Below, piece after piece: positions 1 to 64,000 of a stretch of DNA of 64,000 nt. Position 1 is the first letter of the stretch, and every line of letters starts with the position of its first letter. The notes beneath the pieces were generated by a model. The model had not been told where the DNA came from and ran no database searches. It saw nothing but the letters and a program-made list of their open reading frames with translations. Made by a program: the position numbers and the translations under genes. The stretch covers positions 1,426,001 through 1,490,000 of the forward strand of contig NZ_RQJO01000008.1 of NCBI RefSeq assembly GCF_003858635.1, given 5' to 3'. Origin of the DNA: Larkinella rosea. Its GTDB lineage: Bacteria > Bacteroidota > Bacteroidia > Cytophagales > Spirosomataceae.

Positions 1-2
1 AC

Positions 3-179
3 CTGACAGCCGAAGAAATGGCCGAATACCGCCAGCAGGACAAAGGCCATCCAGCCCGGGGCATTTACAGCGTCACCGTTTTTGCCGAAAAGCCGACTAC
101 AGCCCATCTGCCGGTTTCCAAATCAACCCAATCAGAGACAAAAGCCGCTTCCTGCTGCGGCCCCGAATGCTGTAGTTAG
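3..179 (+). CDS. arsM: ArsM arsenite methyltransferase, C-terminal end (cut by window start)
   Basis: Only the last 58 residues are present, in frame from base 3 to the TAG at 177. The tail ends in a cysteine cluster (SCCGPECC) after a stretch reading GIYSVTVFAEKP. A Cys-rich C-terminus and this final beta strand are usual in bacterial ArsM, the SAM-dependent enzyme that methylates As(III) to mono-, di- and trimethyl forms. The catalytic SAM fold lies outside the window, so the call rests on the tail and on the following genes: an ArsN2-type acetyltransferase 19 bases downstream and an Acr3 arsenite pump. Moderately sure; another methyltransferase with a Cys-rich tail is the only real alternative. 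Confidence 0.75.
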   Translation: MTAEEMAEYRQQDKGHPARGIYSVTVFAEKPTTAHLPVSKSTQSETKAASCCGPECCS

Positions 180-198
180 TTTTTAAAAACTGAAAATC

Positions 199-648
199 AT
201 GGTTTTACGAATCGAAATTGCTCGTCCCGAAGACAAGGAAGCCGTCGTTACGTTGCTACAAAAAGGGCAATTGCTGACCGACGATTTGCCGTCCGATCTT
301 TCCGGATTTGTACTAACGAAAGAAAAGGACGTTTGTGTCGGTGTCGCCGGTCTGGAACGCTGTGGCTCGGTAGCTTTGCTTCGCTCGGTGGCCGTTGACC
401 CGCACTATCGGGGCAAAAAGATAGCCGAACAACTGGTTGGCCGGTTGCTGGAAATCGCGAAGGCCGACGGTCTGACCGAATTGTATTTAATCACCACAAC
501 GGCTGATCATTATTTTGAGCGGCACGGTTTTAAACCAGTTGATCGGCAGGGCGTTCCTGATGCAATCCGGCAAACACAGCAGTTCAATACCCTTTGTCCG
601 TCTTCAGCCATTGTGATGAAGCGAACCGTAAACGACAATGCCGCATGA
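199..648 (+). CDS. arsN2: ArsN2-like GNAT acetyltransferase
   Basis: A 149-residue single-domain GNAT protein. The acetyl-CoA binding signature is visible as [19 protein letters not shown] (about residues 66-84), followed by the usual C-terminal strand with [10 protein letters not shown]. ArsN2 proteins are found in arsenic operons between arsM or arsC and the efflux pump; ArsN1 relatives acetylate organoarsenicals such as phosphinothricin-like arsinothricin, but the substrate of ArsN2 is not firmly known to me. The ATG start follows arsM by 19 bases, and the stop codon overlaps the start of acr3 (ATGA), so translation of the two is probably coupled. The function as an arsenic-linked acetyltransferase is inferred from family and context. 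Confidence 0.82.
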
Positions 649-1706
649 ACACGCCCCGACTTTCGTTTCTCGACCGGTTTTTAACGTTGTGGATTTTTCT
701 GGCCATGCTCACCGGCGTGGGTATCGGCTACTTTTTTCCGCAGTCGGAAGGTTTCATCAATCGCTTTAATTCCGGTTCGACGAACGTACCGCTGGCTATT
801 GGCCTGATTCTGATGATGTATCCGCCTTTGGCGAAAGTGCGTTACGAAGAATTGCCAAAGGTGTTCAGTAACTCCAAAATTCTGGGTCTGTCCCTATTCC
901 AGAATTGGATTGTCGGCCCGCTGCTGATGTTCATTCTGGCGGTGATTTTTTTGCCCGACAAACCCGAATACATGACCGGTTTGATTCTGATCGGGATTGC
1001 CCGCTGTATTGCGATGGTCATTGTCTGGAACGATCTGGCAGGGGGAGACCGGCAGTATGCGGCCGGTCTGGTGGCTTTCAACAGTATTTTTCAGGTCTTG
1101 TTTTACTCGGTCTACGCTTATGTTTTCATCACCGTTTTGCCTCCCCTTTTCGGTCTGAAAGGCTTTGAGGTCAATATCACGATTGGCGATGTAGCGCAAA
1201 GTGTGTCCATTTACCTGGGCATTCCGTTCCTGACCGGTTTGCTGTCGCGGCTGATTCTGTCGCGGGTTTTTAGTCGACAGTGGTACGAAGAAACGTTTTT
1301 GCCGATCATCAGCCCGGTTACGTTGATCGCTTTGTTATTTACGATTCTGGTGATGTTCAGTCTGAAAGGGCAATTGATCGTGTCCATTCCGCTGGACGTA
1401 CTCCGGATTGCCGTCCCGCTGACGATCTATTTTGCCATCATGTTTTTCTCTGCCTTCTATTTGTCTAAACGGGCCGGAGCGGATTATGCCAAATCCATTT
1501 CGCTGGCTTTCACGGCCGCCGGCAACAACTTTGAGTTGGGCATCGCCGTGGCCATTGCTGTATTCGGCATCGACTCCGGAGCTGCCTTTGCCACCGTCAT
1601 CGGGCCATTGATCGAAGTGCCGGTTTTGATCCTGATGGTCAATTTTGCGCGTAAAAAAAAGAAATTTGAATTATCCTCGCAAAAACCATTGCCAAAAACT
1701 GTATGA
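645..1706 (+). CDS. acr3: Acr3-family arsenite efflux transporter
   Basis: A 353-residue polytopic membrane protein with ten predicted hydrophobic segments, the usual Acr3 size. The functionally essential Cys of the family is present in [19 protein letters not shown], and the conserved Glu in the later [11 protein letters not shown] motif is also there. It exports As(OH)3 or arsenite using the proton gradient. I chose the ATG at 645 because it begins [12 protein letters not shown], a normal Acr3 N-terminus, and overlaps the arsN2 stop as ATGA; the in-frame ATG at 594 would add 17 residues inside arsN2. The 3' end again overlaps the next start (ATGA), so three genes in a row are translationally coupled. 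Confidence 0.93.
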
Positions 1707-2506
1707 AAATTGCCCTGTTTTCCGACATCCACGCCAATTTGCCCGCCCTGGAAGCGGTTTTAGCGGATATCGACCGTCAAAAACCGGACGCGGTGTATTG
1801 CCTGGGCGATTTAGTGGGTTACAATAGCTGGCCTAACGAAGTGATCGCTGAAATCCGCCGTCGGAATATTCCAACGATTGCCGGTAACTATGACTACGGC
1901 ATTGGCCGCTCATCGGACGATTGCGGATGTGCCTACCAAACCGACGACGAAAAAGCCAACGGCAAGGTTTCCATTGCCTACACCAACAAGACTGTAGGCG
2001 ACGAAGAACGGGCCTTTTTGCGGACATTGCCGACACAAATTCGGGTAAACTACGAATTGGGAAATGATCCCACTCATCTTTGGCAACAACAAACACTGGT
2101 TTCTCTGTTGCTGGTACACGGCAGTCCCCGCCGGGTCAACGAATACCTGTTCGAAGACCGGGGTGATCGCAGTCTCGCCCGCGTTCTGGAAGGTGCCAGC
2201 GCCGATATAATGTGTTTCGGCCACACGCACAAACCGTATTATAAAGTAGTAAACGCACAGAGCGAAGGCGAAACGCCGTATTACCGGCACGCCATCAATA
2301 TCGGTTCCGTCGGTAAACCCAAAGACGGCGACCCGCGGGCAGGGTACGTTCTACTCACGATCGATGAAGCCGTCCGGCCCGGTTCTGTCGATGGCATTCG
2401 CGTCGAATTTGTTCGGGTGCCCTATGATGTGGAACGGGCGGCTCTGGCCGTCGAGCAGAGTGAATTACCGGATGTGTATGCGCAGGCGTTACGGGTGGCG
2501 AAATAA
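1703..2506 (+). CDS. Calcineurin-like metallophosphoesterase in the arsenic operon
   Basis: A 267-residue cytoplasmic protein with the full set of metallophosphoesterase motifs: [11 protein letters not shown] (D-x-H) at the N-terminus, CLGDLVGYN (GD), AGNYDYG (GN[H/Y]D), LLVHGSPR (H) and [10 protein letters not shown] (GHTH). The fold hydrolyses phosphate esters using a two-metal centre. The start codon overlaps the acr3 stop as ATGA, so it is made together with the arsenite pump. Why an arsenic operon needs a phosphoesterase is not clear from the sequence; removing arsenylated or phosphorylated metabolites is one idea, but this is speculation. The family call is secure and the substrate is unknown. 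Confidence 0.88.
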
Positions 2507-2605
2507 GATTACTCGTCAACCACGGTTTTAGCCGAACTAATCAGCTATGCGGTATTGAAAACCGTCAGTCGGAAACCGGATTTTGAAGCCGAGGAGGAGT
2601 GACAC

Positions 2606-4378
2606 TTAAACCGTCGCCATTTCCTTCCGCTCGCCAATTTGTTGACGCCACATCGCATAATACAACCCTTTTTGCAGCAGTAAATCGGCATGACGGCCCT
2701 GTTCGGCGATGTGCCCTTTTTCCAGCACAAAAATCCGGTCGGCGTGCAGAATCGTGCTCAGACGGTGCGCAATCAAAATCGTAATGTGTTGCCGCGAACC
2801 GGAAAGCTGGCGGACGGTTTTGCCGATTTCCTCTTCCGTCAGTGAATCGAGCGCGGAGGTGGCTTCGTCGAATACCAGCAATGTTGGACGGCGTAACAAC
2901 GCGCGGGCGATGCTCAGCCGCTGTTTTTCACCGCCCGAAACTTTCACCCCGCCTTCCCCGATGACGGTATCGAGCCCCTGCGGTGCGCGACTCAGCAGCG
3001 TATCGGCCGCAGCCTGGTGGAGCGCGGTGAGGCATTCGGCATCGGTGGCATTGGGAGCCACGAACCGCAGGTTTTCGCGAATCGTACCCGCAAAAAGCTG
3101 CGTATCCTGGGTCACAAAACCGATCTGTTCGCGCAATTCGTCCAGATCAACTTCCGAACCGGGAATATCATTGTACAGAATCTGACCGGCTAAAGGCGGA
3201 TACAAACCGACCAGCAACTTCACGAGCGTCGTTTTTCCGGAACCGGATGGCCCCACGAAAGCAATGGTTTCGCCCAGTTTGACATCGAACGAAATCCCGT
3301 CGAGCGCCGGATTGTCGGCGGATAAGTGTTTGAACCGAACGTCTTCGAACGCCAGCGTCTGAATCTTTTTCACCGGAACCGGATGCGCCGGTTTTACGTC
3401 GCGGGGCGTGTCGAGAATCTGCTGGAAATTGGCCAGCGACGCTTCGGTTTCGCGGTAAATGTTGATGATGTTCCCCAACTCCTGCAACGGGCCAAAAATG
3501 GCAAAGGAGTAGATAAACAACGAGAAAAATTCGCCGACCGTAATGCGTCCCTGAACCACCAGAAACAGCATCAACAGCATGATGGCGTTTCGCAGCAGAT
3601 TCACAAATGTGCCCTGTACAAACGACAGCGAGCGGACGTAACGCACCTTTTTGAGTTCCAGCCGCAGGATTTTTTCGGTCGTTGCGTTCAATCGTTCGGT
3701 TTCCTGCTGGGCCAGTCCGAGACTTTTGACGAGTTCGATATTCCGCAGACTTTCGGTGGTGGAGCCCGCCAGCGCCGTGGTTTCGGCGACAATGTTTTTC
3801 TGAACGACTTTGATTTTTTTACTCAGCAGCGAACTGACGAAACCGAGCAGCGGAATGGTCAGGAAATAGGCGGGGGCAATTGGCCAGTAAACCGTGCTGG
3901 CGTACCACATTACGAATACAATCCCGACAACGGACGTAAACAGCACGTTGACAAACGATTGAATGAGTTTTTCAACGTCGGTCCGCACTTTCTGAAGCTT
4001 GCCCAGCGTCTCGCCCGAACGCTGGTCTTCAAACACCTGATACGGCAAATCCAGCGAATGGCGCAAGCCGTCGGAATACAACCGGGCACCCAGCCGCTGC
4101 GTGATGACGTTGACGTAATAATCCTGAAAGTTTTTGGCGATGCGGCTGACCATCGCCACGCCCAGCGCCTGTAAAATCAGCAACCCGGCGCCGTCGCTCA
4201 GGAAGCTCCCGAAATCCAGCCGCTGAATGGCCGAACCCGGTTTGACGACGTACTGGTCGATGATTTTGCGGAAAATGTACGGATCGAGCAGCGAGAAAAT
4301 CTGGTTGATGGCCGCCAGCAGCAGCGCCAGAATCAGGAGGGGCCAGAAACTGCGTAAATAACTGTACAGTAATTTCAT
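2606..4378 (-). CDS. ABC exporter, fused permease and ATPase (MsbA/ABCB type)
   Basis: A 590-residue half-transporter with an N-terminal six-helix membrane domain (about residues 10-310) and a C-terminal ATPase. Walker A is FVGPSGSGKTTLVKLLVG, the signature is KVSGGEKQRLSIARALL, Walker B is LLVFDEATSALD, and the H-loop is IAHRLST. It should work as a homodimer exporting lipid, drug or peptide; the substrate cannot be read. I prefer the ATG at 4378 (MKLLYSYLRSFWPLL) over one 15 codons upstream because the paralogue at 38693-40459 begins at the same place (MQILWTYLKPHRWLV). The two are clear relatives along their whole length, including the C-terminal LLLQKGLYYAMWRQQIGER. Confidence 0.9.
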   Translation of the reverse strand: MKLLYSYLRSFWPLLILALLLAAINQIFSLLDPYIFRKIIDQYVVKPGSAIQRLDFGSFLSDGAGLLILQALGVAMVSRIAKNFQDYYVNVITQRLGARLYSDGLRHSLDLPYQVFEDQRSGETLGKLQKVRTDVEKLIQSFVNVLFTSVVGIVFVMWYASTVYWPIAPAYFLTIPLLGFVSSLLSKKIKVVQKNIVAETTALAGSTTESLRNIELVKSLGLAQQETERLNATTEKILRLELKKVRYVRSLSFVQGTFVNLLRNAIMLLMLFLVVQGRITVGEFFSLFIYSFAIFGPLQELGNIINIYRETEASLANFQQILDTPRDVKPAHPVPVKKIQTLAFEDVRFKHLSADNPALDGISFDVKLGETIAFVGPSGSGKTTLVKLLVGLYPPLAGQILYNDIPGSEVDLDELREQIGFVTQDTQLFAGTIRENLRFVAPNATDAECLTALHQAAADTLLSRAPQGLDTVIGEGGVKVSGGEKQRLSIARALLRRPTLLVFDEATSALDSLTEEEIGKTVRQLSGSRQHITILIAHRLSTILHADRIFVLEKGHIAEQGRHADLLLQKGLYYAMWRQQIGERKEMATV

Positions 4379-4462
4379 AAGTTTGAATAATTGGATCTTC
4401 GCTGGTTGTGAGTAGTCGTACAAAAATTAGCTTAACGTAGTTAGAAGAATTAGCAAAAAAAA

Positions 4463-4608
4463 CAGCCCACGGTTTTAACCGTGGGATTCTGGGAAAGAAA
4501 CCACAGAACTGACAACCGTTTTAACGGTTTTGAGAATCCTAAACCGTTAAAACGGTTTCCATGAATTTCCGGTTTACGTGGGTTCCCACGGTTTTAACCG
4601 TGGGCTGT
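4463..4608. repeat. Nested palindrome cluster (REP-like)
   Basis: Four short palindromes lie in 146 bases between two minus-strand genes. The outer pair are CCCACGGTTTTAACCGTGGG at 4466-4485 and again at 4585-4604, extended by CAG on the left copy and CTG on the right, so the two copies are inverted relative to each other. The inner pair are AACCGTTTTAACGGTT at 4514-4529 and AAACCGTTAAAACGGTTT at 4541-4558. This looks like a REP/BIME-type mobile repeat cluster of the sort mobilised by REP-associated tyrosine transposases. It may also end transcription of the antiporter gene upstream. Confidence 0.75.
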
Positions 4609-4700
4609 AAGCATTTGACAGGCCATCATTTTGGCTGGTTTAGGTTTTCAGCTCGAACGAGTTAATACTGAAACCAACGACTGGCTTTCAAACCGTAAAC

Positions 4701-6950
4701 CTACTTAACCGCCCGCAACTGGTTTTCGCGCTGAAACTCTTTGATCAGTTTCGTGTTGCCCGCTAACCAGATAACATCGCCGGCGAGAAAAAAAGTCGTT
4801 GAATCCGGATTTAAAATTCGGGTCCCCTGGCGTTCGATGCCAACGATGAGCCCCTGCGTTTTTTCGCGGATACCGGAATTGCGAATGCTTTCGCCGATGA
4901 ATGGAAAGGACTCATCGACGGCCATTTTCTGGAGCGAAATTTCCTGCGTCGGGGTCGACTGTGCTTTTTCTTTTGTCTGGGTTTCGATTAAACTAATAAA
5001 GTGTTCCAGTTGCTGATCAGTTCCAATGACGGCAATTTTATCGCCCGGAAACAAGCGTTCATTTCGCCCCGGCACCAACATCGTCATGCTGCCCCGTGCA
5101 ATGGAAATGACGTTGACGCCGTATTTTTCGCGCAGCGCCAGTTCGGAAAGCGTAAAGCCAGCGCCCGGCGATTCAGCACTGACTTCAAAATAGGAAAGGT
5201 GGGCGTCCCACGGCAGCAGATTCCGCCCCATGCGGTTTTCCTGATAAATCTGGCGGGCGTTTAGGTTAACCAAAAACCGCTTTTCGATCAGGTCATAAAT
5301 AAACGGCAGCCGTTTGCCGACCACCAGCCAGATGCCGCCCGCAATCACCAGCACAAACAACAGCAGACTGACCGAGAAAAACTGTTGCAGAAACAGCAGA
5401 ATAAGCCCCAATCCGAGCAGGCCACGGGTGACGGCCAGCGTGACGAGCGGCCCCCGATACGACTTTCGTTCGGTCCAGAGCCGGGTATAAACCGGTCGGT
5501 TGATGCGCTTCAGCACCAGCGCCCAGAGAAATGGTGTCATCAGGAAAAACGATAGAAAACCGGCCAGAATGCCGTCATACGGTTTGCCGACCACTTCCGC
5601 CGTAATGATCGGCAGCAGCCATCTGGACGAAATCAGAATGATACCCAGAATGACGGCGGTGTTGACAATCATGATCTGGAGGTGTTCGCGCACGAGCTGG
5701 TACCAATCGCTCACGCTACCGATCGTTTGCGCACCCGAGCTGTAACTGGTTAGAAATAAGCGGGTTCGTGAGCTTAGTTTGCTTTCCACCCACGTACAAA
5801 TCGAGCCGGAAGCCCGGATCATGTAGGGCGTGGTGAAAGCCGTCAGGGCCGAAACGCCGACGGCGATGGGGTACAGAAAAGCGCTGGTTACTTTCAGATT
5901 GAGTCCGAGAGCGGCAATGATGAATGAAAATTCCCCAATCTGCGCCAGGCTCATTCCGGTTTGAATGGACTGTTTCAACGGTTGCCCCACGATCAGCGCC
6001 CCGAGCGTGACATTGACGGCTTTCCCCAGAATAACGACCACCGTGATGAGGGCAATCGGTCCGGCGTATTGCACCAGCAGTTCTGGGTCGATCAGCATGC
6101 CGACCGAGACGAAAAAAACCGCCCCGAACAGGTCTTTGATGGACGTCAGCAGGGTTTCGATGCGTTCGGCGTAAATGGTTCCGGCCAGAATAGAACCCAT
6201 GATGAACGCGCCCAAAGCCGGAGAAAAACCGACGCTGGTAGCGAAAACGACCATCAGCAGACACAAGGCCAGCGAAACGATCAGCAGGGTTTCGTCGGTG
6301 ATGAATTTTCGGCCGCTGCGCAGAAGGGAAGGGACGAGAAAAATGCCGCCCAGAAACCAGATGACCAGAAAGAACCCGAGTTTCATGATGGCTACCAGCA
6401 TTTCGGCGCTGAAAAACTGGTTGCTGACGGCCAGGGTCGACAGCAGCACGAGCAGCAAAACCGCAGCGATGTCTTCAATGACCAATACGCCGAATACAAT
6501 TCCGGCAAATTGCTGGGTTTTGATGCCCAGCTCGTCGAACGCCCGGATGATGATGGTAGTGGACGAAATGCTGACGATACCGCCCAGAAAAATGCTGTCC
6601 ATCGTCGACCAGCCCAGCGCCATGCCGGTCAGGTAGCCGAGAAGAATCATCGCCGAAATTTCGAACGCGCCCGTCATGGAGGCCGTGCCGCCGACTTTGA
6701 CCAGTTTTTTGATGTTAAATTCAAGTCCGAGGCTGAACAGCAGGACAATGACGCCGATGTCGGCCCAGATGCGGATGGTTTCCGGGTCGGAAATGGTGGG
6801 GAATAACGAAAACTTGGGCCCTACGAGCACTCCGGCCAGAATATAACCCAATACGAGGGGTTGTTTAAGCCATTTGAAAAGAAGCGTCGTGACGGCTGCG
6901 GTTCCCAAAATAATCGCCAGATCAATGATCAGGTTGGGTAAATGAGCCAT
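4701..6950 (-). CDS. KefB-type monovalent cation:proton antiporter (CPA2) with two TrkA-C domains
   Basis: A 749-residue inner-membrane protein. The first ~390 residues form the CPA2 sodium/hydrogen-exchanger domain, with many hydrophobic helices and the conserved GLEFNIKKL and GxIL-AGT stretches. A second membrane block at about 420-560 (IMIVNTAVILGIILISS and later LLLFVLVIAGGIWLVVG) is followed by two TrkA-C (RCK-C) regulatory domains near 590-650 and 665-740. There is no TrkA-N nucleotide domain, unlike E. coli KefB/KefC. It probably exchanges K+ or Na+ for H+. It stands alone on its strand with its own upstream region. Confidence 0.88.
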   Translation of the reverse strand: MAHLPNLIIDLAIILGTAAVTTLLFKWLKQPLVLGYILAGVLVGPKFSLFPTISDPETIRIWADIGVIVLLFSLGLEFNIKKLVKVGGTASMTGAFEISAMILLGYLTGMALGWSTMDSIFLGGIVSISSTTIIIRAFDELGIKTQQFAGIVFGVLVIEDIAAVLLLVLLSTLAVSNQFFSAEMLVAIMKLGFFLVIWFLGGIFLVPSLLRSGRKFITDETLLIVSLALCLLMVVFATSVGFSPALGAFIMGSILAGTIYAERIETLLTSIKDLFGAVFFVSVGMLIDPELLVQYAGPIALITVVVILGKAVNVTLGALIVGQPLKQSIQTGMSLAQIGEFSFIIAALGLNLKVTSAFLYPIAVGVSALTAFTTPYMIRASGSICTWVESKLSSRTRLFLTSYSSGAQTIGSVSDWYQLVREHLQIMIVNTAVILGIILISSRWLLPIITAEVVGKPYDGILAGFLSFFLMTPFLWALVLKRINRPVYTRLWTERKSYRGPLVTLAVTRGLLGLGLILLFLQQFFSVSLLLFVLVIAGGIWLVVGKRLPFIYDLIEKRFLVNLNARQIYQENRMGRNLLPWDAHLSYFEVSAESPGAGFTLSELALREKYGVNVISIARGSMTMLVPGRNERLFPGDKIAVIGTDQQLEHFISLIETQTKEKAQSTPTQEISLQKMAVDESFPFIGESIRNSGIREKTQGLIVGIERQGTRILNPDSTTFFLAGDVIWLAGNTKLIKEFQRENQLRAVK

Positions 6951-7055
6951 AGATAGAAAAAATCGTATTTTTTATCGACTTGCAGTTGCAAGAAGCGACA
7001 GATAACACGAATTTGTGGATTCTTACAATAATACGACCTTTTTAACCCTAATCGG

Positions 7056-8075
7056 ATGGATCAAACGCATAACCGTCGAAAATTTCTCAGTCTTGCCGCC
7101 ACAACCGGACTTACACTCTCCCTGCCGCGAACCCTGTTTTCGATGCCGAATCCGGCACTCGTAGCTGAGGGAAAGCGAGTTGGAATTATCGGTCTGGACA
7201 CCTCGCACAGCACCGCTTTCACCAAAGAACTGAACAGCCCGACGGCCGGCCCCGAACTGGACGGTTACCGTGTGGTGGCGGCTTACCCGAAAGGCAGCAA
7301 CGACATCGAGTCCAGCACCAGCCGGGTGGCGGGGTATACGGAAGAGGTAAAGAAACTGGGGGTTGAAATCGTCAATTCCATTGAGGATCTGCTCGCGAAA
7401 GTGGATGTGGTGTTGCTGGAAACCAACGACGGTCGTTTGCACCGCGAACAGGCGCTGAAAGTGTTCAAAGCCGGAAAACGGGTTTTTATCGATAAACCAA
7501 TTGCGGCTTCGCTGGCCGACGTGAAAGCCATTTTTGATGCCGCCAAAAAAGCCAATGTGCCGACGTTCTCGGCTTCGTCGCTACGCTACATGACCAGCGC
7601 GCAGGACATTGCGCAGGGAAAAACCGTGGGAAAAGTGCTGGGCGCCGATGCGTTCAGTCCGTCGCCGATCGAGAAAACACACCCCGATCTGTTCTGGTAC
7701 GGCATTCACGGCGTTGAGACGCTTTTCACGGTGATGGGGCCGGGCTGCAAACAGGTCAGCCGGACGCACACGAAAGACACGGATGTGGTAGTGGGCATCT
7801 GGAACGACGATCGGGTCGGCACGTTTCGCGGCATTCGGGCGGGAAAAACCGGCTATGGCGGAACGGCGTACGGCGAAAAAGGCATTGCGCCCATTGGCCC
7901 GTACGAAGGCTACAAAGCGCTTCTGGTGCAAATTGTGGAATTCTTCAAAACCGGTAAACCGCCGGTGAGTCCCGAAGAAACACTGGAAATTTTCGCCTTT
8001 ATGGAAGCCGCCGAGGAAAGCAAACGCAAAGGCGGAGCCACCGTAACACTGGAAAGTGTGCTGAAGAAAGTGTAA
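7056..8075 (+). CDS. Secreted Gfo/Idh/MocA-family oxidoreductase
   Basis: A 339-residue protein with a Tat-type signal (NRRKFLSLAATTGLTLSL at residues 6-23), suggesting export of a folded, cofactor-loaded enzyme. The Rossmann start reads VGIIGLDTSHSTAF rather than the common GxGxxG, a variant seen in one Gfo/Idh/MocA subgroup. The catalytic-lysine motif appears as FIDKPIAAS in place of the usual EKP. These enzymes oxidise or reduce sugars and inositols with a tightly bound NAD(P). It is divergent from the antiporter gene and is followed by a strong hairpin at 8152, so it is probably a single-gene unit. The substrate is unknown. Confidence 0.85.
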   Translation: MDQTHNRRKFLSLAATTGLTLSLPRTLFSMPNPALVAEGKRVGIIGLDTSHSTAFTKELNSPTAGPELDGYRVVAAYPKGSNDIESSTSRVAGYTEEVKKLGVEIVNSIEDLLAKVDVVLLETNDGRLHREQALKVFKAGKRVFIDKPIAASLADVKAIFDAAKKANVPTFSASSLRYMTSAQDIAQGKTVGKVLGADAFSPSPIEKTHPDLFWYGIHGVETLFTVMGPGCKQVSRTHTKDTDVVVGIWNDDRVGTFRGIRAGKTGYGGTAYGEKGIAPIGPYEGYKALLVQIVEFFKTGKPPVSPEETLEIFAFMEAAEESKRKGGATVTLESVLKKV

Positions 8076-8151
8076 CTACACGTTCTGAATTAGGTGATTT
8101 TTTGCCCTGTAGGGGCGAGATGTTTATAGAAATAGGTTATCGACGATGAAT

Positions 8152-8194
8152 CGCGTGCCGTAGGTACGAGACCGTTTCGTACCTACGGCACGCG
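8152..8194. repeat. Perfect 18-bp inverted repeat with 7-nt loop
   Basis: The arms CGCGTGCCGTAGGTACGA (8152-8169) and its exact reverse complement (8177-8194) enclose GACCGTT. A smaller related hairpin, CGTGCC-taac-GGCACG, lies at about 8234-8249. The hairpin could stop transcription of the oxidoreductase upstream, but it has no trailing T-run and its GTGCCGTAGG core resembles dispersed REP-like elements of Cytophagales genomes. Confidence 0.7.
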
Positions 8195-8282
8195 TGGAGA
8201 TTAGGACATTTTTCTTTTTGCTACACACATTACGTGCCTAACGGCACGGAGTTTAATTATTTGACTACTAACCCTTCAACTC

Positions 8283-9635
8283 ATGAAATTATCGAATGCT
8301 TCCCGCCGGGAATTTATCAAAAAAACCGTCGCCGGAACCACGGCACTATCGCTGGGCGGTATTTTGCCCGGTTTCAGTCCGAAAAGTTACGCCAATATTA
8401 TCGGTGCCAACGAGCGAATCAAGGTAGCCGTGATGGGTGTTAACTCACGTGGTTTTGCGCTGGCGAGCAACTTCGCGCTTCAGAAAAACTGCGAGGTGAT
8501 TCACATCTGTGACGTCGATTCGCGGGCGGCCGACAAAGCCATTGCGACCGTGGCAGACCTCCAGAAAAGCCGTCCGAAAGCCACGCCCGATTTCCGGAAT
8601 GCGCTGGAAGACAAAGACCTGGAAGCCATGGTAGTAGCCACGCCCGACCACTGGCACGCTCCGGCGGCTATTCTGGCCTGCAAAGCCGGAAAACACGTGT
8701 ACGTCGAAAAACCGTGCAGCCACAATCCGAACGAAGGCGAATTGCTGATGGCGGCCACCGAAAAATACAAACGGGTGGTGCAGATGGGCAACCAGCGCCG
8801 GTCGTGGCCAAACGTCGCGAAAGGCATTAAGGAAGTGCAGGACGGCATTATTGGTCGGCCGTATTTCGCCAAGGGCTGGTACACCAACAACCGTGCGTCG
8901 ATCGGCATTGGCAAGGAAGCCCCCGTTCCGTCGTGGCTGAATTACGATTTGTGGCAGGGACCCGCCCCGCGCCGACCCTTCAAAGATAACCTGCTGCACT
9001 ACAACTGGCACTGGTTCTGGCACTGGGGAACGGGTGAAGCGCTTAACAACGGCACCCACATGGTCGATCTGATGCGCTGGGGGCTGGGCGTCGAATTTCC
9101 GACGCGGGTTTCATCCGCCGGGGGGCGTTATCGGTACAAAGATGATTGGGAAACGCCGGATACCCAGGTGATTACGCTGGAATTCGATAACAATACCAGT
9201 ATTGCCTGGGAAGGGCGGAGCTGCAACGGCCGCACGGTTGAAGACAACAGCGTGGGTGTGGTTTTCTACGGCGACACCGGTTCCGTAACCATCGAAAGTG
9301 GCAATACGTACAAGGTCTACGATTTGCAGAACAAGCTGGTGAAAGAAGCCAAAAACGACTTTGTAGTCGATCCGCGCGACAAGATGAATCCGTCGCAGGC
9401 CCTGGATGCGATTCACATTCAAAACTTCTTCGACGCGATTCGCAAAGGTACGCCATTGGTTGCCGACATCAAGGGCGGTCACCAGAGTACGCTGCTGTGC
9501 CAGTTGGGCAACATCGCCCTCCGAACCGGCGAAACCCTGAACATCGACCCGAGCAACGGCCACATCAAGAACAAGGGTGTGATGAAAAAGTACTGGAAAC
9601 GGGAGTACCAATCCGGCTGGGAACCAACGGTTTAG
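8283..9635 (+). CDS. Tat-exported Gfo/Idh/MocA-family oxidoreductase
   Basis: A 450-residue protein starting with a twin-arginine signal (SRREFIKKTVAGTTALSLGG, residues 6-25). The Rossmann domain follows (IKVAVMGVNSRGFALASN), then the catalytic motif VYVEKPCSHNP with the conserved Lys, and the characteristic NWHWFWHWGTGEALNNGTHM stretch of the large Bacteroidota branch of the family. It should act in the periplasm on a sugar or sugar acid. A sugar permease gene begins 51 bases after its stop on the same strand, so the two probably form an operon for uptake and oxidation of one sugar; that link is inference. Confidence 0.9.
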   Translation: MKLSNASRREFIKKTVAGTTALSLGGILPGFSPKSYANIIGANERIKVAVMGVNSRGFALASNFALQKNCEVIHICDVDSRAADKAIATVADLQKSRPKATPDFRNALEDKDLEAMVVATPDHWHAPAAILACKAGKHVYVEKPCSHNPNEGELLMAATEKYKRVVQMGNQRRSWPNVAKGIKEVQDGIIGRPYFAKGWYTNNRASIGIGKEAPVPSWLNYDLWQGPAPRRPFKDNLLHYNWHWFWHWGTGEALNNGTHMVDLMRWGLGVEFPTRVSSAGGRYRYKDDWETPDTQVITLEFDNNTSIAWEGRSCNGRTVEDNSVGVVFYGDTGSVTIESGNTYKVYDLQNKLVKEAKNDFVVDPRDKMNPSQALDAIHIQNFFDAIRKGTPLVADIKGGHQSTLLCQLGNIALRTGETLNIDPSNGHIKNKGVMKKYWKREYQSGWEPTV

Positions 9636-9686
9636 TCGCCGGTATTCGCTCAATCACTCATTCGCACATTCACTCATTAGAACTTG

Positions 9687-11009
9687 ATGAAAGCAACACT
9701 GGCGGCCGTCGATGTCAGCGCGTTAAGCAAGCGGGATACGCTCGTTTCCATCCTGATCATCGGACTGTTATTCTTTATTTTCGGTTTTGTTACCTGGGTC
9801 AACGCGATTCTGATTCCGTATTTCAAAATTGCCTGTGAACTCACCAATTTTCAGTCGTATCTGGTCACGTTTGCGTTTTATATTTCGTATTTCGTGATGT
9901 CGGTGCCGTCGTCGTACCTGCTGAAACGCACCGGTTTCAAGAAGGGCATGATGGTCGGCTTCTGGATTATGGCGGTCGGCGCGTTTATTTTCGTGCCCGC
10001 AGCCCTGACCCGCACCTACGAAATTTTTCTGCTGGGCCTGTTCATGATTGGCGTCGGACTGGCGGTTTTGCAAACGGCGGCCAACCCGTTCATCACCATT
10101 CTGGGGCCTCAGGAGCGGGCCGCCCAGCGGATCAGCATCATGGGCATTTGCAACAAGGGCGCGGGCGTGCTGGCGCCGATTCTGTTTGCTGCCGTGATTC
10201 TGCGGGCGACCGACACCGACCTGTTCGCCCAACTGCCAACGATGTCCGCCGTGGAGCGAAGTGCCGCGCTGGATGCGCTGGTTCGGCGGGTGATCATGCC
10301 GTATTCGCTGATGGGTTTCGTGCTGATCGGGCTGGGGCTGATGGTGCGGTTTTCGCCCTTGCCGGAAATCAACACCGAGCAGGAAACCGCCGAAGTCGCG
10401 GCCGCCAATTCCGGGAAAACCACCATTTTCCAGTTCCCGCACTTGATTCTGGGCGCGGTTGCCATTTTCCTGCACGTCGGCAGCCAGGTGATTGCGGTCG
10501 ATACGGTGATCGGATACGCCAACTCCATGGGAATCAGCCTGCTGGAAGCCAAGACGTTTCCGGCTTATACGTTAACGTCCACAATTATCGGTTATATTTT
10601 AGGCATTTCGCTGATCCCGAAAACCATCAGCCAGGTGACGGCTTTCCGGTTTTGTACGGTTCTGGGGGCGGTTCTGACGCTGCTGATCATTTTCACCAGC
10701 GGCCCGGTTACTGTTCTTGGCCATTACGCCGACCGCTCGATCTGGTTTGTCGTGTTGCTGGGTTTGGCGAATTCGCTGGTCTGGGCCGGTATCTGGCCAC
10801 TGGCGCTCGACGGTCTGGGCCGATTTACCAAACTTGGCGCGGCCATCCTGATCATGGGGCTTTCCGGCAACGCCATCCTGCCGCTTTTCTACGGGCACTA
10901 CGCCGATGCCTACGGTGTCAAAACCGCTTATTGGGTGTTGTTCCCGTGTTATTTGTATTTAATGTTTTATGCGTTTTGGGGGCATAAGGTGAGACGGTGG
11001 GTGGGGTGA
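9687..11009 (+). CDS. FucP-like sugar:H+ symporter (major facilitator superfamily)
   Basis: A 440-residue, twelve-helix permease of the fucose/glucose/galactose branch. Family marks include FFIFGFVTWVNAILIPYF in helix 1 and QTAANPFITILGPQERAAQR after helix 4. The helices alternate with short loops to residue 435. I chose the ATG at 9687; a TTG directly before it is also in frame but there is no reason to use it. It follows the Gfo/Idh/MocA oxidoreductase by 51 bases and is closed by a long hairpin at 11019. The substrate is probably a neutral monosaccharide, not determinable more closely. Confidence 0.9.
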   Translation: MKATLAAVDVSALSKRDTLVSILIIGLLFFIFGFVTWVNAILIPYFKIACELTNFQSYLVTFAFYISYFVMSVPSSYLLKRTGFKKGMMVGFWIMAVGAFIFVPAALTRTYEIFLLGLFMIGVGLAVLQTAANPFITILGPQERAAQRISIMGICNKGAGVLAPILFAAVILRATDTDLFAQLPTMSAVERSAALDALVRRVIMPYSLMGFVLIGLGLMVRFSPLPEINTEQETAEVAAANSGKTTIFQFPHLILGAVAIFLHVGSQVIAVDTVIGYANSMGISLLEAKTFPAYTLTSTIIGYILGISLIPKTISQVTAFRFCTVLGAVLTLLIIFTSGPVTVLGHYADRSIWFVVLLGLANSLVWAGIWPLALDGLGRFTKLGAAILIMGLSGNAILPLFYGHYADAYGVKTAYWVLFPCYLYLMFYAFWGHKVRRWVG

Positions 11010-11018
11010 GGTTCATCA

Positions 11019-11061
11019 ATCTAATTACATCCGGGTACTAGTAAACCGGATGTAATTAGAT
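11019..11061 (+). terminator. Hairpin after the sugar permease
   Basis: A perfect 16-bp stem (ATCTAATTACATCCGG at 11019-11034 and its complement at 11046-11061) with an 11-nt loop starts ten bases after the permease stop. There is no long T-run after it, so it is a likely but not classical terminator, or an mRNA 3' stabiliser. Confidence 0.6.
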
Positions 11062-11099
11062 AGTCTAACTCTTGGAAATCAGCGCATTGGTCGATAGCC

Positions 11100-11132
11100 T
11101 TTGGCTTTTTTGCACCCTATTTCGTATCTTCC
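11100..11132 (+). promoter_or_regulatory. Candidate Bacteroidota promoter for the 11166 gene
   Basis: TTTG at 11100-11103 is followed after 21 bases by TATCTTCC at 11125-11132, close to the -33/-7 consensus (TTTG, N19-21, TAnnTTTG). It lies 33 bases before the ATG at 11166. Two of the eight -7 bases depart from consensus, so confidence is modest. Confidence 0.4.
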
Positions 11133-11165
11133 TGTGTTATTATAGCAATATAAGCCATTAGAATC

Positions 11166-11366
11166 ATGAATGAGCTAACCAAATATGATAGCATTCAGGA
11201 GTTGAAAGCCACCACAAAACCTCTCGACCTAACTTCTGCCAAATCGGAGGAGCATCACGATCGGTTTGAACGCTTTATTAACTCTTTGAAAGGTAGCGAT
11301 GTCAAGGATGTGTCGCCGTCACGGAACAAAACGTCTGTAAATAAGGATACTGCATATGGCCTATGA
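11166..11366 (+). CDS. Small acidic hypothetical protein upstream of a nucleotidyltransferase
   Basis: A 66-residue protein, charged and without a signal peptide or membrane segment (MNELTKYDSIQELKATT at the start, a Ser/Lys-rich end). I do not recognise its family. Its last 11 bases overlap the start of the nucleotidyltransferase reading frame, so the two are almost certainly co-translated. The arrangement of a small partner overlapping a stand-alone nucleotidyltransferase resembles toxin-antitoxin or MNT-type pairs, but nothing in this small protein itself proves such a role. Confidence 0.6.
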   Translation: MNELTKYDSIQELKATTKPLDLTSAKSEEHHDRFERFINSLKGSDVKDVSPSRNKTSVNKDTAYGL

Positions 11367-11837
11367 CGATTCTGATTACAATATATTCGAGATATTTAAG
11401 CGGAATAAGGTAGAATATATGGTTGTCGGGGGCTTTGCAGTGTCGTATTATGGAGATTACAGGAAATCAATAAATCAGGAAGGAAAAATCGTTGACAAAC
11501 CAGATTTAGATTTCTGGTATAATCCAAGCTATGTGAACTATTACCGGTTGCTTGATGCTTTACAGGAATTGGGTAGAGACGTAACGAAATTTAAAGAGGA
11601 AGCCTCCCCCGATCCCAAACGATCCGTTTTCAAATACGAATTTGAAGATTACACACTTGATCTCCTGCCAATCATCAAAGCGCCACTAAAATTCTCGAAA
11701 GCTTATGCCAGAAGAAAAGTTATTGAAAGCAATGGAATTGAATCAGTATTGACGATTTAATTCAGGACAAGCAAGCCTTGGGAAGGCAAAAGGATTTGGA
11801 TGATATTGAAAATTTAAGAAGAAATAAGCCTCACTAA
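11356..11837 (+). pseudogene. Nucleotidyltransferase (AbiEii/MNT-like), frameshifted near the C-terminus
   Basis: The open frame from 11356 to 11760 gives 134 residues with nucleotidyltransferase marks: YMVVGGFAVSYYG (the GG motif) and KPDLDFWYNP (D-x-D metal site). The last residues, ESVLTI, then a stop look wrong. One base over, the sequence continues IDDLIQDKQALGRQKDLDDIENLRRNK to a TAA at 11835-11837, which is the normal C-terminal helix of this family (DLI..K....R.KDL.DI..L). A single missing base between about 11739 and 11747 explains the break. Either the gene is inactivated or the assembly has an indel. The catalytic part is intact, so even the truncated product might fold. The local base composition is more A/T-rich than its neighbours, which hints at transfer. 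Confidence 0.7.
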
Positions 11838-11973
11838 ATTTCCTTGGAAAAATCCGGCATACGGTCGGCATCAACAGCTTGAAAGCCCACTTCAATTTAT
11901 TTAGAAGGCGTTAGGAAGATCTGATTCGTGACCTGCGTCTTCACCATCGGATTTATAATCCTTACAAAAACCC

Positions 11974-11999
11974 AAAAAAGGGCGGTTTCTTCACCGCCC
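11974..11999 (-). terminator. Rho-independent terminator of the 12011-12577 lipoprotein gene
   Basis: Read on the minus strand, a GGGCGG/CCGCCC stem with an 8-nt loop is followed directly by a run of six T. It starts about 12 bases after the lipoprotein stop codon. Confidence 0.8.
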
Positions 12000-12010
12000 C
12001 CAAATTCACT

Positions 12011-12577
12011 TTACCACGAAACCGCCTTCAGCCGAACGCCCTGCGGATTTTCGGCGTCGGACAATTTGAGGGCGGTTTTTCCGGTTTCGACCTGGTAATT
12101 CATTGTTTCCTGCTTCAATTCGTCCTTCCGGGCGTCGCGGTTGATGTTGCTTTTGGGTGCACAGGCGTAGAAGCCCCGGTAATTGCCGCTGGTGGGCGTG
12201 ATGATAAATGAGCGATTGGCTTCGTTTACTTTCACCGTCCCTTTGAAATAGCTGTAGGCTTCCGTCCGGCAATTGTAGCTGGTCGTGGAATTGATCACGT
12301 ATTCTTCGTAGGTGCCGTTGGCGTGGAATTCAAAGACCAGCGCCTGCTCGTAGGCATTGCCGGTGTACTTGCCGTTGTAATCCCAGAAAGTGGTGGGCGA
12401 AAACGTACCGTATGACCATTTGCCGACGAGTTCCGCCGGTATTTTTCCGCTACCGGGATTGGGACCTGCTCCGTCGCCGGACGACCCATCGCCAGGATTG
12501 ACAATATCGGAACCCCCTTTTTTACACGCAACCGAGAACACAATCAGTGCCATCAGCGCCAGAAAACGCATTTTCAT
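12011..12577 (-). CDS. Hypothetical lipoprotein
   Basis: A 188-residue protein with a short signal peptide and a lipobox-like cleavage site (LIVFSVACKK, Cys at 18), then a low-complexity linker of Gly, Ser, Asp, Asn and Pro (residues 20-46), typical of surface or periplasmic Bacteroidota lipoproteins. The rest (about 47-188) begins IPAELVGKWSYGTFSPTTFW, which resembles lipocalin-like small beta domains found in this phylum; this is a resemblance, not an established match. It is a single gene closed by a terminator at 11974. Confidence 0.75.
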   Translation of the reverse strand: MKMRFLALMALIVFSVACKKGGSDIVNPGDGSSGDGAGPNPGSGKIPAELVGKWSYGTFSPTTFWDYNGKYTGNAYEQALVFEFHANGTYEEYVINSTTSYNCRTEAYSYFKGTVKVNEANRSFIITPTSGNYRGFYACAPKSNINRDARKDELKQETMNYQVETGKTALKLSDAENPQGVRLKAVSW

Positions 12578-12882
12578 TGTTCAGTAGTTATTTGTTGTTT
12601 ATGATTTGCAAAGCAAGATAAATGCGTAGCAGTGGCCAAAAACCGCCTTACTCAATACGCCAAACCGGTGACTGAATTGCGGAAAAAAGTAACTGAATTG
12701 TTTAATCGTCAACTGCAAAGAAGGCGATTGTGCCAAACTCGCAAAAACCGCTACCGAATTGATCAAAACAAATGAATGGTTCGTGGTATATTTCCGAAAT
12801 GCTGTTAAATTTCAGCCTGGCTTCAACGGATTGATCTTCACTGAAGTCAGCACTGTTTGACCCTTTTTCGTTTGGCTCACCG
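12578..12882. other. Divergent intergenic region (305 bases)
   Basis: This stretch separates the minus-strand lipoprotein gene from the plus-strand histidine kinase and must hold both promoters. A partial direct repeat (ACTGAATTG at about 12671 and 12692) is visible. No gene, long hairpin or convincing promoter pair was found. Confidence 0.4.
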
Positions 12883-14979
12883 ATGGTTTTTTACTGCACT
12901 TGTTGGCTAATTGGGTTGTTGGAAAACACCGGGAAGAAAAGTCTGCTCCCTGTTTTTCTGGGCATAACCCTTTCGCTTCAGGCCCAAAAAATCGATTCCC
13001 TGCAGAATCAGTTGCGGATGGCCAAACCGGACACGCACCGGGTGAGTCTATTGAACGATTTGAGCTATGGGTATTGGCTCAGCGGGGACGATTCGCTGGC
13101 CATCCGGTATGGAGCGCAGTCGGTGAGTCTGGCCAAAAAGCTGGGATTTTTGAACGGCGAAGGCAAAGCCCGGCTGCACCTTGTTCGTATCGAAGCCGAT
13201 CGGATGGTCGACTTCAAGGGTGCATTTGCTCAGGTGGACACCGTGTTGCAGATTGCGGCCACCCTGAAAGACCGGCATCTGGAAGCGGAAGCGTATATTC
13301 GGAAAGCCCAGCTACTGGAGACCAATATGGCGCGACAGCGGGAAATTATGCCGCTTTATGACCAGGCCAACGCCATTTTTATGGATATGAACGACAAGTC
13401 GTGGCAAGGGACGGTTTTTAATGAAAAAGCGCAGTTTTATATCCGAAGCGGAAATTTTGGCAAAGCCATCGAATTTCTGCTGAAAGCCCGACAGCTTCAG
13501 GAAGAGGTGAACGATTTGCGGGCGCTGCGGTCAACGCTACCCAATCTGGGTGTGGCCTACTCGGCACTCGGACTTTACAAAGAAGCACTCCGGGCGTTCG
13601 ATGAGGCCGAAACCGTGGCTAAAAAACGCAATGATAAGGTCCTGGAAGCTTTTTTGCTGAACCAGCGGGCGGATATTTTTGAAAAAGAAGGGCAATACAA
13701 AACCGCTCTCCAGGCGCTGACCCAGGCTGCCAGCATCCACAAAACCACCCGGGCGGCCTACTGGCTACCCAAAACGTATTCGCGGATGGGAAGGGTTTAT
13801 CTTCAGTTGAAAGACTATGAAAATGCGCTGAAATATACTCAGTTAGGCGATAAACTGTTTCAGGATGTGGTCGATTCCGATGATTTTCTGGACCACGTGG
13901 TTCAACTCAATTATGCCAAAATAGCACTCGCTAAAAAGCAATACCGCCGGGTGATCGACTACGCAACCAAAGGGGTGGAGTGGGCCGAAGAGTCGGACCC
14001 GCCGTTGCTGCCCGAAGCCGCCGAATACCACCGGCTGCTGGCCGAATCGTACGGAGCTACCGGTCAGATTGAGCAGGCATTTGTCCATTACAAAAAATTC
14101 AAAACCGACTCGGATTCGCTGCTCAACAAAGAAGCACTGCAAAAAGCGATGGCTTCCGCCATGAATTACGAATTTGAAAAGCAACACCAGCAGCAAAAAC
14201 TGAACATTCAGAAGCTGGAAAACGAAAATCTGGCTCAAACGCGCAATTTCCTCGTGGCGTTGTTGCTGCTGGGCGCGGGTATTCTGGGTTTTGTGTTTTG
14301 GAATAACCGGCGGCTGCGCACCAGAAACGACGAATTGTCCCGGAAGAACGCCGAAATCGAAGCGGCTTTGTACCGGGGTCAAACGATGGAACGGAAACGG
14401 GTGGCGAGTGAATTGCACGACAACGTAGCGACCCGCGTATCGGCTCTGAAATGGCGGTACGAAGCCTTCGATACGTCACAGTTCGATCGGGATCAGCAGA
14501 CCGAACACGCTCGTTTGCTCGAACACATCGGCGAGATTTACGACGACATTCGCTCCATTTCGCACAACCTGATGCCCGAAGTGCTGGAAAAAGCGGGGCT
14601 TCAGGCTGCCCTGATCAAGATGGCGGACACGCTGAACGTTCAAAACCGCACCCGGTTTCTGTTCGAAGTGGAAAATTCGGGTGTGGTTGTACGGGGAAAA
14701 ACCGCCTACGAACTCTACGCCATTACACTGGAACTGGTCAACAACATTCTCAAACACGCTAAAGCGAGTCAGGCCGGTATTACGCTCTTGCGGCAGAATG
14801 GTTTTCTGGAACTTGTTGTTCAGGACGATGGACAGGGATTCCGGCAAAGTTCGCGATCGAATGGCATTGGGATTCAGAATATTCAATCCCGGGTGGATCG
14901 GCTGGGTGGTTCCTGTCAGATCGTAAACCGGGAGGAAGGCGGCACGCTTGTCAGGGTGCAGATTCCGGTTGGTGAATAA
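12883..14979 (+). CDS. TPR-containing sensor histidine kinase (HisKA_3, NarX/DesK type)
   Basis: A 698-residue protein. A signal or anchor segment (residues ~18-36) leads to a periplasmic tetratricopeptide array to about residue 430, e.g. ALRAFDEAETVAKKRNDKVL and YENALKYTQLGDKLFQDVVD. A coiled coil and one membrane helix (NFLVALLLLGAGILGFVFW, ~448-466) precede the kinase. The phospho-acceptor is His512 in RKRVASELHDNVATRV, the HisKA_3 motif, and the ATPase shows VNNILKHAKAS (N-box) and DDGQGF (G1). These kinases usually pass phosphate to a LuxR/NarL-type regulator; none is adjacent, so the partner is elsewhere or missing. Confidence 0.92.
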   Translation: MVFYCTCWLIGLLENTGKKSLLPVFLGITLSLQAQKIDSLQNQLRMAKPDTHRVSLLNDLSYGYWLSGDDSLAIRYGAQSVSLAKKLGFLNGEGKARLHLVRIEADRMVDFKGAFAQVDTVLQIAATLKDRHLEAEAYIRKAQLLETNMARQREIMPLYDQANAIFMDMNDKSWQGTVFNEKAQFYIRSGNFGKAIEFLLKARQLQEEVNDLRALRSTLPNLGVAYSALGLYKEALRAFDEAETVAKKRNDKVLEAFLLNQRADIFEKEGQYKTALQALTQAASIHKTTRAAYWLPKTYSRMGRVYLQLKDYENALKYTQLGDKLFQDVVDSDDFLDHVVQLNYAKIALAKKQYRRVIDYATKGVEWAEESDPPLLPEAAEYHRLLAESYGATGQIEQAFVHYKKFKTDSDSLLNKEALQKAMASAMNYEFEKQHQQQKLNIQKLENENLAQTRNFLVALLLLGAGILGFVFWNNRRLRTRNDELSRKNAEIEAALYRGQTMERKRVASELHDNVATRVSALKWRYEAFDTSQFDRDQQTEHARLLEHIGEIYDDIRSISHNLMPEVLEKAGLQAALIKMADTLNVQNRTRFLFEVENSGVVVRGKTAYELYAITLELVNNILKHAKASQAGITLLRQNGFLELVVQDDGQGFRQSSRSNGIGIQNIQSRVDRLGGSCQIVNREEGGTLVRVQIPVGE

Positions 14980-15095
14980 AGTTGGTTGTCAGAGGGATCT
15001 CTGTTTCGCGCGGATAGTAGGATCTGGAGAGAATCCGAGTTTTGTGCCCTTATCCGAGGTCTGTGCGGCATAGGTCTGTGAAGACGCAGCATCAC

Positions 15096-15671
15096 TTAAT
15101 GCGGCAGCGGGATTTTCTCAAGATACGGATCAAGGTGTTCCAGATCACATTCCGACGTGATTGCTAAAATTGATTGGCTGGCAATGGTCAGTCGGGAGGA
15201 TTGCAGGTGTTGACACTGGACGTTATAACCTCGGGCGTGAACCACCAGCGTCAGAATCCCGTCGGCCTGCCAGCTTTCGCTCTCGAGCGTCAAACGTCGG
15301 TTTTTCTCCTTGTCACACTCAACCAACGTTTGAACAGATCCGGTTTTCCCTTTTCCGTGGCGCCCGCCAAAGGCTTTCTCGAGTAAATCGTTGTATGCAC
15401 AGGTTATTCGGAAAAGGCGGTTTTCGTAAAATACCAGAAACAAATCTGGAATGAAAACGCCCTGAATTTCAATGGCATCGGCTTTGAAGAGACGAATGTT
15501 GGCACAGACTAACGTTAATGTTCCTTTGACAACGGGCGGTTCCTGTTCCCGGAAATTCGAAGCACTGATTGAATCGGGCGTTGTAATGCCAATCCTGAAT
15601 TTTCCCAAACCTTCTACCTTCGGTTGTGCAAAGAGGGGGCTGCTGAGCAGAGCAAAAATCAGGACTTTCAT
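15096..15671 (-). CDS. Secreted hypothetical protein downstream of the hybrid regulator
   Basis: A 191-residue protein with an N-terminal signal peptide (MKVLIFALLSSPLFAQ). The mature part is beta-rich and has several Cys residues, with no motif I recognise. It starts 6 bases after the stop of the hybrid two-component regulator on the same strand, so the two are transcribed together. It may be a periplasmic accessory or simply a passenger gene. Confidence 0.7.
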   Translation of the reverse strand: MKVLIFALLSSPLFAQPKVEGLGKFRIGITTPDSISASNFREQEPPVVKGTLTLVCANIRLFKADAIEIQGVFIPDLFLVFYENRLFRITCAYNDLLEKAFGGRHGKGKTGSVQTLVECDKEKNRRLTLESESWQADGILTLVVHARGYNVQCQHLQSSRLTIASQSILAITSECDLEHLDPYLEKIPLPH

Positions 15672-15677
15672 AGCTTT

Positions 15678-17636
15678 TTACCGTTTGACAAAGGCAGTCG
15701 GGGTTTGGTGGTAAAACTCCCGGAACACTTTGGTGAAATAGGAAGGCGTCTCAAAACCAACCAGATAGGCGGTTTCGGCCGCGCTATGCCCCGAGCGCAA
15801 CAGGTCGATGGCTTTGCGAAGGCGGTATTGCCGGATCAGTTCAACCGGCGAAAGCTGGGTCAGGTTGTGAACTTTCAGGTAGAGTGCCTTCCGGCTCATG
15901 GCGAGTTCGTCGGCCAACCATTCGACGTTCAGGGTCGAATCGTCGAGGTGCTGCTCGATGAGGGTATACAACTTCCGCAGAAATTGATCGCCCACCGTCA
16001 GTAGCGGGGGGGCGCTGTCGGGCTGGGCGAGTTGCTGGCGGTAATGATCGCGCAGACGTTCCTGACGATTCAGCAGATTCCGTAGCCGCAACTGGAGTTC
16101 GCCGAGGTGAAACGGCTTGGTCAGGTAGTCATCGGCGCCCAGCGACAGGGCTTTTAACCGGGAAGCGTCTTCGCCACTGGCCGACAAAAGGACGATGGCA
16201 ATGTGGTCGGTTACCGGATCGGTTTTTAAATGCTCGATCAGACCATACCCGTTCAGCCGGGGCATCATGAGGTCGGTGATGACAATGGCGGGCAGCTCTT
16301 CTTTGGCCAGCACCCAGCCATCATGGCCGTTAGCCGCCGATCGTACCCGGTAATTCGTACGCAATTCGGCCACCATAAATTCCCGCAGTTCAGCGTTGTC
16401 TTCCACCACCAGCACCAGCGGGTGCGATTCGTGTTCGTCGGAAAAAACCGGAGCCGCTCCGAGTAAGGCCGGTGTATCAACCACAACGGATGGCCCGGCC
16501 ACCAAAGGGGCAGAATCCGGATGAGTGGTGCGCTGGAAAGGCAATTCAAGGACGAAAACCGTTCCCGACTCCCGGTCTTTGCCTTCGATCTGACTTTGAA
16601 CATCCAGCGTTCCACCGAGCCGCCAGGTCAGTTCGCGCACCAGCGCCAGACTGATTCCCGTGCTGTCGTTGGCTCGAATGCGCTGATTATCACCCTCATA
16701 AAACCGGTCAAATACGTGCGGAAGTTTGTGAGCGGTAATGCCAATTCCGGTATCGCGAACAGTCAGGCGGGCGCCTGTAGCCGTTTGATGCAGGGAAACG
16801 GTAATACCACCGGTATGCGTAAACCGGACGGCGTTGTTCAGGAGGGTCGAGAGAATCATCTCCCATTTGTCGGCGTCGAAGCGGTAGCTGCCCGGCAACA
16901 AATCCGTTTCGTACGTCAGCGTCAGGTTTTTACTGTCGGTAGAGGGGCGGAACAGTTCGACCAGTTGTTCCACAAAACCGGGTAAATCCCCCACCTGGTC
17001 AACCAGTTCCGTCGATTGGGTTTCGAGCTGGTTGATGGCGATCAACTGATTGATGAGCCGCAGCAACTGCCGGGCGTTGCGCCGGACGGTGGTCAGCGGC
17101 TGGGGAATGGCTTCCGGTAAATCAGCGGTTTCCAGGAGCTTATCGACCGTGGAGACAATGAGCGACAGGGGCGACCGGAGTTCGTGGGTGATGTTATTGA
17201 AAAACCGGGTTTTAACCGTATCGATGGCTTTCAGTTCCCGGGCTTCGCGCAACTGCTGAACGGACCGGCGAGCATTCCCGATGGTGGTTTCGAAGTCCTG
17301 AAAATCAATGGGTTTCGTGATAAAATCAAGAGCTCCCCGATTCATGGCTGTGCGAATAGTCGTCGCATCGCCCCATGCCGTGAGTACCACCGCGCGGAGG
17401 ATGGGGTTGATGTGCGGGAGCTGATCCAGCAGGGCCAATCCTTCCTTCCCGGACGTAGGTAAGCCAATCAGTAGCAGGTCGATATCGGATTGCTCGTTGA
17501 GAATGTGGAGCGCCTGCTGGTTGTTGGGGGCAAAAATAAACTCGTAGGTACCCTTCAGAATAGATGGGTGAAACCGTTGCTGAAAGAGGTTTACCAGCTC
17601 AATTTCGTCATCTACCACTAATAGTTTTGTCTTCAT
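15678..17636 (-). CDS. Hybrid two-component regulator: receiver, histidine kinase, receiver, AraC DNA-binding domain
   Basis: A 652-residue soluble protein with domains in the order REC (1-125), HisKA (~140-205), HATPase (~250-375), REC (~408-525), AraC HTH (~550-652). The H-box is FFNNITHELRSPLSL. The second receiver is complete (VVEDN, VITDLMMPRLNG, LTKPF). In the first receiver the acidic pair (VVDDE) and the Lys (FITKPID) are kept, but the phospho-acceptor position reads LLLIGLPTSGKEG, with Gly58 (codon GGC at 17463-17465) where Asp is expected. There is no membrane segment or sensor domain. It could take signal from another kinase or a small molecule and act directly on promoters. The start ATG is clear. 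It is co-transcribed with 15096-15671. Confidence 0.9.
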   Translation of the reverse strand: MKTKLLVVDDEIELVNLFQQRFHPSILKGTYEFIFAPNNQQALHILNEQSDIDLLLIGLPTSGKEGLALLDQLPHINPILRAVVLTAWGDATTIRTAMNRGALDFITKPIDFQDFETTIGNARRSVQQLREARELKAIDTVKTRFFNNITHELRSPLSLIVSTVDKLLETADLPEAIPQPLTTVRRNARQLLRLINQLIAINQLETQSTELVDQVGDLPGFVEQLVELFRPSTDSKNLTLTYETDLLPGSYRFDADKWEMILSTLLNNAVRFTHTGGITVSLHQTATGARLTVRDTGIGITAHKLPHVFDRFYEGDNQRIRANDSTGISLALVRELTWRLGGTLDVQSQIEGKDRESGTVFVLELPFQRTTHPDSAPLVAGPSVVVDTPALLGAAPVFSDEHESHPLVLVVEDNAELREFMVAELRTNYRVRSAANGHDGWVLAKEELPAIVITDLMMPRLNGYGLIEHLKTDPVTDHIAIVLLSASGEDASRLKALSLGADDYLTKPFHLGELQLRLRNLLNRQERLRDHYRQQLAQPDSAPPLLTVGDQFLRKLYTLIEQHLDDSTLNVEWLADELAMSRKALYLKVHNLTQLSPVELIRQYRLRKAIDLLRSGHSAAETAYLVGFETPSYFTKVFREFYHQTPTAFVKR

Positions 17637-17704
17637 GAATCAGTAGGGAGTATTCACAACACAACTGCAAGTTCTAAAGGTACGAAATTCACTCATTAAC
17701 GCAG

Positions 17705-17731
17705 AAAACCGGTCCAGGGCGGACCGGTTTT
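17705..17731. terminator. Bidirectional terminator hairpin
   Basis: AAAACCGGTCC at 17705-17715 pairs perfectly with 17721-17731 around a 5-nt loop, and ends in T-runs on both strands. It lies 48 bases beyond the stop of the minus-strand gene at 17779-18174. Confidence 0.75.
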
Positions 17732-17778
17732 CTGATGTGGACATAATCTGTGAAAGCTATAGGGTACTTAGTACGCGG

Positions 17779-18174
17779 TTAATTGACGGCAATCAGACGG
17801 GTAGTGAATTCGGGTTTATGCGTTGCCAGGGTTAAATGATTGACCTTCGCATCGACGCCATTGGAGATCACAACCTGGTATGCTCCGTCGGGTAATCCGC
17901 TGATATCCAATGATAATCTGGCGGCTTTTTGGCGTTTGCCAATTTCCTGGACAAAGTATTCTTTTCCGGCCGTGTTGACCAGCCGAACTTCGACAGTGCC
18001 ACCGGTTTCTTTATCGACGGCAACGCGGAGCTTGCCCTGCGCATCCGTATACAGGCTGGTTTGGTAAGCCGCTGCTTTGGAGACGGGAGTCGGACGGGTG
18101 GCTGCGAAAGAAGGAGCGAATCCAGCGAAGGTCAGCAAAAAGGCAACGGCGAGGGGTTTTACGAGCGTTTTCAT
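17779..18174 (-). CDS. Small secreted beta-sandwich protein
   Basis: A 131-residue protein with a classical signal peptide ending in PSFAATRP (about residues 1-25). The rest looks like one beta-sandwich domain; LSLDISGLPDGAYQVVISNG (about residues 87-106) resembles the core strands of type IX secretion sorting tails and similar Por-type domains, but the terminal motif of a real sorting tail is missing. Such small exported proteins are common in Spirosoma-like genomes, and I know no function. It has its own terminator at 17705. Confidence 0.7.
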   Translation of the reverse strand: MKTLVKPLAVAFLLTFAGFAPSFAATRPTPVSKAAAYQTSLYTDAQGKLRVAVDKETGGTVEVRLVNTAGKEYFVQEIGKRQKAARLSLDISGLPDGAYQVVISNGVDAKVNHLTLATHKPEFTTRLIAVN

Positions 18175-18264
18175 GATCTATGTAGTTTAGTTTGATTGTC
18201 CGGTTTGGATGATTCAAAGGTCGGCTACATCGGCCAAAGACGCTGTCAAAAATGGGTCAATCGC

Positions 18265-18310
18265 TGACACTTTTGGGAAATTGTTCGAAAACGGTTTCCC
18301 AAAAGTGTCA
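18265..18310. repeat. Perfect 16-bp inverted repeat
   Basis: TGACACTTTTGGGAAA (18265-18280) and its exact complement (18295-18310) flank a 14-nt spacer. It lies upstream of the minus-strand gene at 17779-18174, in a 460-base stretch (18175-18636) without convincing genes that also holds the two repeats at 18325 and 18441. Confidence 0.65.
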
Positions 18311-18324
18311 ACCGGTAACTTCGT

Positions 18325-18366
18325 GGCAAATCTGATGCCTGTGTCTTCACAGGCATCGGATTTGCC
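18325..18366. repeat. 19-bp hairpin repeat, CCTGTG-tctt-CACAGG family, copy 1
   Basis: Arms 18325-18343 and 18348-18366 pair with one G-T wobble around the 4-nt loop TCTT. The innermost CCTGTG/CACAGG pairs are shared with hairpins at 18441 and 18933 while the outer arms differ in sequence but keep pairing, which points to selection on structure. Confidence 0.7.
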
Positions 18367-18440
18367 GAACTTCTTCTTCCCCAAAGATTTAGCTGGTAAA
18401 GAGACATTCACTTACGCTTTTTATTCATGTTTTGCGTTGA

Positions 18441-18478
18441 CCCGACCGTGGCCTGTGCGGACACAGGCCACGGTCGGG
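18441..18478. repeat. 17-bp hairpin repeat, CCTGTG family, copy 2
   Basis: CCCGACCGTGGCCTGTG (18441-18457) pairs perfectly with 18462-18478 around the loop CGGA. The CCTGTG core at the loop side matches the other two copies. Confidence 0.7.
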
Positions 18479-18636
18479 TGGTATTCCCATTGTCAACGGA
18501 TGTTTTTAACGTGAGTCTAAAAATAGTGGCGGTTATTGGCCTGAAAATTAAACTTCCGCTTTTGTCTGCCGTTTATACTGCTACCAACTACCTAAATAAA
18601 TGCAAGTTGCTTAAAATCAGGGGTTCGTAATGCACT

Positions 18637-18846
18637 ATGAAAAATCAGGTATTCGCCATCCTTTTAGTGGCAGGAATTTTAATTTTCTTCGCAGTCTACT
18701 GCTATGCGGTTATTGATTGGGTGACCGACTACCGAACGGGTGTTTACCGGCGCGATCCTTTGGAGGCTTGGTATGAAACGTTGGCTCTCGTTCTTTATAC
18801 CCTCCTGGGGCTTCGTTTTATGAACAATAGAATTGGTAGCCTGTAA
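18637..18846 (+). CDS. Small two-helix membrane protein
   Basis: A 69-residue protein. A hydrophobic helix spans residues 4-26 (VFAILLVAGILIFFAVYCYA) and a second, weaker one lies at about 46-60 (ETLALVLYTLLGLRF), with charged residues between. I do not recognise a family. The start ATG follows a gene-free stretch of hairpin repeats and the gene is followed by another such repeat at 18933. The hydrophobic pattern and charge distribution favour a real gene, but support is only moderate. Confidence 0.5.
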   Translation: MKNQVFAILLVAGILIFFAVYCYAVIDWVTDYRTGVYRRDPLEAWYETLALVLYTLLGLRFMNNRIGSL

Positions 18847-18932
18847 TGGGGCTAATCAGAAATGCGATTGTTGCCAGTCAGACAAAAAAGAAAAGAAGCG
18901 GAGTTAACGCATTCGAAGGTAATTAGTCAAGT

Positions 18933-18960
18933 CTGTGACCTGTGAAGACACAGGTCACAG
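18933..18960. repeat. 12-bp hairpin repeat, CCTGTG family, copy 3
   Basis: CTGTGACCTGTG (18933-18944) pairs perfectly with 18949-18960 around the loop AAGA, the complement of the TCTT loop of copy 1, so this copy is in the opposite orientation. It sits 13 bases past the stop of the M81 peptidase gene and may also act as its terminator. Confidence 0.65.
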
Positions 18961-18973
18961 CCAGGTTAAACCA

Positions 18974-20539
18974 TTACCTGGATTCGCCCGATAACGGGAT
19001 CCACTGCGCCGACAGATCCGGTGTTTTCATATTGGCATCCAGCGGAAATATCGGTCGTTTGATCCGTTTGTAGGGCAACCGAAACAAATCCTGATCGACT
19101 CCGCCGGGGGTCAGCGCCATGATCCAGCCGACCTGCATGGCGTAGAGTTCCGGTTCGAGATAGCCGATTTTCACGACGACAATATCCGATTTCCGGGGAT
19201 TCAGGCTCAGGCGCGTAAAATCGTTTTCCTTGTGATACGGTTTTCGTTTCTGGGTAACAATTACGTGAACGCTTCCCACTTTCACCACCACTTCGACCTC
19301 CGCATCTTTATCGCCGTATACGATCGATTCGACCGTGCCTTTGAGCGGAACCGGCGGAGAAAACCGGGCGTCGACATTCGCGCCCGCTACGCCCTCTACC
19401 TGCCCGCCAACACCCGCAGCGATGGCTTTTTTCACCAAAACCGGATCAGGAATGGAAGCATAAATCAGCGAAGGGCCGTCCGCCCGCTTAAACTCCGGTC
19501 GGGCCAGAATCTGCGTGATCGTCCAGGTAACATCGCCCGCGCCCCCGGCGGTCGGATTATCGCCGGTATCACTGATAAAAAAAGGGTGATTGGCACTGGC
19601 CAATGCCTTCGCCAGCGACTGGTCCAGTGTGCCGGTGGGAGCCACAAAATCGAACTGCGACCGCACGTTCCAGAAAGCCTGCGCCAGTTGTTCGGCCGAC
19701 CGCCCCACTTTCGCTTTGTCATCGCCGACCACCATAACCACCGCGTGATTGCGGGGCTCATCCGCCCAGGCATAGCTGATCCAGATGCCCGCATCGACGA
19801 TGCCTTCCTGATGGTCGGCGAGGGGAGCCACCTGTTGATAAAGACTTTTGCCGGGCTCAATGCGCGTGCTGGTTTTTTCGCCCGGCAGCAGAATCGGAAC
19901 GGCAATCCAGGCTTTGTATTTGGGTTTGCCTTTGCCGCTTTTGATTCGTTCCAGCAGGTTGACGACCGCCCGTTCTTTGGTTTGCATGGCATCTTCGTGC
20001 GGAGCCAGCCGGTAACAGGTCATCAGGTCGGTGTTTTCGGCCAGTCGCGGAGACACGCAGCCGTGCAGATCCATCGACGTGGAAATGAGGGTTTTATAGC
20101 CAATTACTTTTCGGATTCGGGTGATGAAATCGCCTTCCGGATCGTCGAGACCCTTGACGCTCATCGCACCGTGAATATCCAGATACAGGCCGTCGTAAGG
20201 GCCGTATTTTTTGAGTGAATCCAGCGTTTTGGTAACCAGCGATTCGTAGGCTTCCCGTGTCACCGCCCCACCAGGGAGTGATTTGCCCACGATAGCCGGA
20301 AGCCACACCGCCTGTTTGCGCAAGGGCGAAATGGCCATCATAAACGGATAAGCGTTGAACACTTCCGGCCCATACCGGGCGTGAAAAGCTTCTTCGTGCG
20401 TGACTGCCGGCGAAAAAGTACTGGATTCAATGCCCAATCCTGCGATGGCGACGCGGGGCAGTTTGGGCGAAGGCGATTGGGCAACGGCCGGGCCGACGAC
20501 GAAAAAACAGGCAAAGAGCCACAAACAGATTGGTTTCAT
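18974..20539 (-). CDS. M81-family metallopeptidase (MlrC-like), secreted
   Basis: A 521-residue protein with a signal peptide (CLWLFACFFVVGPAVAQ). The M81/MlrC hallmarks are present: GLGIESSTFSP near the N-terminus, GLYLDIHGAMS, STSMDLHGCVSPR, YRLAPHEDAMQTKERAV (metal-binding His/Asp residues) and the later ISDTGDNPTAGGAGDVTW. MlrC opens linear microcystin in Sphingomonads, but most members act on unknown small peptides or amides. I chose the ATG at 20539, which begins the signal peptide; a frame-open extension of 40 codons upstream does not look like coding sequence. Confidence 0.9.
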   Translation of the reverse strand: MKPICLWLFACFFVVGPAVAQSPSPKLPRVAIAGLGIESSTFSPAVTHEEAFHARYGPEVFNAYPFMMAISPLRKQAVWLPAIVGKSLPGGAVTREAYESLVTKTLDSLKKYGPYDGLYLDIHGAMSVKGLDDPEGDFITRIRKVIGYKTLISTSMDLHGCVSPRLAENTDLMTCYRLAPHEDAMQTKERAVVNLLERIKSGKGKPKYKAWIAVPILLPGEKTSTRIEPGKSLYQQVAPLADHQEGIVDAGIWISYAWADEPRNHAVVMVVGDDKAKVGRSAEQLAQAFWNVRSQFDFVAPTGTLDQSLAKALASANHPFFISDTGDNPTAGGAGDVTWTITQILARPEFKRADGPSLIYASIPDPVLVKKAIAAGVGGQVEGVAGANVDARFSPPVPLKGTVESIVYGDKDAEVEVVVKVGSVHVIVTQKRKPYHKENDFTRLSLNPRKSDIVVVKIGYLEPELYAMQVGWIMALTPGGVDQDLFRLPYKRIKRPIFPLDANMKTPDLSAQWIPLSGESR

Positions 20540-20929
20540 GTCCACAAGATAACGGTTTCGGGCGTGTAAAACCAGCCGGATTTGATTCCTGCCGCCGGTA
20601 AAAACCGCTCTGGTGTACCAGTTCGTCCGCGCTGATTGGTATCCTTCCCGGAAATGCATTCGCTACCTTTTTATGATATCCGGTTTCAGCGCTTTAGCCC
20701 GAAAATTACCCGGAATAGGCGGTTTTTGGCTGATCAGAAAACTCAAACTGATTTTTTTAGTTTCTATTGACAACCATCGCGGCACTTTTTTTGTCGGTAC
20801 ACATGAATAGATGGTAAACGGTCTGATCAGGCATCCAAATTTTAATAGTCAGACAGATTAAATACCGCTGAACACAATTTTCCTGATTTACTCAACGTAC
20901 TATAATTATCACTGAAGCCACTCATTCGT
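20540..20929. other. Divergent intergenic region (390 bases)
   Basis: Lies between the minus-strand M81 peptidase and the plus-strand 74-residue gene. The middle part (20740-20900) is A/T-rich. No hairpin, repeat or convincing gene was seen; it presumably holds the two promoters. Confidence 0.4.
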
Positions 20930-21154
20930 ATGACAGCATTCACCGAAAAAGGGATTTTGGAGCAGTTGACGACCAACCCCGCCAAAGCAGCCAAGATGAC
21001 TCCTCAGCAACTCGATCAGATGATGGTGCGAATTGCCGGGATGATTGAACCGCATACCGGAATCAAGTTAAGCTGGGAACTGCCTCAAGGGCCCGCCAAA
21101 TCCATTCAACAGGATCAATTGAAAACGCTGGCGGCCCTGTATCTGGGGGAATAA
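20930..21154 (+). CDS. Small hypothetical protein
   Basis: A 74-residue soluble protein, helical in appearance, with the motif TPQQLDQMMVRIAGMIEPHT in the middle. No signal peptide, no membrane segment, no family recognised. Its stop lies 15 bases before the start of the YCII-domain gene, so the pair is probably an operon. Confidence 0.65.
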   Translation: MTAFTEKGILEQLTTNPAKAAKMTPQQLDQMMVRIAGMIEPHTGIKLSWELPQGPAKSIQQDQLKTLAALYLGE

Positions 21155-21169
21155 AGTCATTTTAGTAAG

Positions 21170-21523
21170 ATGCCAATGGAGTTTCTGGTGCTTTTTCGCG
21201 AGCCGGATGGCCGGGCGGAAGCGCACGATCCGGTTTTTGCTCAACAGCACCAGCAACACTGGCAGGCTTGGTTTGCCAAATACGGTCAGTTAGGCAAACT
21301 GGCTGGTGGACAGGCGCTAACGCTGGAAGGGTTGGTGTTGCACAAGGCCGAAGAACCGGCTCAACCGGGTCCATACCGGGTCGGAGCTGAAATTGTCGGC
21401 GGGTATCTGCTCCTGAAAGCTGCTGATCTGGAAGAAGCCGCTTCCATCATTCGGGAGTGCCCCATTTTTGAAGCCGGAGGATACGCCGAAATTCGTCCGG
21501 TAATGAGTCGCGGGAGCCAATAA
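21170..21523 (+). CDS. YCII-related (DGPF-type) domain protein
   Basis: A 117-residue protein with the ferredoxin-like YCII pattern: FLVLFREPDGRAEAHDP at the start, then a central GGQALTLEGLVL and the later VGGYLLLKAADLEEAASIIR and FEAGGYAEIRPV. Proteins of this type, often annotated YciI-like or DGPF, are small dimers sometimes linked to ECF sigma factors or dehalogenation, but most have no assigned role. A second ATG two codons in is an equally good start. It follows the 74-residue gene by 15 bases. Confidence 0.8.
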   Translation: MPMEFLVLFREPDGRAEAHDPVFAQQHQQHWQAWFAKYGQLGKLAGGQALTLEGLVLHKAEEPAQPGPYRVGAEIVGGYLLLKAADLEEAASIIRECPIFEAGGYAEIRPVMSRGSQ

Positions 21524-21574
21524 TAATTGGGTTTATCAGACAATCACCCGGTTCGCCCGTTGGTTATTTTCGGG

Positions 21575-22687
21575 CTAAAGTTTGTTTTTCCAGGCATTCA
21601 TTTTCGTCAAAATTGCTTCAGTTGAAGCACTAAACCGGATCAGGTTTTTGTCCGGATTTTGCTGGTAAATGCTGATGTAGAGCTGGCAGAATTCGATGGA
21701 ATCCTGGTAAATCAGGTTGGCCAGTGCGTCTTTCCCCCGGTATTTTTCAATCACTTTGGCCATTCGGTACCCCATGTCGTAGGCGATTTCGTCGTATGCC
21801 GTTGTAAAGGCAATGTTGTATAATTCGCTGAGGTTGGCGGTCGAATCATGAAACGCGGAAAAAAGCAAGCTTTCGAATAAGGCAAAATTCTGCCGCGAAC
21901 GCTCGCCGTTTCGATTATAGCTATCCTGTTGCGATTTCGAAAAAGCCTTCGGATTTTTAATTCTCGTAAAATCCCCGACCAGATTGGCCGTGCCCTCCGA
22001 CCACAGATTGGAGAGCATAACGGCGGTTTTGAAAATGTTTTTGGGCGGTTCGGATGCGGTTTTTTCCTTTGCCCGGGTTTGCTCGCCGACGTGTTGAATC
22101 GAATGGTATAATTCGTGGGCAACCAGCTCGAGTAAGCCTTCATAATCGTCGCCTATCTTCTGTAGGGCCACATTAAACGTATCCTCACCGCCAAACATGA
22201 AACCCAGCGATCCGCCACCCACCAGAAAACACGCCCGAACCCTGGCCTTGATGTTGGGGGGTGAGTACGGTTGGATGCGGTCTTTCACTTCCTCGATAAA
22301 CGTGGTTCTCGTTTCCAGTTGGACAATCAATGGCTTGATTTCGCCAAGTTTAGCTTTAACGGTTTTCCAGTCGAAGGGGTCGTTGCCTTTGATTGTTCCG
22401 GTTTCCACCATTTCCCGCAGGGTCTGTTTAAAGGCGGTTTCTGTTCCCGACTTATCATAGCTGGTAACTTTTCTGATCAACTGCTGGCTGCCATACAGTT
22501 TCGCAATCCGATCCAGTTCCGCGTCGGTCGTCCGGGATTTGGCGAGTAGATTGGTAACGGCCTTCGCGCTCTCGAAATCAAGCTGAATCGAAAGGTCCGA
22601 TTGCACACCCGGTTTTTTCGATTCCTGAGAAAATGATGCCCTGCTACCCCAAAAAAGCAAAATGGCGATACCAATGGTTAATTTCAT
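21575..22687 (-). CDS. Secreted putative zinc-dependent peptidase (HExxH; DUF5700-like)
   Basis: A 370-residue protein with a signal peptide (MKLTIGIAILLFWGSRASFSQ). A zinc-peptidase motif is visible as LLELVAHELYHSIQHVGEQ, i.e. HExxH, with a possible third ligand Glu in LWSEGTANLVGDF about 50 residues later. The layout resembles the Bacteroidota DUF5700 putative peptidases, recalled from memory. I set the start at the ATG at 22687, the first residue of the signal peptide, rather than a longer open frame that runs back over a broken gene. Confidence 0.75.
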   Translation of the reverse strand: MKLTIGIAILLFWGSRASFSQESKKPGVQSDLSIQLDFESAKAVTNLLAKSRTTDAELDRIAKLYGSQQLIRKVTSYDKSGTETAFKQTLREMVETGTIKGNDPFDWKTVKAKLGEIKPLIVQLETRTTFIEEVKDRIQPYSPPNIKARVRACFLVGGGSLGFMFGGEDTFNVALQKIGDDYEGLLELVAHELYHSIQHVGEQTRAKEKTASEPPKNIFKTAVMLSNLWSEGTANLVGDFTRIKNPKAFSKSQQDSYNRNGERSRQNFALFESLLFSAFHDSTANLSELYNIAFTTAYDEIAYDMGYRMAKVIEKYRGKDALANLIYQDSIEFCQLYISIYQQNPDKNLIRFSASTEAILTKMNAWKNKL

Positions 22688-22792
22688 ACCTGAAAAGTCG
22701 ATTGAAGGTTGGGTCGATGGAATTGTCCGGCTGGAATTAACTAATTTGGCAATCAAAATGAAAGTATGTGAATTTTTATTTGTGATTGATTC

Positions 22793-23286
22793 ATGGCCAA
22801 TCGTTCCCGTAGACTTGTCGTTTCGCTGGATACCTACCTGAGTATTCTGGCGGTTGTTTCCAGTTTCTGTGCCATCGGCATCACATTTTACCAGGCGTAT
22901 CTGTAACGGACGCAGCAATAAGACCCATTCTGGACAGTTATAACACCTCCAAATTGGAGAATGGCGGTCATGGGTATGCCATTGTGGTGTCTAATAATGG
23001 CCTTGGGCCAGCATTCATTGAAGAGGCTTCGTTTTATTATTGCCGGTACGAAATACTCTTCACTCAACGGGTTTGTTAATGCCGTTCTGAAGCAGGAGAA
23101 TAGGACGGACACCACGGCATGGTCAGTGATCTCTGGAAAGGGCTGGTGATTCCCCAGGGCGAGAAGGTGGCCTTGATTGAATCGCAGAGTAAAAAAACAG
23201 AGCAGGCGATTCGCCGGCATATGGATCAGATAAAAATTAAAATTCTTTACCGGTCCGTTTACGATGAGCAGTTGTTTTGTTGGTAA
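22793..23286 (+). pseudogene. Broken gene for a membrane-anchored hypothetical protein
   Basis: Three consecutive frames each hold part of one protein. Frame 1 from ATG 22793 gives MANRSRRLVVSLDTYLSILA and a membrane helix up to a TAA at 22904. Frame 2 continues with IRPILDSYNTSKLENGG and VVSNNGLGPAFIEEASFYY. A third piece reads GTKYSSLNGFVNAVLK. The last piece, DLWKGLVIPQGEKVALIE through RRHMDQIKIKILYRSVYDEQ, ends at TAA 23284. At least three frameshifts plus stops are needed, so this is a decayed gene, not a sequencing slip. The protein family is unknown to me. Confidence 0.7.
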
Positions 23287-23288
23287 AC

Positions 23289-23463
23289 GAAGGGTCTGCC
23301 ACCGTTACACTCCCTAATGGTGGAGCGGGTGGTTATAGTACCTATAAATTTGAATCCGGGAGCAAACTTCATCCGAATTCAGGGCAATGGAACCGGTTCA
23401 TTTATCCTAAATTCGGGTTTGTCTGGAGCAGCCTTAAAACTGATGAACGCTAAAGAGTTATAA
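23289..23463 (+). pseudogene. Remnant of a C-terminal carbohydrate-binding-like domain
   Basis: Starting at 23289 one frame reads EGSATVTLPNGGAGG and the next frame continues VPINLNPGANFIRIQGNGTG and then FILNSGLSGAALKLMNAKEL to a TAA at 23461. The pattern (alternating strands, LNPGANFIRIQG) is like the beta-sandwich binding modules at the end of secreted glycosidases. No upstream catalytic part remains, and a frameshift divides the fragment. Confidence 0.5.
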
Positions 23464-23484
23464 CGCAGCATCATTCCGCATTCA

Positions 23485-24789
23485 TCAGTTTATTTTTTCC
23501 ACCACCCATTTCCCCACTTTCAGCCCCTGGTCGCGGCCGTTGTCGATGGCGTCCATGAAGTGGATGCCGCCGTAAAACCGGGAAATTCCGGCTTCGATGG
23601 CGGCTTCGCGGAAGGAACTGAAACTGCGGGCCTTCAGCCCGTAGCGTTCCTCAACCGTGTCGGTGTATGCGAAATTGTTGCCGAAATAATTGGTTAGAAT
23701 CACTTCCGAAACCGCTGAAATCGTGGAGTGCCCGCTCAAATACTCCGGGAACGGGGGCGTTTGCAGGAACGGTTTCCACGACTGGTCAATGAGTTTGCGG
23801 ATGGCGGTTTCGGGCCGGACGCGGTCGCTGCGGTATTTTTCGTCCCAGCAACAGATAAAACCGTCGGTCAAACCAATGGCCACCGCCGTGTAGATTTTCA
23901 GGGATTCGGCGAAACTTTTGTTGGCTTTCGCGCACGCAATACCCGTTATGCCCAGCCAGTGGGCACCGGGAGAGATTTTTTTCAACCCCACCATCATGTG
24001 ACCGTTGTTCTCAAGGGCGAACGGGTTACAATCCCAAAAAGCCGCAATCTGGCGATGATCGTCCGGCAGTTTGGTGCCATCTTCTTTGTAATTTTGTTCA
24101 AGTAATTGATAGAACGCCGACTTTTTATCCGTCGAATAAACCACCGGCGGAACGGGTTTAAACTGCGATGAGGAGTCGAGCGTAAACGGGCGGACGGTTT
24201 TAAAATACGGCTCTACCGGCGCAAAGTACCCCGGCGGAGTCGGGTACCAGGTCCCCGGTTTTCCGGAAGGTGTGTAACGCGGGTAATTGCTGATCCGGTT
24301 GTATTTATCGGCTTTGGCGTACTTCAGAATCTGTTTGGAAATCTCCAGCGCATACTGGGTCGAACGTTCGATAACGTCGTCGGAAAACCCCGCTGTCCGG
24401 CAGGAATCCAGAACCTGTTTTTCCAGCTTTTCCAGCCTTTTCCCCGACGGTTGCATTTTCTGGGCGGTTTTCAGCATTGCCAGCACCGCACTAAGGTGGG
24501 TGGAAAAACCGCTGGCGCCCTGGGGTTTTTCGATCAGGGGGTAGTCGTTCAGAATCCCGTGCATGTTCCGGCAGGACTTATCGTTCTGGGAAACCACCTC
24601 GTAACCGGCCAGACAGGCATAGGTGAAAAACCGGGCGGCCAATGGCGGGTTGGTCACGTCGTGGATCATCACCTCGGTCATTTCACTGATGACTTTGGTG
24701 ATCTCCCGATTGCTGAGTTCCGGCGTTTTCTCTTGCCCGCAACTGGTTATAACGAACAAGAATAGAAGAGAGAGGAAGATTTTTTTCAT
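23485..24789 (-). CDS. Vanadium-dependent haloperoxidase / PAP2-like lipoprotein
   Basis: A 434-residue protein with a lipoprotein signal (LFLFVITSCGQEK, Cys at 17). The vanadate/phosphate site of the PAP2 superfamily is present in its three parts: KYRSDRVRPETAIRKL (K-x6-RP), FPEYLSGHSTISAV (SGH), and SRFYGGIHFMDAIDNG (SRxxGGxHF.xD). These helical-bundle enzymes either oxidise halides with peroxide or remove phosphate; which applies here cannot be told from the motifs. The N-terminal half is all alpha and typical of the larger bacterial haloperoxidase-like group. Confidence 0.87.
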   Translation of the reverse strand: MKKIFLSLLFLFVITSCGQEKTPELSNREITKVISEMTEVMIHDVTNPPLAARFFTYACLAGYEVVSQNDKSCRNMHGILNDYPLIEKPQGASGFSTHLSAVLAMLKTAQKMQPSGKRLEKLEKQVLDSCRTAGFSDDVIERSTQYALEISKQILKYAKADKYNRISNYPRYTPSGKPGTWYPTPPGYFAPVEPYFKTVRPFTLDSSSQFKPVPPVVYSTDKKSAFYQLLEQNYKEDGTKLPDDHRQIAAFWDCNPFALENNGHMMVGLKKISPGAHWLGITGIACAKANKSFAESLKIYTAVAIGLTDGFICCWDEKYRSDRVRPETAIRKLIDQSWKPFLQTPPFPEYLSGHSTISAVSEVILTNYFGNNFAYTDTVEERYGLKARSFSSFREAAIEAGISRFYGGIHFMDAIDNGRDQGLKVGKWVVEKIN

Positions 24790-24810
24790 GGAAGGTTAGG
24801 AGATTGTTTT

Positions 24811-24885
24811 GCGGAGTTAAGCGGAGAAAATAGAGTTAAGCAGAGGTTACTTCGCGTATCTCCTTTTTTCTCCGCTTAACTCCGC
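24811..24885. repeat. Perfect 20-bp inverted repeat between two minus-strand genes
   Basis: GCGGAGTTAAGCGGAGAAAA (24811-24830) and its exact complement (24866-24885) enclose a 35-base spacer that itself carries a degenerate copy (AGAGTTAAGCAGAGG, 24832-24846). It lies just downstream of the VCBS gene stop (24894) and 21 bases upstream of the haloperoxidase start, so it probably separates the two transcription units. Confidence 0.7.
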
Positions 24886-24893
24886 GAAAAAGC

Positions 24894-27800
24894 TCATTTA
24901 TACACGTAAGCTTTAATTCCCTGCTGATTAATCCCGACAAAAACCGTATTTCCGACGGGCAAAAAACTCCGGACATCACCTTTGAGCTGAAAACCGGACT
25001 GCGGCTGCGGTACATACGTGAACTGGCCTTTTCCGTTGCCTTTCAGCAAAACCCCATAATTGGCATCGTATTTCCCAAACCGCAGCCGCGCCCGTTCGAT
25101 GTTGCCGCCTACGAGCAAATCCTTGTGGCCGTCGTGGTCATAATCAAGGGACGTCAGGGCAAAAACCGGTGAGACCTGCACTTCGACGGGTAGCGGTTTT
25201 TCCTGCCATTTTCCTTGAGTTCTACTTTCAAAATAGGTGGTTCTCAGGTGATTGGCTTCGAGCCGGTTGACGTCTTTCAGCTCGTCTTCGGAGAAAATGG
25301 TCTTCATCGTGGCGTCGGCATAACTGCTGTAGTCCGGAAAGCGCGGGCGCATGATGCTCATTTGATCCAGCAATTCGTCGCGGGTAACATACGGGTAACT
25401 CTTGCCCTGAATGTAAAAACACATAATTGGATCGACCGAGCCGTTGTCGTCGAAATCCTTGTAAAACAGTTCAGCGGGTTCTTTGTCGCTGGCCTTGCAC
25501 TGCGTGTTCAGGCCCTGATTGCCAATCACCAGATCCGGTTTGCCGTCACCGTTCAGGTCGTCTACCAGCACTTTATTCCACCAGCCCCGGTATTCCTTTT
25601 CAAAATAGGTCTTCGTCTGATCGGTCCATTTGCCATCGCTGTTTCCGAAAACCGTGACCGGCATCCAGTCGCCGACTAGCACCAACTCCGGTTTTTTATC
25701 ACCGTTGAGGTCGGTCCATGCCGCATCGGTCACCATGCCGATTCGCTGGAGTTGCGGGGCCAGATTGGCCGTCTGATCCGTAAAGTGAGCTTTTCCGTCG
25801 TTGATCAGCAGAAAACTCGGCGGTGTTTCGGGATAGCGACCCGGAATAACCCGGCCACCGACGAACAGGTCCGGTTTTCCGTCGCCATTTACATCGGCCA
25901 CCCGCACGCAGCTTTTGCTGGTGTGCATCACCGGTAAAGCACCGGCGGCTTTGGCAAAATTCCCCTTGCCATCATTCAGATAAAGCCGATCCTGTAGTCG
26001 ACTATCGTCGGGCAGAAAATCGGCGTATCCCCCGCTGACGACGTACAAATCCGGGGAACCGTCGCCGTTGGCATCGAAGAAAACCGCATCGGCATCTTCA
26101 CTGGCTTTATCGGCTTCGAGTGTCGGTTGGGCTTTTGGTAAAAACTGACCATTGGCCTGTTGCAGATACACGGCTCCGGCCTGCCCACTTCCGCCCCCCA
26201 CGAATACATCTTCCCGGCCATCGCCATTCACATCCGCTTTCACCAGACAAGGCCCGGCAAACGACAACGGATTGACCAGCAGCGGCTGGCGTTTGAAATC
26301 ATTCAACTTGTTTTTTAGCGGCTGATAAGCTACCGGCGATTTGATTTCGGTGAAGAGGGGCGAAGCCGCGGGTGCAGGGCGTAGGGCGGTTTTGGCGTTT
26401 TTTTCGGAAACGACCAGCAACTGATCCGCTTTGGGATGGATCAAAATCTGCTGTTTTCCCGTTGGCCAAACTACGCGCAGTGAGTCGATGCCCGTGTCTT
26501 TACCCAATCCAAAATGCAGGATTGTCGACACACTCGACTGATAACCCCGCGAAGGCATTTGTTCCAGAAACTGTTGTTTGCCTTTTTGATATAATGTCAC
26601 TTTGGTGCCCAGTCCAAAACCGTTTGCGCCGGTTCCTTGTAGTTTTACCCGCAAGTAGTGATTTTTTAAACGCGAATCGGCTTCATTGCGGTAAATAAAT
26701 GCCGGTTTATTCAGGTTATTGATCACCAGATCCAGATCGCCGTCGTTGTCCAGATCGGCATAAACCGCCCCGTTGCTGTTGGAAGGCTGGTTCATGCCCC
26801 AGGCGCGGCTAACATCCGAAAACGTCAGATCGCCGTTGTTTTTAAAGGCGTAGTTGCTCACATCGGAAGCCGGTATTTTATAGACCAGTTCCAGAATGTT
26901 CTGCCGTTTGATGTTATTCTGATTGTTCTGGAGGTAGTCGTTTTTGTACTTCATGAAATCCAGGTTGGTAAAATCCCGGACAAAACCGTTCGTGACGTAC
27001 AAATCTTTCCAGCCATCATTGTCGAAATCCGCCAGCAGGGGGGCCCAACTCCAGTCGGTATTGGAAATTCCGGCCATCTGACCAATTTCGGAAAAAAGGG
27101 GCGTGGTGCGTTGGGCAGCGGGCCTGGAGTTGCCGGAATTGGATGCCCCAAAGCCTTCATTGATATGCAACATATTCCGCATGTGCTGGTGATAAAACCC
27201 CGAATTCACGGAAAGGTCATATTTCTCGTAATTGTCGGGAGACATCAGCAGTTTTTGCCGGCGGTTGTCTTCGGGCAACATGTCGAGCGTCATGATGTCG
27301 GGCCGGGAGTCGTTGTTCACGTCGGCGACATCATTTCCCATCGAAAAATGCGACACGTGACCCATACTGGACTGAAGCTGGTCGGTAAACGTGCCATTTT
27401 TGTTGTTCAGATAGAGAAAGTCGGGAACATTGTAATCGTTGGAAATGTACAAGTCCGGCCAGCCATCGCCATTCAGATCAGAGACCCCCAAACCCAGGCC
27501 GTAGCTCAATACGGAACTGCTTAGACCCGCTTTTTGGGTAATATCTTCAAACCGGTTTCCAACATTCCGCAACAACCGAACGCCGATTTCCGGATTATCC
27601 TGTTTCATCAGATTGGCGGTGGCATCCGGGTCAAGAATGGGGAGGAGCTGCGGGTTGTGATTGAGCAGAAACAGGTCCAGATCGCCATCGTGGTCGTAAT
27701 CGAAAAAGGTGCCCTGCGTCGTCTGACCCGGTTTATCCAGTCCCCATTTGGCGGTTTGTTCGGAGAAATGTGGCACCCCCTGCGCATCAGGGCCGTCGTT

Positions 27801-28295
27801 GATGAATAATTGAGGTATCCGTTTCTGGGGCGGCAAACTTCCGGAGTACGAAACGAAGAGATCCAGCCGACCGTCGCCATTGACATCGGCCATCGAGACG
27901 CCCGTTCGCCAGGGGCCTTCGCGTCCGGCGACGCCCGCCGTTGCAGTTACATCCTGAAACTTTAAATTTCCTTTGTTCAGGTACAACTGGTTAGGCACCA
28001 TATTGCCGCTGAAGTAAATATCTTCCAGACCGTCGTTGTTCAGATCGCCCACGGCCACCCCGCCACCGTTGTAGAAGTATTCATACATCAACACGTTGGT
28101 ATTCAGTCCTTCGGTCAGGTTGTTGGCAAACGTAACCCCGGTTTGTTCGGGTGTCAGTGACGTAAAAAGCGGGGGTGCATTGTCCGGAGCCGTTTGCGCG
28201 GTGGTTGTGGATGCCGGTTTTTCCTGGCAACTGCTTAAAAACCAGCCCGTAGCGATCACTAACCAACCACAACCGGCACGTAAGAGGAACTTCAT
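24894..28295 (-). CDS. Large VCBS/FG-GAP repeat lipoprotein with ASPIC/UnbV domain (CRTAC1-like)
   Basis: A 1133-residue lipoprotein: signal peptide and lipobox end in GWFLSSCQEK. The body is a set of Ca2+-binding FG-GAP/VCBS repeats, e.g. AVGDLNNDGLEDIYFSGN, DVNGDGRLDLFVSYSG, DYDHDGDLDLFLLNHN and later DVNGDGKPDLFVGG, which should build one or two beta-propellers. In the middle, after RVKLQGTGANGFGLGTKV, comes an ASPIC/UnbV segment ending RVVWPTGKQQILIH. Such proteins are surface-exposed in Bacteroidota and often sit beside SusC/SusD genes, as here. I chose ATG 28295, the start of the signal peptide. A promoter-like pair lies just upstream (28320). Confidence 0.9.
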   Translation of the reverse strand: MKFLLRAGCGWLVIATGWFLSSCQEKPASTTTAQTAPDNAPPLFTSLTPEQTGVTFANNLTEGLNTNVLMYEYFYNGGGVAVGDLNNDGLEDIYFSGNMVPNQLYLNKGNLKFQDVTATAGVAGREGPWRTGVSMADVNGDGRLDLFVSYSGSLPPQKRIPQLFINDGPDAQGVPHFSEQTAKWGLDKPGQTTQGTFFDYDHDGDLDLFLLNHNPQLLPILDPDATANLMKQDNPEIGVRLLRNVGNRFEDITQKAGLSSSVLSYGLGLGVSDLNGDGWPDLYISNDYNVPDFLYLNNKNGTFTDQLQSSMGHVSHFSMGNDVADVNNDSRPDIMTLDMLPEDNRRQKLLMSPDNYEKYDLSVNSGFYHQHMRNMLHINEGFGASNSGNSRPAAQRTTPLFSEIGQMAGISNTDWSWAPLLADFDNDGWKDLYVTNGFVRDFTNLDFMKYKNDYLQNNQNNIKRQNILELVYKIPASDVSNYAFKNNGDLTFSDVSRAWGMNQPSNSNGAVYADLDNDGDLDLVINNLNKPAFIYRNEADSRLKNHYLRVKLQGTGANGFGLGTKVTLYQKGKQQFLEQMPSRGYQSSVSTILHFGLGKDTGIDSLRVVWPTGKQQILIHPKADQLLVVSEKNAKTALRPAPAASPLFTEIKSPVAYQPLKNKLNDFKRQPLLVNPLSFAGPCLVKADVNGDGREDVFVGGGSGQAGAVYLQQANGQFLPKAQPTLEADKASEDADAVFFDANGDGSPDLYVVSGGYADFLPDDSRLQDRLYLNDGKGNFAKAAGALPVMHTSKSCVRVADVNGDGKPDLFVGGRVIPGRYPETPPSFLLINDGKAHFTDQTANLAPQLQRIGMVTDAAWTDLNGDKKPELVLVGDWMPVTVFGNSDGKWTDQTKTYFEKEYRGWWNKVLVDDLNGDGKPDLVIGNQGLNTQCKASDKEPAELFYKDFDDNGSVDPIMCFYIQGKSYPYVTRDELLDQMSIMRPRFPDYSSYADATMKTIFSEDELKDVNRLEANHLRTTYFESRTQGKWQEKPLPVEVQVSPVFALTSLDYDHDGHKDLLVGGNIERARLRFGKYDANYGVLLKGNGKGQFTYVPQPQSGFQLKGDVRSFLPVGNTVFVGINQQGIKAYVYK

Positions 28296-28319
28296 AAATG
28301 AAAGATAGGTAAGGGCACT

Positions 28320-28348
28320 CAAAGATAATTTATTGCAATTCACTACAA
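28320..28348 (-). promoter_or_regulatory. Bacteroidota promoter for the VCBS lipoprotein gene
   Basis: On the minus strand, TTG (28348-28346) is followed after 18 bases by TATCTTTG (28327-28320), a full match to the -7 TAnnTTTG element. The start codon follows 24 bases later. The -33 part lies inside the end of the upstream gene. Confidence 0.55.
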
Positions 28349-29037
28349 TAGTGGAGTAGTTTTTTCATATCATTTTCCCGCTTAAAATCAACGGATTCCC
28401 GTTCCAGATAGGCAGTTACCTGAGGGCGGTGTTTGCCAAATACTTTCAAAACACTCGATTTATTCAATGGGAAGGAACGGTTATTTCGATCAATAATGAA
28501 ATAGTCTCGACCTTTTATCAGCACCAAATCTCCTTTTCCATCCAACCGGCTCACCGACATATTTCCGGATGAGTAAAACTGATACGTCGTAATGGCTCCC
28601 GTACCGGTCGATTGGTCATAGCCACCCGTACGCTCATTTCGTGCCATTTTCAATCCCTGTCGGGTCACCAGTTTGACGGTGGTATAATCCGTGATGATTT
28701 CCAGGTAGCCTTTTTTTCGATCAAAGACAAAAACGTCGTCACCCACACCGACCTGCCGGACAACGGGCTCGTCGGCCAGCGCCAGGGTATCGCCCCGCGA
28801 ATCGATGAACTGCATTTCGCCCAGCAGAATATTGTAGTTGAAACGGGCCGCAACCGACATCCCGTTCAGATACAGGACCTTGCCGGGACGGAACTGATCA
28901 TACCGGTAGCGGGCGGTAAACGGAACCGCTTTTTCTCCGCCAACCCCGCCTTTGACCCGAATCACTTCGGTCGACTGAGCCAGGATGGCGAACTGCGTAA
29001 CCAATCCGAATCCAACCGTAAACAGGATCGTTTTCAT
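28330..29037 (-). CDS. Secreted hypothetical protein of the SusCD cluster
   Basis: A 235-residue protein with a signal peptide (MKTILFTVGFGLVTQFAILAQ). The mature part is beta-rich (YDQFRPGKVLYLNGMSV, then GDDVFVFDRKKGYLEIIT and GDLVLIKGRDYFIIDRNN) with a charged C-terminal helix. No family recognised. It lies on the same strand between SusD and the VCBS lipoprotein. The ATG at 29037 starts the signal peptide. A hairpin terminator stands between it and susD, so it may be expressed separately. Confidence 0.75.
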   Translation of the reverse strand: MKTILFTVGFGLVTQFAILAQSTEVIRVKGGVGGEKAVPFTARYRYDQFRPGKVLYLNGMSVAARFNYNILLGEMQFIDSRGDTLALADEPVVRQVGVGDDVFVFDRKKGYLEIITDYTTVKLVTRQGLKMARNERTGGYDQSTGTGAITTYQFYSSGNMSVSRLDGKGDLVLIKGRDYFIIDRNNRSFPLNKSSVLKVFGKHRPQVTAYLERESVDFKRENDMKKLLHYCSELQ

Positions 29038-29053
29038 GGCCGACGAATCAATT

Positions 29054-29099
29054 ATTACAAAAACTGGTGCCAGCGCACACAAATGCACTGGCACCAGTT
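29054..29099 (-). terminator. Terminator after the first susD gene
   Basis: A 12-bp perfect stem (29062-29073 with 29088-29099, AACTGGTGCCAG arm) is followed on the minus strand by a T-rich tail (TTTTTGTAAT). It starts 25 bases past the susD stop. Confidence 0.75.
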
Positions 29100-29123
29100 G
29101 TACTTTAAATCATTGCTATAATC

Positions 29124-30971
29124 TTAATAACCGGGGTTCTGGATCAGCTTCTTGTTCCGGTTAATCTCATCCCGGTTGATCGGCAGGAAGTAGACTTTGT
29201 CGGCCCATTTCCGGTTTTCTTTACCCGTTCCCAGATCCTGCACACTGTACGTATAATTGTAGTTGTCTTTGCTATACTTATACGTCGTGACGGTTTTACC
29301 CGGTTTCAGTTTCCCCGAAACGATCATAATCTGGGCTTGTTTGCCAAACTCGGCCGGAGCGATCATCCAGCGACGGACATCGTAAAAACGTTGCTCTTCG
29401 AACAGCATTTCGATATTCCGCTCATTCTGATAACGGGCCACCAGGGCAGCACCGGTTTCGGTGATGGCGGGCATACCGACGCGGTAGCGGATTTTATTCA
29501 GCCAGGTTTTGGCTTCAGCATCCTGCCCCAGGGCCATCAGCGCTTCAGCGTAGTTGAACACAACTTCCGTAAAGCGGATCTGGATCGATGGAACTTCCTG
29601 ACGGATACTCATATCGAGCAGGGTCGGATCGGGGTCCATGAATTTCCGGATTCCGTAACCGGTCCAGGTTCCGTTCCAGTTTTCGATCGAACTGTTCCGG
29701 GTATCCAAACCAGAATATTTGGTGGGAGCGGATGAGCTCCCTACTTCGTATTCCCCCATTTGAATCTGACCGGCCGGGTCGATACCGGCTCCGTCCGGAG
29801 TCCGGGGTTTCCACTGGGCACCGTCGTAGAGAACCGAAGCATAGAAGCGCGGATCACGGTTTTCGTAGGGAGCAGCCGCGTGAGCAGGGTTTTTCCAGTC
29901 GAATTTGGTTCCGTCCATCATTTCGTAACTATCCACCAATTTCTGGGTAGGCTCGCTCGAGGTCCAGCCGTGGTAGCCATTCGGCATGTTGTTACGCGGG
30001 AACCAGGAACCGGCATCATCGAAGGACGCACGGATGTAATACTTCAGGAAAATACCATCAGCTTCACCACCGTTGCGCGACAGATACATGTTGATGTAGT
30101 TCTGCTGACCTTCTGCCAATGGAACGGGAGCCGTCAGGTTCAGTTTATACCCGTAGAGGTTCAGATCAATGACGGCCTTGGCGGCATCTCTCGCTTTCGT
30201 CCAGCGGGCAACCCGGTCGCCACTAACATAACCCAGTAACTCAGGATTGGTAGCAGCAGCAATAACCGTCGACTTGGCTTTCGCCGTTGGGATGTCGTGC
30301 AGATCACTGGCCGCATACAGCAACACACGGGATTTCAGGGCTAAAGCAGCACCCTGCGTGGCACGCCCGCTGGCGAGCGTTTTACCTTTCAGCAGAATGG
30401 AGGCTGAGTCCAGATCACTTACTATCGCATTCACGCACTCTTCGTAGGTATTGCGGGCAATGGTAAAATCCGGGTTGTCCAGTGTATACGGTGATTTAAT
30501 AATCGGTATACCGCCGTAGTAACGCAGCAATTGATTGTAAAAATACGCCCGCATGAAGTACATTTCACCCTTCAGACGATCCGCAATCGTGGCATTATCG
30601 AATTTAGGCTTCGCCAAATTGGCAATCGCGATGTTAGCCGCCCGGATCCGGGAATACATCGCTCCCCACTCCGTCATTGGCGGAACCGTTCCGATGTTCG
30701 ACGGGCTCACGTTGGCTTCGTTCACGTCCTGTTTCCCGAAGCTGTAGAGCGCGTTGTCGGTCTGGCAGTCGAAATTCATCTGGGCCAGAATACCGTCGCG
30801 GAGGCCATTGTAGACGTCAGTTACGAAAGCCTCCGCCAGGTTCTGATCCGCCCAGACCGCTTCGCCCGACACCTTGTCGAGCGGTTTTGTGTCCAGAAAG
30901 TCGCTATTACAAGCTACCAGCGTCGCTCCCAATAGCAGGGTAGACGACAGGCATTTTACTATATATTTCAT
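29124..30971 (-). CDS. SusD/RagB-family nutrient-binding lipoprotein (pair 1)
   Basis: A 615-residue lipoprotein: lipobox LLGATLVACNSDFLD (Cys at 21), the usual SusD start FLDTKPLDKVSGEAVWAD, a helical TPR-like scaffold (GEMYFMRAYFYNQLLRYYGG, QGAALALKSRVLLYAAS), and the C-terminal RNIEMLFEEQRFYDVRRWM and YFLPINRDEINRN blocks. SusD caps the SusC barrel and binds the ligand on the cell surface. The gene follows susC by 21 bases and ends in a terminator. The ligand is unknown; there is no glycosidase beside this pair. Confidence 0.95.
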   Translation of the reverse strand: MKYIVKCLSSTLLLGATLVACNSDFLDTKPLDKVSGEAVWADQNLAEAFVTDVYNGLRDGILAQMNFDCQTDNALYSFGKQDVNEANVSPSNIGTVPPMTEWGAMYSRIRAANIAIANLAKPKFDNATIADRLKGEMYFMRAYFYNQLLRYYGGIPIIKSPYTLDNPDFTIARNTYEECVNAIVSDLDSASILLKGKTLASGRATQGAALALKSRVLLYAASDLHDIPTAKAKSTVIAAATNPELLGYVSGDRVARWTKARDAAKAVIDLNLYGYKLNLTAPVPLAEGQQNYINMYLSRNGGEADGIFLKYYIRASFDDAGSWFPRNNMPNGYHGWTSSEPTQKLVDSYEMMDGTKFDWKNPAHAAAPYENRDPRFYASVLYDGAQWKPRTPDGAGIDPAGQIQMGEYEVGSSSAPTKYSGLDTRNSSIENWNGTWTGYGIRKFMDPDPTLLDMSIRQEVPSIQIRFTEVVFNYAEALMALGQDAEAKTWLNKIRYRVGMPAITETGAALVARYQNERNIEMLFEEQRFYDVRRWMIAPAEFGKQAQIMIVSGKLKPGKTVTTYKYSKDNYNYTYSVQDLGTGKENRKWADKVYFLPINRDEINRNKKLIQNPGY

Positions 30972-30992
30972 AATGTGAAGTACGCTTTAAAA

Positions 30993-33900
30993 TTAGAAAC
31001 TAACTGATAGACCTGCGTTCATAACCCGTGCCTGTGGGTAGTACTGCGCGCTACTGCTGGTCGATTCCGGATCAAACAGACCTTTCATCGCCGGGGCGTA
31101 AGTGGCCAGGTTGAGGCCGTTTACATACACCCGCAGGTTGTTCAGACCAATTTTGCTCGACAGCAAGCTCGGCAGCGTATAGCCAATTTCAACGTTTTTC
31201 AGACGGATGTAATCCGTTTTCTTCAGCCAGTAGCTCGTACCGTTTGAGAAATACTGGTTACTGCGGTCGACGATCCGTGGGTCAACAGAACTTGGGTTAT
31301 CAACCGTCCAGCGGTGATCGTAGCTCCATTTCAGGAAGTTACCGATGGTTCCCGACTCCGTTTGCAGGAAGATCTGACCACCCGTCGATGCTTGAATCAG
31401 GATGCTGAAGTCGAAGCCTTTGTACGACAGCGTACCGTTGATACCACCCTGGAACCGGGGCTGGTTGTTGCGGTCGGCCCGAACGCGGTCATCACCGTTG
31501 ATTTTACCATCACCGTTGATGTCTTTCAACTTCATGTCGCCAGGGCGCAGCAAGCTCGCACCAACACCACTGTAATCCAGCGTGTTTTTGTCGATATCGG
31601 CCTGCGACGTGAAAATACCGTCATACTGGTACAGCAGGGTACCGTTCTGCTGGTTCGGATCGTTGACGTTGCTCGGAATGGGTTTGCCGGTTGAGCGCTG
31701 CCACTCGGGTGCGCCCGGAGTTTCGTCCCAGAACGTGATTTGGTTCTTGGCATATCCTCCGTTTACACTCACGCTGTATTTCACCTGACCCGCCTGCCCG
31801 TTGTAACCCACGCGGAATTCGTACCCTTTGTTGCTCACTTTACCAATGTTGGTAGCGGGCAGGGTCATACCGGTAGTTTGCGGGATGGAAGCACTTTTGC
31901 GCCACAGGATGTTCGACCGATTGTTTTTGAATACGTCGAATTCGAAGAAAATCTTTCCGTTCAGGGCCGATCCTTCCAGACCGATGTCGGCGTTTTTAGC
32001 AACCTCCCAGGTCAGCGTCGTGTTCGGTACACCGTTTTCATACAGCGTCTGCGAGACCTGTCCGCCCGTTACATAACCCCAGTTGGCATTGACTACGTCA
32101 CCGTAGGCATACGTTGGCAGGTAATCGTATTCGCGCAGCACATCGTTGAAATAAACCTGGTCGTTACCCAATTGACCGTAAGAGGCCCGCAGTTTAAGTG
32201 AGTTGATGACCGGAACGGCATTTTTGAAGAAGTTTTCTTCCGAAATACGCCAGCCCGCTGATACGCCGGGGAAGAAACCCCACCGGCTTGCTTTCGGGAA
32301 CATGTACGAACCATCGTACCGCCACAGGAATTCTGCCAGGTATTTTTCTTTGAAGTTGTAGGCGGCCCGACCGAAGTAGCTCATCCGGGCCCGTTGCCAG
32401 GCGGCTGTCGTGTTACTGTTCTTCTCCGCACTACCACCGGCGAATAACTGGTCGATGGCCGTTGAGGCAAAGTACTTCCGATAACCGGAGAAACCGTTCG
32501 AGTTCGAGGCTTCTTTGGTGATACCCGCCAGCAAAGTAATGCCGTGGTTGCCTGCGAACATGTGATCGTAGGTCAGGATACCCGACAGCAGGGAGTTGAA
32601 CTGGTCGTTCGTATACTGGTTGAGGGTTGCCTGAGCCGGACCTTTCGCAACCCGCGTCAGGATGGGTTGTTTGTTGGCATCGTACGACGTGTAATCCCAG
32701 CTATAGACATACCAGGGCGTTTGCCAGGTTTTGCCTTGCTGAATGTACTTATCCAGAGCCACACTACCGCTGAACTTCAAGCCTGGAACCCAGGGATTGG
32801 TCACATTAACGGTGGCATTGCTTTGCACGTAGTAGCGTGTATCGCGGTCATAACCGGTCGCATTGGTCGTCACCAGAACCGGTTGCTGACCGTTTTCGAT
32901 ATCCGGTGCGGGCTGTCCATTGGGCCAGAAAGCCGGTTTGTTGGGATAACCGCGCATCAACATCCGGAAAATCGCACCGGCACCAACCGTTGGGAAGAAC
33001 CGGTTTTCCTGACGGCCAACAACACCGACAACCGTGTTGATGTACTTGTTGACTTTCGCGTCCAGATTCAGGCGGAAGTCATACTGCTTATAACCGGTCG
33101 CTGAGTTTTTGTAGTACCCATCCTGATTCTGGTAGTTGGCCGAAACCAGGTATTTAATGCTCTCGTTACCGCCCATCAATTGCAGGGTATGTTTCACCTG
33201 CGGTGACCATTGTTTCAGCGCAGCGCCAAACCAGTCAGTGTTCGGGTGTCCCCAGGGATCAGAACCGTCGTTGAACTTCTTGATGTCGTCGGGTGTAAAA
33301 GCGGCTTTGGCAATGGCGCCGTTGTCCGGGCGGGTAAAGGTACCCGTGGTTTTGAAGGCGTCCGACGCACCTTTCCAGTACTGTGCCGGTAGGTTATACA
33401 CGTTAATCTCATTGTTCAGCTGGGCGTATTCGGCGGCCGTTGCCATTTTAGGAATGACAGTAGGCTGTGAAAAACCCTGGTTGAAGCTGTATGACAATTC
33501 CGGTTTACCGGTTTTTCCGCGCTTGGTTGTTACCAGAATAACGCCGTTGGCGGCCCGTGAACCATAAATTGCCGCTGCCGCATCTTTCAAAACGGAGATA
33601 CTTTCAATATCTGCCGGGTTGATCCGGTCAAACCCGCCGGCCCGGGCCGGAACTCCGTCAACAACGATCAGCGCGTCGGTGTTTCCCAGCGTGTTGGAAC
33701 CCCGAATCCGAATTTTGGAACCATCATACCCCGGCTCACCACTGGAGTTGGTGGCGATGACACCCGGCATCCGGCCCGCAATCGAGTTACTCATGTTCAT
33801 GGCCGGTGATTTCACCAGATCCGTCCCTTTGACGGTGGCGACCGAACCGGTAATGGTTTCTTTCTTCTGCTCACCGTAGCCCACAACAACGACTTCGTTC

Positions 33901-34229
33901 AGCGTACTGATGTCGTCGGCTAATTTGACATCGATCACCGAACGGCCCGCAATGGCTACCTCCTGGCTTACGTAACCAATAAACGAGAATACCAGTGTGG
34001 CGTTTTTATTCGATACGTTGAGGGAGTAAGTACCATCCGCAGCAGTCGTTGTTCCCTGTGTCGTACCTTTCACCAAGATACTCACACCGGGCAATGCATC
34101 TGCCTGTCCCCCGGTCACCTTCCCCTTGATGGTGTTCTGAGCAAATGCTCCGGTGACAGCCACAATCATTAGATAAAGTACCAATAGGTACCTATTTTTC
34201 GGAGGTACCAGATAAGTAGCCTTTTTCAT
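30993..34229 (-). CDS. SusC/RagA-family TonB-dependent outer-membrane transporter (pair 1)
   Basis: A 1078-residue protein: signal peptide to about residue 30 (VAVTGAFAQ), a carboxypeptidase-regulatory-like domain (IKGKVTGGQADALPGVSILV), then the TonB plug with LNEVVVVGYGEQKKETITGS and the SusC plug signature SNTLGNTDALIVVDGVP, and a large barrel ending in the aromatic AGLSVSF. It imports oligomers with energy from TonB. It lacks the N-terminal STN domain, so unlike the SusC at 57010 it should not signal to a FecR/sigma pair. A long untranslated leader lies upstream (34230-34483). Confidence 0.96.
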   Translation of the reverse strand: MKKATYLVPPKNRYLLVLYLMIVAVTGAFAQNTIKGKVTGGQADALPGVSILVKGTTQGTTTAADGTYSLNVSNKNATLVFSFIGYVSQEVAIAGRSVIDVKLADDISTLNEVVVVGYGEQKKETITGSVATVKGTDLVKSPAMNMSNSIAGRMPGVIATNSSGEPGYDGSKIRIRGSNTLGNTDALIVVDGVPARAGGFDRINPADIESISVLKDAAAAIYGSRAANGVILVTTKRGKTGKPELSYSFNQGFSQPTVIPKMATAAEYAQLNNEINVYNLPAQYWKGASDAFKTTGTFTRPDNGAIAKAAFTPDDIKKFNDGSDPWGHPNTDWFGAALKQWSPQVKHTLQLMGGNESIKYLVSANYQNQDGYYKNSATGYKQYDFRLNLDAKVNKYINTVVGVVGRQENRFFPTVGAGAIFRMLMRGYPNKPAFWPNGQPAPDIENGQQPVLVTTNATGYDRDTRYYVQSNATVNVTNPWVPGLKFSGSVALDKYIQQGKTWQTPWYVYSWDYTSYDANKQPILTRVAKGPAQATLNQYTNDQFNSLLSGILTYDHMFAGNHGITLLAGITKEASNSNGFSGYRKYFASTAIDQLFAGGSAEKNSNTTAAWQRARMSYFGRAAYNFKEKYLAEFLWRYDGSYMFPKASRWGFFPGVSAGWRISEENFFKNAVPVINSLKLRASYGQLGNDQVYFNDVLREYDYLPTYAYGDVVNANWGYVTGGQVSQTLYENGVPNTTLTWEVAKNADIGLEGSALNGKIFFEFDVFKNNRSNILWRKSASIPQTTGMTLPATNIGKVSNKGYEFRVGYNGQAGQVKYSVSVNGGYAKNQITFWDETPGAPEWQRSTGKPIPSNVNDPNQQNGTLLYQYDGIFTSQADIDKNTLDYSGVGASLLRPGDMKLKDINGDGKINGDDRVRADRNNQPRFQGGINGTLSYKGFDFSILIQASTGGQIFLQTESGTIGNFLKWSYDHRWTVDNPSSVDPRIVDRSNQYFSNGTSYWLKKTDYIRLKNVEIGYTLPSLLSSKIGLNNLRVYVNGLNLATYAPAMKGLFDPESTSSSAQYYPQARVMNAGLSVSF

Positions 34230-34905
34230 ACATACTAGATGGTTTAAAGATTAGTTTGGTAATAATTGGTTTTACTGTTTTAATTGGCAGGTACACATTT
34301 ATGAGATTGGCGTGGACGGCAAGCACAAGCAATGACACTATTGTCAATAAGACTCCGGCATAAAATGCCGGATCGCGCGTTCAACAAATACGTAGGACTA
34401 ATTACTCGAGGGGGGAATTCGAAAGAAAGTGTAGTTGTATGTCATAATTAATAGAGATGGTTTTTGGACTGAATTGAACAATGCAAAGGTAAAATAGTTG
34501 TTAACGTATTCGCTGCGCATTAACCAAATTTTAACGTGATTTTGCCAAAATTGGGTTAATTATAATGCCTTCAATAGACAGACCGGAATAGTTCAACAAA
34601 TCATTTGTATCTAAATAGTAGCGTTAAGGTACTAATAGAATATTAATTATAAAATATTGAACCAATAAAAGTTAAAAGTGAGTCAAAACCGGTTAAAAAT
34701 TAGTCACCGAACTCCTCATTTTGCACTCATTGCTTATGCAGCCGCTATGGCGGATCAGGTGTTGAAGAGAAAACCGATGGAGGGTTCGGCACTCAACAAA
34801 GAAGATGTTTTCCCATACATTGCTACCCAGCGGTTTTCTCCGCAACCAATCCGGGCGTAAGGTTAGTTTTATTCCTACCTTTTTGTATGATTTGGCGAAT
34901 TTACT
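34230..34905. other. Long gene-free region and leader upstream of susC pair 1
   Basis: 676 bases between susC (minus) and the amino-acid permease end. A full -7 element for susC lies at 34484-34491, which would give an untranslated leader of about 250 bases. The leader holds a short hairpin, TCCGGCAT-aaa-ATGCCGGA (34354-34372). The stretch 34500-34680 is very A/T-rich. No gene was accepted; a 60-codon GTG frame at 34678 looks spurious. Confidence 0.5.
34484..34491 (-). promoter_or_regulatory. -7 promoter element for susC pair 1
   Basis: Read on the minus strand the sequence is TACCTTTG, an exact TAnnTTTG match, within an A/T-rich stretch. No TTTG is found at the usual 19-21 base distance upstream, so an activator or alternative sigma may be involved. 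Confidence 0.45.
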
Positions 34906-36273
34906 CTAATGAGCCTCTGGTCTTTGCCGGTACCAGAACCAGTAAAACGGAATTCCCGTGGCAATGAGTCCCAATCCCATCAGGGCTTCGCGGGGTTGTT
35001 CGAGGAGCGTAATGACAACCAGCGTCAGGCAGAACAGGCAGAAAACGATGGGCAAAACCGGGTAGCCAATGACGCGGTAGGGCCGGGGCAAATCCGGGTG
35101 CGACCGCCGGTAGAGCATGACACCCAGAGCCGTTGCGCCGTAAAAAATAAACGAAGCAAACACCAGCATGTCCGTCAACTGATCGAACGTGCCCGACCAG
35201 ACCAGAGCGACCGACAAAACCGCCTGCCAGACAATCGATACTGAGGGCGACTGAAACCGGGGGTGAATCCGGGCCACCGGGCGGAAAAATAAACCGTCGC
35301 GGGCCATTGCGTAATAAATCCGGGCCGACGTCAGAATCGAACTGTTCGTCGCGTTGAAGGTCGTACACAAAATGAGCACCGAGACGAGCGTGGCTCCGGT
35401 GGTGCCACTGACGTGCCGGATGACCTCAACGGCGGCAATCCGGCCGGGCGTTTTGCTCAGCGCCATCAGATCCTCTATGGGCAGCACATAAACATACATA
35501 ACGTTCAGCAGCAGGTATAACCCCATGACAATCAGGGTGCCAAGGCCCAGCGCCAGGGGTAGATTCCGTTGCGGATTCCGGATTTCCTCGCCCACGAACG
35601 CAATGTTATTCCAGCCATCGTACCCCCAGAAAGCACCCAGCGAAGCGATGAACATGGCTTTGACCAACACCATTCCTTCGATGGCTCCGGTGTCGAAGGC
35701 CGGGCTATTGTGGCTCAGGTTGGCAAAACTGCCCAGCGGAGAACGAAAACCGGCAATGGATAAGCCCAAGATAGTCACCAAAATCACGCACGATAGCACC
35801 CAACTGATGCCGCCCGCAAACCGGATGCCGCAGTAATTGGCCAGACTCAGCAGGACGATCAGCAACGAAGCGATTCCGTTGGCCCAGAAACCGGCTTCGT
35901 CGTCCAGCGCCAGCAAACCGATCAGCGATTGGGCAAAAATGTGCGCCAGCGCCGAAATGGCTGCCGTTTTTACGACCGTGAAATTGCTCCAGCCGTAGAT
36001 GAACGCAAAAAACCGGTTGTATACTTTCTGGTAATACACATACTCACCGCCCGAATTTGGAAACATACCGGCCATTTCAGCGTTGGTCAACGCACCGGAC
36101 AGGCTGACCAGACCGGCCAGCAGCCAGCAAAGCAAAATCAGGACCGGCGACTGCAGGGCGTCGGCCATCGGCGCCACTTTTTTGAATACGCCCGATCCCA
36201 CCATCACGCTGCCCACCAGCACAATAGCCGAAGACAGACTCAGAACGCGGGCGAGTTTAGGAGCTGGTTTCAT
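34906..36273 (-). CDS. APC-superfamily amino-acid permease
   Basis: A 455-residue membrane protein with twelve predicted helices. The APC/LAT signature is present at the start (AIVLVGSVMVGSGVFKKVAP, with the substrate-binding GSG) and the later FPNSGGEYVYYQKVYNRFFA. It follows the dipeptide-epimerase-like gene by 3 bases, and that one overlaps a DUF1611 gene, so it is the last gene of a tight three-gene operon. By context it should import the amino acid or dipeptide those two enzymes process, perhaps D-glutamate or a Glu-containing dipeptide. The specificity is inferred only. Confidence 0.9.
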   Translation of the reverse strand: MKPAPKLARVLSLSSAIVLVGSVMVGSGVFKKVAPMADALQSPVLILLCWLLAGLVSLSGALTNAEMAGMFPNSGGEYVYYQKVYNRFFAFIYGWSNFTVVKTAAISALAHIFAQSLIGLLALDDEAGFWANGIASLLIVLLSLANYCGIRFAGGISWVLSCVILVTILGLSIAGFRSPLGSFANLSHNSPAFDTGAIEGMVLVKAMFIASLGAFWGYDGWNNIAFVGEEIRNPQRNLPLALGLGTLIVMGLYLLLNVMYVYVLPIEDLMALSKTPGRIAAVEVIRHVSGTTGATLVSVLILCTTFNATNSSILTSARIYYAMARDGLFFRPVARIHPRFQSPSVSIVWQAVLSVALVWSGTFDQLTDMLVFASFIFYGATALGVMLYRRSHPDLPRPYRVIGYPVLPIVFCLFCLTLVVITLLEQPREALMGLGLIATGIPFYWFWYRQRPEAH

Positions 36274-36276
36274 GGG

Positions 36277-37350
36277 CTACAGCGCTACATCCGTTAAGCC
36301 CAAACCCGGAAAACCGGTGGGACGCATCAATCCGCCTTCGACAATAAAACCGCCTTTTACCACATCTTCGGCGAGATCGAAGCTGCCGTCCAGATCGATG
36401 TAGCGCGTGTTCGGGCAGGCAAAAGCTGCGTGCAGAGCCGCCGAAATGCTGACGATGCTCTCGTCGTTGCAGCCCCAGAACAGCTCAATCCCGCTCAACC
36501 GGGCCACCGTTGCAATGTCGAACGCACCCCGGATGCCGCCACATTTCATGAGTTTGATGTTGAAAATCCCGAATGGTTTTGGCTCCTGCGCCAGTTGCAG
36601 AGCCGCTTCGCCGTTTTTTAACGATTCATCGGCCGCCAGCGTCTGGCGAATGCGCAGCGGCAAGATGCGAAGTTCGTCTTCCGTACCCACGGGCAGCGGT
36701 TGTTCAATCAATTCCACCCGAGCGTCCTCGGTCTGGCCGATGAACCGGATCAACTGATCGGCATTGTAGCCCTGATTGGCATCGACACGCAGCATCAGGT
36801 CAGGACCAAATTGTTCACGGAGTTTGCGGATGCGGCCGATGTCTTCGGTTACATCTAGACCGGTTTTTACTTTCAGTACCCGAAAACCCTGTTGAAGATA
36901 CGCGCGGGCGGCTTCCAGCGTTTCGGCAATGTTCATGATGCCAATTGTCACCGATGTGGGCAAGGCTTTGATCTTCTGGCCGTACAATTCGACCACTGGA
37001 ATCCCGAGAAACTGCCCGAAGGCGTCGTGGAGGGCAATGTCGAAAGCCGCCAGCGTGCCGGGGCTGTCCGGAAAAAGGTGTCGGGCTTCGTCGATCAATT
37101 GAAAGCTATGGCGGATGTCGCGACCGACAAATTGCTGAAAGGCGTCACTTTGCAGGTTGGCGAATGCCTGATCCGGGGATTCGCCGACGACTTCCGGTGA
37201 GGGGTTGGCGGCCCCCAGTCCAATGATGCCGTTTGCCAGTTCAACGACCAGAAAAATATTTTCAACGGCCGAAATGGTCTGGTACGCAATGGTATACGGT
37301 TTGGTCAGGGCCAAATCCCGGCGGAACGTCCGGATGGATTTAATCTGCAT
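36277..37350 (-). CDS. Enolase-superfamily dipeptide epimerase (L-Ala-D/L-Glu epimerase or DgcA-like N-acetyl-D-Glu racemase)
   Basis: A 357-residue enolase-superfamily enzyme. The catalytic KxK is in FRVLKVKTGLDV, metal ligands are in LRVDANQGY, ELIEQPLP and LAADESL, and the second catalytic Lys is in FNIKLMKCGG. The C-terminal IDLDGSFDL has the DxD element that in L-Ala-D/L-Glu epimerases holds the dipeptide amino group. The gene overlaps the DUF1611 gene by 11 bases and is followed by a permease. In some proteobacteria and archaea, as I recall, this same pair are DgcN and DgcA, which convert D-Glu through N-acetyl-D-Glu to the L-form. Which substrate applies here is open. The start at 37350 (MQIKSIRTF) is preferred over a longer frame lying in the upstream gene. 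Confidence 0.87.
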   Translation of the reverse strand: MQIKSIRTFRRDLALTKPYTIAYQTISAVENIFLVVELANGIIGLGAANPSPEVVGESPDQAFANLQSDAFQQFVGRDIRHSFQLIDEARHLFPDSPGTLAAFDIALHDAFGQFLGIPVVELYGQKIKALPTSVTIGIMNIAETLEAARAYLQQGFRVLKVKTGLDVTEDIGRIRKLREQFGPDLMLRVDANQGYNADQLIRFIGQTEDARVELIEQPLPVGTEDELRILPLRIRQTLAADESLKNGEAALQLAQEPKPFGIFNIKLMKCGGIRGAFDIATVARLSGIELFWGCNDESIVSISAALHAAFACPNTRYIDLDGSFDLAEDVVKGGFIVEGGLMRPTGFPGLGLTDVAL

Positions 37351-38410
37351 AACGGACGGTTTTCTCGATGACCTGACGAATGACTGGCACCACCGGTTCG
37401 ACGCCTTCTTCCAGTGGTAACAAAACCGGAATGCCCAGCCGGTCGGCGTATTCCTGCTGGAATTGCCGGGCTTCTTCGGGCGTGCAATCTTCGGTATTAA
37501 GCGCCAGCGCAATCACTTCCGCACCGAATTTCTGAATGATTTCAATTTCCGATTCGACCGGCGGAATTTCGCCCCAGTGCGGTTCGTAATCAAAAAACCG
37601 GCGTTTGGGCGCGTGCATCAACACGACGTGTCTGGCATTTCCCGAAACGATAAACTCCAGTCCGCACGGTCCGCTGGGATTCCGAAGTGCCGACTGGCCT
37701 TCGATCAGCAACACCTCGGCAGCGGTTTCCTGCCAGCACGTCACCAGCGCGTGTTCGATCTCACCGGAAATAAAATCGTTCAGCGTCGAGTCGAAAATAA
37801 ACCCGTATTGGCCGCCCTGCAACCAGCCGGTTTGGCCGGTATAAATCATCTGGGCGTTCAGTCCGGCGGTCTGGCAAGCCTGGGTCAAAAGCCGGGTCGT
37901 TGTCCGTTTGCCCATCGCACAGTCCATGCCGAGGACGGCGAGAATGGGCGCTTTTATCTTAAAAACCTCCCCCGACCAGAAATGGAGTTCGGCGCGGGGT
38001 TTGGGTTTCCGGATATCGATCAGTTGGGTGTTGTTCTCGGCGGCCAGTTGCACGAGCGTCGGCCGGTCGTTCAGCAGATCGTGCAGGCCGTTAACAACTG
38101 ACAGGCCGTTTTGCAGACAGGTTTCGATCAGAAACAACACTTCCAGCGGCAGGATCCCGCCGGTTGTCGCCACACCCACAATGCCAACCTGCACCGGCCC
38201 GACCTGTGCCAAAGCCTCTTCCAGCGAAGCAAAGACCGGGATCTGACGGTTTTTACCGTCGAGCACTTCACCCGCATCGCGCCCGGCCGTGGGCGGGTCA
38301 ATCACACCGGCAATGGTGTAGCGTTCGCTGTCGCGGATGAGTCCATGCGCGGTTTTCGCATTCGGCGTTGCCAGCAAGCCGTTGGTTAATAAAAGAGCCC
38401 GTTCTGCCAT
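37340..38410 (-). CDS. DUF1611-family protein (DgcN-like)
   Basis: A 356-residue cytoplasmic protein. The N-terminal third has a Rossmann-like shape (TIAGVIDPPTAGRDAGEVLD, VQVGIVGVATTGGILP) and the C-terminal part is a P-loop domain with VLGMDCAMGKRTTTRLL as Walker A, and IYTGQTGWLQGGQYG and LLIEGQSALRNPSGP as further DUF1611 marks. A family member, DgcN, has been described as a D-glutamate N-acetyltransferase (from memory). Here it leads an operon with the epimerase (11-base overlap) and an amino-acid permease, matching that pathway. The biochemical assignment in Bacteroidota is inference. Confidence 0.85.
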   Translation of the reverse strand: MAERALLLTNGLLATPNAKTAHGLIRDSERYTIAGVIDPPTAGRDAGEVLDGKNRQIPVFASLEEALAQVGPVQVGIVGVATTGGILPLEVLFLIETCLQNGLSVVNGLHDLLNDRPTLVQLAAENNTQLIDIRKPKPRAELHFWSGEVFKIKAPILAVLGMDCAMGKRTTTRLLTQACQTAGLNAQMIYTGQTGWLQGGQYGFIFDSTLNDFISGEIEHALVTCWQETAAEVLLIEGQSALRNPSGPCGLEFIVSGNARHVVLMHAPKRRFFDYEPHWGEIPPVESEIEIIQKFGAEVIALALNTEDCTPEEARQFQQEYADRLGIPVLLPLEEGVEPVVPVIRQVIEKTVRYAD

Positions 38411-38591
38411 AAAGGATTACAAAAGGAATGGTTCGGCAAAGAAAGGGCATTATCCCGAAACCTTATTAAAATTTCAACGGAATCGGTTTTCTTTTGAGAA
38501 AATATCAGATATCTCCACTTTTATCTACTATTTATTCCGCAACAGAAAGTTTCCGGAACAAAACCGGTTTGTTGGAGTCGTATAGGGGAGG

Positions 38592-38688
38592 GTTTACGGT
38601 ATTCGGTTTTCGGAGTTCCGCCAGGATTCCATAAAGAGTAAGTCGCAAACCGAAAACTGTATACCGTAAACTGAAAACCGTATACCGG
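38592..38688. repeat. Inverted and tandem repeats before the second ABC exporter
   Basis: A 22-base arm at 38592-38613 pairs with 38650-38671 with two mismatches. Overlapping the right arm, two 21-base units stand head to tail at 38647-38667 and 38668-38688 (18 of 21 bases the same; core GAAAAC-nGTATACCG). The second unit ends 5 bases before the exporter ATG at 38693, a position suited to an operator, but it may be a dispersed repeat. Confidence 0.6.
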
Positions 38689-38692
38689 AACT

Positions 38693-40459
38693 ATGCAAAT
38701 TCTGTGGACATACCTGAAACCGCACCGCTGGCTGGTGGTTTCGTCACTGCTGCTGGCGGGTGTCAGTCAGATTTTGATGATGATCGATCCGTTGATTTTT
38801 GGTAAAATTATCGACGACTACGCCACCAAACCGGCCATCCATCCCGAATCTGAACTGGTCAAAGGAGTTTTATTCTGGCTGGCGGTTGCCGTGGGAATCG
38901 CGACGCTGGCGCGCTTAGCCAAATCGTTTCAGGAATATTTCATGCGGCTGGTGGTGCAACGGTTTGGAACGCAGGTTTTTAACGACGGATTGAAACAAAC
39001 GCTCCGGTTGTCGTTTCAGGAATTTGAAGAACAGCGGAGTGGCGAAACCGTCTCCTTACTGCAAAAAGTACGCACCGATACCGAGAAATTCATCAATGCG
39101 TTCATCAATATCCTGTTCTCGTCCATTGTAGGCATGGGATTTCTGATCTGGTATGCCATCACGAAGCATTGGGCACTGATTCCCATTTTTGTGATCGGGA
39201 TCGTTGTGTTGGGCGGTTTGACCGGTTTGTTAAGTAAACAGATTAAAACCGTTCAAAAGGCGGTCAATCGGCAAACCGTGAAACTGGCGGGGGCCATTAC
39301 CGAATCACTCCGGAATATCGAGCTGGTGCGGAGTCTGGGACTTACGTTTCCGGAAATCCGGCGACTCAAGCAGTACACGCAACGAATCTATGAACTTGAA
39401 ATGGAGAAAACGCGGCAGGTTCGAACCTTGTCGTTTTTGCAGGGAACCACCCTGAACGTGCTGAAGCAATCGATTTTGTTTGCCTTGTTATGGCTCATTT
39501 TTCGGAATGTGCTGACCACCGGCGAACTCATTTCGATGCAATTCATCTCGACGGCCATTTTTGCGCCTTTGCAGGATCTGGGCAACATCATTCTGGCGTA
39601 CCGCGAAGCCGAGGCATCGCTGGGGCTATTCGATAACCTGATGCAAAAACCGATCGAGCGTCGGCCCGACGATTCCATCGACTTCGGTGTGCTGCACCAT
39701 TTGCGGTTTGATCAGGTCGTATTTCGGCACCAGACGGCCAGCCAGAACGCAATGGACGGTATTTCGTTTGAGGTCGGTATGGGCGAAACCGTCGCGTTCG
39801 TGGGGCCGTCGGGTTCGGGGAAATCGACGCTGGTGAAGCTGTTGCTGGGCTTGTACAAACCGGTTTCGGGCGAGATTTACTTCAACGACGTTCCGGCGAG
39901 TCAGATCCGGTACAACCCCATGCGTCGGCAGATCGGTTTTGTGACGCAGGATACGCAGTTGTTCGCCGGGACCATCAGGGAAAATCTGCTGTTTGTCAAA
40001 CCCGACGCGACCGACGACGAAATCCGCGAAGCGCTCCACAAAGCTTCCTGCGATCAGCTCATTGCGCGCTCCGAAAAGGGCATTAATACGGTGTTGGGCG
40101 AGGGGGGGATGAAACTATCCGGGGGTGAAAAACAGCGGATTTCGATTGCCCGTGCCCTGATTCGCCATCCCCGCCTGTTGATTTTCGACGAAGCCACCTC
40201 GGCGCTCGATTCGCTGACGGAAGAAGCCATTACCGATACCGTCCGCAGCATTTCAGCCCGACGCGAACAGATTACGATTCTGATTGCCCATCGCCTTTCG
40301 ACCATCATGCACGCCGACACGATCATTGTGCTGGAAAAAGGCCAAATTGCCGAAACCGGCACCCACGACGAGTTACTCGACCAGAAAGGTCTGTACTACG
40401 CGATGTGGCGGCAACAGATCGGCGAGCGTCGGCAGGAATTAGTAAGAATGAACCATTAA
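38693..40459 (+). CDS. ABC exporter, fused permease and ATPase (paralogue of 2606-4378)
   Basis: A 588-residue half-transporter with the membrane domain in residues 1-305 and the ATPase after it. Walker A is FVGPSGSGKSTLVKLLLG, the signature is KLSGGEKQRISIARALI, Walker B is LLIFDEATSALD and the H-loop is IAHRLST. It shares the same plan and many identical stretches with the exporter at 2606-4378 (ITESLRNIELVRSLGL against TESLRNIELVKSLGL), so the two arose by duplication or form a heterodimer; the distance between them argues for separate homodimers. The repeats just upstream may be regulatory. Confidence 0.92.
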   Translation: MQILWTYLKPHRWLVVSSLLLAGVSQILMMIDPLIFGKIIDDYATKPAIHPESELVKGVLFWLAVAVGIATLARLAKSFQEYFMRLVVQRFGTQVFNDGLKQTLRLSFQEFEEQRSGETVSLLQKVRTDTEKFINAFINILFSSIVGMGFLIWYAITKHWALIPIFVIGIVVLGGLTGLLSKQIKTVQKAVNRQTVKLAGAITESLRNIELVRSLGLTFPEIRRLKQYTQRIYELEMEKTRQVRTLSFLQGTTLNVLKQSILFALLWLIFRNVLTTGELISMQFISTAIFAPLQDLGNIILAYREAEASLGLFDNLMQKPIERRPDDSIDFGVLHHLRFDQVVFRHQTASQNAMDGISFEVGMGETVAFVGPSGSGKSTLVKLLLGLYKPVSGEIYFNDVPASQIRYNPMRRQIGFVTQDTQLFAGTIRENLLFVKPDATDDEIREALHKASCDQLIARSEKGINTVLGEGGMKLSGGEKQRISIARALIRHPRLLIFDEATSALDSLTEEAITDTVRSISARREQITILIAHRLSTIMHADTIIVLEKGQIAETGTHDELLDQKGLYYAMWRQQIGERRQELVRMNH

Positions 40460-40522
40460 CACGGAAAACAGCCGATCAGAAAATATCCAACCGGCTGTTT
40501 CAGCGTTAATGGTTCATTATTC
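40446..40522. terminator. Long convergent terminator hairpin
   Basis: AAACAGCCG (40466-40474) pairs with 40492-40500, and an outer arm TGAACCATTAAC (40449-40460) pairs with GTTAATGGTTCA (40505-40516). The outer arms include the stop codon of the ABC exporter and reach the stop of the convergent peptidase gene, so one structure should end both transcripts. Confidence 0.7.
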
Positions 40523-42910
40523 ATTCTTACTCGCTCCTCCCTGCCGGGCGGGTGGTTGCGTCGATTGTTGCTGTTGCATCGGGTTGGGGCTCTTGGCGGC
40601 TCCGCCCTGCTTGAACAACTGAAACCGGGTCGGTTTTTGGGCCTGACGCGGGAAAGAATTATTTTCGGTGTCGATGTCGGCAATTTCCTGGAATGGATCG
40701 AGCGTCCACTGCGTCACCTTCTTGCTGGTGGCAATCACCTTGTTGATCTGCACGTTGTTGAACCGCCAGATTTCGGCCGGGAAACGCGCCACCGAATCTG
40801 TGCCATCTTCAAACTGCATCCGAACGATCACCGGCATGGGCAAACCGCCTTTGTTCTTCAGCGTCAGTGTGTAGTAGTTATTCTTCGCATTGAGCGTCTT
40901 ACGTTCGTTTTCGGTCAGCGACGACAGGTAATCCTCATATTTCTTTTTGTCGGCATCGGTCACCGCATACGGGTCGTAACGGTTGTAGAAATCCTTCATG
41001 GTCGAATCCTGCGAAACGACGGTTTGGTTTTTGGTGGCCGCATCACGAATCTTGCTCATGGTGTTGGCTTTAGCCTCCGCTTCGGTGCGGGCGATGGCTT
41101 TCTCCACGTCCGGGTTCTGCGTATTAATCGTAAACCAGTCTACCTCCACCAGATCCTGATCGACGGGTTCGACGCCGTAGAACCAGCCTTTCCAGAACCA
41201 GTCGAGATCGACGCCCGACGCGTCTTCCATCGTCCGGAAGAAATCCGCTGGTGTCGGGTTTTTGAAGGCCCACCGCCGGGCGTATTCCTTGAAAGCGTAG
41301 TCGAACAGTTCGCGACCCATGACGGTTTCGCGCAGAATATTCAATGCTGCAGCCGGTTTATCGTACGCATTCGGTCCGAATTGCAAAATGTTATCCGACG
41401 ACGTCATGATGGGCGTCAACTGGCTCGGATCAGACTTCATGTACGGAACGATGCGCTGCGGTTCGCCGTAGCCGCTCGGGAAGTTGTAATCCCATTCTTT
41501 CTCCGCCAGATACTGGCAAAAACTGTTGAGCCCTTCGTCCATCCAGGTCCACTGGCGCTCGTCGGAGTTGACAATCATTGGGAAAAAATTGTGGCCGACT
41601 TCGTGGATAATCACCCCGATCATCCCGGCTTTGTTGCTTTCGGAGTAAGTTCCATCCGGTTCGGGCCGACCCCCGTTGAAGCTGATCATCGGGTATTCCA
41701 TTCCGCCGTAGCGGGTCGCGTGGCACGAAATGGCCACCGGGTACGGGTACTTAAACGTCCGGTTTCCGTACGACCGCAACGTGTGCTCAACGGCCCGGGT
41801 TGAATACTGTTCCCAGAGCGGATTGCCTTCTTTCGAGTAAAACGACATGCTCCAGATTTTGCGCCCATCGCCGTAAACATCAGTTTGCATGGCGTCCCAG
41901 ATGAATTTGCGCGATGACGCAAAGGCAAAATCACGGACGTTATCGGCTTTGTAAATCCAGGTTTTCTTGCCGGTCGGCTTCGCTTTTTCGGCGGCCACGG
42001 CTTCATCCTGCGTCACGATCTTGACCGGCGTTTTGGCCATCGACGCTTTCTGCATCCGCTGTGCCTGGGCAGTGGTCAGCACTTGTTTGTAGTTCTGGCA
42101 TTCGCCCGTGGCACCCACAATGTGATCGTTGGGAACCGTAATGGCGACTTTGTAATTGCCAAAAATCAGCGTGAATTCGCCCTGTCCCAGAAATTGCTTG
42201 TTTTGCCAGCCGTTGACATCGTCGTAGGCGCATAACCGTGGAAACCAGTGCGCAATGAAGTAATTCCGGTTGCCATCGGCCGGGAAATATTCAAAACCGC
42301 TGCGGCCGTAATAAGCAGTAATGTTGTAATTCCAGTCGACGCCGAACACGAAATGCTGGCCCGGTTTTAGGGGTACGGGCAACTCGACCCGCATCATGGT
42401 GCCGTTGATGGTATACTTCAGCGGTTTTCCGGTGGCATCCCGAAGAGCGGTTATTTTCTGACCATATTCTTTTTTAGGATCGATCTCGGCACCCGGTTCC
42501 GAATTGTTGAGGTTGTGCAAGCGAACCAGGCTGGTTCCGCTGGCCGAAACCACCGATTGCTTGCTGAGGTTCGCCGTTGAATTTTTCTCGAAAATATTCT
42601 GATCGAGTTGTAACCAGATGTATTTCAGCGCATCGGGCGAATTATTGAAATACGTGACGGTTTCCGAACCGATGATTTTCTGGTTGGCGTCGTCGAGTTC
42701 GACCTTGATGTCGTAATCGGCCCGGTTCTGGAAAAAATCCCGGCCCGGCGAACCGGAGGCCGTACGAAACGTAGTGGGAGTGGGCAATTGGGGCCCTAAT
42801 TGCTCAAACCGGTCGTTGGCCTTGTAAGTAGGAGTTGAAGGGGCCTGTGCCCGGATTTGCAGCGACAGCAGCGCGAAAACCGCCACCAGTATGGAGAATC
42901 TTTTGGTCAT
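40517..42910 (-). CDS. M1-family zinc metallopeptidase (aminopeptidase N-like), secreted
   Basis: A 797-residue protein with a signal peptide (MTKRFSILVAVFALLSLQIRA). The zinc site is IIHEVGHNFFPMIVNSDERQ with the downstream WTWMDEGLNSF, that is HExxH-x18-E, of gluzincin type. The N-terminal ~400 residues form the beta-saddle domain of M1 enzymes (AETVTYFNNSPDALKY-like strands). The end is Gln/Pro-rich and disordered (MQQQQSTQPPARQ). It should trim peptides in the periplasm or outside the cell. I chose ATG 42910, the first residue of the signal; a promoter-like pair lies 46 bases upstream. Confidence 0.9.
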   Translation of the reverse strand: MTKRFSILVAVFALLSLQIRAQAPSTPTYKANDRFEQLGPQLPTPTTFRTASGSPGRDFFQNRADYDIKVELDDANQKIIGSETVTYFNNSPDALKYIWLQLDQNIFEKNSTANLSKQSVVSASGTSLVRLHNLNNSEPGAEIDPKKEYGQKITALRDATGKPLKYTINGTMMRVELPVPLKPGQHFVFGVDWNYNITAYYGRSGFEYFPADGNRNYFIAHWFPRLCAYDDVNGWQNKQFLGQGEFTLIFGNYKVAITVPNDHIVGATGECQNYKQVLTTAQAQRMQKASMAKTPVKIVTQDEAVAAEKAKPTGKKTWIYKADNVRDFAFASSRKFIWDAMQTDVYGDGRKIWSMSFYSKEGNPLWEQYSTRAVEHTLRSYGNRTFKYPYPVAISCHATRYGGMEYPMISFNGGRPEPDGTYSESNKAGMIGVIIHEVGHNFFPMIVNSDERQWTWMDEGLNSFCQYLAEKEWDYNFPSGYGEPQRIVPYMKSDPSQLTPIMTSSDNILQFGPNAYDKPAAALNILRETVMGRELFDYAFKEYARRWAFKNPTPADFFRTMEDASGVDLDWFWKGWFYGVEPVDQDLVEVDWFTINTQNPDVEKAIARTEAEAKANTMSKIRDAATKNQTVVSQDSTMKDFYNRYDPYAVTDADKKKYEDYLSSLTENERKTLNAKNNYYTLTLKNKGGLPMPVIVRMQFEDGTDSVARFPAEIWRFNNVQINKVIATSKKVTQWTLDPFQEIADIDTENNSFPRQAQKPTRFQLFKQGGAAKSPNPMQQQQSTQPPARQGGASKNE

Positions 42911-42955
42911 TTGTTGATGGAAACGTTGGTACAAAAAGCGTATGCTATGAAGGGT

Positions 42956-42987
42956 TAAAGATAAAATGAAACAGGAAACGCCCCAAA
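42956..42987 (-). promoter_or_regulatory. Promoter of the M1 peptidase gene
   Basis: On the minus strand TTTG (42987-42984) is followed after 20 bases by TATCTTTA (42963-42956), one base off the TAnnTTTG consensus. The start codon is 45 bases further on. Confidence 0.55.
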
Positions 42988-43027
42988 TTTTCGGACACCT
43001 GCATTCGGTTTAGGTTGAAAAACCCAC

Positions 43028-44773
43028 CTATTTGCCCTCTTTTTCGTAAAATCGCCAGGACGTTTTGAAATCCTTGCTGAGTTTCTGGTTGGTCAGGATG
43101 GCGCGGATCATTTCAACGGGCATCGCGTTCAATTGCAGGATGGCGTCGTGGAACTGCCTGTACGTCATCTTTTTGCTGTCCACAAACTCTTTTTTCAGGC
43201 CGTAAAACTGAAAACCGCCGGTCATGTACGCCAATTGGTAGAGCGGGGGATAACCGCCCACAAACGACCGCCGAACCTCGCCCTCGGCGTTGGCGCGCTC
43301 GTGCCCGACGCGATCCACCAGAAAGTCGATGCACTGTTGCGGTGACCATTTGCCGAGGTGGTAATTCAGCGAGAAGATGATCCGGGCGCAGCGGTGCATC
43401 CGCCAGAACAACATCCCGATGCGGTCTTCCGGCGATTGCGGAAAACCGAGATCCCACAGAATCATTTCCCAGTACAAGGCCCAGCCTTCCGTCCAGAACG
43501 GCGTGCCAAAATTCCGGTAGGTCTTGTAGCGGTTGTTCATGAAACCCTGCAAATGGTGTCCGGCAATCAGCTCGTGGTGCACCGTGGAGCGGGAAAAATG
43601 CGGATTGTTGCCGCGCATGCTCATCAGCTTGTCTTCGTGCGCCATTGCGTCGGTGGGGTAGGAGATCAGAATCGATTCGCCACCCAGAAAAAACGGACTC
43701 ACTTTCTGCCGCGCGGGCGACATCATCTGCATCCGCCAGGTCTCCTCCGCAATCGGCGGAATCGTGATCAGGTCGTGCTTTTTCAGGAACGCAATCGATT
43801 CATTGTAAAGCCGTAAGATCAGTTCGGGTTGGCGACCGGCGGGCACAGCGGAATTTTTAACTTTCTCCTGGGCGGCTTTCCAGTCGGAGCCAAAGCCCAT
43901 TTCCTTTGTCGCTTTCAGCAACTCGCGGTCACACCACGCAAACTCCCGGTTGGCAATATCGACAAGCTCTTCCGGCGAATACGGAATCAGTTCGTACTGC
44001 AACTGCCGGAGCAATTCCTCACGCCCGACCGCAATGCCCGCAATGCCGCTGCCGTCGTCTTTGGTCGGGGCCGCTTCCCGGACTTTTTTGGTCAGCAGGT
44101 TCGTATAAACCGTCAATAAGCTATCGGTTTTGTGGTAGGGTTCGGGCACCCACCAGCTAAACTGCGGGTCGTAGGCGTTGTAAAATGTAAACACGCTTTT
44201 CAACGCGGCCTGCAAACCTTTGGCGGTTCCTTCGGCGCGTCGGGCGACGGCGGGATCGGTTTTTTCCGCTTTCTCGATCCCTTTCTGAACGGTGACGATT
44301 TCTTTCCCGATCGCGTTTAAATCCGACGCGACCTGCTCGGCCACTAGCGGGGTGCCGCGCCGACGCAGTTTTTCGAGCGCGTAAATTTTATCGGCAAACG
44401 GAAACCAGCTTTTGGTCTGATTCACCTCCTTTTCTTCATGGGTCAAATCCTGTAATTCATTGCGGAGGTTGCGCTGAAACAACAGGTAATCCACCCTACT
44501 GTCGGTGCTCATCTTCTCAAAATCCAGTTGCTGCAACTGCCGAAGGTAATCGTTGAAAAACGTCCGGAACCGCTCCCGTCGTTCGGGCGAATTAGCAATC
44601 GTATAAAACCGGCTCAGGCTACCCCAATCGGCTTCGTAATTCGTCAGCAGGTGATGCACGTCGCTCGTTTGTCGGTAAAGCGCCTGAGCTGGCGCAGGCT
44701 GGGCAAAAACCGCTGGCGAACCAACTGCAAAAAGCAGGGAACAGAAAAACAGACGTGCAACCGGTGGATTCAT
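43028..44773 (-). CDS. DUF885-family secreted protein, probable metallopeptidase
   Basis: A 581-residue protein with a signal peptide ending around SPAVFAQPAP. Family DUF885 marks are present in the C-terminal half: FSRSTVHHELIAGHHLQGF (the HE...GHH..Q zinc-type motif), PFWTEGWALYWEMILWDLGF with the acidic ligand, and later AYMTGGFQFYGLKKEFVD. DUF885 members are related to M32-like or dipeptidyl metallopeptidases. It lies head to tail upstream of the M1 peptidase on the same strand, 117 bases apart, so both may serve peptide scavenging. Confidence 0.85.
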   Translation of the reverse strand: MNPPVARLFFCSLLFAVGSPAVFAQPAPAQALYRQTSDVHHLLTNYEADWGSLSRFYTIANSPERRERFRTFFNDYLRQLQQLDFEKMSTDSRVDYLLFQRNLRNELQDLTHEEKEVNQTKSWFPFADKIYALEKLRRRGTPLVAEQVASDLNAIGKEIVTVQKGIEKAEKTDPAVARRAEGTAKGLQAALKSVFTFYNAYDPQFSWWVPEPYHKTDSLLTVYTNLLTKKVREAAPTKDDGSGIAGIAVGREELLRQLQYELIPYSPEELVDIANREFAWCDRELLKATKEMGFGSDWKAAQEKVKNSAVPAGRQPELILRLYNESIAFLKKHDLITIPPIAEETWRMQMMSPARQKVSPFFLGGESILISYPTDAMAHEDKLMSMRGNNPHFSRSTVHHELIAGHHLQGFMNNRYKTYRNFGTPFWTEGWALYWEMILWDLGFPQSPEDRIGMLFWRMHRCARIIFSLNYHLGKWSPQQCIDFLVDRVGHERANAEGEVRRSFVGGYPPLYQLAYMTGGFQFYGLKKEFVDSKKMTYRQFHDAILQLNAMPVEMIRAILTNQKLSKDFKTSWRFYEKEGK

Positions 44774-44973
44774 GGGAATGGAGATCAGTGTTTATTTCAC
44801 TAAAGTAGCGATATACGCAGACAAAAGAAGAAAGAGGATGGATAAACGACTAGCTAGTTAAAATCAATGACGTACTCGTTCATCTTTTGGTATCTTCGGA
44901 CCGTCGATGCGTAATGGATTCTGCCGGAACCATACGACGCTGCGGACGCCCTACCCTTAACTGATCTGTTCCG

Positions 44974-46458
44974 ATGCCCTTTTTTCGAATCCGTTTGTTG
45001 GTTTTGATCGGATCGCTTCTGGCATCCTTTGCCAGTTTTGCCCAGAATCCGCCCATCACGCTCCGAAACCAGCGCGAGCTTTTTGTCGATGATTACCTGA
45101 TCGATACACTCATCAACCTGGATTGGCGGCTGGGAACCCCGGTTTCGGCCGGAAAAGCCCTGCCATTCGATGCGCCCTGGGAAGGGCGGTTTTGCACGTA
45201 CGTCTCGGTCGTGAACGCCGGTGACCGGTTTCAGATGTATTACCGGGGGCTGGCCGGTCACGACGAAAAGGGCGAGCAGCAGGTGACGTGTTACGCCGAA
45301 AGCAAGGACGGCATTCACTGGACCAAACCGAAACTGCGGCTTTTCAAGGTTAACGGCACGCTGGACAATAACGTAGTACTGGGGGATAACAGCCTGCGGA
45401 CAACGCACAATCTGACGGTGCTGTACGACAATCGGCCCGGGATTCCGGCCGAGGAACGGTACAAAGCCGTGGGTGGAGAATCGCTCACGAAAGTTGCGTC
45501 CAGTGGGTTGTTCCGCTATGTTTCGGCCGACGGTATTCACTGGAAACGCTACCCGAAAGATACCACGGCCTTGTTTCATGATTACGCGCTGGATTCGCAA
45601 AATGTGCCGACCTGGGTGCCTTCCGAACAACACTATGCCATTTACTTCCGGGCCTGGACGGGTGGAAAACCGGGTGAGTTGTATCCTGCTGGCGGAATCC
45701 GGTCCATCGCCCGCTCCACGTCCCGCGACTTCATTCACTGGTCAAAACCGGAACTGATGACTTTCGGCGACACCGAACGCGAACATCTATACACCAACAC
45801 GACACATCCGTATTTCCGGGCGCCCCAGCTACTGATTTCCATGCCGTTCCGGTTTTCGCCCCAGCTGAAAGTACTTTCGGATGCCCAGTTGATCGAAAAC
45901 GGGACCGACAAAACGCAGTGGAAAGGCGTGGCCGACGGGGTTTTTATGACCTCCCGGGGCGGAACGCGGTATGACCGAAAATTCATGGAATCATTCGTTC
46001 GGCCCGGTTCCGACCCAAAAAACTGGGGAGCGCGGAGTAATATTCCGGCGATGGGCGTCATTGCGACCGGCCCGGCCGAGATGTCCTTTTTCGTGACCCG
46101 CGCCTACGGAACGAAGGCGGTTTTTCTGGAACGCATGACGTTACGAACCGACGGTTTTACGTCGCTGCACGGTGGTTACAAAGAAGGAAGCATCGTAACA
46201 AAACCGGTTTTTCTTCAGGGGAATAATCTGAGTGCTAACTATGCAACCTCGTCGGTGGGCTATGTAAAAGTGGCGATTCTGGACGAAAATGGGCAGGTCG
46301 TACCCGGTTTTGAAGAATCCGAACCGCTGGTCGGTGATACAATCGATGGCCCCATTACCTGGAAAAACGGCAAAACCGTCAAGGAATTGGGCGACCGGAA
46401 AGTGCGACTGAAATTTGTCGTGCGGGATGCCGATCTGTATTCGTTTGCGATCCAATGA
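44974..46458 (+). CDS. Secreted glycosidase-like protein with five-bladed propeller fold (GH43/GH32-like)
   Basis: A 494-residue protein with a signal peptide (LLVLIGSLLASFASFAQNP). The body shows the repeated blade motif of GH43/GH32/GH62-type propellers, e.g. YRGLAGHDEKGEQQVTCYAE, SKDGIHWTKPKLRLF and ADGIHWKRYPKDTT, where 'DGIHW' recurs, and SRDFIHWSKPELMTFGD. The early RELFVDDYLIDTL is typical of a planctomycete/bacteroidete group of exported hypothetical proteins. The catalytic acids cannot be placed with certainty. It is followed by a GH2 gene on the same strand, suggesting joint glycan breakdown. Confidence 0.75.
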   Translation: MPFFRIRLLVLIGSLLASFASFAQNPPITLRNQRELFVDDYLIDTLINLDWRLGTPVSAGKALPFDAPWEGRFCTYVSVVNAGDRFQMYYRGLAGHDEKGEQQVTCYAESKDGIHWTKPKLRLFKVNGTLDNNVVLGDNSLRTTHNLTVLYDNRPGIPAEERYKAVGGESLTKVASSGLFRYVSADGIHWKRYPKDTTALFHDYALDSQNVPTWVPSEQHYAIYFRAWTGGKPGELYPAGGIRSIARSTSRDFIHWSKPELMTFGDTEREHLYTNTTHPYFRAPQLLISMPFRFSPQLKVLSDAQLIENGTDKTQWKGVADGVFMTSRGGTRYDRKFMESFVRPGSDPKNWGARSNIPAMGVIATGPAEMSFFVTRAYGTKAVFLERMTLRTDGFTSLHGGYKEGSIVTKPVFLQGNNLSANYATSSVGYVKVAILDENGQVVPGFEESEPLVGDTIDGPITWKNGKTVKELGDRKVRLKFVVRDADLYSFAIQ

Positions 46459-46493
46459 CCGACCCGGAATCACCCGACCAATCGAAAGAATTC

Positions 46494-46501
46494 TATCTTT
46501 G
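46494..46501 (+). promoter_or_regulatory. -7 promoter element of the GH2 gene
   Basis: TATCTTTG is an exact TAnnTTTG match, 44 bases before the ATG at 46546. No TTTG stands at the usual distance upstream. It suggests the GH2 gene has its own promoter despite lying 87 bases behind the propeller gene. Confidence 0.5.
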
Positions 46502-46545
46502 CAGGAAAAGATTGCCTAATTACACTGACTCTATTTCTAAACCTC

Positions 46546-48480
46546 ATGAAATACCTGTTTCGACGCACCTTCGATCGTGTCTTGTTTAGTTTATCCCTTG
46601 GAATCCTCCTTAGCCAGCCCGTTCTGGCGCAAACCACCGCAGCGGGTCCGGCCCCGGCGGCCATTCTGAGTCGCTGGGAAAAGCAGGTGACTGCCGAAAA
46701 TGCCTGGCGGGAATACCCACGACCGCAACTCGTGCGACCCAACTGGCAGAACCTGAACGGGATGTGGGAATACGCCATCCGGCCCAAAACCGAAGGCCAG
46801 CCCACGCAGTTCGACGGCCAGATTCTGGTGCCTTTCGCCGTGGAATCGACGCTTTCGAAAGTGACCAAAGGATTGAATGCCAATCAGCGGTTGTGGTACC
46901 GCCGGAACGTCACCATCCCGAGTGACTGGAACGGCCAGCGCGTGCTTTTACACTTCGGCGCGGTGGATTACGAATGTAATTTGTGGGTCAACGGCGGTTT
47001 GGTGGGTTCGCACACGGGCGGTTCGGACGCCTTCGACTTTGATATTACGGATTTTCTTAAAACCGGTCAGAATCAACTGGTGTTGGGCGTGACCGACCCG
47101 ACAACCGAGGGCGAACAACCGCGCGGGAAGCAGGTATTTAATCCGAACGGGATCTGGTATACGCCGGTTTCGGGCATCTGGCAAACCGTCTGGCTCGAAC
47201 CGGTGCCGAATCCGAATTACATCGAAGAAGTGCGCATTACGCCGGAACTGGATTCAAGCCGAATCCGGGTGGAAGTATTGCTAAATAAACCCATCACGAA
47301 CCCGACGAGCGCGGTTCGGCTGACGGCCCTGGACGGTACGCAGACCATTTCGACGCTCTTGGTTCGCTCGGGTCGCGTGGCCTACGTGCCGATCAAAAAT
47401 CCGAAACTCTGGTCGCCCGACAGCCCGTTTCTCTACAACCTGAAAGCCGAACTGGTCACGGTAACCGATCCGTTTCCGGGTACGGAAAACCGCAACCGCC
47501 CGCGCCACAACGACGCCGAGCGTTCGGCCTACGCCAAAGCCGCTGTAACCGGAAATCCGGTGGATGCCGTTACGAGCTATTTTGCGATGCGGAAGATTTC
47601 GATGGGACCGGGCAAGATTGCCGGGCAACCCGTGATGCTGCTCAACAACAAACCGCTTTTCCAGAACGGCCCGCTCGATCAGGGCTGGTGGCCGGGCAGC
47701 TTGCTGACTCCCCCTTCCGACGACGCGATGGTGTTTGAAATCGATTTCCTGAAAAAATCCGGTTTTAACATGCTCCGCAAGCACATCAAGGTGGAACCGG
47801 CCCGGTATTATTACCACTGCGACCGGCTGGGCATTATGGTCTGGCAGGACATGCCGTCCGGTTTTTTGAGCGGGCAGGACATGGGCCGCAGCGAAGTGGT
47901 CGAGCCGCTGCGCCGGTCGAAAGGCAAGGAACAGTTTGAACTGGAATTGCGCCGGATGATGAACCGCCTGCACAACCATCCGAGCATCGTGACGTGGGTG
48001 GTCCACAACGAAGGCTGGGGCCAATACGATAATGTGCGGCTGGCCGATTGGGTGAAAGCCCTCGATCCGAGCCGCTTAACCAATGCCGCCAGTGGCTGGT
48101 CGGACCTGGGCGCGGGCGATTTCTACGACATTCATACCTACGAAGAAGTCCCCAATATCCCTGCACCCAAGAAAGATCGGGTGATTGTGGTGGGCGAATT
48201 TGGCGGAATCGGCTGGCCGGTGACGGGTCATCTCTGGGACCCGAACAAACGGAACTGGGGCTACCAGACCTACCAGGACAAGGATGCGGTTTTGAAAGCC
48301 TACCGGACCAAGTACGGCAAGATGGTGGAAATGTACCAGAAAAACGGGGTTTCGGCCGCCGTATACACCCAGACGACCGACGTCGAAGGCGAAGTCAACG
48401 GCCTGCTGACTTACGACCGGGAAGTGATCAAGATTCCGGTGGAAACGCTGCGCGAAATCCACGCGCCTTTGTTTAAGTAA
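46546..48480 (+). CDS. Glycoside hydrolase family 2 protein, secreted (beta-galactosidase/glucuronidase-like)
   Basis: A 644-residue protein with a signal peptide ending in SQPVLAQ. The GH2 order is sugar-binding jelly roll (WREYPRPQLVRPNWQNLNGM, then VLLHFGAVDYECNLWVNG), immunoglobulin-like domain (~210-320) and TIM barrel. The acid/base Glu is in TWVVHNEGWGQYD and the nucleophile Glu in RVIVVGEFGGIGW. It is one of the short GH2 forms that stop after the barrel. It should cleave beta-linked sugars in the periplasm. A perfect hairpin after the stop ends its transcript, and a convergent glycosidase gene follows. Confidence 0.93.
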   Translation: MKYLFRRTFDRVLFSLSLGILLSQPVLAQTTAAGPAPAAILSRWEKQVTAENAWREYPRPQLVRPNWQNLNGMWEYAIRPKTEGQPTQFDGQILVPFAVESTLSKVTKGLNANQRLWYRRNVTIPSDWNGQRVLLHFGAVDYECNLWVNGGLVGSHTGGSDAFDFDITDFLKTGQNQLVLGVTDPTTEGEQPRGKQVFNPNGIWYTPVSGIWQTVWLEPVPNPNYIEEVRITPELDSSRIRVEVLLNKPITNPTSAVRLTALDGTQTISTLLVRSGRVAYVPIKNPKLWSPDSPFLYNLKAELVTVTDPFPGTENRNRPRHNDAERSAYAKAAVTGNPVDAVTSYFAMRKISMGPGKIAGQPVMLLNNKPLFQNGPLDQGWWPGSLLTPPSDDAMVFEIDFLKKSGFNMLRKHIKVEPARYYYHCDRLGIMVWQDMPSGFLSGQDMGRSEVVEPLRRSKGKEQFELELRRMMNRLHNHPSIVTWVVHNEGWGQYDNVRLADWVKALDPSRLTNAASGWSDLGAGDFYDIHTYEEVPNIPAPKKDRVIVVGEFGGIGWPVTGHLWDPNKRNWGYQTYQDKDAVLKAYRTKYGKMVEMYQKNGVSAAVYTQTTDVEGEVNGLLTYDREVIKIPVETLREIHAPLFK

Positions 48481-49919
48481 CGTGTTCGTACCCAATGACT
48501 GCCGGTCATTGGGTACGTAAAATTACGCCCAGATCCGCTCCGAAAGCGGGGGTTGTCAGGATCGCCGAACCGCCGGAATGCCGGAGTTTTTTCTGCTGCT
48601 TCCGGCCGGTTGGTTTCCGGCTCTACATAGGTGATTCGGTAGCGCCCGCCGGGCAGATTCAGCGACAGCGTCAGGGGTTCGTTCCGTTTCGGGTGGTTGC
48701 GGTTGTAAACGTAGATGCCGTATTGCTTTCCGGTTTCGCCGAGGGCGTGAAACCGCAGGTTCGCGGGGAGGGGAGAAGCCAGTAAAACCGTATCCGGTTT
48801 CATCCGAACAAAGTCCAGGCTGTACATAAAGTCCTTCAAAACAGCTAGTTGTTTTCGCAAGGCCGGGCTGCCGCCACCGGGCGATTTCGGTCCTGGTTGG
48901 TACGTACCATCGGGCAGAACGGACGTGAATGAATAGTCGAGGTTGTTGTATAAACCGCCCCCGGCCAGCAGAAACTCCCAGCCTTCCTTGCGGTAGGTCG
49001 AGTCGGCGGTGCCGCGAAAACCGGTTTCGTTGTCGCCAATTACTTTGTTCAGGCCATAATTCAGGGGTACGGTTTTGGGCGGTGTAGCGTAGTGGAAATT
49101 GAACACCGAAACCGCCGGATGCGGTTTTTCAATTTGGGCCGCGCCGTTGGCGATGTTCTGCGTGATGAGGTGTTTGTTGGGCAGATTCTTCTCGGCTTCT
49201 ACAATCACGTCGGCGATGCGGTGTTGCCAGTTCAGTTGCACCCCGCCGAAATACGGTTCGTTGCATATTTCAAACAGCAGATTGCCAAAACCGTTCAGTT
49301 CCGTCACGATTTTCCGAACCATCGCTTCCTGAACCGCCAGCAAACCACCGTTTTTATCGAGCGTATACACGTCATTGCGCCCGATGTGTCCAAGCTTGTT
49401 TACATTGTTAAACGAATACATCGGGCTGATGCTCCACATTCCTTCTTCGTAAAACGGGCAGAAAAGTGCCAGTTCGACGATGATACCGCGTTGCTCTGCG
49501 GCTCCGACAAATTCCTTTAATCGCTTGAAATAGGCATCATCCCAACGTGAAAGATCAAATTTTTTACCGGCTAGTGCATATCCATCCTGTTCGCTCTTAG
49601 CCCAGGGACAACTATACCTGTTATACTTGGGCGCCATCGTATTGTTCTCGATCCCAAAATCGCCGGGGGCTTCGCGGTAGGCACCGGTAAACGTCCGGGT
49701 CAGGTTGAGGCCGTCTTTCTGAAGCGTGTTGAGGTACGTAATGAAATCAAAATCGAGGTTCAGCACCGCGCCGTAGTGCTCGCCCGAGGTGATCAAAACC
49801 GTTGGTTTGCCTTTGTAGCTGAAATAATGCGGATTCTCCGGATGTAACGCAATAGGCTGTGCCGAAAGCTGCCCACTTAGGCAAATCAGCAAAACAAGAG
49901 CCGAAAAACGGGTTTTCAT
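48411..49919 (-). CDS. Clan GH-A (GH5/DUF4038-like) glycosidase, C-terminus altered by a frameshift
   Basis: A secreted protein with a signal peptide (SALVLLICLSGQLSAQ). A TIM barrel follows, with acid/base Glu in LLFEICNEPYFGG and probable nucleophile in KVIGDNETGFRG. As read, the frame runs 69 bases into the opposite GH2 gene and ends in unlikely residues. If the six-T run at 48587-48592 (A6 on the coding strand) had one base fewer, the protein would end EKLRHSGGSAILTTPAF and GADLGVILRTQ, with a stop at 48506-48508 exactly at the terminator hairpin. That ending fits the C-terminal beta-domain of these glycosidases. So the true gene is very probably 48506-49919, interrupted by a frameshift in this sequence. 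The start is ATG 49919. Confidence 0.82.
   Translation of the reverse strand: MKTRFSALVLLICLSGQLSAQPIALHPENPHYFSYKGKPTVLITSGEHYGAVLNLDFDFITYLNTLQKDGLNLTRTFTGAYREAPGDFGIENNTMAPKYNRYSCPWAKSEQDGYALAGKKFDLSRWDDAYFKRLKEFVGAAEQRGIIVELALFCPFYEEGMWSISPMYSFNNVNKLGHIGRNDVYTLDKNGGLLAVQEAMVRKIVTELNGFGNLLFEICNEPYFGGVQLNWQHRIADVIVEAEKNLPNKHLITQNIANGAAQIEKPHPAVSVFNFHYATPPKTVPLNYGLNKVIGDNETGFRGTADSTYRKEGWEFLLAGGGLYNNLDYSFTSVLPDGTYQPGPKSPGGGSPALRKQLAVLKDFMYSLDFVRMKPDTVLLASPLPANLRFHALGETGKQYGIYVYNRNHPKRNEPLTLSLNLPGGRYRITYVEPETNRPEAAEKTPAFRRFGDPDNPRFRSGSGRNFTYPMTGSHWVRTRYLNKGAWISRSVSTGILITSRS
48487..48517. terminator. Convergent terminator hairpin between two glycosidase genes
   Basis: CGTACCCAATGAC (48487-48499) pairs perfectly with 48505-48517 around a 5-nt loop, 6 bases past the GH2 stop. 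The probable original stop of the opposite gene (48506-48508) lies in the right arm. Confidence 0.7.
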
Positions 49920-50101
49920 AGCAAATAATGGTTTATGAATCAACGGTTTGTGGCGTTTATCCGATCTATCAATAAAAGTTTCCGTTTCAACCCCGAAAGT
50001 TACGCCTTCATCCACAGATCGCTTGAAACCGGCGGTACGAAACCGGACTTTTGACGCCGGAATCTTCCGCTTTTTTCAATCCAATTTAACAACAGATCAC
50101 T

Positions 50102-50716
50102 ATGATGAAAAAATGGCTTTTTTCGCTGTCCATTGCCATCGCGGGCTTTTCAGCCCTGAGTTTTACCGCCAGCCACAACGACCCGGCTAAACCGGGGTCC
50201 GCTACCGGCAACCATCTGGTCGCGCCCAAACCGACTGCTGATCCGGCGCTGATCAAAAAAGGTGAATACCTCGTGACCATCATGGGGTGCGCCGATTGTC
50301 ATTCGCCCAAGAAATTCACCCCTCAGGGACCGGTGCCCGACATGGACCGGTTTTTGTCCGGCCACAATGAGAATGAAAAGCTGCCTCCCTACGACCGAAA
50401 TACCGTGAAAGATGGTCAGTGGGCGATGTTTACCGGACAAATGACGGCTGTCGCGGGCATCTGGGGCGTATCGTTTGCCGCCAACCTGACGCCCGACGAA
50501 ACCGGGATTGGCAACTGGACGCTGGAACAATTCACCAAGGCTTTCCAGCAAGGCAAGTACCGGGGGCTCGACAACACCCGGATGCTGTTGCCTCCCATGC
50601 CCTGGCCGCAGTACGCAAATGTGAAGAATGAGGACGTAAAAGCCATTTTTGCGTATCTGAAATCGCTGAAACCGATCAAAAACACGGTCCCCATGCCGAT
50701 TCCGCCGGGGCAATGA
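50102..50716 (+). CDS. Class I c-type cytochrome, periplasmic
   Basis: A 204-residue protein with a signal peptide (MMKKWLFSLSIAIAGFSALS). One haem site is present, MGCADCHSPKK (CxxCH, Cys at about 62 and 65), and a likely Met axial ligand in MLLPPMPWPQYA near residue 165. The long insert between the two and the VAGIWGVSFAANLTPDETG block match the small alcohol-dehydrogenase-type diheme-like cytochrome subunits, reduced here to one haem. It should carry electrons in the periplasm. It is a single gene, closed by an exceptional inverted repeat that begins in its stop codon. Confidence 0.88.
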   Translation: MMKKWLFSLSIAIAGFSALSFTASHNDPAKPGSATGNHLVAPKPTADPALIKKGEYLVTIMGCADCHSPKKFTPQGPVPDMDRFLSGHNENEKLPPYDRNTVKDGQWAMFTGQMTAVAGIWGVSFAANLTPDETGIGNWTLEQFTKAFQQGKYRGLDNTRMLLPPMPWPQYANVKNEDVKAIFAYLKSLKPIKNTVPMPIPPGQ

Positions 50717-50812
50717 AATAGACAAGAGAAGTGAGACAAGAGAGTAGAGACGAATCGCGCCCGGATTGCTTTTTGTCTTTATTCTCTTGTCTCACTTCTC
50801 TTGTCTATTTCA
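50714..50812. repeat. Perfect 30-bp inverted repeat spanning the stop codons of two convergent genes
   Basis: The left arm 50714-50743 is the exact reverse complement of the right arm 50783-50812; the spacer is 39 bases. Each arm is itself a near tandem of GACAAGAGA-n5-GACAAGAGA. The left arm begins with the TGA of the cytochrome gene and the right arm holds the stop codon of the PHP-GDPD gene (50805-50807, minus strand). It must act as a bidirectional terminator or as a site for RNA processing. Confidence 0.85.
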
Positions 50813-52730
50813 ACAAAAAATCCCGCACCAGTTCCAGTTGGTCGGTACTCAGGAAATCGGCTCCGGCTTCGCGGAGTTTGGTCCAGACGGCCGGGTCTTC
50901 GGGACACGCCCAGAGCCGCAGTTTTTTACCCTCGGCATGAACCCGTTGCGTGAGTTGTTTCAGCTTCTGAAACTGATCGTCCGGCATCGGTCCCTGTCCG
51001 CGCCAGCTCAACTGGTTCGTGTACGAATCGCTCACCACCGGCATCAACTCCCGGCGGTATCCCTTGCCCAGATCGGAGGGCCGTCCGTCGATGCCCGCCA
51101 GTCGTTCCTTCGCTTTTTTCAGCGTTTCGATCGGGCGGTTTCCGGAAATAAAAACCGTCACAGCACCGGGCTGGCAGCGGTTTCCGCGACAGGAAGTCAG
51201 GATATTCCGGTATTTCTGCAACTGTTTTTCCAGGGCTTTGTACGTGCTGTCGGCAGCGGTTTTGAAGTCGATCATCAGGTAAACCGGGTCCGTATAGCTT
51301 GCGTACACTTTCCCGCCATTCTGTTTGATTCGTTCGGCCAGCGGGCGTAAATACAGATTTTCGAGTGACTTATCAGGATTCCAGAACGCGGGCTGGTTGT
51401 GCGACACGTAGAGCGTATCGTGATGCGCATACACATCGGCTTCCACACTCGTAAAACCGTTGTCGAGCGCGTCCAGCAGCGGTCGGGATTGTTCGTAATC
51501 GTTGTGGGCGTGGGCGTTGGGCAGCGGTTTGACCGTCGCCAGCGGCTGCGGAACCTGCAACGGCGCCAGCGGTTGTGTCCAGGCGGTTTCGACATCGCCC
51601 GGTTCGTACGGATTGAATTTGGGTTTGCTCGAAATCACTTTTGCCCGCACCAGCAACTCATCGGTCAGCGTATAACTGGCTTCGGTGCCGGACAACTCCC
51701 GGAGAATTTCCGCCTTTTCCTGCCCTTTCCGAATCCCGATAAACTGAATCTTGTACGTAATGTCCGGTTCGGCTTTAATCGTAAATGCTACACGTCGAGC
51801 GGTTTGGGTCAGGGTTTCGAACGTTACCCCCGTTGTTGCGTAAAACCGCCCGGCTTCCAGCGCTTCAACAATGGTATTGGGTTTCAGATTCGGGGCATTG
51901 ACCATCACCCAGCCACGGCCCGAATTACTGTACGTTGGTCCAAAAAACGTGTAATTATGGCTGTCGTCGGTGGCTAAACCGAGCATCAGCGGGCGGCCTT
52001 GTTTCAGAAACGTCAGGTTAATTTTATCCCACATCGATTCGGTGCCTTCGCGGGTACTGTCGCCTTTATTGTGCACGAGCGGGTGACCGTTGAATACCTC
52101 AAAAAACCGCTCATGACGGAGTTGCATGAGGTCGTTGGCCGTAATCGCGTAGTAAAAATTAGGGTGGTTGATGTGCGGAAACATCGGCTGCCCGGTTTGC
52201 CGCCGTTGCGCCACTACGGCGTCGATGTTGTTCTGCATGACTTCCGACACGCTGTTGCCCGGCAGCGGTTTCAGCAGGTTCTGGAGGTTTGTCATGTTGA
52301 TGTGAATCGGCTTACCCTGGTACCCGGTCGAAACTTCTTCGCTCTTGAAAATCAGGAACTTCTCCGGTTCTTCGAAATACGTTCGGTATTCGCTCAGGTT
52401 TTTCAACCGTACTTTCAGGGAGTCGTTCGGGCCGGTTTGGTATTTTACCCAGTCGGGCCCGAAGGTGCGTAAATACCGCTCAAACGTGCGTCGGCGTTCG
52501 GGCGCGCGCGGCACTTTATACCATTTTTCACCTTCCTGAAACGTATTGTGGTCCGACAATCCGATGAAATGGTAGCCGTTGGCCTTGTACCAATCGAGGA
52601 TCATTTCGGGATAATCGTCGCCGTCGCTCCAGAGCGAGTGAGTGTGGAGGTTGCCCTTGTACCAGTTTTGGGCAAAAAGCGATGAAGTGAAGAGAAGTGA
52701 AATAACTAGCGATAGCGCTACACGTCGCAT
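50805..52730 (-). CDS. PHP-domain phosphoesterase fused to a glycerophosphodiester phosphodiesterase-like domain
   Basis: A 641-residue secreted protein with a signal peptide (LVISLLFTSSLFAQ). Residues ~22-330 are a PHP domain with metal motifs GNLHTHSLWSDGD and IGLSDHNTF. A short beta linker (~330-395) leads to a GDPD-like TIM barrel (~398-641): PNAHAHNDYEQSRPLLDA, SVEADVYAHHDTLYVSHNQ (E-x-D...H) and YLMIDFKTAADSTY. A GDPD alone would cleave glycerophosphodiesters; the PHP half suggests removal of the phosphate made. Both halves keep their metal residues. The two activities are predicted only. Confidence 0.85.
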   Translation of the reverse strand: MRRVALSLVISLLFTSSLFAQNWYKGNLHTHSLWSDGDDYPEMILDWYKANGYHFIGLSDHNTFQEGEKWYKVPRAPERRRTFERYLRTFGPDWVKYQTGPNDSLKVRLKNLSEYRTYFEEPEKFLIFKSEEVSTGYQGKPIHINMTNLQNLLKPLPGNSVSEVMQNNIDAVVAQRRQTGQPMFPHINHPNFYYAITANDLMQLRHERFFEVFNGHPLVHNKGDSTREGTESMWDKINLTFLKQGRPLMLGLATDDSHNYTFFGPTYSNSGRGWVMVNAPNLKPNTIVEALEAGRFYATTGVTFETLTQTARRVAFTIKAEPDITYKIQFIGIRKGQEKAEILRELSGTEASYTLTDELLVRAKVISSKPKFNPYEPGDVETAWTQPLAPLQVPQPLATVKPLPNAHAHNDYEQSRPLLDALDNGFTSVEADVYAHHDTLYVSHNQPAFWNPDKSLENLYLRPLAERIKQNGGKVYASYTDPVYLMIDFKTAADSTYKALEKQLQKYRNILTSCRGNRCQPGAVTVFISGNRPIETLKKAKERLAGIDGRPSDLGKGYRRELMPVVSDSYTNQLSWRGQGPMPDDQFQKLKQLTQRVHAEGKKLRLWACPEDPAVWTKLREAGADFLSTDQLELVRDFLLK

Positions 52731-52922
52731 GATTGAAGAGAAAGAAGGTCTATACCATGAAAAGCCAAAGTTGCATTATTTCTAATAAAGTTGTGGTAAT
52801 CGGTTGATTTTATGAATGTTAATTGAATGTCTTTTTAGGTATAATTTGATAACATCAGGTTACCCAGCGGAATAATGATACACGGATGTCCATGTGGCCT
52901 TTAAAGCGAGCTTCAGGAACCC

Positions 52923-52995
52923 AAAAAACCGCATTCGCCAGATGCGGTTTTTCAAAAGTATGGGCAAAAAAAAACATGCCCGAAAGCATGTTTTC
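52923..52995 (-). terminator. Double terminator downstream of the cold-shock gene
   Basis: Two hairpins: AAAACATGC-ccgaaa-GCATGTTTT at 52971-52994, followed on the minus strand by nine or more T, and AAAACCGCAT-n7-ATGCGGTTTT at 52925-52951. The first begins about 30 bases past the cold-shock stop and is a classical terminator. The rest of 52731-53026 shows no gene. Confidence 0.8.
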
Positions 52996-53026
52996 TCCAT
53001 TCGTTTCAAATTATTATATCTTTCGA

Positions 53027-53218
53027 TTAAATAACCTCTACGTTAACGGCGTTCAAACCTTTTTTGCCTTGTTCAACTTCGAATTGAACTTTGTCGTTCT
53101 CGCGAACTTCGTCGATCAAACCTGATACGTGAACAAAGATGTCTTTGTCTGAATCCGAGGGGGTAATAAACCCAAAACCTTTGAGTTCATTAAAAAATTT
53201 AACAGTTCCTGTTTGCAT
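53027..53218 (-). CDS. cspA: Cold-shock protein, CspA family
   Basis: A 63-residue single OB-fold protein. Both RNA-binding motifs are intact: LKGFGFITP (RNP1, KGFGFI) and DIFVHVSGL (RNP2, VFVH type). It binds single-stranded RNA and DNA and melts mRNA structure. The start begins MQTGTVKFFNELKGFG. A full -7 promoter element stands 30 bases upstream and a strong terminator lies downstream, so it is a single-gene unit, as is usual for csp genes. Confidence 0.96.
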   Translation of the reverse strand: MQTGTVKFFNELKGFGFITPSDSDKDIFVHVSGLIDEVRENDKVQFEVEQGKKGLNAVNVEVI

Positions 53219-53247
53219 TATATTGTATTGTATTTTTAAAATTTCAC

Positions 53248-53255
53248 CAAAGGTA
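53248..53255 (-). promoter_or_regulatory. -7 promoter element of cspA
   Basis: TACCTTTG on the minus strand, an exact TAnnTTTG match, 29 bases before the start codon. No clear TTTG is seen at the -33 position. Confidence 0.55.
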
Positions 53256-53360
53256 ACAAGAATAAATCAGAACCGCATCATGTCCTTTATTTATTTTGAG
53301 GCACGGCACGCTGAATAGAACTACCCTGTCTGGCTTTTCTGATTTTGAAAGCTCATTCCG

Positions 53361-55223
53361 TTACTTTCTTTTCAAGACCACGGCCTGCCCACCCGAAGGT
53401 AACAGGTTGGCCGTCAGCCGGTCTTTGGACGTTACGTTGCGGGTTTGCTTCCGAACTTTGCCGCTCCCGTCGTCTTCATACAGTTCAAGGGAGTAGCTTT
53501 TGCCCGGTTCCAGAAACGTGAGCGGTAAATCGACTTTGCGGGCTTCGGTATTGGTGACCGTGCCGACGTACCAGTCGGTTCCTTTCCGCCGGGCAATGGA
53601 GACAAATTGACCGGGCGTTCCGGCCAATACCTTCGTATCATCCCAAACTGTGGGTAAATCTTTCCAGAATTCAATTTCCTGCCGGTCCGGAAAGTCGGCC
53701 GGTTTTCCATACCAATACAAAAATTGCAGCGGACTGAAATAGATCACCGGCAACGCCAGCTGATGTCCTTTGGTGTTGGTCAGCCGGGGCTGGTTGAAAC
53801 AGAAGGTGTAGTCGGCGGCTCCGTTAATATACCGCGTAAACGGCAAAATCGTGTTGTGGGTCGCGTCGGGCCAATCTTCGTTGCCGCGCACGCCTTCCTG
53901 CGTCAACAGATTGGGGTACGTCCGGTTGAAACCCGTCGGGCTGTATTCGTCGTGAATGTCCACAACCAGGTGGTGTTTGGCGGCTTTGCGAACCGCTTCG
54001 TGGAGCCAGACCGTCCAGTGGTGCGAGCCGGTGTGCACAAAACCGAATTTAATTCCGGAAACGCCCCAGCTTTCGTAAAGCGGTAACAACGTATCCAGTT
54101 GCCGTTCGAGCGCCCGGTGGTTAACATACAAAATAATCTTTTTGCCCTTCGATCGCGCGTACCGGATGGCTTCGGGCAAATCCAGATCGCCTTTCGGATT
54201 CCGGCGCGGATCGACGCTGACCTTCGTGGCATCCGACGCAATTTCGTACTCGTGGCCGTACCAGCCCGCGTCGAAATGCAGGTAATCGATGTTTTGCTCC
54301 ACCGCAAAATCGACCAGATCTTTGGCTCCGGTGGTCGAAAGTGTCAAGTCGCGCATCACTCTTCCCGGTTTGATCCAGCTCACGTCCTTGATTTCATTCG
54401 GCGGATTCAAGCTCTGAATCAGGTAGTTATTTTGGAGTAAGTCGGTGGGCCGGTCGGCTGCCATCACCACCCGCCACGAAGACGCCAACGGCGAAGCTTC
54501 GGTGATTTCACTGTAGAGCTGGCTGACCAGTTGATTGGGACCGACGGTTTTCAGCCTCACCAGCGGATAACTGCTTTGCTCGGCCTGCGTAATGCAGGCC
54601 CAGGTGCCGTTGTCGAGCCGGAGGGTCAGCGGCATTTGGGCGGCCTTGGCCCAGTTTTCAATGGCGCGTTCTTCGTACCGTCCCTGCGCGTGATGGGTAT
54701 AGAGCGCTTTCGTTTTTGGCGGCAGATTGAAAAACGTGGTTTCCTGATCTACCTCCAGCACCTGCACGCGCAGATCTTCCGGAAAAAAATAGCGGAATGC
54801 CACGCCTTCGTCGTAAGCCCGGGCAATGAGCTGCATCGTTCCTCCCGCTCCCGGCCCGTTTCGGAAGGTGACAATCAGTTCATTGTAGTGATCGGGAATG
54901 TCGGCGCGTTCGCCCCAGACCGGTTGCCAATTCGACCGCTGCGTCCGTTTCGTCGCCGAAACAATCCGCAGGTTTTTATCCCAGGTGAGCGGGCGTAACC
55001 CGGTACCATTGTTGCTCATTCCCAGCCGCGACGGTTGGATGAGCGGTTTGTTCCGGTACGTAATTTCGTAAACCGGGCTCTGGGGCGATTGCGGTTCGTC
55101 CTGCAGGCGGATCGACCAGGTTAGCAGGCCGTTAGGTGAACTGATGCGCAGGGAATCCGGCGTTTGGGCCAGCGTTTTTCCTGCCAAAACAAGACAGAAA
55201 AGAAGGGAAAGAAATCGGGTCAT
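53361..55223 (-). CDS. Glycoside hydrolase family 97 (alpha-glucosidase/galactosidase family), secreted
   Basis: A 620-residue protein with a signal peptide (FLSLLFCLVLAGKTLAQ). The N-terminal beta-sandwich starts SLRISSPNGLLTWSIRLQD, and the TIM barrel holds YLHFDAGWYGHEYE, KIILYVNHRALERQ and RTYPNLLTQEGVRGNEDWPD with the conserved Glu and the WPDATHNTILPFTRY block. Where retaining GH97 enzymes have the nucleophile Asp, this one reads SGIKFGFVHTGSHHW, with Gly. It is last in a locus with SusD, SusC and a FecR/sigma pair, so its substrate is presumably the glycan imported by that SusCD. It is closely followed by the cold-shock gene region. Confidence 0.92.
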   Translation of the reverse strand: MTRFLSLLFCLVLAGKTLAQTPDSLRISSPNGLLTWSIRLQDEPQSPQSPVYEITYRNKPLIQPSRLGMSNNGTGLRPLTWDKNLRIVSATKRTQRSNWQPVWGERADIPDHYNELIVTFRNGPGAGGTMQLIARAYDEGVAFRYFFPEDLRVQVLEVDQETTFFNLPPKTKALYTHHAQGRYEERAIENWAKAAQMPLTLRLDNGTWACITQAEQSSYPLVRLKTVGPNQLVSQLYSEITEASPLASSWRVVMAADRPTDLLQNNYLIQSLNPPNEIKDVSWIKPGRVMRDLTLSTTGAKDLVDFAVEQNIDYLHFDAGWYGHEYEIASDATKVSVDPRRNPKGDLDLPEAIRYARSKGKKIILYVNHRALERQLDTLLPLYESWGVSGIKFGFVHTGSHHWTVWLHEAVRKAAKHHLVVDIHDEYSPTGFNRTYPNLLTQEGVRGNEDWPDATHNTILPFTRYINGAADYTFCFNQPRLTNTKGHQLALPVIYFSPLQFLYWYGKPADFPDRQEIEFWKDLPTVWDDTKVLAGTPGQFVSIARRKGTDWYVGTVTNTEARKVDLPLTFLEPGKSYSLELYEDDGSGKVRKQTRNVTSKDRLTANLLPSGGQAVVLKRK

Positions 55224-55253
55224 TCAGGTTATGGGTTTAAAAAGATCTGAGTG

Positions 55254-55296
55254 ACGTTGTCGGAACGTCATACCAGGTAAGGCATTCCGACAACGT
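55254..55296 (-). terminator. Terminator after the second susD gene
   Basis: ACGTTGTCGGAA (55254-55265) pairs perfectly with 55285-55296. It lies 20 bases after the susD stop and before the GH97 gene, so GH97 may be expressed partly apart from susCD. Confidence 0.65.
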
Positions 55297-55316
55297 ATTT
55301 ACTGCCCGGTTTTCGG

Positions 55317-56984
55317 TCAATAACCCGGATTTTGTTCAATTTTAGCATCCAGATTCGCATCGATGAACTTCTGCGGAATGGGAAACAATTCGTGTTTTTC
55401 GGCGATGTTGCTGCCGGTTTTGGTGTTGAATTTCTTCACGCGATCGACCAAAACGGGCGAGTTGGCCAGAAAACCGAAGCGGATCAGCGTCCGACGGCGG
55501 GGTTCTTCCATGATCAGTTCCCGAACGCGTTCGTCCAGCACGTAGTCGAGCGTGGCCCGGTCGGCGGTGACCGGTTTGGCCTTGGCCCGGTTGCGCAGGA
55601 CGTTCAGATCGTCGGCCGCTTTTTGTTTGTCGCCTTTGCGAATGTAGGCTTCGGCCCGCAGCAGATAGGTTTCGGCCAGCCGGATTTTATAAAATTCAAC
55701 GAATGTCCGTCCGGCGGTATTTCCGGCCAGCGGATCACCCTCCAGTTTGCGGGTATATGGATAATACCAGCCCGAGTTAAGGGTATCGATTTTTGCCGCG
55801 ATGGGGTCCACTTTTTGTTTGAAAAACCGCGAGGTGTTGTTGTTGTAGTAGAACGTCCGGCGGATGTTGTACGACGAATTCCGCATGTCGTTCCAATCCT
55901 CCTTCCAGACGTCGTAACTGGCGTAGGGCGTTCCCATCACCCAGCCAACCGGGCGGCCCAGGCTATCGCAAACCACCATCCCCGCTTTGCCTTCCGGATC
56001 TTTGATGTTGTGATAACCGGCTCCCCAGGCCCGCATGCTGCTGTTGCCGCCAAAAGCCGTGGCATTGGTCGCATTGGTATAAGTGACGCCACCGGGCGTC
56101 TGGTATTCGAACTGGAGCGCCCAGATGGTTTCGGTATTGGCGGCCAGATTCTGGTTTTTGTCGCGAAACAGATCCGAAAAAACGTCGCCGGGCTGGTCCA
56201 GTTTGCTGCCAAACCGCTGGGTCATGAGCTTGTAGGAACCGTCGTTGATCACGGCGGAAGCCGCTTCAATGGCTTTGTCGTAATTGCCCAGCGCCAGGTA
56301 CACCTCGCTCAGGAAATGGTCGGCGGCTGCTTTCACAATTCGGCCGGGCACGGCTGGTTTTTTGGGAAGCCATTGCGAAGCAAATTCGAGGTCCTGCCGG
56401 GCAAAATCCAGTACTTCCTGCCGACTCGCCCGCGTATAATCGGTTTTTGGCGTGGTTTCGACGTGCGCGACCAGCGGCACCCCGCCGTACAGATTGGCCA
56501 GAATCGAGTAGGTGTAGCCCCGAAAAAACCGGGCTTCGGCCACAATGGCGTTCTTCTCGGCTTCACTGGCCCATTTCACCGTCGCTTTATCGGCGTAGTC
56601 GAGCACGATGTTGGAACGCGACAGCATTTTCAGGTACGCCCATTCCCACCAGAGATCGACGGACGCGAGCGTGGGCGTGAGCGAAACGTTGTAGTCGCGC
56701 AGCAGCGTCGAAACCGCCCCCGGCATGTAGGCGTCGGTACCGATGTTCATGGCGTGCAGGTTTTCGGTATCGGTGCCGAACAGTTCGTCGCGGGCCGCTG
56801 CGTGAATGGCGATGATGGCAGTTTCAAAACCGGTTTTATCCACCAGCACCACGTCGGGATTCAGAAAAGCCCGGGGAACTTCGTCGAGCACCGTGTCTTT
56901 ACAGGCACTGCTCCCGAACACCAGCACCAGTGTGCTGAGAGCGGTCAGATACCGTTTTGAAAGGATCGTAAGGATGTATTTCAT
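55317..56984 (-). CDS. SusD/RagB-family nutrient-binding lipoprotein (pair 2)
   Basis: A 555-residue lipoprotein with lipobox VLVFGSSACKDTVLDEVPRA. The helical scaffold is visible (AIVAEARFFRGYTYSILANL, then AADHFLSEVYLALGNYDKA) and the C-terminal RELIMEEPRRRTLIRFGFL and HELFPIPQKFIDAN blocks fit SusD. It binds the glycan at the SusC mouth. It follows susC by 25 bases. I chose the ATG at 56984 (MKYILTILSKRYL), which gives a normal signal peptide. Confidence 0.95.
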   Translation of the reverse strand: MKYILTILSKRYLTALSTLVLVFGSSACKDTVLDEVPRAFLNPDVVLVDKTGFETAIIAIHAAARDELFGTDTENLHAMNIGTDAYMPGAVSTLLRDYNVSLTPTLASVDLWWEWAYLKMLSRSNIVLDYADKATVKWASEAEKNAIVAEARFFRGYTYSILANLYGGVPLVAHVETTPKTDYTRASRQEVLDFARQDLEFASQWLPKKPAVPGRIVKAAADHFLSEVYLALGNYDKAIEAASAVINDGSYKLMTQRFGSKLDQPGDVFSDLFRDKNQNLAANTETIWALQFEYQTPGGVTYTNATNATAFGGNSSMRAWGAGYHNIKDPEGKAGMVVCDSLGRPVGWVMGTPYASYDVWKEDWNDMRNSSYNIRRTFYYNNNTSRFFKQKVDPIAAKIDTLNSGWYYPYTRKLEGDPLAGNTAGRTFVEFYKIRLAETYLLRAEAYIRKGDKQKAADDLNVLRNRAKAKPVTADRATLDYVLDERVRELIMEEPRRRTLIRFGFLANSPVLVDRVKKFNTKTGSNIAEKHELFPIPQKFIDANLDAKIEQNPGY

Positions 56985-57009
56985 GGTTTGGGATTCGTTC
57001 AGCATGAGG

Positions 57010-60000
57010 TTAAAAACTGAGGTTAATACCGCCCGTCAACGTGCGGGGCATGGGATAACCGTTGGCTTCTGAGCCAATTTCGGGGTCGAAACCAGGGTAT
57101 TTCGTGAACGTCAGCAAGTTTTTACCACTCACATACACCCGGGCTGTGCCGACTTTCCAGCGACTGAGCAACGTTTTCGGCAACTCATACGCCAGCGAGA
57201 CATCCTGCACCCGCACAAAATCGCGGCTTACGTAATACCCATGGCCGTACGGATTGGTATACACCAGCGACGCCATCGTGTTCGATTTGTTTTCGGAAGT
57301 CCACCAGCCGTTGTCCGGGAAATTCGACGCGCTGCCCGGAAAATTATTGCTCGGAATCATCTGGTTGAAGCTCCGGATCCAGCCCTGCATGGCGTTGAGA
57401 AAAACCGATAGGGTAAAATTGCTGTAGCGGAAGGTGTTGGTAAAACCCCAGCGGTATTTGGGTTCCAGCTGCCCCACGACTGTGCGGTCGTCGGTGGTGA
57501 TTTTGCCGTCGCCATTCAGGTCTTTCAGTTTGTAAAAACCGGGTTTGTAACCGGTCGGCAACTGTTCTCCTTCCTGGTAGACGCCATCGATCACGTAATC
57601 AAACGCCACCTGAACGGGCTGGCCAATAAACCATTTATTTCCCAGGTCATTGTCTTCCACGCCGTCTTTGTTCAGGTCGCGGCTGTAAATGTGAACGATG
57701 CGGTTCCGGTTGGTCGAAAACACGAGATTGCTGCTCCACTCAAACGAACCCCGTTGCATATTCAGGGTATTGAACGTCATTTCAAATCCCCGGTTGTTGG
57801 TGGCCCCCAGGTTGGTAATGACCGACGGAAAACCGGTTGCCGAGGGCAGGGAACGGTTCAGGAGCAGGTTTTTGGTGTCCATGTTATAATATTCGAGCGT
57901 TCCGCCGATGCGTCCTTTCAAAATTTCGAAATCAACCGCAACGTTGGCCGAGGTGGTGGTTTCCCACTTCAGATCGGTATTGGCCATGCCCGACGGGTAA
58001 GTACCGTTGTAGGTGGGGCTGCCATCGCCGAAGACGTACTGCGTTTTATCGGATCGGCTCAGGGATTGGTACGGCGAAATGGCCTGGTTGCCGACCGAAC
58101 CATAGGAGACGCGCAGTTTCAGCAGGTCGATGAACGTCAGCGGTTTTAAAAAAGGCTCGTCGGACACAATCCAGGCCACGGCGGCCGATGGAAACGTGGC
58201 ATACTTGTTCTGGGCACCAAAAACCGAACTGCCATCCCTCCGGGCCGTCAGGGTGAACAGGTACCGGTTTTTGAAATGGTAGTTCAGTCGCAACATCGAC
58301 GAAATACCCTCCTGAACGGAAGCATCCGTTGTCGTTTGCTGGGTTTGGGCAATGCCCAGGTTGTTCCAGCCATTGGCGCCGTTGAAAAAGTTGGAAGCCG
58401 TAGCGGTGGTCGATTCCCACTGGCGGTGGTTTCGTCCGTACAGAAGCGTTACATCAAACGCATGATCGCGGCCCAGCTGACGGCTGTAAGTGGCGATATT
58501 TTCCAGTACCCAGTCGAACGTTTCCCGGTTGTATTTACTGGCATTGGCCAGAATATTCTCGCCGAAACGCTGGTAAGCCGGTTCGAACAAATAGTTGTGT
58601 TCCCAGCGGTAGTTGGGTGAATAATTGATCCGGTAACTGAGTCCTTTTACAAAGGGCACCTCAATTTTTGCGTAGAAATTGGAAAACAGATTGTGGTAGA
58701 TTTCTTCATTCTGACGACGGATGGAGTTGAAAAGCGGGTTGGGGACGAGCTGCACATCCTGCGGAAAGTGAACCGGATCGGTTTTGGCGTCGTCGTAATA
58801 CATTTTGGCAAAGGGGCTGACCTGGGCGGCCCAGTTGAGGGCCACATCCACCCCCGACAAATCGCGCCGGGCGTAGGTGGCATTAACCCCCACTGTCAGC
58901 CAGTCGGCCACCTTCGTTTCCAGATTGGTTCGCAGCGTCACGCGTTTCGCCATGTCTTTGTAAATCAGGCCCTGTTCGTTCACGAAAGCCCCCGATACGA
59001 GGTAATTGGTGCGGCCCGACTGACCGGCAATACTGAGGTCGTAGGACTGCACCCCGGCTTTTTGCGACACCTCATCCCAGGGGTCAATCGTGGTTCCATT
59101 CCGGTAATTCTCGGCTTCGGTGTTCTGGAGATAACTGGCAATGTTGGCCGGATTGGCTTCCTGCCCGCTTTGCGCCCGGTAGTCCAGCGTTTTTTGCAGG
59201 TAGCGTTCGGGCGACAGCATTTTGATGCGGTTGCTCCAGTTGGATACCCCGTAATAGCTGTTGACCCGAATGGTCGGTTTGTCGCTTTTGCCGCGTTTAG
59301 ACGTAATCAGAATGACGCCGTTGGCCGCTTTGGAACCGTAAATGGCGGCCGCGCTGGCATCTTTCAGGATTTCCATTGATTCAATGTCGTTCGGATTGAT
59401 TTCGGCCAAGCTCCCGTTGAAGAAAATACCGTCCAGAATAATCAGCGGATCGTTGCTGGCGGTGATGGACCGACGACCCCGGACCAGAATGCTGCCGCTT
59501 TGGCCCGGGCGTCCATTGTCGATAAACTGTACCCCGGCCACCCGCCCGCGCAACGCCTGGGCGACGTTGGTGTTGGGCAGGTTTTCGGTGACTTTCATAT
59601 CTACTTTTGCCACGGAACCGGTTACATTTCGTTTCGACTGGGTGCCGTACCCAACCACCACCACCTCGTTCAGCGCCTTGGTGTCGGTAATCAGCTGAAT
59701 CGCGAGTACCTGCCGGTTGGTAACCGTGACTTCCTGCGTCAGATAGCCAATCGAGCTAACCACCAGAACCGCCTGACCGTCGGTTATTTGAAATTTAAAA
59801 TGGCCGTCTTTATCCGTCGTTGTTCCCCGGCTGGTGCCCTTCTGAATGAGGTTGACGCCCGGCAACCCTTCGCCCTTTTCGTCAGTCACGGTGCCGGATA
59901 TCGACTGATCGAGTCCGGCCTGAGCCATGCCATCAGTCGGTAGCGGTTTGAGGGCGCCCGATGGGGCCGCGGTCAGCAGAATCTGTTTGCCTTCCACTTT

Positions 60001-60324
60001 ATAGGTGATTTTCAGGGGTGTCAGCAATTGATCGAGGATCGTTTCCAGCCGCTCATCGACGGCCGTAAACGTGACTTTCCGGTCGGCCTGAATCATCAGC
60101 GAGCTGTACAGAAACCGTACCTGAGCCGCTTTGCTGATGAATTTCAGCGTGGTTTTGATGTCTTGGTCGACTACCTGTACGGTCACTTTCTTGTTCAGCA
60201 TTTCCTGAGCCCGGCTGTCGCGGGCGAAGGAGAGGCTAACCACGCAGGCCGCTAGCAGCACCTGGAGGAGGGAAAGTTTCATAAGCTTGATTAAGGAGGG
60301 TGAAATCCAGTCTGGATTTTTCAT
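57010..60324 (-). CDS. SusC-family TonB-dependent transporter with STN signalling domain (pair 2)
   Basis: A 1104-residue protein with a long N-terminus typical of transducing SusC proteins: signal anchor LSLLQVLLAACVVSLSFA, then the STN domain (VTVQVVDQDIKTTLKFISKA to ITYKVEGKQILLTA, about residues 45-125), carboxypeptidase-like domain (ISGTVTDEKGEGLPGVNLIQ) and plug (LNEVVVVGYGTQSKRNVTGS, DPLIILDGIFFNGS), then the barrel ending TLTGGINLSF. STN lets a transporter talk to a FecR anti-sigma factor, and such a gene lies directly upstream, with the sigma gene divergent beyond it. Start chosen at ATG 60324 (MKNPDWISPSL). Confidence 0.95.
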   Translation of the reverse strand: MKNPDWISPSLIKLMKLSLLQVLLAACVVSLSFARDSRAQEMLNKKVTVQVVDQDIKTTLKFISKAAQVRFLYSSLMIQADRKVTFTAVDERLETILDQLLTPLKITYKVEGKQILLTAAPSGALKPLPTDGMAQAGLDQSISGTVTDEKGEGLPGVNLIQKGTSRGTTTDKDGHFKFQITDGQAVLVVSSIGYLTQEVTVTNRQVLAIQLITDTKALNEVVVVGYGTQSKRNVTGSVAKVDMKVTENLPNTNVAQALRGRVAGVQFIDNGRPGQSGSILVRGRRSITASNDPLIILDGIFFNGSLAEINPNDIESMEILKDASAAAIYGSKAANGVILITSKRGKSDKPTIRVNSYYGVSNWSNRIKMLSPERYLQKTLDYRAQSGQEANPANIASYLQNTEAENYRNGTTIDPWDEVSQKAGVQSYDLSIAGQSGRTNYLVSGAFVNEQGLIYKDMAKRVTLRTNLETKVADWLTVGVNATYARRDLSGVDVALNWAAQVSPFAKMYYDDAKTDPVHFPQDVQLVPNPLFNSIRRQNEEIYHNLFSNFYAKIEVPFVKGLSYRINYSPNYRWEHNYLFEPAYQRFGENILANASKYNRETFDWVLENIATYSRQLGRDHAFDVTLLYGRNHRQWESTTATASNFFNGANGWNNLGIAQTQQTTTDASVQEGISSMLRLNYHFKNRYLFTLTARRDGSSVFGAQNKYATFPSAAVAWIVSDEPFLKPLTFIDLLKLRVSYGSVGNQAISPYQSLSRSDKTQYVFGDGSPTYNGTYPSGMANTDLKWETTTSANVAVDFEILKGRIGGTLEYYNMDTKNLLLNRSLPSATGFPSVITNLGATNNRGFEMTFNTLNMQRGSFEWSSNLVFSTNRNRIVHIYSRDLNKDGVEDNDLGNKWFIGQPVQVAFDYVIDGVYQEGEQLPTGYKPGFYKLKDLNGDGKITTDDRTVVGQLEPKYRWGFTNTFRYSNFTLSVFLNAMQGWIRSFNQMIPSNNFPGSASNFPDNGWWTSENKSNTMASLVYTNPYGHGYYVSRDFVRVQDVSLAYELPKTLLSRWKVGTARVYVSGKNLLTFTKYPGFDPEIGSEANGYPMPRTLTGGINLSF

Positions 60325-60599
60325 ACATTGGGTTGTTTTTTGAGTCGTTTCGGAAGAAATGGACAAAAAATCCCTCATCGACGCCTTTTTGGGCGTCTTG
60401 CCAAACGATGAGGAAGTTTGCAGGACGGGCTGGGTGGCGCGTCGGGAGCCGGAACGATGCTGTTGGAACCATTACCGCTCAGGCAGTCGGGCACGCCAAC
60501 CCAGGACGTTTTTCGCGGAAGCGAAGAGGAGTGTAGCGTTTTTATTCAGGCATAGGCACGCAGATAAGGGGTTAGAAATGACGTAAAACCGGGTTCGTT
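60325..60599. other. Leader between fecR and susC (pair 2)
   Basis: 275 bases without a convincing gene. A structured element at 60374-60411 combines an inner GACGCC/GGCGTC stem with an outer CTCATCG/CGATGAG stem. As the sigma factor regulates many such susCD operons, its target promoter for this susC should lie here; I could not pick it out by eye. Confidence 0.45.
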
Positions 60600-61715
60600 T
60601 CAGGGAGTGCAGCCCGGGCTTTGAATGAGCACCCGCCCATCCTGTACCTGATAAGTTGCCCCGATGGCCCGGCAGATAAATTCGAGTTTGTTGGCCAGGG
60701 TTTCGTCCGAAAACTGAGCCGTAATCGGGCATTTTTCAAGCCGGTTTTTGTCGTAAACCAGCTCAATTCCGTACGCTTTTTCCAGTTTTTCCAGCACCTG
60801 CGTCACCGGAACATCTTCCACATCCAGTTCCTGAACATGCGTAGCGATGGCCACCAGCTCCGGTTTTTCGACGCGGCCTTTTTGCAACTGTTCGGTTTTT
60901 CGGTTAAAAACCACTTCCTGATTCGGGATCAGCAACACGCCCGCAGGCTCCTGAACGGTTCCGGAAGTGGTTTTGCGGAAGGCGGTTTTGGGGTAAACCG
61001 AGACTTTCCCGGTTCGAACCGCCACGGCCACTTCCGGGCCCGTATCGAATGCGCGAATCCGGAAACTCGTTCCCAGCACTTTGGTAACGGTTTCGTTGGC
61101 GTAGACCAAAAACGGCTTGCCGGGATTGTGCGCTACTTCAAAAAACGCTTCGCCCGACAAATACACCTCCCGAAACGAACCGGTAAACTGCTTTGGGTAA
61201 CTGATCCGGCTGTTTTGCTCCAGCGTAATCGCCGATCCGTCGGCCAGCACCAGCGTGAGCGGCTCGCGGTTGGTGTTCGTTTTTTCCAGAAGTTCTGTGG
61301 GGGCTTCGCTGACAAGCTGGCGGTAAACCGTCGGCTCCGGCCGGGAATTCTGCCGCACGAGCAGGAAACCCAGTCCCAGAACGACCAGAATGGAAGCAGC
61401 TCCGCGCAACCAGACCCGCCGGTTCCACCAGACGACGGGTTCCAGCGGTTCCGTTTCCGGGCGTTCCGTTTGTTTTCGCTGCCGAAACTGCGTCACCAGA
61501 TGCTGGACTTCCTGCCGCACTTCGTCGTCCGACAAATCGACCGGTTGCCGCCGAACGGTATACATCAGCGCTTTGGCCTGATCCAAAACCGCCTGGTGTT
61601 CGGGATTTTCCCGGCGCCAGGCCGTCCAGAAGGCCGTCGCTTCCGGGTCGCCGTCGATCCAGGCCTGGAAAGAAGGATCCCTCAGAAAGTCTTCAAGGTG
61701 TTGGTAATGCGCCAT
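60600..61715 (-). CDS. FecR-family anti-sigma factor
   Basis: A 371-residue single-pass protein. The N-terminal cytoplasmic part binds the sigma factor (FLRDPSFQAWIDGDPEATAF, WTAWRRENPEH). One membrane helix is at about 106-120 (AASILVVLGLGFLLV). The FecR domain follows (LTLVLADGSAITLEQNSRIS to EVYLSGEAFFEVAHNPGKPF), and a C-terminal DUF4974 domain (VTQVLEKLEKAYGIELVYD) contacts the STN domain of SusC. It sits between the susC gene and the divergent sigma gene. Confidence 0.95.
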   Translation of the reverse strand: MAHYQHLEDFLRDPSFQAWIDGDPEATAFWTAWRRENPEHQAVLDQAKALMYTVRRQPVDLSDDEVRQEVQHLVTQFRQRKQTERPETEPLEPVVWWNRRVWLRGAASILVVLGLGFLLVRQNSRPEPTVYRQLVSEAPTELLEKTNTNREPLTLVLADGSAITLEQNSRISYPKQFTGSFREVYLSGEAFFEVAHNPGKPFLVYANETVTKVLGTSFRIRAFDTGPEVAVAVRTGKVSVYPKTAFRKTTSGTVQEPAGVLLIPNQEVVFNRKTEQLQKGRVEKPELVAIATHVQELDVEDVPVTQVLEKLEKAYGIELVYDKNRLEKCPITAQFSDETLANKLEFICRAIGATYQVQDGRVLIQSPGCTP

Positions 61716-61963
61716 TCAGGGAAGAGATTAAAAAGGCTATTCAACAAGGGAGAATCAGCTTCCTGCCGGAAATAATCAAAAAAATCATTTTATTTTTTTA
61801 TAAATTCCGGGAACGCCCTGATTTTTGTGATCTCTATCCCTCTTTTAACAAGGGTAAAAAGGATCGGACCGTCGCTTTTGCGAAGGAAAGATGACCGACC
61901 TGAGGTTACCAATGGTTGTTTACCCGTTGATAATCAGTGCTGATTTGTTTGACACTAGGCTGT

Positions 61964-62587
61964 ATGTTTCGTTTACCGTCCAATCACCGTCCGCTTGAAG
62001 CGATTGCTGATGCCGACCTCTGGCGTCACTTTCGGGACGGTGATGAACTGGCGTTGGGCGAACTGGCCGAGCGGTATTACAAACGGCTGTATAACTACGG
62101 GAGCAAGTTCTCCCGGGATCGCGAGGTCATCCGGGATTGCATTCAGGATCTGTTTCTGGAAATCTGGGACAAACGCCAGACCCTGAGCCAGCCGGATTCC
62201 GTCAAACTCTATCTGCTGGTGTCGATTCGCCGACGGATTTACCGCCGGAAAACCGCGGATAAATGGCTGGAAGAAAGCGAAGAACTGGATTTTGATTCCG
62301 GATTGATTGGCGATTTGCCCATCGAAACGGCCATCATCGAAGACGAAACCAGTCAGTATTACGTCCGAAAACTGCAGCAACTCATTCCGCAACTCTCCCG
62401 TCGCCAGCAGGAAATTATTTACCTGCGGTTTTACGAAAATCTGGACAACGAAGCCATCGCCGAAGTGATGTCGCTGAGCCGCGGGGCGGTTGCTAATCTC
62501 CTCTGGCGGGCGCTCAAGGAGTTGAAAGACTATTGGTACGCGGGGCTGGTTTTCCTTCTGATGGCCGGCATCGGTTTGTTGAAATAA
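61964..62587 (+). CDS. ECF-type RNA polymerase sigma factor
   Basis: A 207-residue sigma-70 family protein. Region 2 is LWRHFRDGDELALGELAERY with DCIQDLFLEIWDKRQ, and region 4 is LSRRQQEIIYLRFYENLDNE followed by IAEVMSLSRGAVANLLWRAL. A hydrophobic tail (YAGLVFLLMAGIGLL) is common in these Bacteroidota factors. It is divergent from fecR, the classical layout for sigma/anti-sigma control of a SusCD locus. The ATG at 61964 starts MFRLPSNHRPLEA; a GTG nine codons upstream is less likely. Confidence 0.94.
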   Translation: MFRLPSNHRPLEAIADADLWRHFRDGDELALGELAERYYKRLYNYGSKFSRDREVIRDCIQDLFLEIWDKRQTLSQPDSVKLYLLVSIRRRIYRRKTADKWLEESEELDFDSGLIGDLPIETAIIEDETSQYYVRKLQQLIPQLSRRQQEIIYLRFYENLDNEAIAEVMSLSRGAVANLLWRALKELKDYWYAGLVFLLMAGIGLLK

Positions 62588-62610
62588 CTGAAGGATATAC
62601 ACTTCTTTTG

Positions 62611-62779
62611 GGTCGCATAGCGACCGAATGTTTGTAGGAAAAGCAGCCGAGTTTGCTCATTTTGCCGGGCCGCCGGGCGGTCGCGTAGCGACCTAACAAA
62701 ATACCCTGTTAGATCGCTACGCGACCAAAAAGAATTCGTTAATCGGGTTATACTACAAACATTCAGTCGCTATGCGACT
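62611..62779. repeat. Nested REP-like hairpin cluster
   Basis: Two inverted pairs lie one inside the other. Outer pair: GGTCGCATAGCGACC plus GAATGTTTGTAG (62611-62637) against its near complement CTACAAACATTC plus AGTCGCTATGCGACT (62753-62779). Inner pair: GGTCGCGTAGCGACC plus TAACA (62679-62698) against TGTTA plus GATCGCTACGCGACC (62707-62726). Each unit is itself a 6-bp hairpin. This is the structure of REP/BIME elements mobilised by RAYT transposases; none is in this window. The rest of 62588-63046 holds no gene and includes an A/T-rich stretch before the protease. Confidence 0.8.
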
Positions 62780-63046
62780 GGAAAGTCCGCTTAAAAAATA
62801 TCCATATAGTCTGGTTTTAACTAGCCGATCGGTGGCTGCCAGGTGATTATAGCAAACCCATTTAATTTTCGAAAAAACCGCACTGTTCTCCCCTGAATTG
62901 GGTGAAATTTGGTGTTCGGAACCCAATAATCAGTAAAATATATAGTAATTCACCTTCGATTCGTTATACCTAACTGCGACCAGCGCGAACACAGTCTCCG
63001 TTTCCGTTGTTAACGAAAATAACTTAACCGATAACTTTTCTTTTTT

Positions 63047-64000
63047 ATGGCGTTCAAAACGATTGTATTCCGACTGCTTAGTCTCTATACATTCATCCTG
63101 CTGGGTTCGGCCCAAAGCCAGGCCCAGTCTTCTCAATGGTTCCACCTGGATTCGAAAGCCGACAGCGTCTGGGGAATCAGCACCGACCGAACCTACCGCG
63201 AATTACTCAGCAACCGCAAACCAACACCCGTGATTGTCGCCGTGATCGACGGAGGCATCGACTCCACCCACGAAGATTTAAAGCGCGTTCTCTGGACCAA
63301 TCCGAAGGAAATCCCTGGAAACGGAATCGACGATGATAAAAATGGCTATGTCGACGACGTCCACGGCTGGAATTTCATTGGCGGCAAAGACGGTCGCAAT
63401 GTCCAGTACGAAACCGCCGAAGTGACCCGGCAATACGTCCGGCTGCGGCCTTTGTACGAAGGCAAAAAACGGTCGTCGCTCAAACCGGCGCAGCAGAAAG
63501 AATACGATCAGTTTGTGAAATACAAAACCGAGATGGAAAAGAAACGTGCTGAATACAAGGAGCAGTACGAATCCTACACCACCTTCAGCAACCAGCTGGT
63601 GACGATCATCGACGGATTGAAAAAAGCATTGGGCGTCGATAAACTCGACACGAATACCCTCAAAAAACCGGCGACCGATGTTGAATTCGTCAAGAAAGCA
63701 GCCGCAGCCATGTACGAAATGACCAGCGCGCAGGGGTTTGGTCAGGCTGAAGACATTCAGGCTGAATTGAAACGCGGACTGGAAGACCTGAAAGCGAAGG
63801 CCGAATACGCTTACAATCCGGATTATGAAAGCCGCTCCATAGTTGGCGACAAACCCGATGACATGAGCGAAACGAATTACGGCAATGCCGATATTACGGG
63901 TCCCGATGCCCTGCACGGCACACACGTCGCCGGAATCATCGGTGCCGACCGAACCAATAATATTGGTGTTTTGGGCGTGGCCGATCAGGTTCGGATCATG
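63047..64000 (+). CDS. Subtilisin-like S8 serine protease, N-terminal part (runs off the window)
   Basis: The first 318 codons are present, open to the window edge. A signal peptide (residues 1-27, TFILLGSAQSQAQ) is followed directly by the catalytic domain: Asp68 in PVIVAVIDGGIDSTHEDL and His293 in LHGTHVAGIIGADRT. There is no classical propeptide. Between Asp and His lies an unusually long insert of about 225 residues, rich in Lys, Glu and helices (YRKPL-type and ELKRGLEDLKAKAEYAYNPD), as in one Bacteroidota S8 group. The Ser and the C-terminus are outside the window. Confidence 0.9.
   Translation, partial: MAFKTIVFRLLSLYTFILLGSAQSQAQSSQWFHLDSKADSVWGISTDRTYRELLSNRKPTPVIVAVIDGGIDSTHEDLKRVLWTNPKEIPGNGIDDDKNGYVDDVHGWNFIGGKDGRNVQYETAEVTRQYVRLRPLYEGKKRSSLKPAQQKEYDQFVKYKTEMEKKRAEYKEQYESYTTFSNQLVTIIDGLKKALGVDKLDTNTLKKPATDVEFVKKAAAAMYEMTSAQGFGQAEDIQAELKRGLEDLKAKAEYAYNPDYESRSIVGDKPDDMSETNYGNADITGPDALHGTHVAGIIGADRTNNIGVLGVADQVRIM

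Follow-up and report, generated by a model that had tools for sequence, protein, structure and literature searches.

Among the systems described so far, those closest to the locus analysed here are the DgcN-DgcA pair, in which a DUF1611 protein is encoded beside an enolase-superfamily racemase, and the dipeptide epimerases YcjG (1jpd), YkfB (1jpm), the L-Ala-D-Glu enzyme of B. theta (3iji) and the Methylococcus capsulatus enzyme (3rit, 3ro6), the last found bound to L-Arg-D-Lys. The Ala-Glu epimerases presumably grip the glutamate side chain through Arg24 or Arg26, and Glu51 of 3rit is what we take to be the residue linked to cationic dipeptide specificity. Lukk et al. (2012) reportedly described dipeptide epimerases whose odd in vitro specificities had no biological role attached to them. 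Our literature search on dipeptide epimerases in Bacteroidetes or in Methylococcus capsulatus found nothing, the accessible parts of a plant AEE paper gave no match for the residue terms, and passages of papers dealing with racemases and with penicillin routes held nothing on basic dipeptides. A search on DUF1611 likewise returned nothing useful in the portions of text available.

The window, a 64,000-nucleotide stretch of the Larkinella rosea genome, contains genes for a DUF1611 protein (PF07755 and PF17396), an enolase-superfamily dipeptide epimerase (MR_MLE_N and MR_MLE_C) and an APC permease (AA_permease_2), arranged as a single minus-strand unit (Table 1). The 11-base overlap, the 3-base gap and the shared strand bear out the original prediction of one unit. 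This three-gene order is retained in all six same-genus loci that have an epimerase orthologue, and elsewhere 54 of 76 measurable DUF1611-epimerase pairs overlap or lie no more than 20 nt apart, with an overlap of exactly 11 nt in 15 of the 76 pairs from other genomes. Since order and spacing recur in relatives, the arrangement is not due to chance.

Table 1. Features of the DUF1611-epimerase-permease unit, in window positions; gene coordinates include the stop codon.
Feature	Position	Strand	Remarks
DUF1611 protein P0001, 356 aa	37340..38410	minus	Rossmann-like N-domain and P-loop C-domain, DgcN-like fold
Dipeptide epimerase P0002, enolase superfamily, 357 aa	36277..37350	minus	Closest solved relative 3rit
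APC-family amino acid permease P0003, 455 aa	34906..36273	minus	PF13520
Overlap of DUF1611 stop with epimerase start, 11 bases	37340..37350	minus	From gene coordinates
Epimerase-permease gap, three bases	36274-36276	minus	From gene coordinates
P-loop G161-T170 (GMDCAMGKRT) of DUF1611 protein	37901..37930	minus	Core residues conserved in 7-row alignment
DLD motif D319-L320-D321 of epimerase	36388..36396	minus	Both Asp in 80/80 relatives; not diagnostic
Asp296 codon of epimerase	36463..36465	minus	Residue in 80/80 relatives; common to the L-Arg-D-Lys-bound Methylococcus enzyme

DUF1611 was present in 77 of 80 related epimerase loci, a biased sample consisting of the best 80 of 475 epimerase matches; two of the three exceptions (L066 and L094) end at a contig edge just upstream, and only L092 truly lacks the gene. 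When 148 Bacteroidota genomes were drawn evenly and an epimerase threshold of E up to 1e-90 was applied, the epimerase was detected in 11 genomes, all of which carried DUF1611, within 3 kb in 10 cases. The Larkinella operon is one instance of a conserved module whose carriers are mostly Bacteroidota. Across several lineages, DUF1611 is paired with a stereo-inverting enzyme, be it the epimerase, DgcA or an Orr-like PLP racemase. Within the same best 80 of 475 loci, some of them cut by contig ends, a D-aminoacylase-like hydrolase was present in 55 and the permease in 35, and an M55 D-aminopeptidase lay within the directon in four, one of which was checked. One checked copy of the hydrolase matched D-aminoacylase 1m7j at 210 bits and N-acyl-D-glutamate deacylase 3gip at 201 bits. 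Because DUF1611, the permease and these hydrolases cluster with the epimerase, a role in D-amino acid or D-dipeptide metabolism is supported, and the D-amino-acid theme of the original prediction stood up. For a flavobacterial neighbour, the label "MurL-like" was dropped, as its scores of 24 and 19 bits fall far below the model's cut-off of 700, and the search for a solved relative found none. A similar haloarchaeal cluster in Natrinema has consecutive genes for D-aminoacylase, DUF1611 and dipeptide epimerase; unlike in Larkinella, its epimerase keeps Arg26, and its DUF1611 and epimerase fall on other branches.

The predicted structure of the DUF1611 protein (pLDDT 90) matched 2obn, 2g0t and DgcN (7xrj) in Foldseek, the last with TM-scores of 0.71/0.75, and the P-loop residues G161, D163, C164, G167 and K168 were identical across seven aligned rows (DgcN, two haloarchaeal proteins, Ruegeria and three from the Larkinella clade). 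The protein has the fold and P-loop core of DgcN, so the expected kinship holds at the level of the fold. These features, together with a gene order like dgcN-dgcA, speak for a true DgcN-DgcA D-glutamate pathway, as first proposed, but we regard this reading as very improbable. Each protein scores only about 130 bits against its NCBIfam model, 130.1 for DUF1611 on the DgcN equivalog NF041892 (cut-off 480) and 129.7 for the epimerase on the DgcA model NF042940 (cut-off 400), whereas a pair elsewhere in the phylum (G136) reaches 561 and 509 bits and the Pantoea DgcN control 525 bits. G136 was the only one above the DgcN cut-off among 12 scored Bacteroidota DUF1611 proteins, which were drawn from the 27 DUF1611-bearing genomes of the 148-genome draw, the other 15 being unscored. 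Two haloarchaeal DUF1611 proteins are likewise under this cut-off, at 192 and 185 bits, and because the pathway is reported in haloarchaea, a missed cut-off does not exclude D-Glu. The transporters also differ, with an APC permease in Larkinella and an ABC transporter in Pantoea.

Phylogeny was assessed with quick trees bearing SH-aLRT support only and with AU tests, for which four long rows were removed for DUF1611 and one for the epimerase, and whose groups were defined after the first trees had been viewed. DgcN as nearest kin of the Larkinella DUF1611 clade was rejected (p 0.0014), as was DgcA/YcjG (1jpd) as nearest kin of the epimerase clade (p 0.004; 0.005 with 3rit included). In favour of the DgcN-DgcA reading, DgcN as sister to a wider 34-row group holding the DUF1611 clade was not rejected (p 0.37); neither was the DgcA grouping once 3rit and the flavobacterial clade were both added (p 0.064). 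Since these wider groupings survive, what the tests exclude is nearest, and not deep, kinship with DgcN and DgcA. As regards close kinship, the trees turned out against the original prediction, placing the clade on another branch.

In the epimerase, Lys160, Lys162, Lys266, D190, E216 and D241 were present in all 80 relatives (best 80 of 475); the two catalytic lysines, the Asp-Glu-Asp metal site and the DxD motif place the Larkinella protein and these relatives among the dipeptide epimerases in the broad sense, and are shared with YcjG, YkfB and 3iji. Unlike those enzymes, which lie on other branches, the Larkinella epimerase has Gln24 and Ile26, and among the best 80 of 475 relatives Arg24 occurs in one and Arg26 in none, an absence that counts against both Ala-Glu epimerization and a DgcA identity. 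Recycling of murein L-Ala-D-Glu would agree with the DLD motif and with sub-threshold matches to the Ala-Glu epimerase models (189.9 bits against 500 for NF041118, 83.9 against 343 for NF011708), but grouping with 1jpm was rejected (p 4e-5), and an Arg26-bearing paralogue in the host, although passing no model cut-off itself, falls beside 3iji (support 90, not starred, on long branches). We therefore hold this reading to be most unlikely. The original prediction took DLD as a pointer to a cell-wall dipeptide; it is not diagnostic, because two proteins over the DgcA cut-off retain it, although they are named DgcA by the model and a DgcN neighbour rather than by assay, as each also exceeds the 343-bit cut-off of the YcjG-type Ala-Glu model (372 and 343.7 bits). 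Overall, the single unit, the DgcN-fold kinship, the D-amino-acid theme and the importer stood, whereas D-Glu or N-acetyl-D-Glu as substrate did not, given the low model scores, the trees and the near-complete absence of Arg24 and Arg26.

The epimerase clusters with Methylococcus 3rit at support 100 (49% identity, rmsd 1.4). Asp296 was found in all 80 relatives but not in the alignment rows of the Ala-Glu enzymes, DgcA, the haloarchaea or 2p88. By clade and Asp296 the enzyme groups with the Methylococcus-type epimerase, as a putative cationic dipeptide epimerase, and it also shares the LPTSVTIG and DLDGSFD motifs with 3rit. In contrast to 3rit, the Larkinella clade does not retain Arg24 and Glu51 as a rule, position 51 being Ala, Ser, Asp or Phe, so a preference for basic substrates is guesswork based on Asp296 and on kinship; position 53 is Glu or Asp in 70 of 80 relatives. 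The L-Arg-D-Lys ligand of 3rit, the invariant DLD and Asp296, and the presence of peptidases and D-aminoacylase-like proteins in the clusters of relatives would fit an enzyme that converts ready-made L-X-D-Y dipeptides with basic Y, from peptides or the cell wall, to L-L forms, with DUF1611 acting in a later or separate step. We consider this unlikely, though worth keeping in view, as it leaves the near-constant DUF1611 partner unexplained and as the importer belongs to an amino-acid rather than a peptide transporter family. The permease scored 189.4 bits against AA_permease_2 (cut-off 27), and its best solved relatives were 6f2g followed by y+LAT1, b(0,+), LAT1 and xCT chains, a family that we take to consist of single-amino-acid transporters; its assignment to the APC family is consistent with the predicted amino-acid importer.

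We tentatively favour, at somewhat less than even chances, an operon that salvages a non-acidic, perhaps basic, D-amino acid by the logic of DgcN-DgcA without membership in that pair. We infer its substrate, the DUF1611 chemistry and the direction as follows. The permease would bring in the D-amino acid, and DUF1611, going by its DgcN fold and P-loop core, would place an acetyl or other acyl group on the nitrogen. The epimerase, whose catalytic residues are in place, would then invert the configuration at the alpha carbon through its family's Mg-assisted mechanism with two lysines, and a hydrolase encoded elsewhere in the genome may release the L-amino acid. Several observations count against this pathway. 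The invariant DLD hints that the substrate carries a free amino group, and a simple N-acetyl amino acid has none. D-aminoacylase is missing from 25 of 80 loci and the permease from 45 of 80, some being cut by contig ends, and the Larkinella cluster itself has no D-aminoacylase, the host homologue sitting on a different contig. In genome G163, a DUF1611 protein 51% identical to that of Larkinella adjoins an epimerase of a different type.

The invariant DLD and the amino-acid importer would both be accounted for if DUF1611 were not an acetyltransferase but an ATP-driven ligase that couples the D-amino acid to an L-amino acid serving as protecting group, after which the epimerase would invert the resulting dipeptide. 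The intact P-loop and further structural matches to ATP enzymes, among them cyclic 2,3-diphosphoglycerate synthetase and ATP citrate lyase, agree with such a role, but plain Rossmann reductases were matched as well, all matches beyond DUF1611 proteins had low TM-scores, and the only relative to which an activity is ascribed, 7xrj, carries N-acetyltransferase in its title. We know of no ligase in the DUF1611 family and judge this version improbable. If true, with an incoming basic D-amino acid, a peptidase would return two L-amino acids, and a new route of D-amino-acid use would be at hand.

The near-constant DUF1611, the importer and the D-aminoacylase-like hydrolases give one group of odd-specificity epimerases a testable pathway. 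They also carry a warning that DUF1611 together with a DLD-bearing epimerase should not be named D-glutamate catabolism by default.

The layout in the original prediction, three minus-strand genes with one overlap and one short gap, matches the gene coordinates exactly (see table). The host genome, 8.17 Mb in size, contains one DUF1611 gene. Among eight other genomes of the same genus, six carry an epimerase orthologue (85–89% identity). In all six loci the order of the three genes is conserved, as is the divergent ABC transporter gene on the upstream side of the operon; the genes downstream differ among them. The SusC/SusD-like pair has no match in the six Larkinella orthologous stretches compared.

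Features of the operon, its surroundings and related modules (L-numbers are loci in other genomes)
Feature	Position or loci	Strand	Remark
DUF1611 gene	38410-37340	-	first of operon
Epimerase gene	37350-36277	-	11-base overlap with DUF1611 gene
APC permease gene	36273-34906	-	3-base gap after epimerase gene
Short open stretch with terminal stop	34711-34860	+	in gap downstream of permease gene; resembles C-terminal remnant of a larger protein
SusC/SusD-like pair (by eye)	29124-34229	-	downstream of operon, same strand
22-nt inverted repeat, 91% complementary, 36 nt apart	38592-38671		in leader of divergent ABC transporter gene
Third related copy of the repeat	38673-38690
N-demethylase-like gene	L047, L048, L050, L051, L052, L054, L055, L056		between epimerase and permease; Spirosoma, Fibrella
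Sister module (PLP threonine-synthase-like enzyme, DUF1611, epimerase)	L147, L148, L149, L151, L152, L154, L158, L159		other Bacteroidota

Searching named genomes with the epimerase alignment yielded 475 matches, of which the best 80 loci are Bacteroidota by title, apart from one Marinicella and one Balneola MAG. DUF1611 is present in 77 of these best 80 (same directon in 75), and the permease in 35 (33 in the directon). Two of the three loci without DUF1611, L066 and L094, have contigs ending directly upstream of the epimerase; in the third, L092, no DUF1611 was found near the epimerase. Since the scan retains just the best 80 of 475, an even draw of 148 Bacteroidota genomes was added, in which DUF1611 occurs in 27 genomes and a Larkinella-type epimerase (E up to 1e-90) in 11, all of which also carry DUF1611. 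The two genes are adjacent in six of the 11, approximately 0.5 kb apart in one, 2.3–2.5 kb apart in three and on separate contigs in one. The DUF1611-epimerase gene pair is real and conserved.

The predicted structure of the DUF1611 protein (pLDDT 90) matches all three solved DUF1611 proteins, including 7xrj, titled 'N-acetyltransferase DgcN-25328', with weaker matches to a mixture of ATP enzymes (e.g. cyclic 2,3-diphosphoglycerate synthetase) and Rossmann reductases. In the alignment, its P-loop, GLH, TGQT and EGQ residues are common to DgcN, haloarchaeal and Ruegeria proteins. Against the DgcN model it scores 130 bits (cut-off 480), compared with 525 for Pantoea DgcN, 149–262 for ten further Bacteroidota proteins, and 561 for a protein of another Bacteroidota that adjoins a DgcA scoring 509 bits. 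Falling below this cut-off is not proof of absence: the DgcN-DgcA D-glutamate pathway is reportedly found in haloarchaea, yet two proteins from that group reach 192 and 185 bits. In the DUF1611 tree, the Larkinella clade joins a flavobacterial clade and Vibrio/Rhodobacterales proteins (support 99), with DgcN apart. DgcN as closest kin of the Larkinella clade was rejected (AU p 0.0014); its placement as sister of the whole 34-row group holding that clade was not (AU p 0.37).

The catalytic lysines, metal ligands and DxD motif are kept in all of the best 80 epimerase relatives. With 49% identity and an rmsd of 1.4, the dipeptide epimerase of Methylococcus capsulatus (3rit), solved with L-Arg-D-Lys, is the closest solved relative, and the Larkinella clade groups with it in the tree (support 100). 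DgcA/YcjG as closest kin was rejected (AU p 0.004; 0.005 with 3rit included), as was YkfB (p 4e-5); a wider grouping of the Larkinella clade, 3rit, the flavobacterial clade and DgcA/YcjG was not quite rejected (p 0.064). Asp296 is common to the Methylococcus enzyme and all of the best 80 relatives, whereas it is absent from the Ala-Glu, DgcA, haloarchaeal and N-succinyl-Arg/Lys racemase rows of the alignment. The arginine binding the glutamate side chain stands at position 24 in B. subtilis and at 26 in E. coli, B. theta, DgcA and haloarchaea. The Larkinella enzyme has Gln24 and Ile26 instead, and among the best 80 relatives Arg24 occurs in one and Arg26 in none. Two points count against a simple reading: the Methylococcus enzyme has Arg24, and its Glu51 is missing from the Larkinella clade, although an acidic residue (Glu or Asp) occupies position 53 in 70 of the best 80 relatives.

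The original prediction took the DLD motif to bind a free amino group and thus to speak against N-acetyl-Glu. This motif fails to separate the cases, because it is retained in two proteins that score above the DgcA cut-off; both also pass, or just pass, the YcjG-type model and therefore may not be pure DgcA. Among 44 aligned rows, DLD is missing only in the N-succinyl-Arg/Lys racemase. In the tree, a host epimerase paralogue that has Arg26 but exceeds none of the model cut-offs is placed next to the L-Ala-D-Glu enzyme of B. theta (support 90, not starred, with long rows for both). The host may thus already have an enzyme for a murein-type role.

D-aminoacylase-like amidohydrolases occur in 55 of the best 80 loci, and 33 of the 56 such proteins also carry a fused beta-lactamase-type domain (e.g. 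L052:3323-5794; one fusion Pfam-checked). One stand-alone copy checked scores 239 bits to an unnamed amidohydrolase (9g5m, its top match), 210 to D-aminoacylase 1m7j and 201 to N-acyl-D-glutamate deacylase 3gip. In the haloarchaeon Natrinema, D-aminoacylase, DUF1611 and dipeptide epimerase genes lie in a row. The Larkinella cluster in the window has no D-aminoacylase gene; on a different contig the host has a homologue (37% over the longer aligned part) amid sulfatase-like genes, named by eye. The best 80 loci also include Lrp/AsnC regulators (10), haem-dependent oxidative N-demethylase-like proteins (8), M55 D-aminopeptidases (4) and, nearby but outside the directon, two L,D-transpeptidase families (9 and 6), with one member of each Pfam-checked. 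The N-demethylase-like gene inside the Spirosoma/Fibrella clusters hints at an N-methylated compound.

DUF1611 surroundings were covered in 26 of the 27 Bacteroidota genomes (G128 left out), 20 by regions and six by coordinates. An enolase-superfamily epimerase lies near DUF1611 in 18, comprising seven of Larkinella type, eight of the sister flavobacterial type, one DgcA, one reversed pair and one of the host's other-paralogue type; the stretch covered in the remaining eight holds no epimerase. At L146, L150 and L155, DUF1611 lies near aspartokinase-, diaminopimelate decarboxylase- or aspartate semialdehyde dehydrogenase-like genes (by eye; L150 decarboxylase checked). In all eight flavobacterial-type loci a PLP enzyme adjoins DUF1611 (three checked, over the 'threonine synthase' cut-off), and four have a creatininase-type hydrolase, either as a separate protein or joined to a large unknown domain (two checked). 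This sister module looks biosynthetic, not catabolic. In Vibrio and Rhodobacterales plasmids (L122, L123, L126), the gene directly after DUF1611 encodes an Orr-like amino-acid racemase of the PLP type rather than an epimerase; the two Rhodobacterales racemases score 252 and 244 bits (cut-off 480), and the Vibrio one was assigned by eye. The recurring theme across lineages is DUF1611 with an enzyme inverting an amino-acid centre.

The literature places the DgcN-DgcA pathway in Shewanella (PMC10845958), names both enzymes in a member of the Rhodobacteraceae (PMC11747546), and describes the catalytic lysines and murein role of YcjG/YkfB (PMC5808125). For Larkinella, the DgcN score (130 against 480 bits), the trees and the lack of Arg26 in the 80 relatives make D-glutamate, the substrate originally proposed, unlikely. 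The DUF1611-epimerase pair likely has a D-amino-acid role, and our best guess is that the substrate of the operon is non-acidic, perhaps basic.
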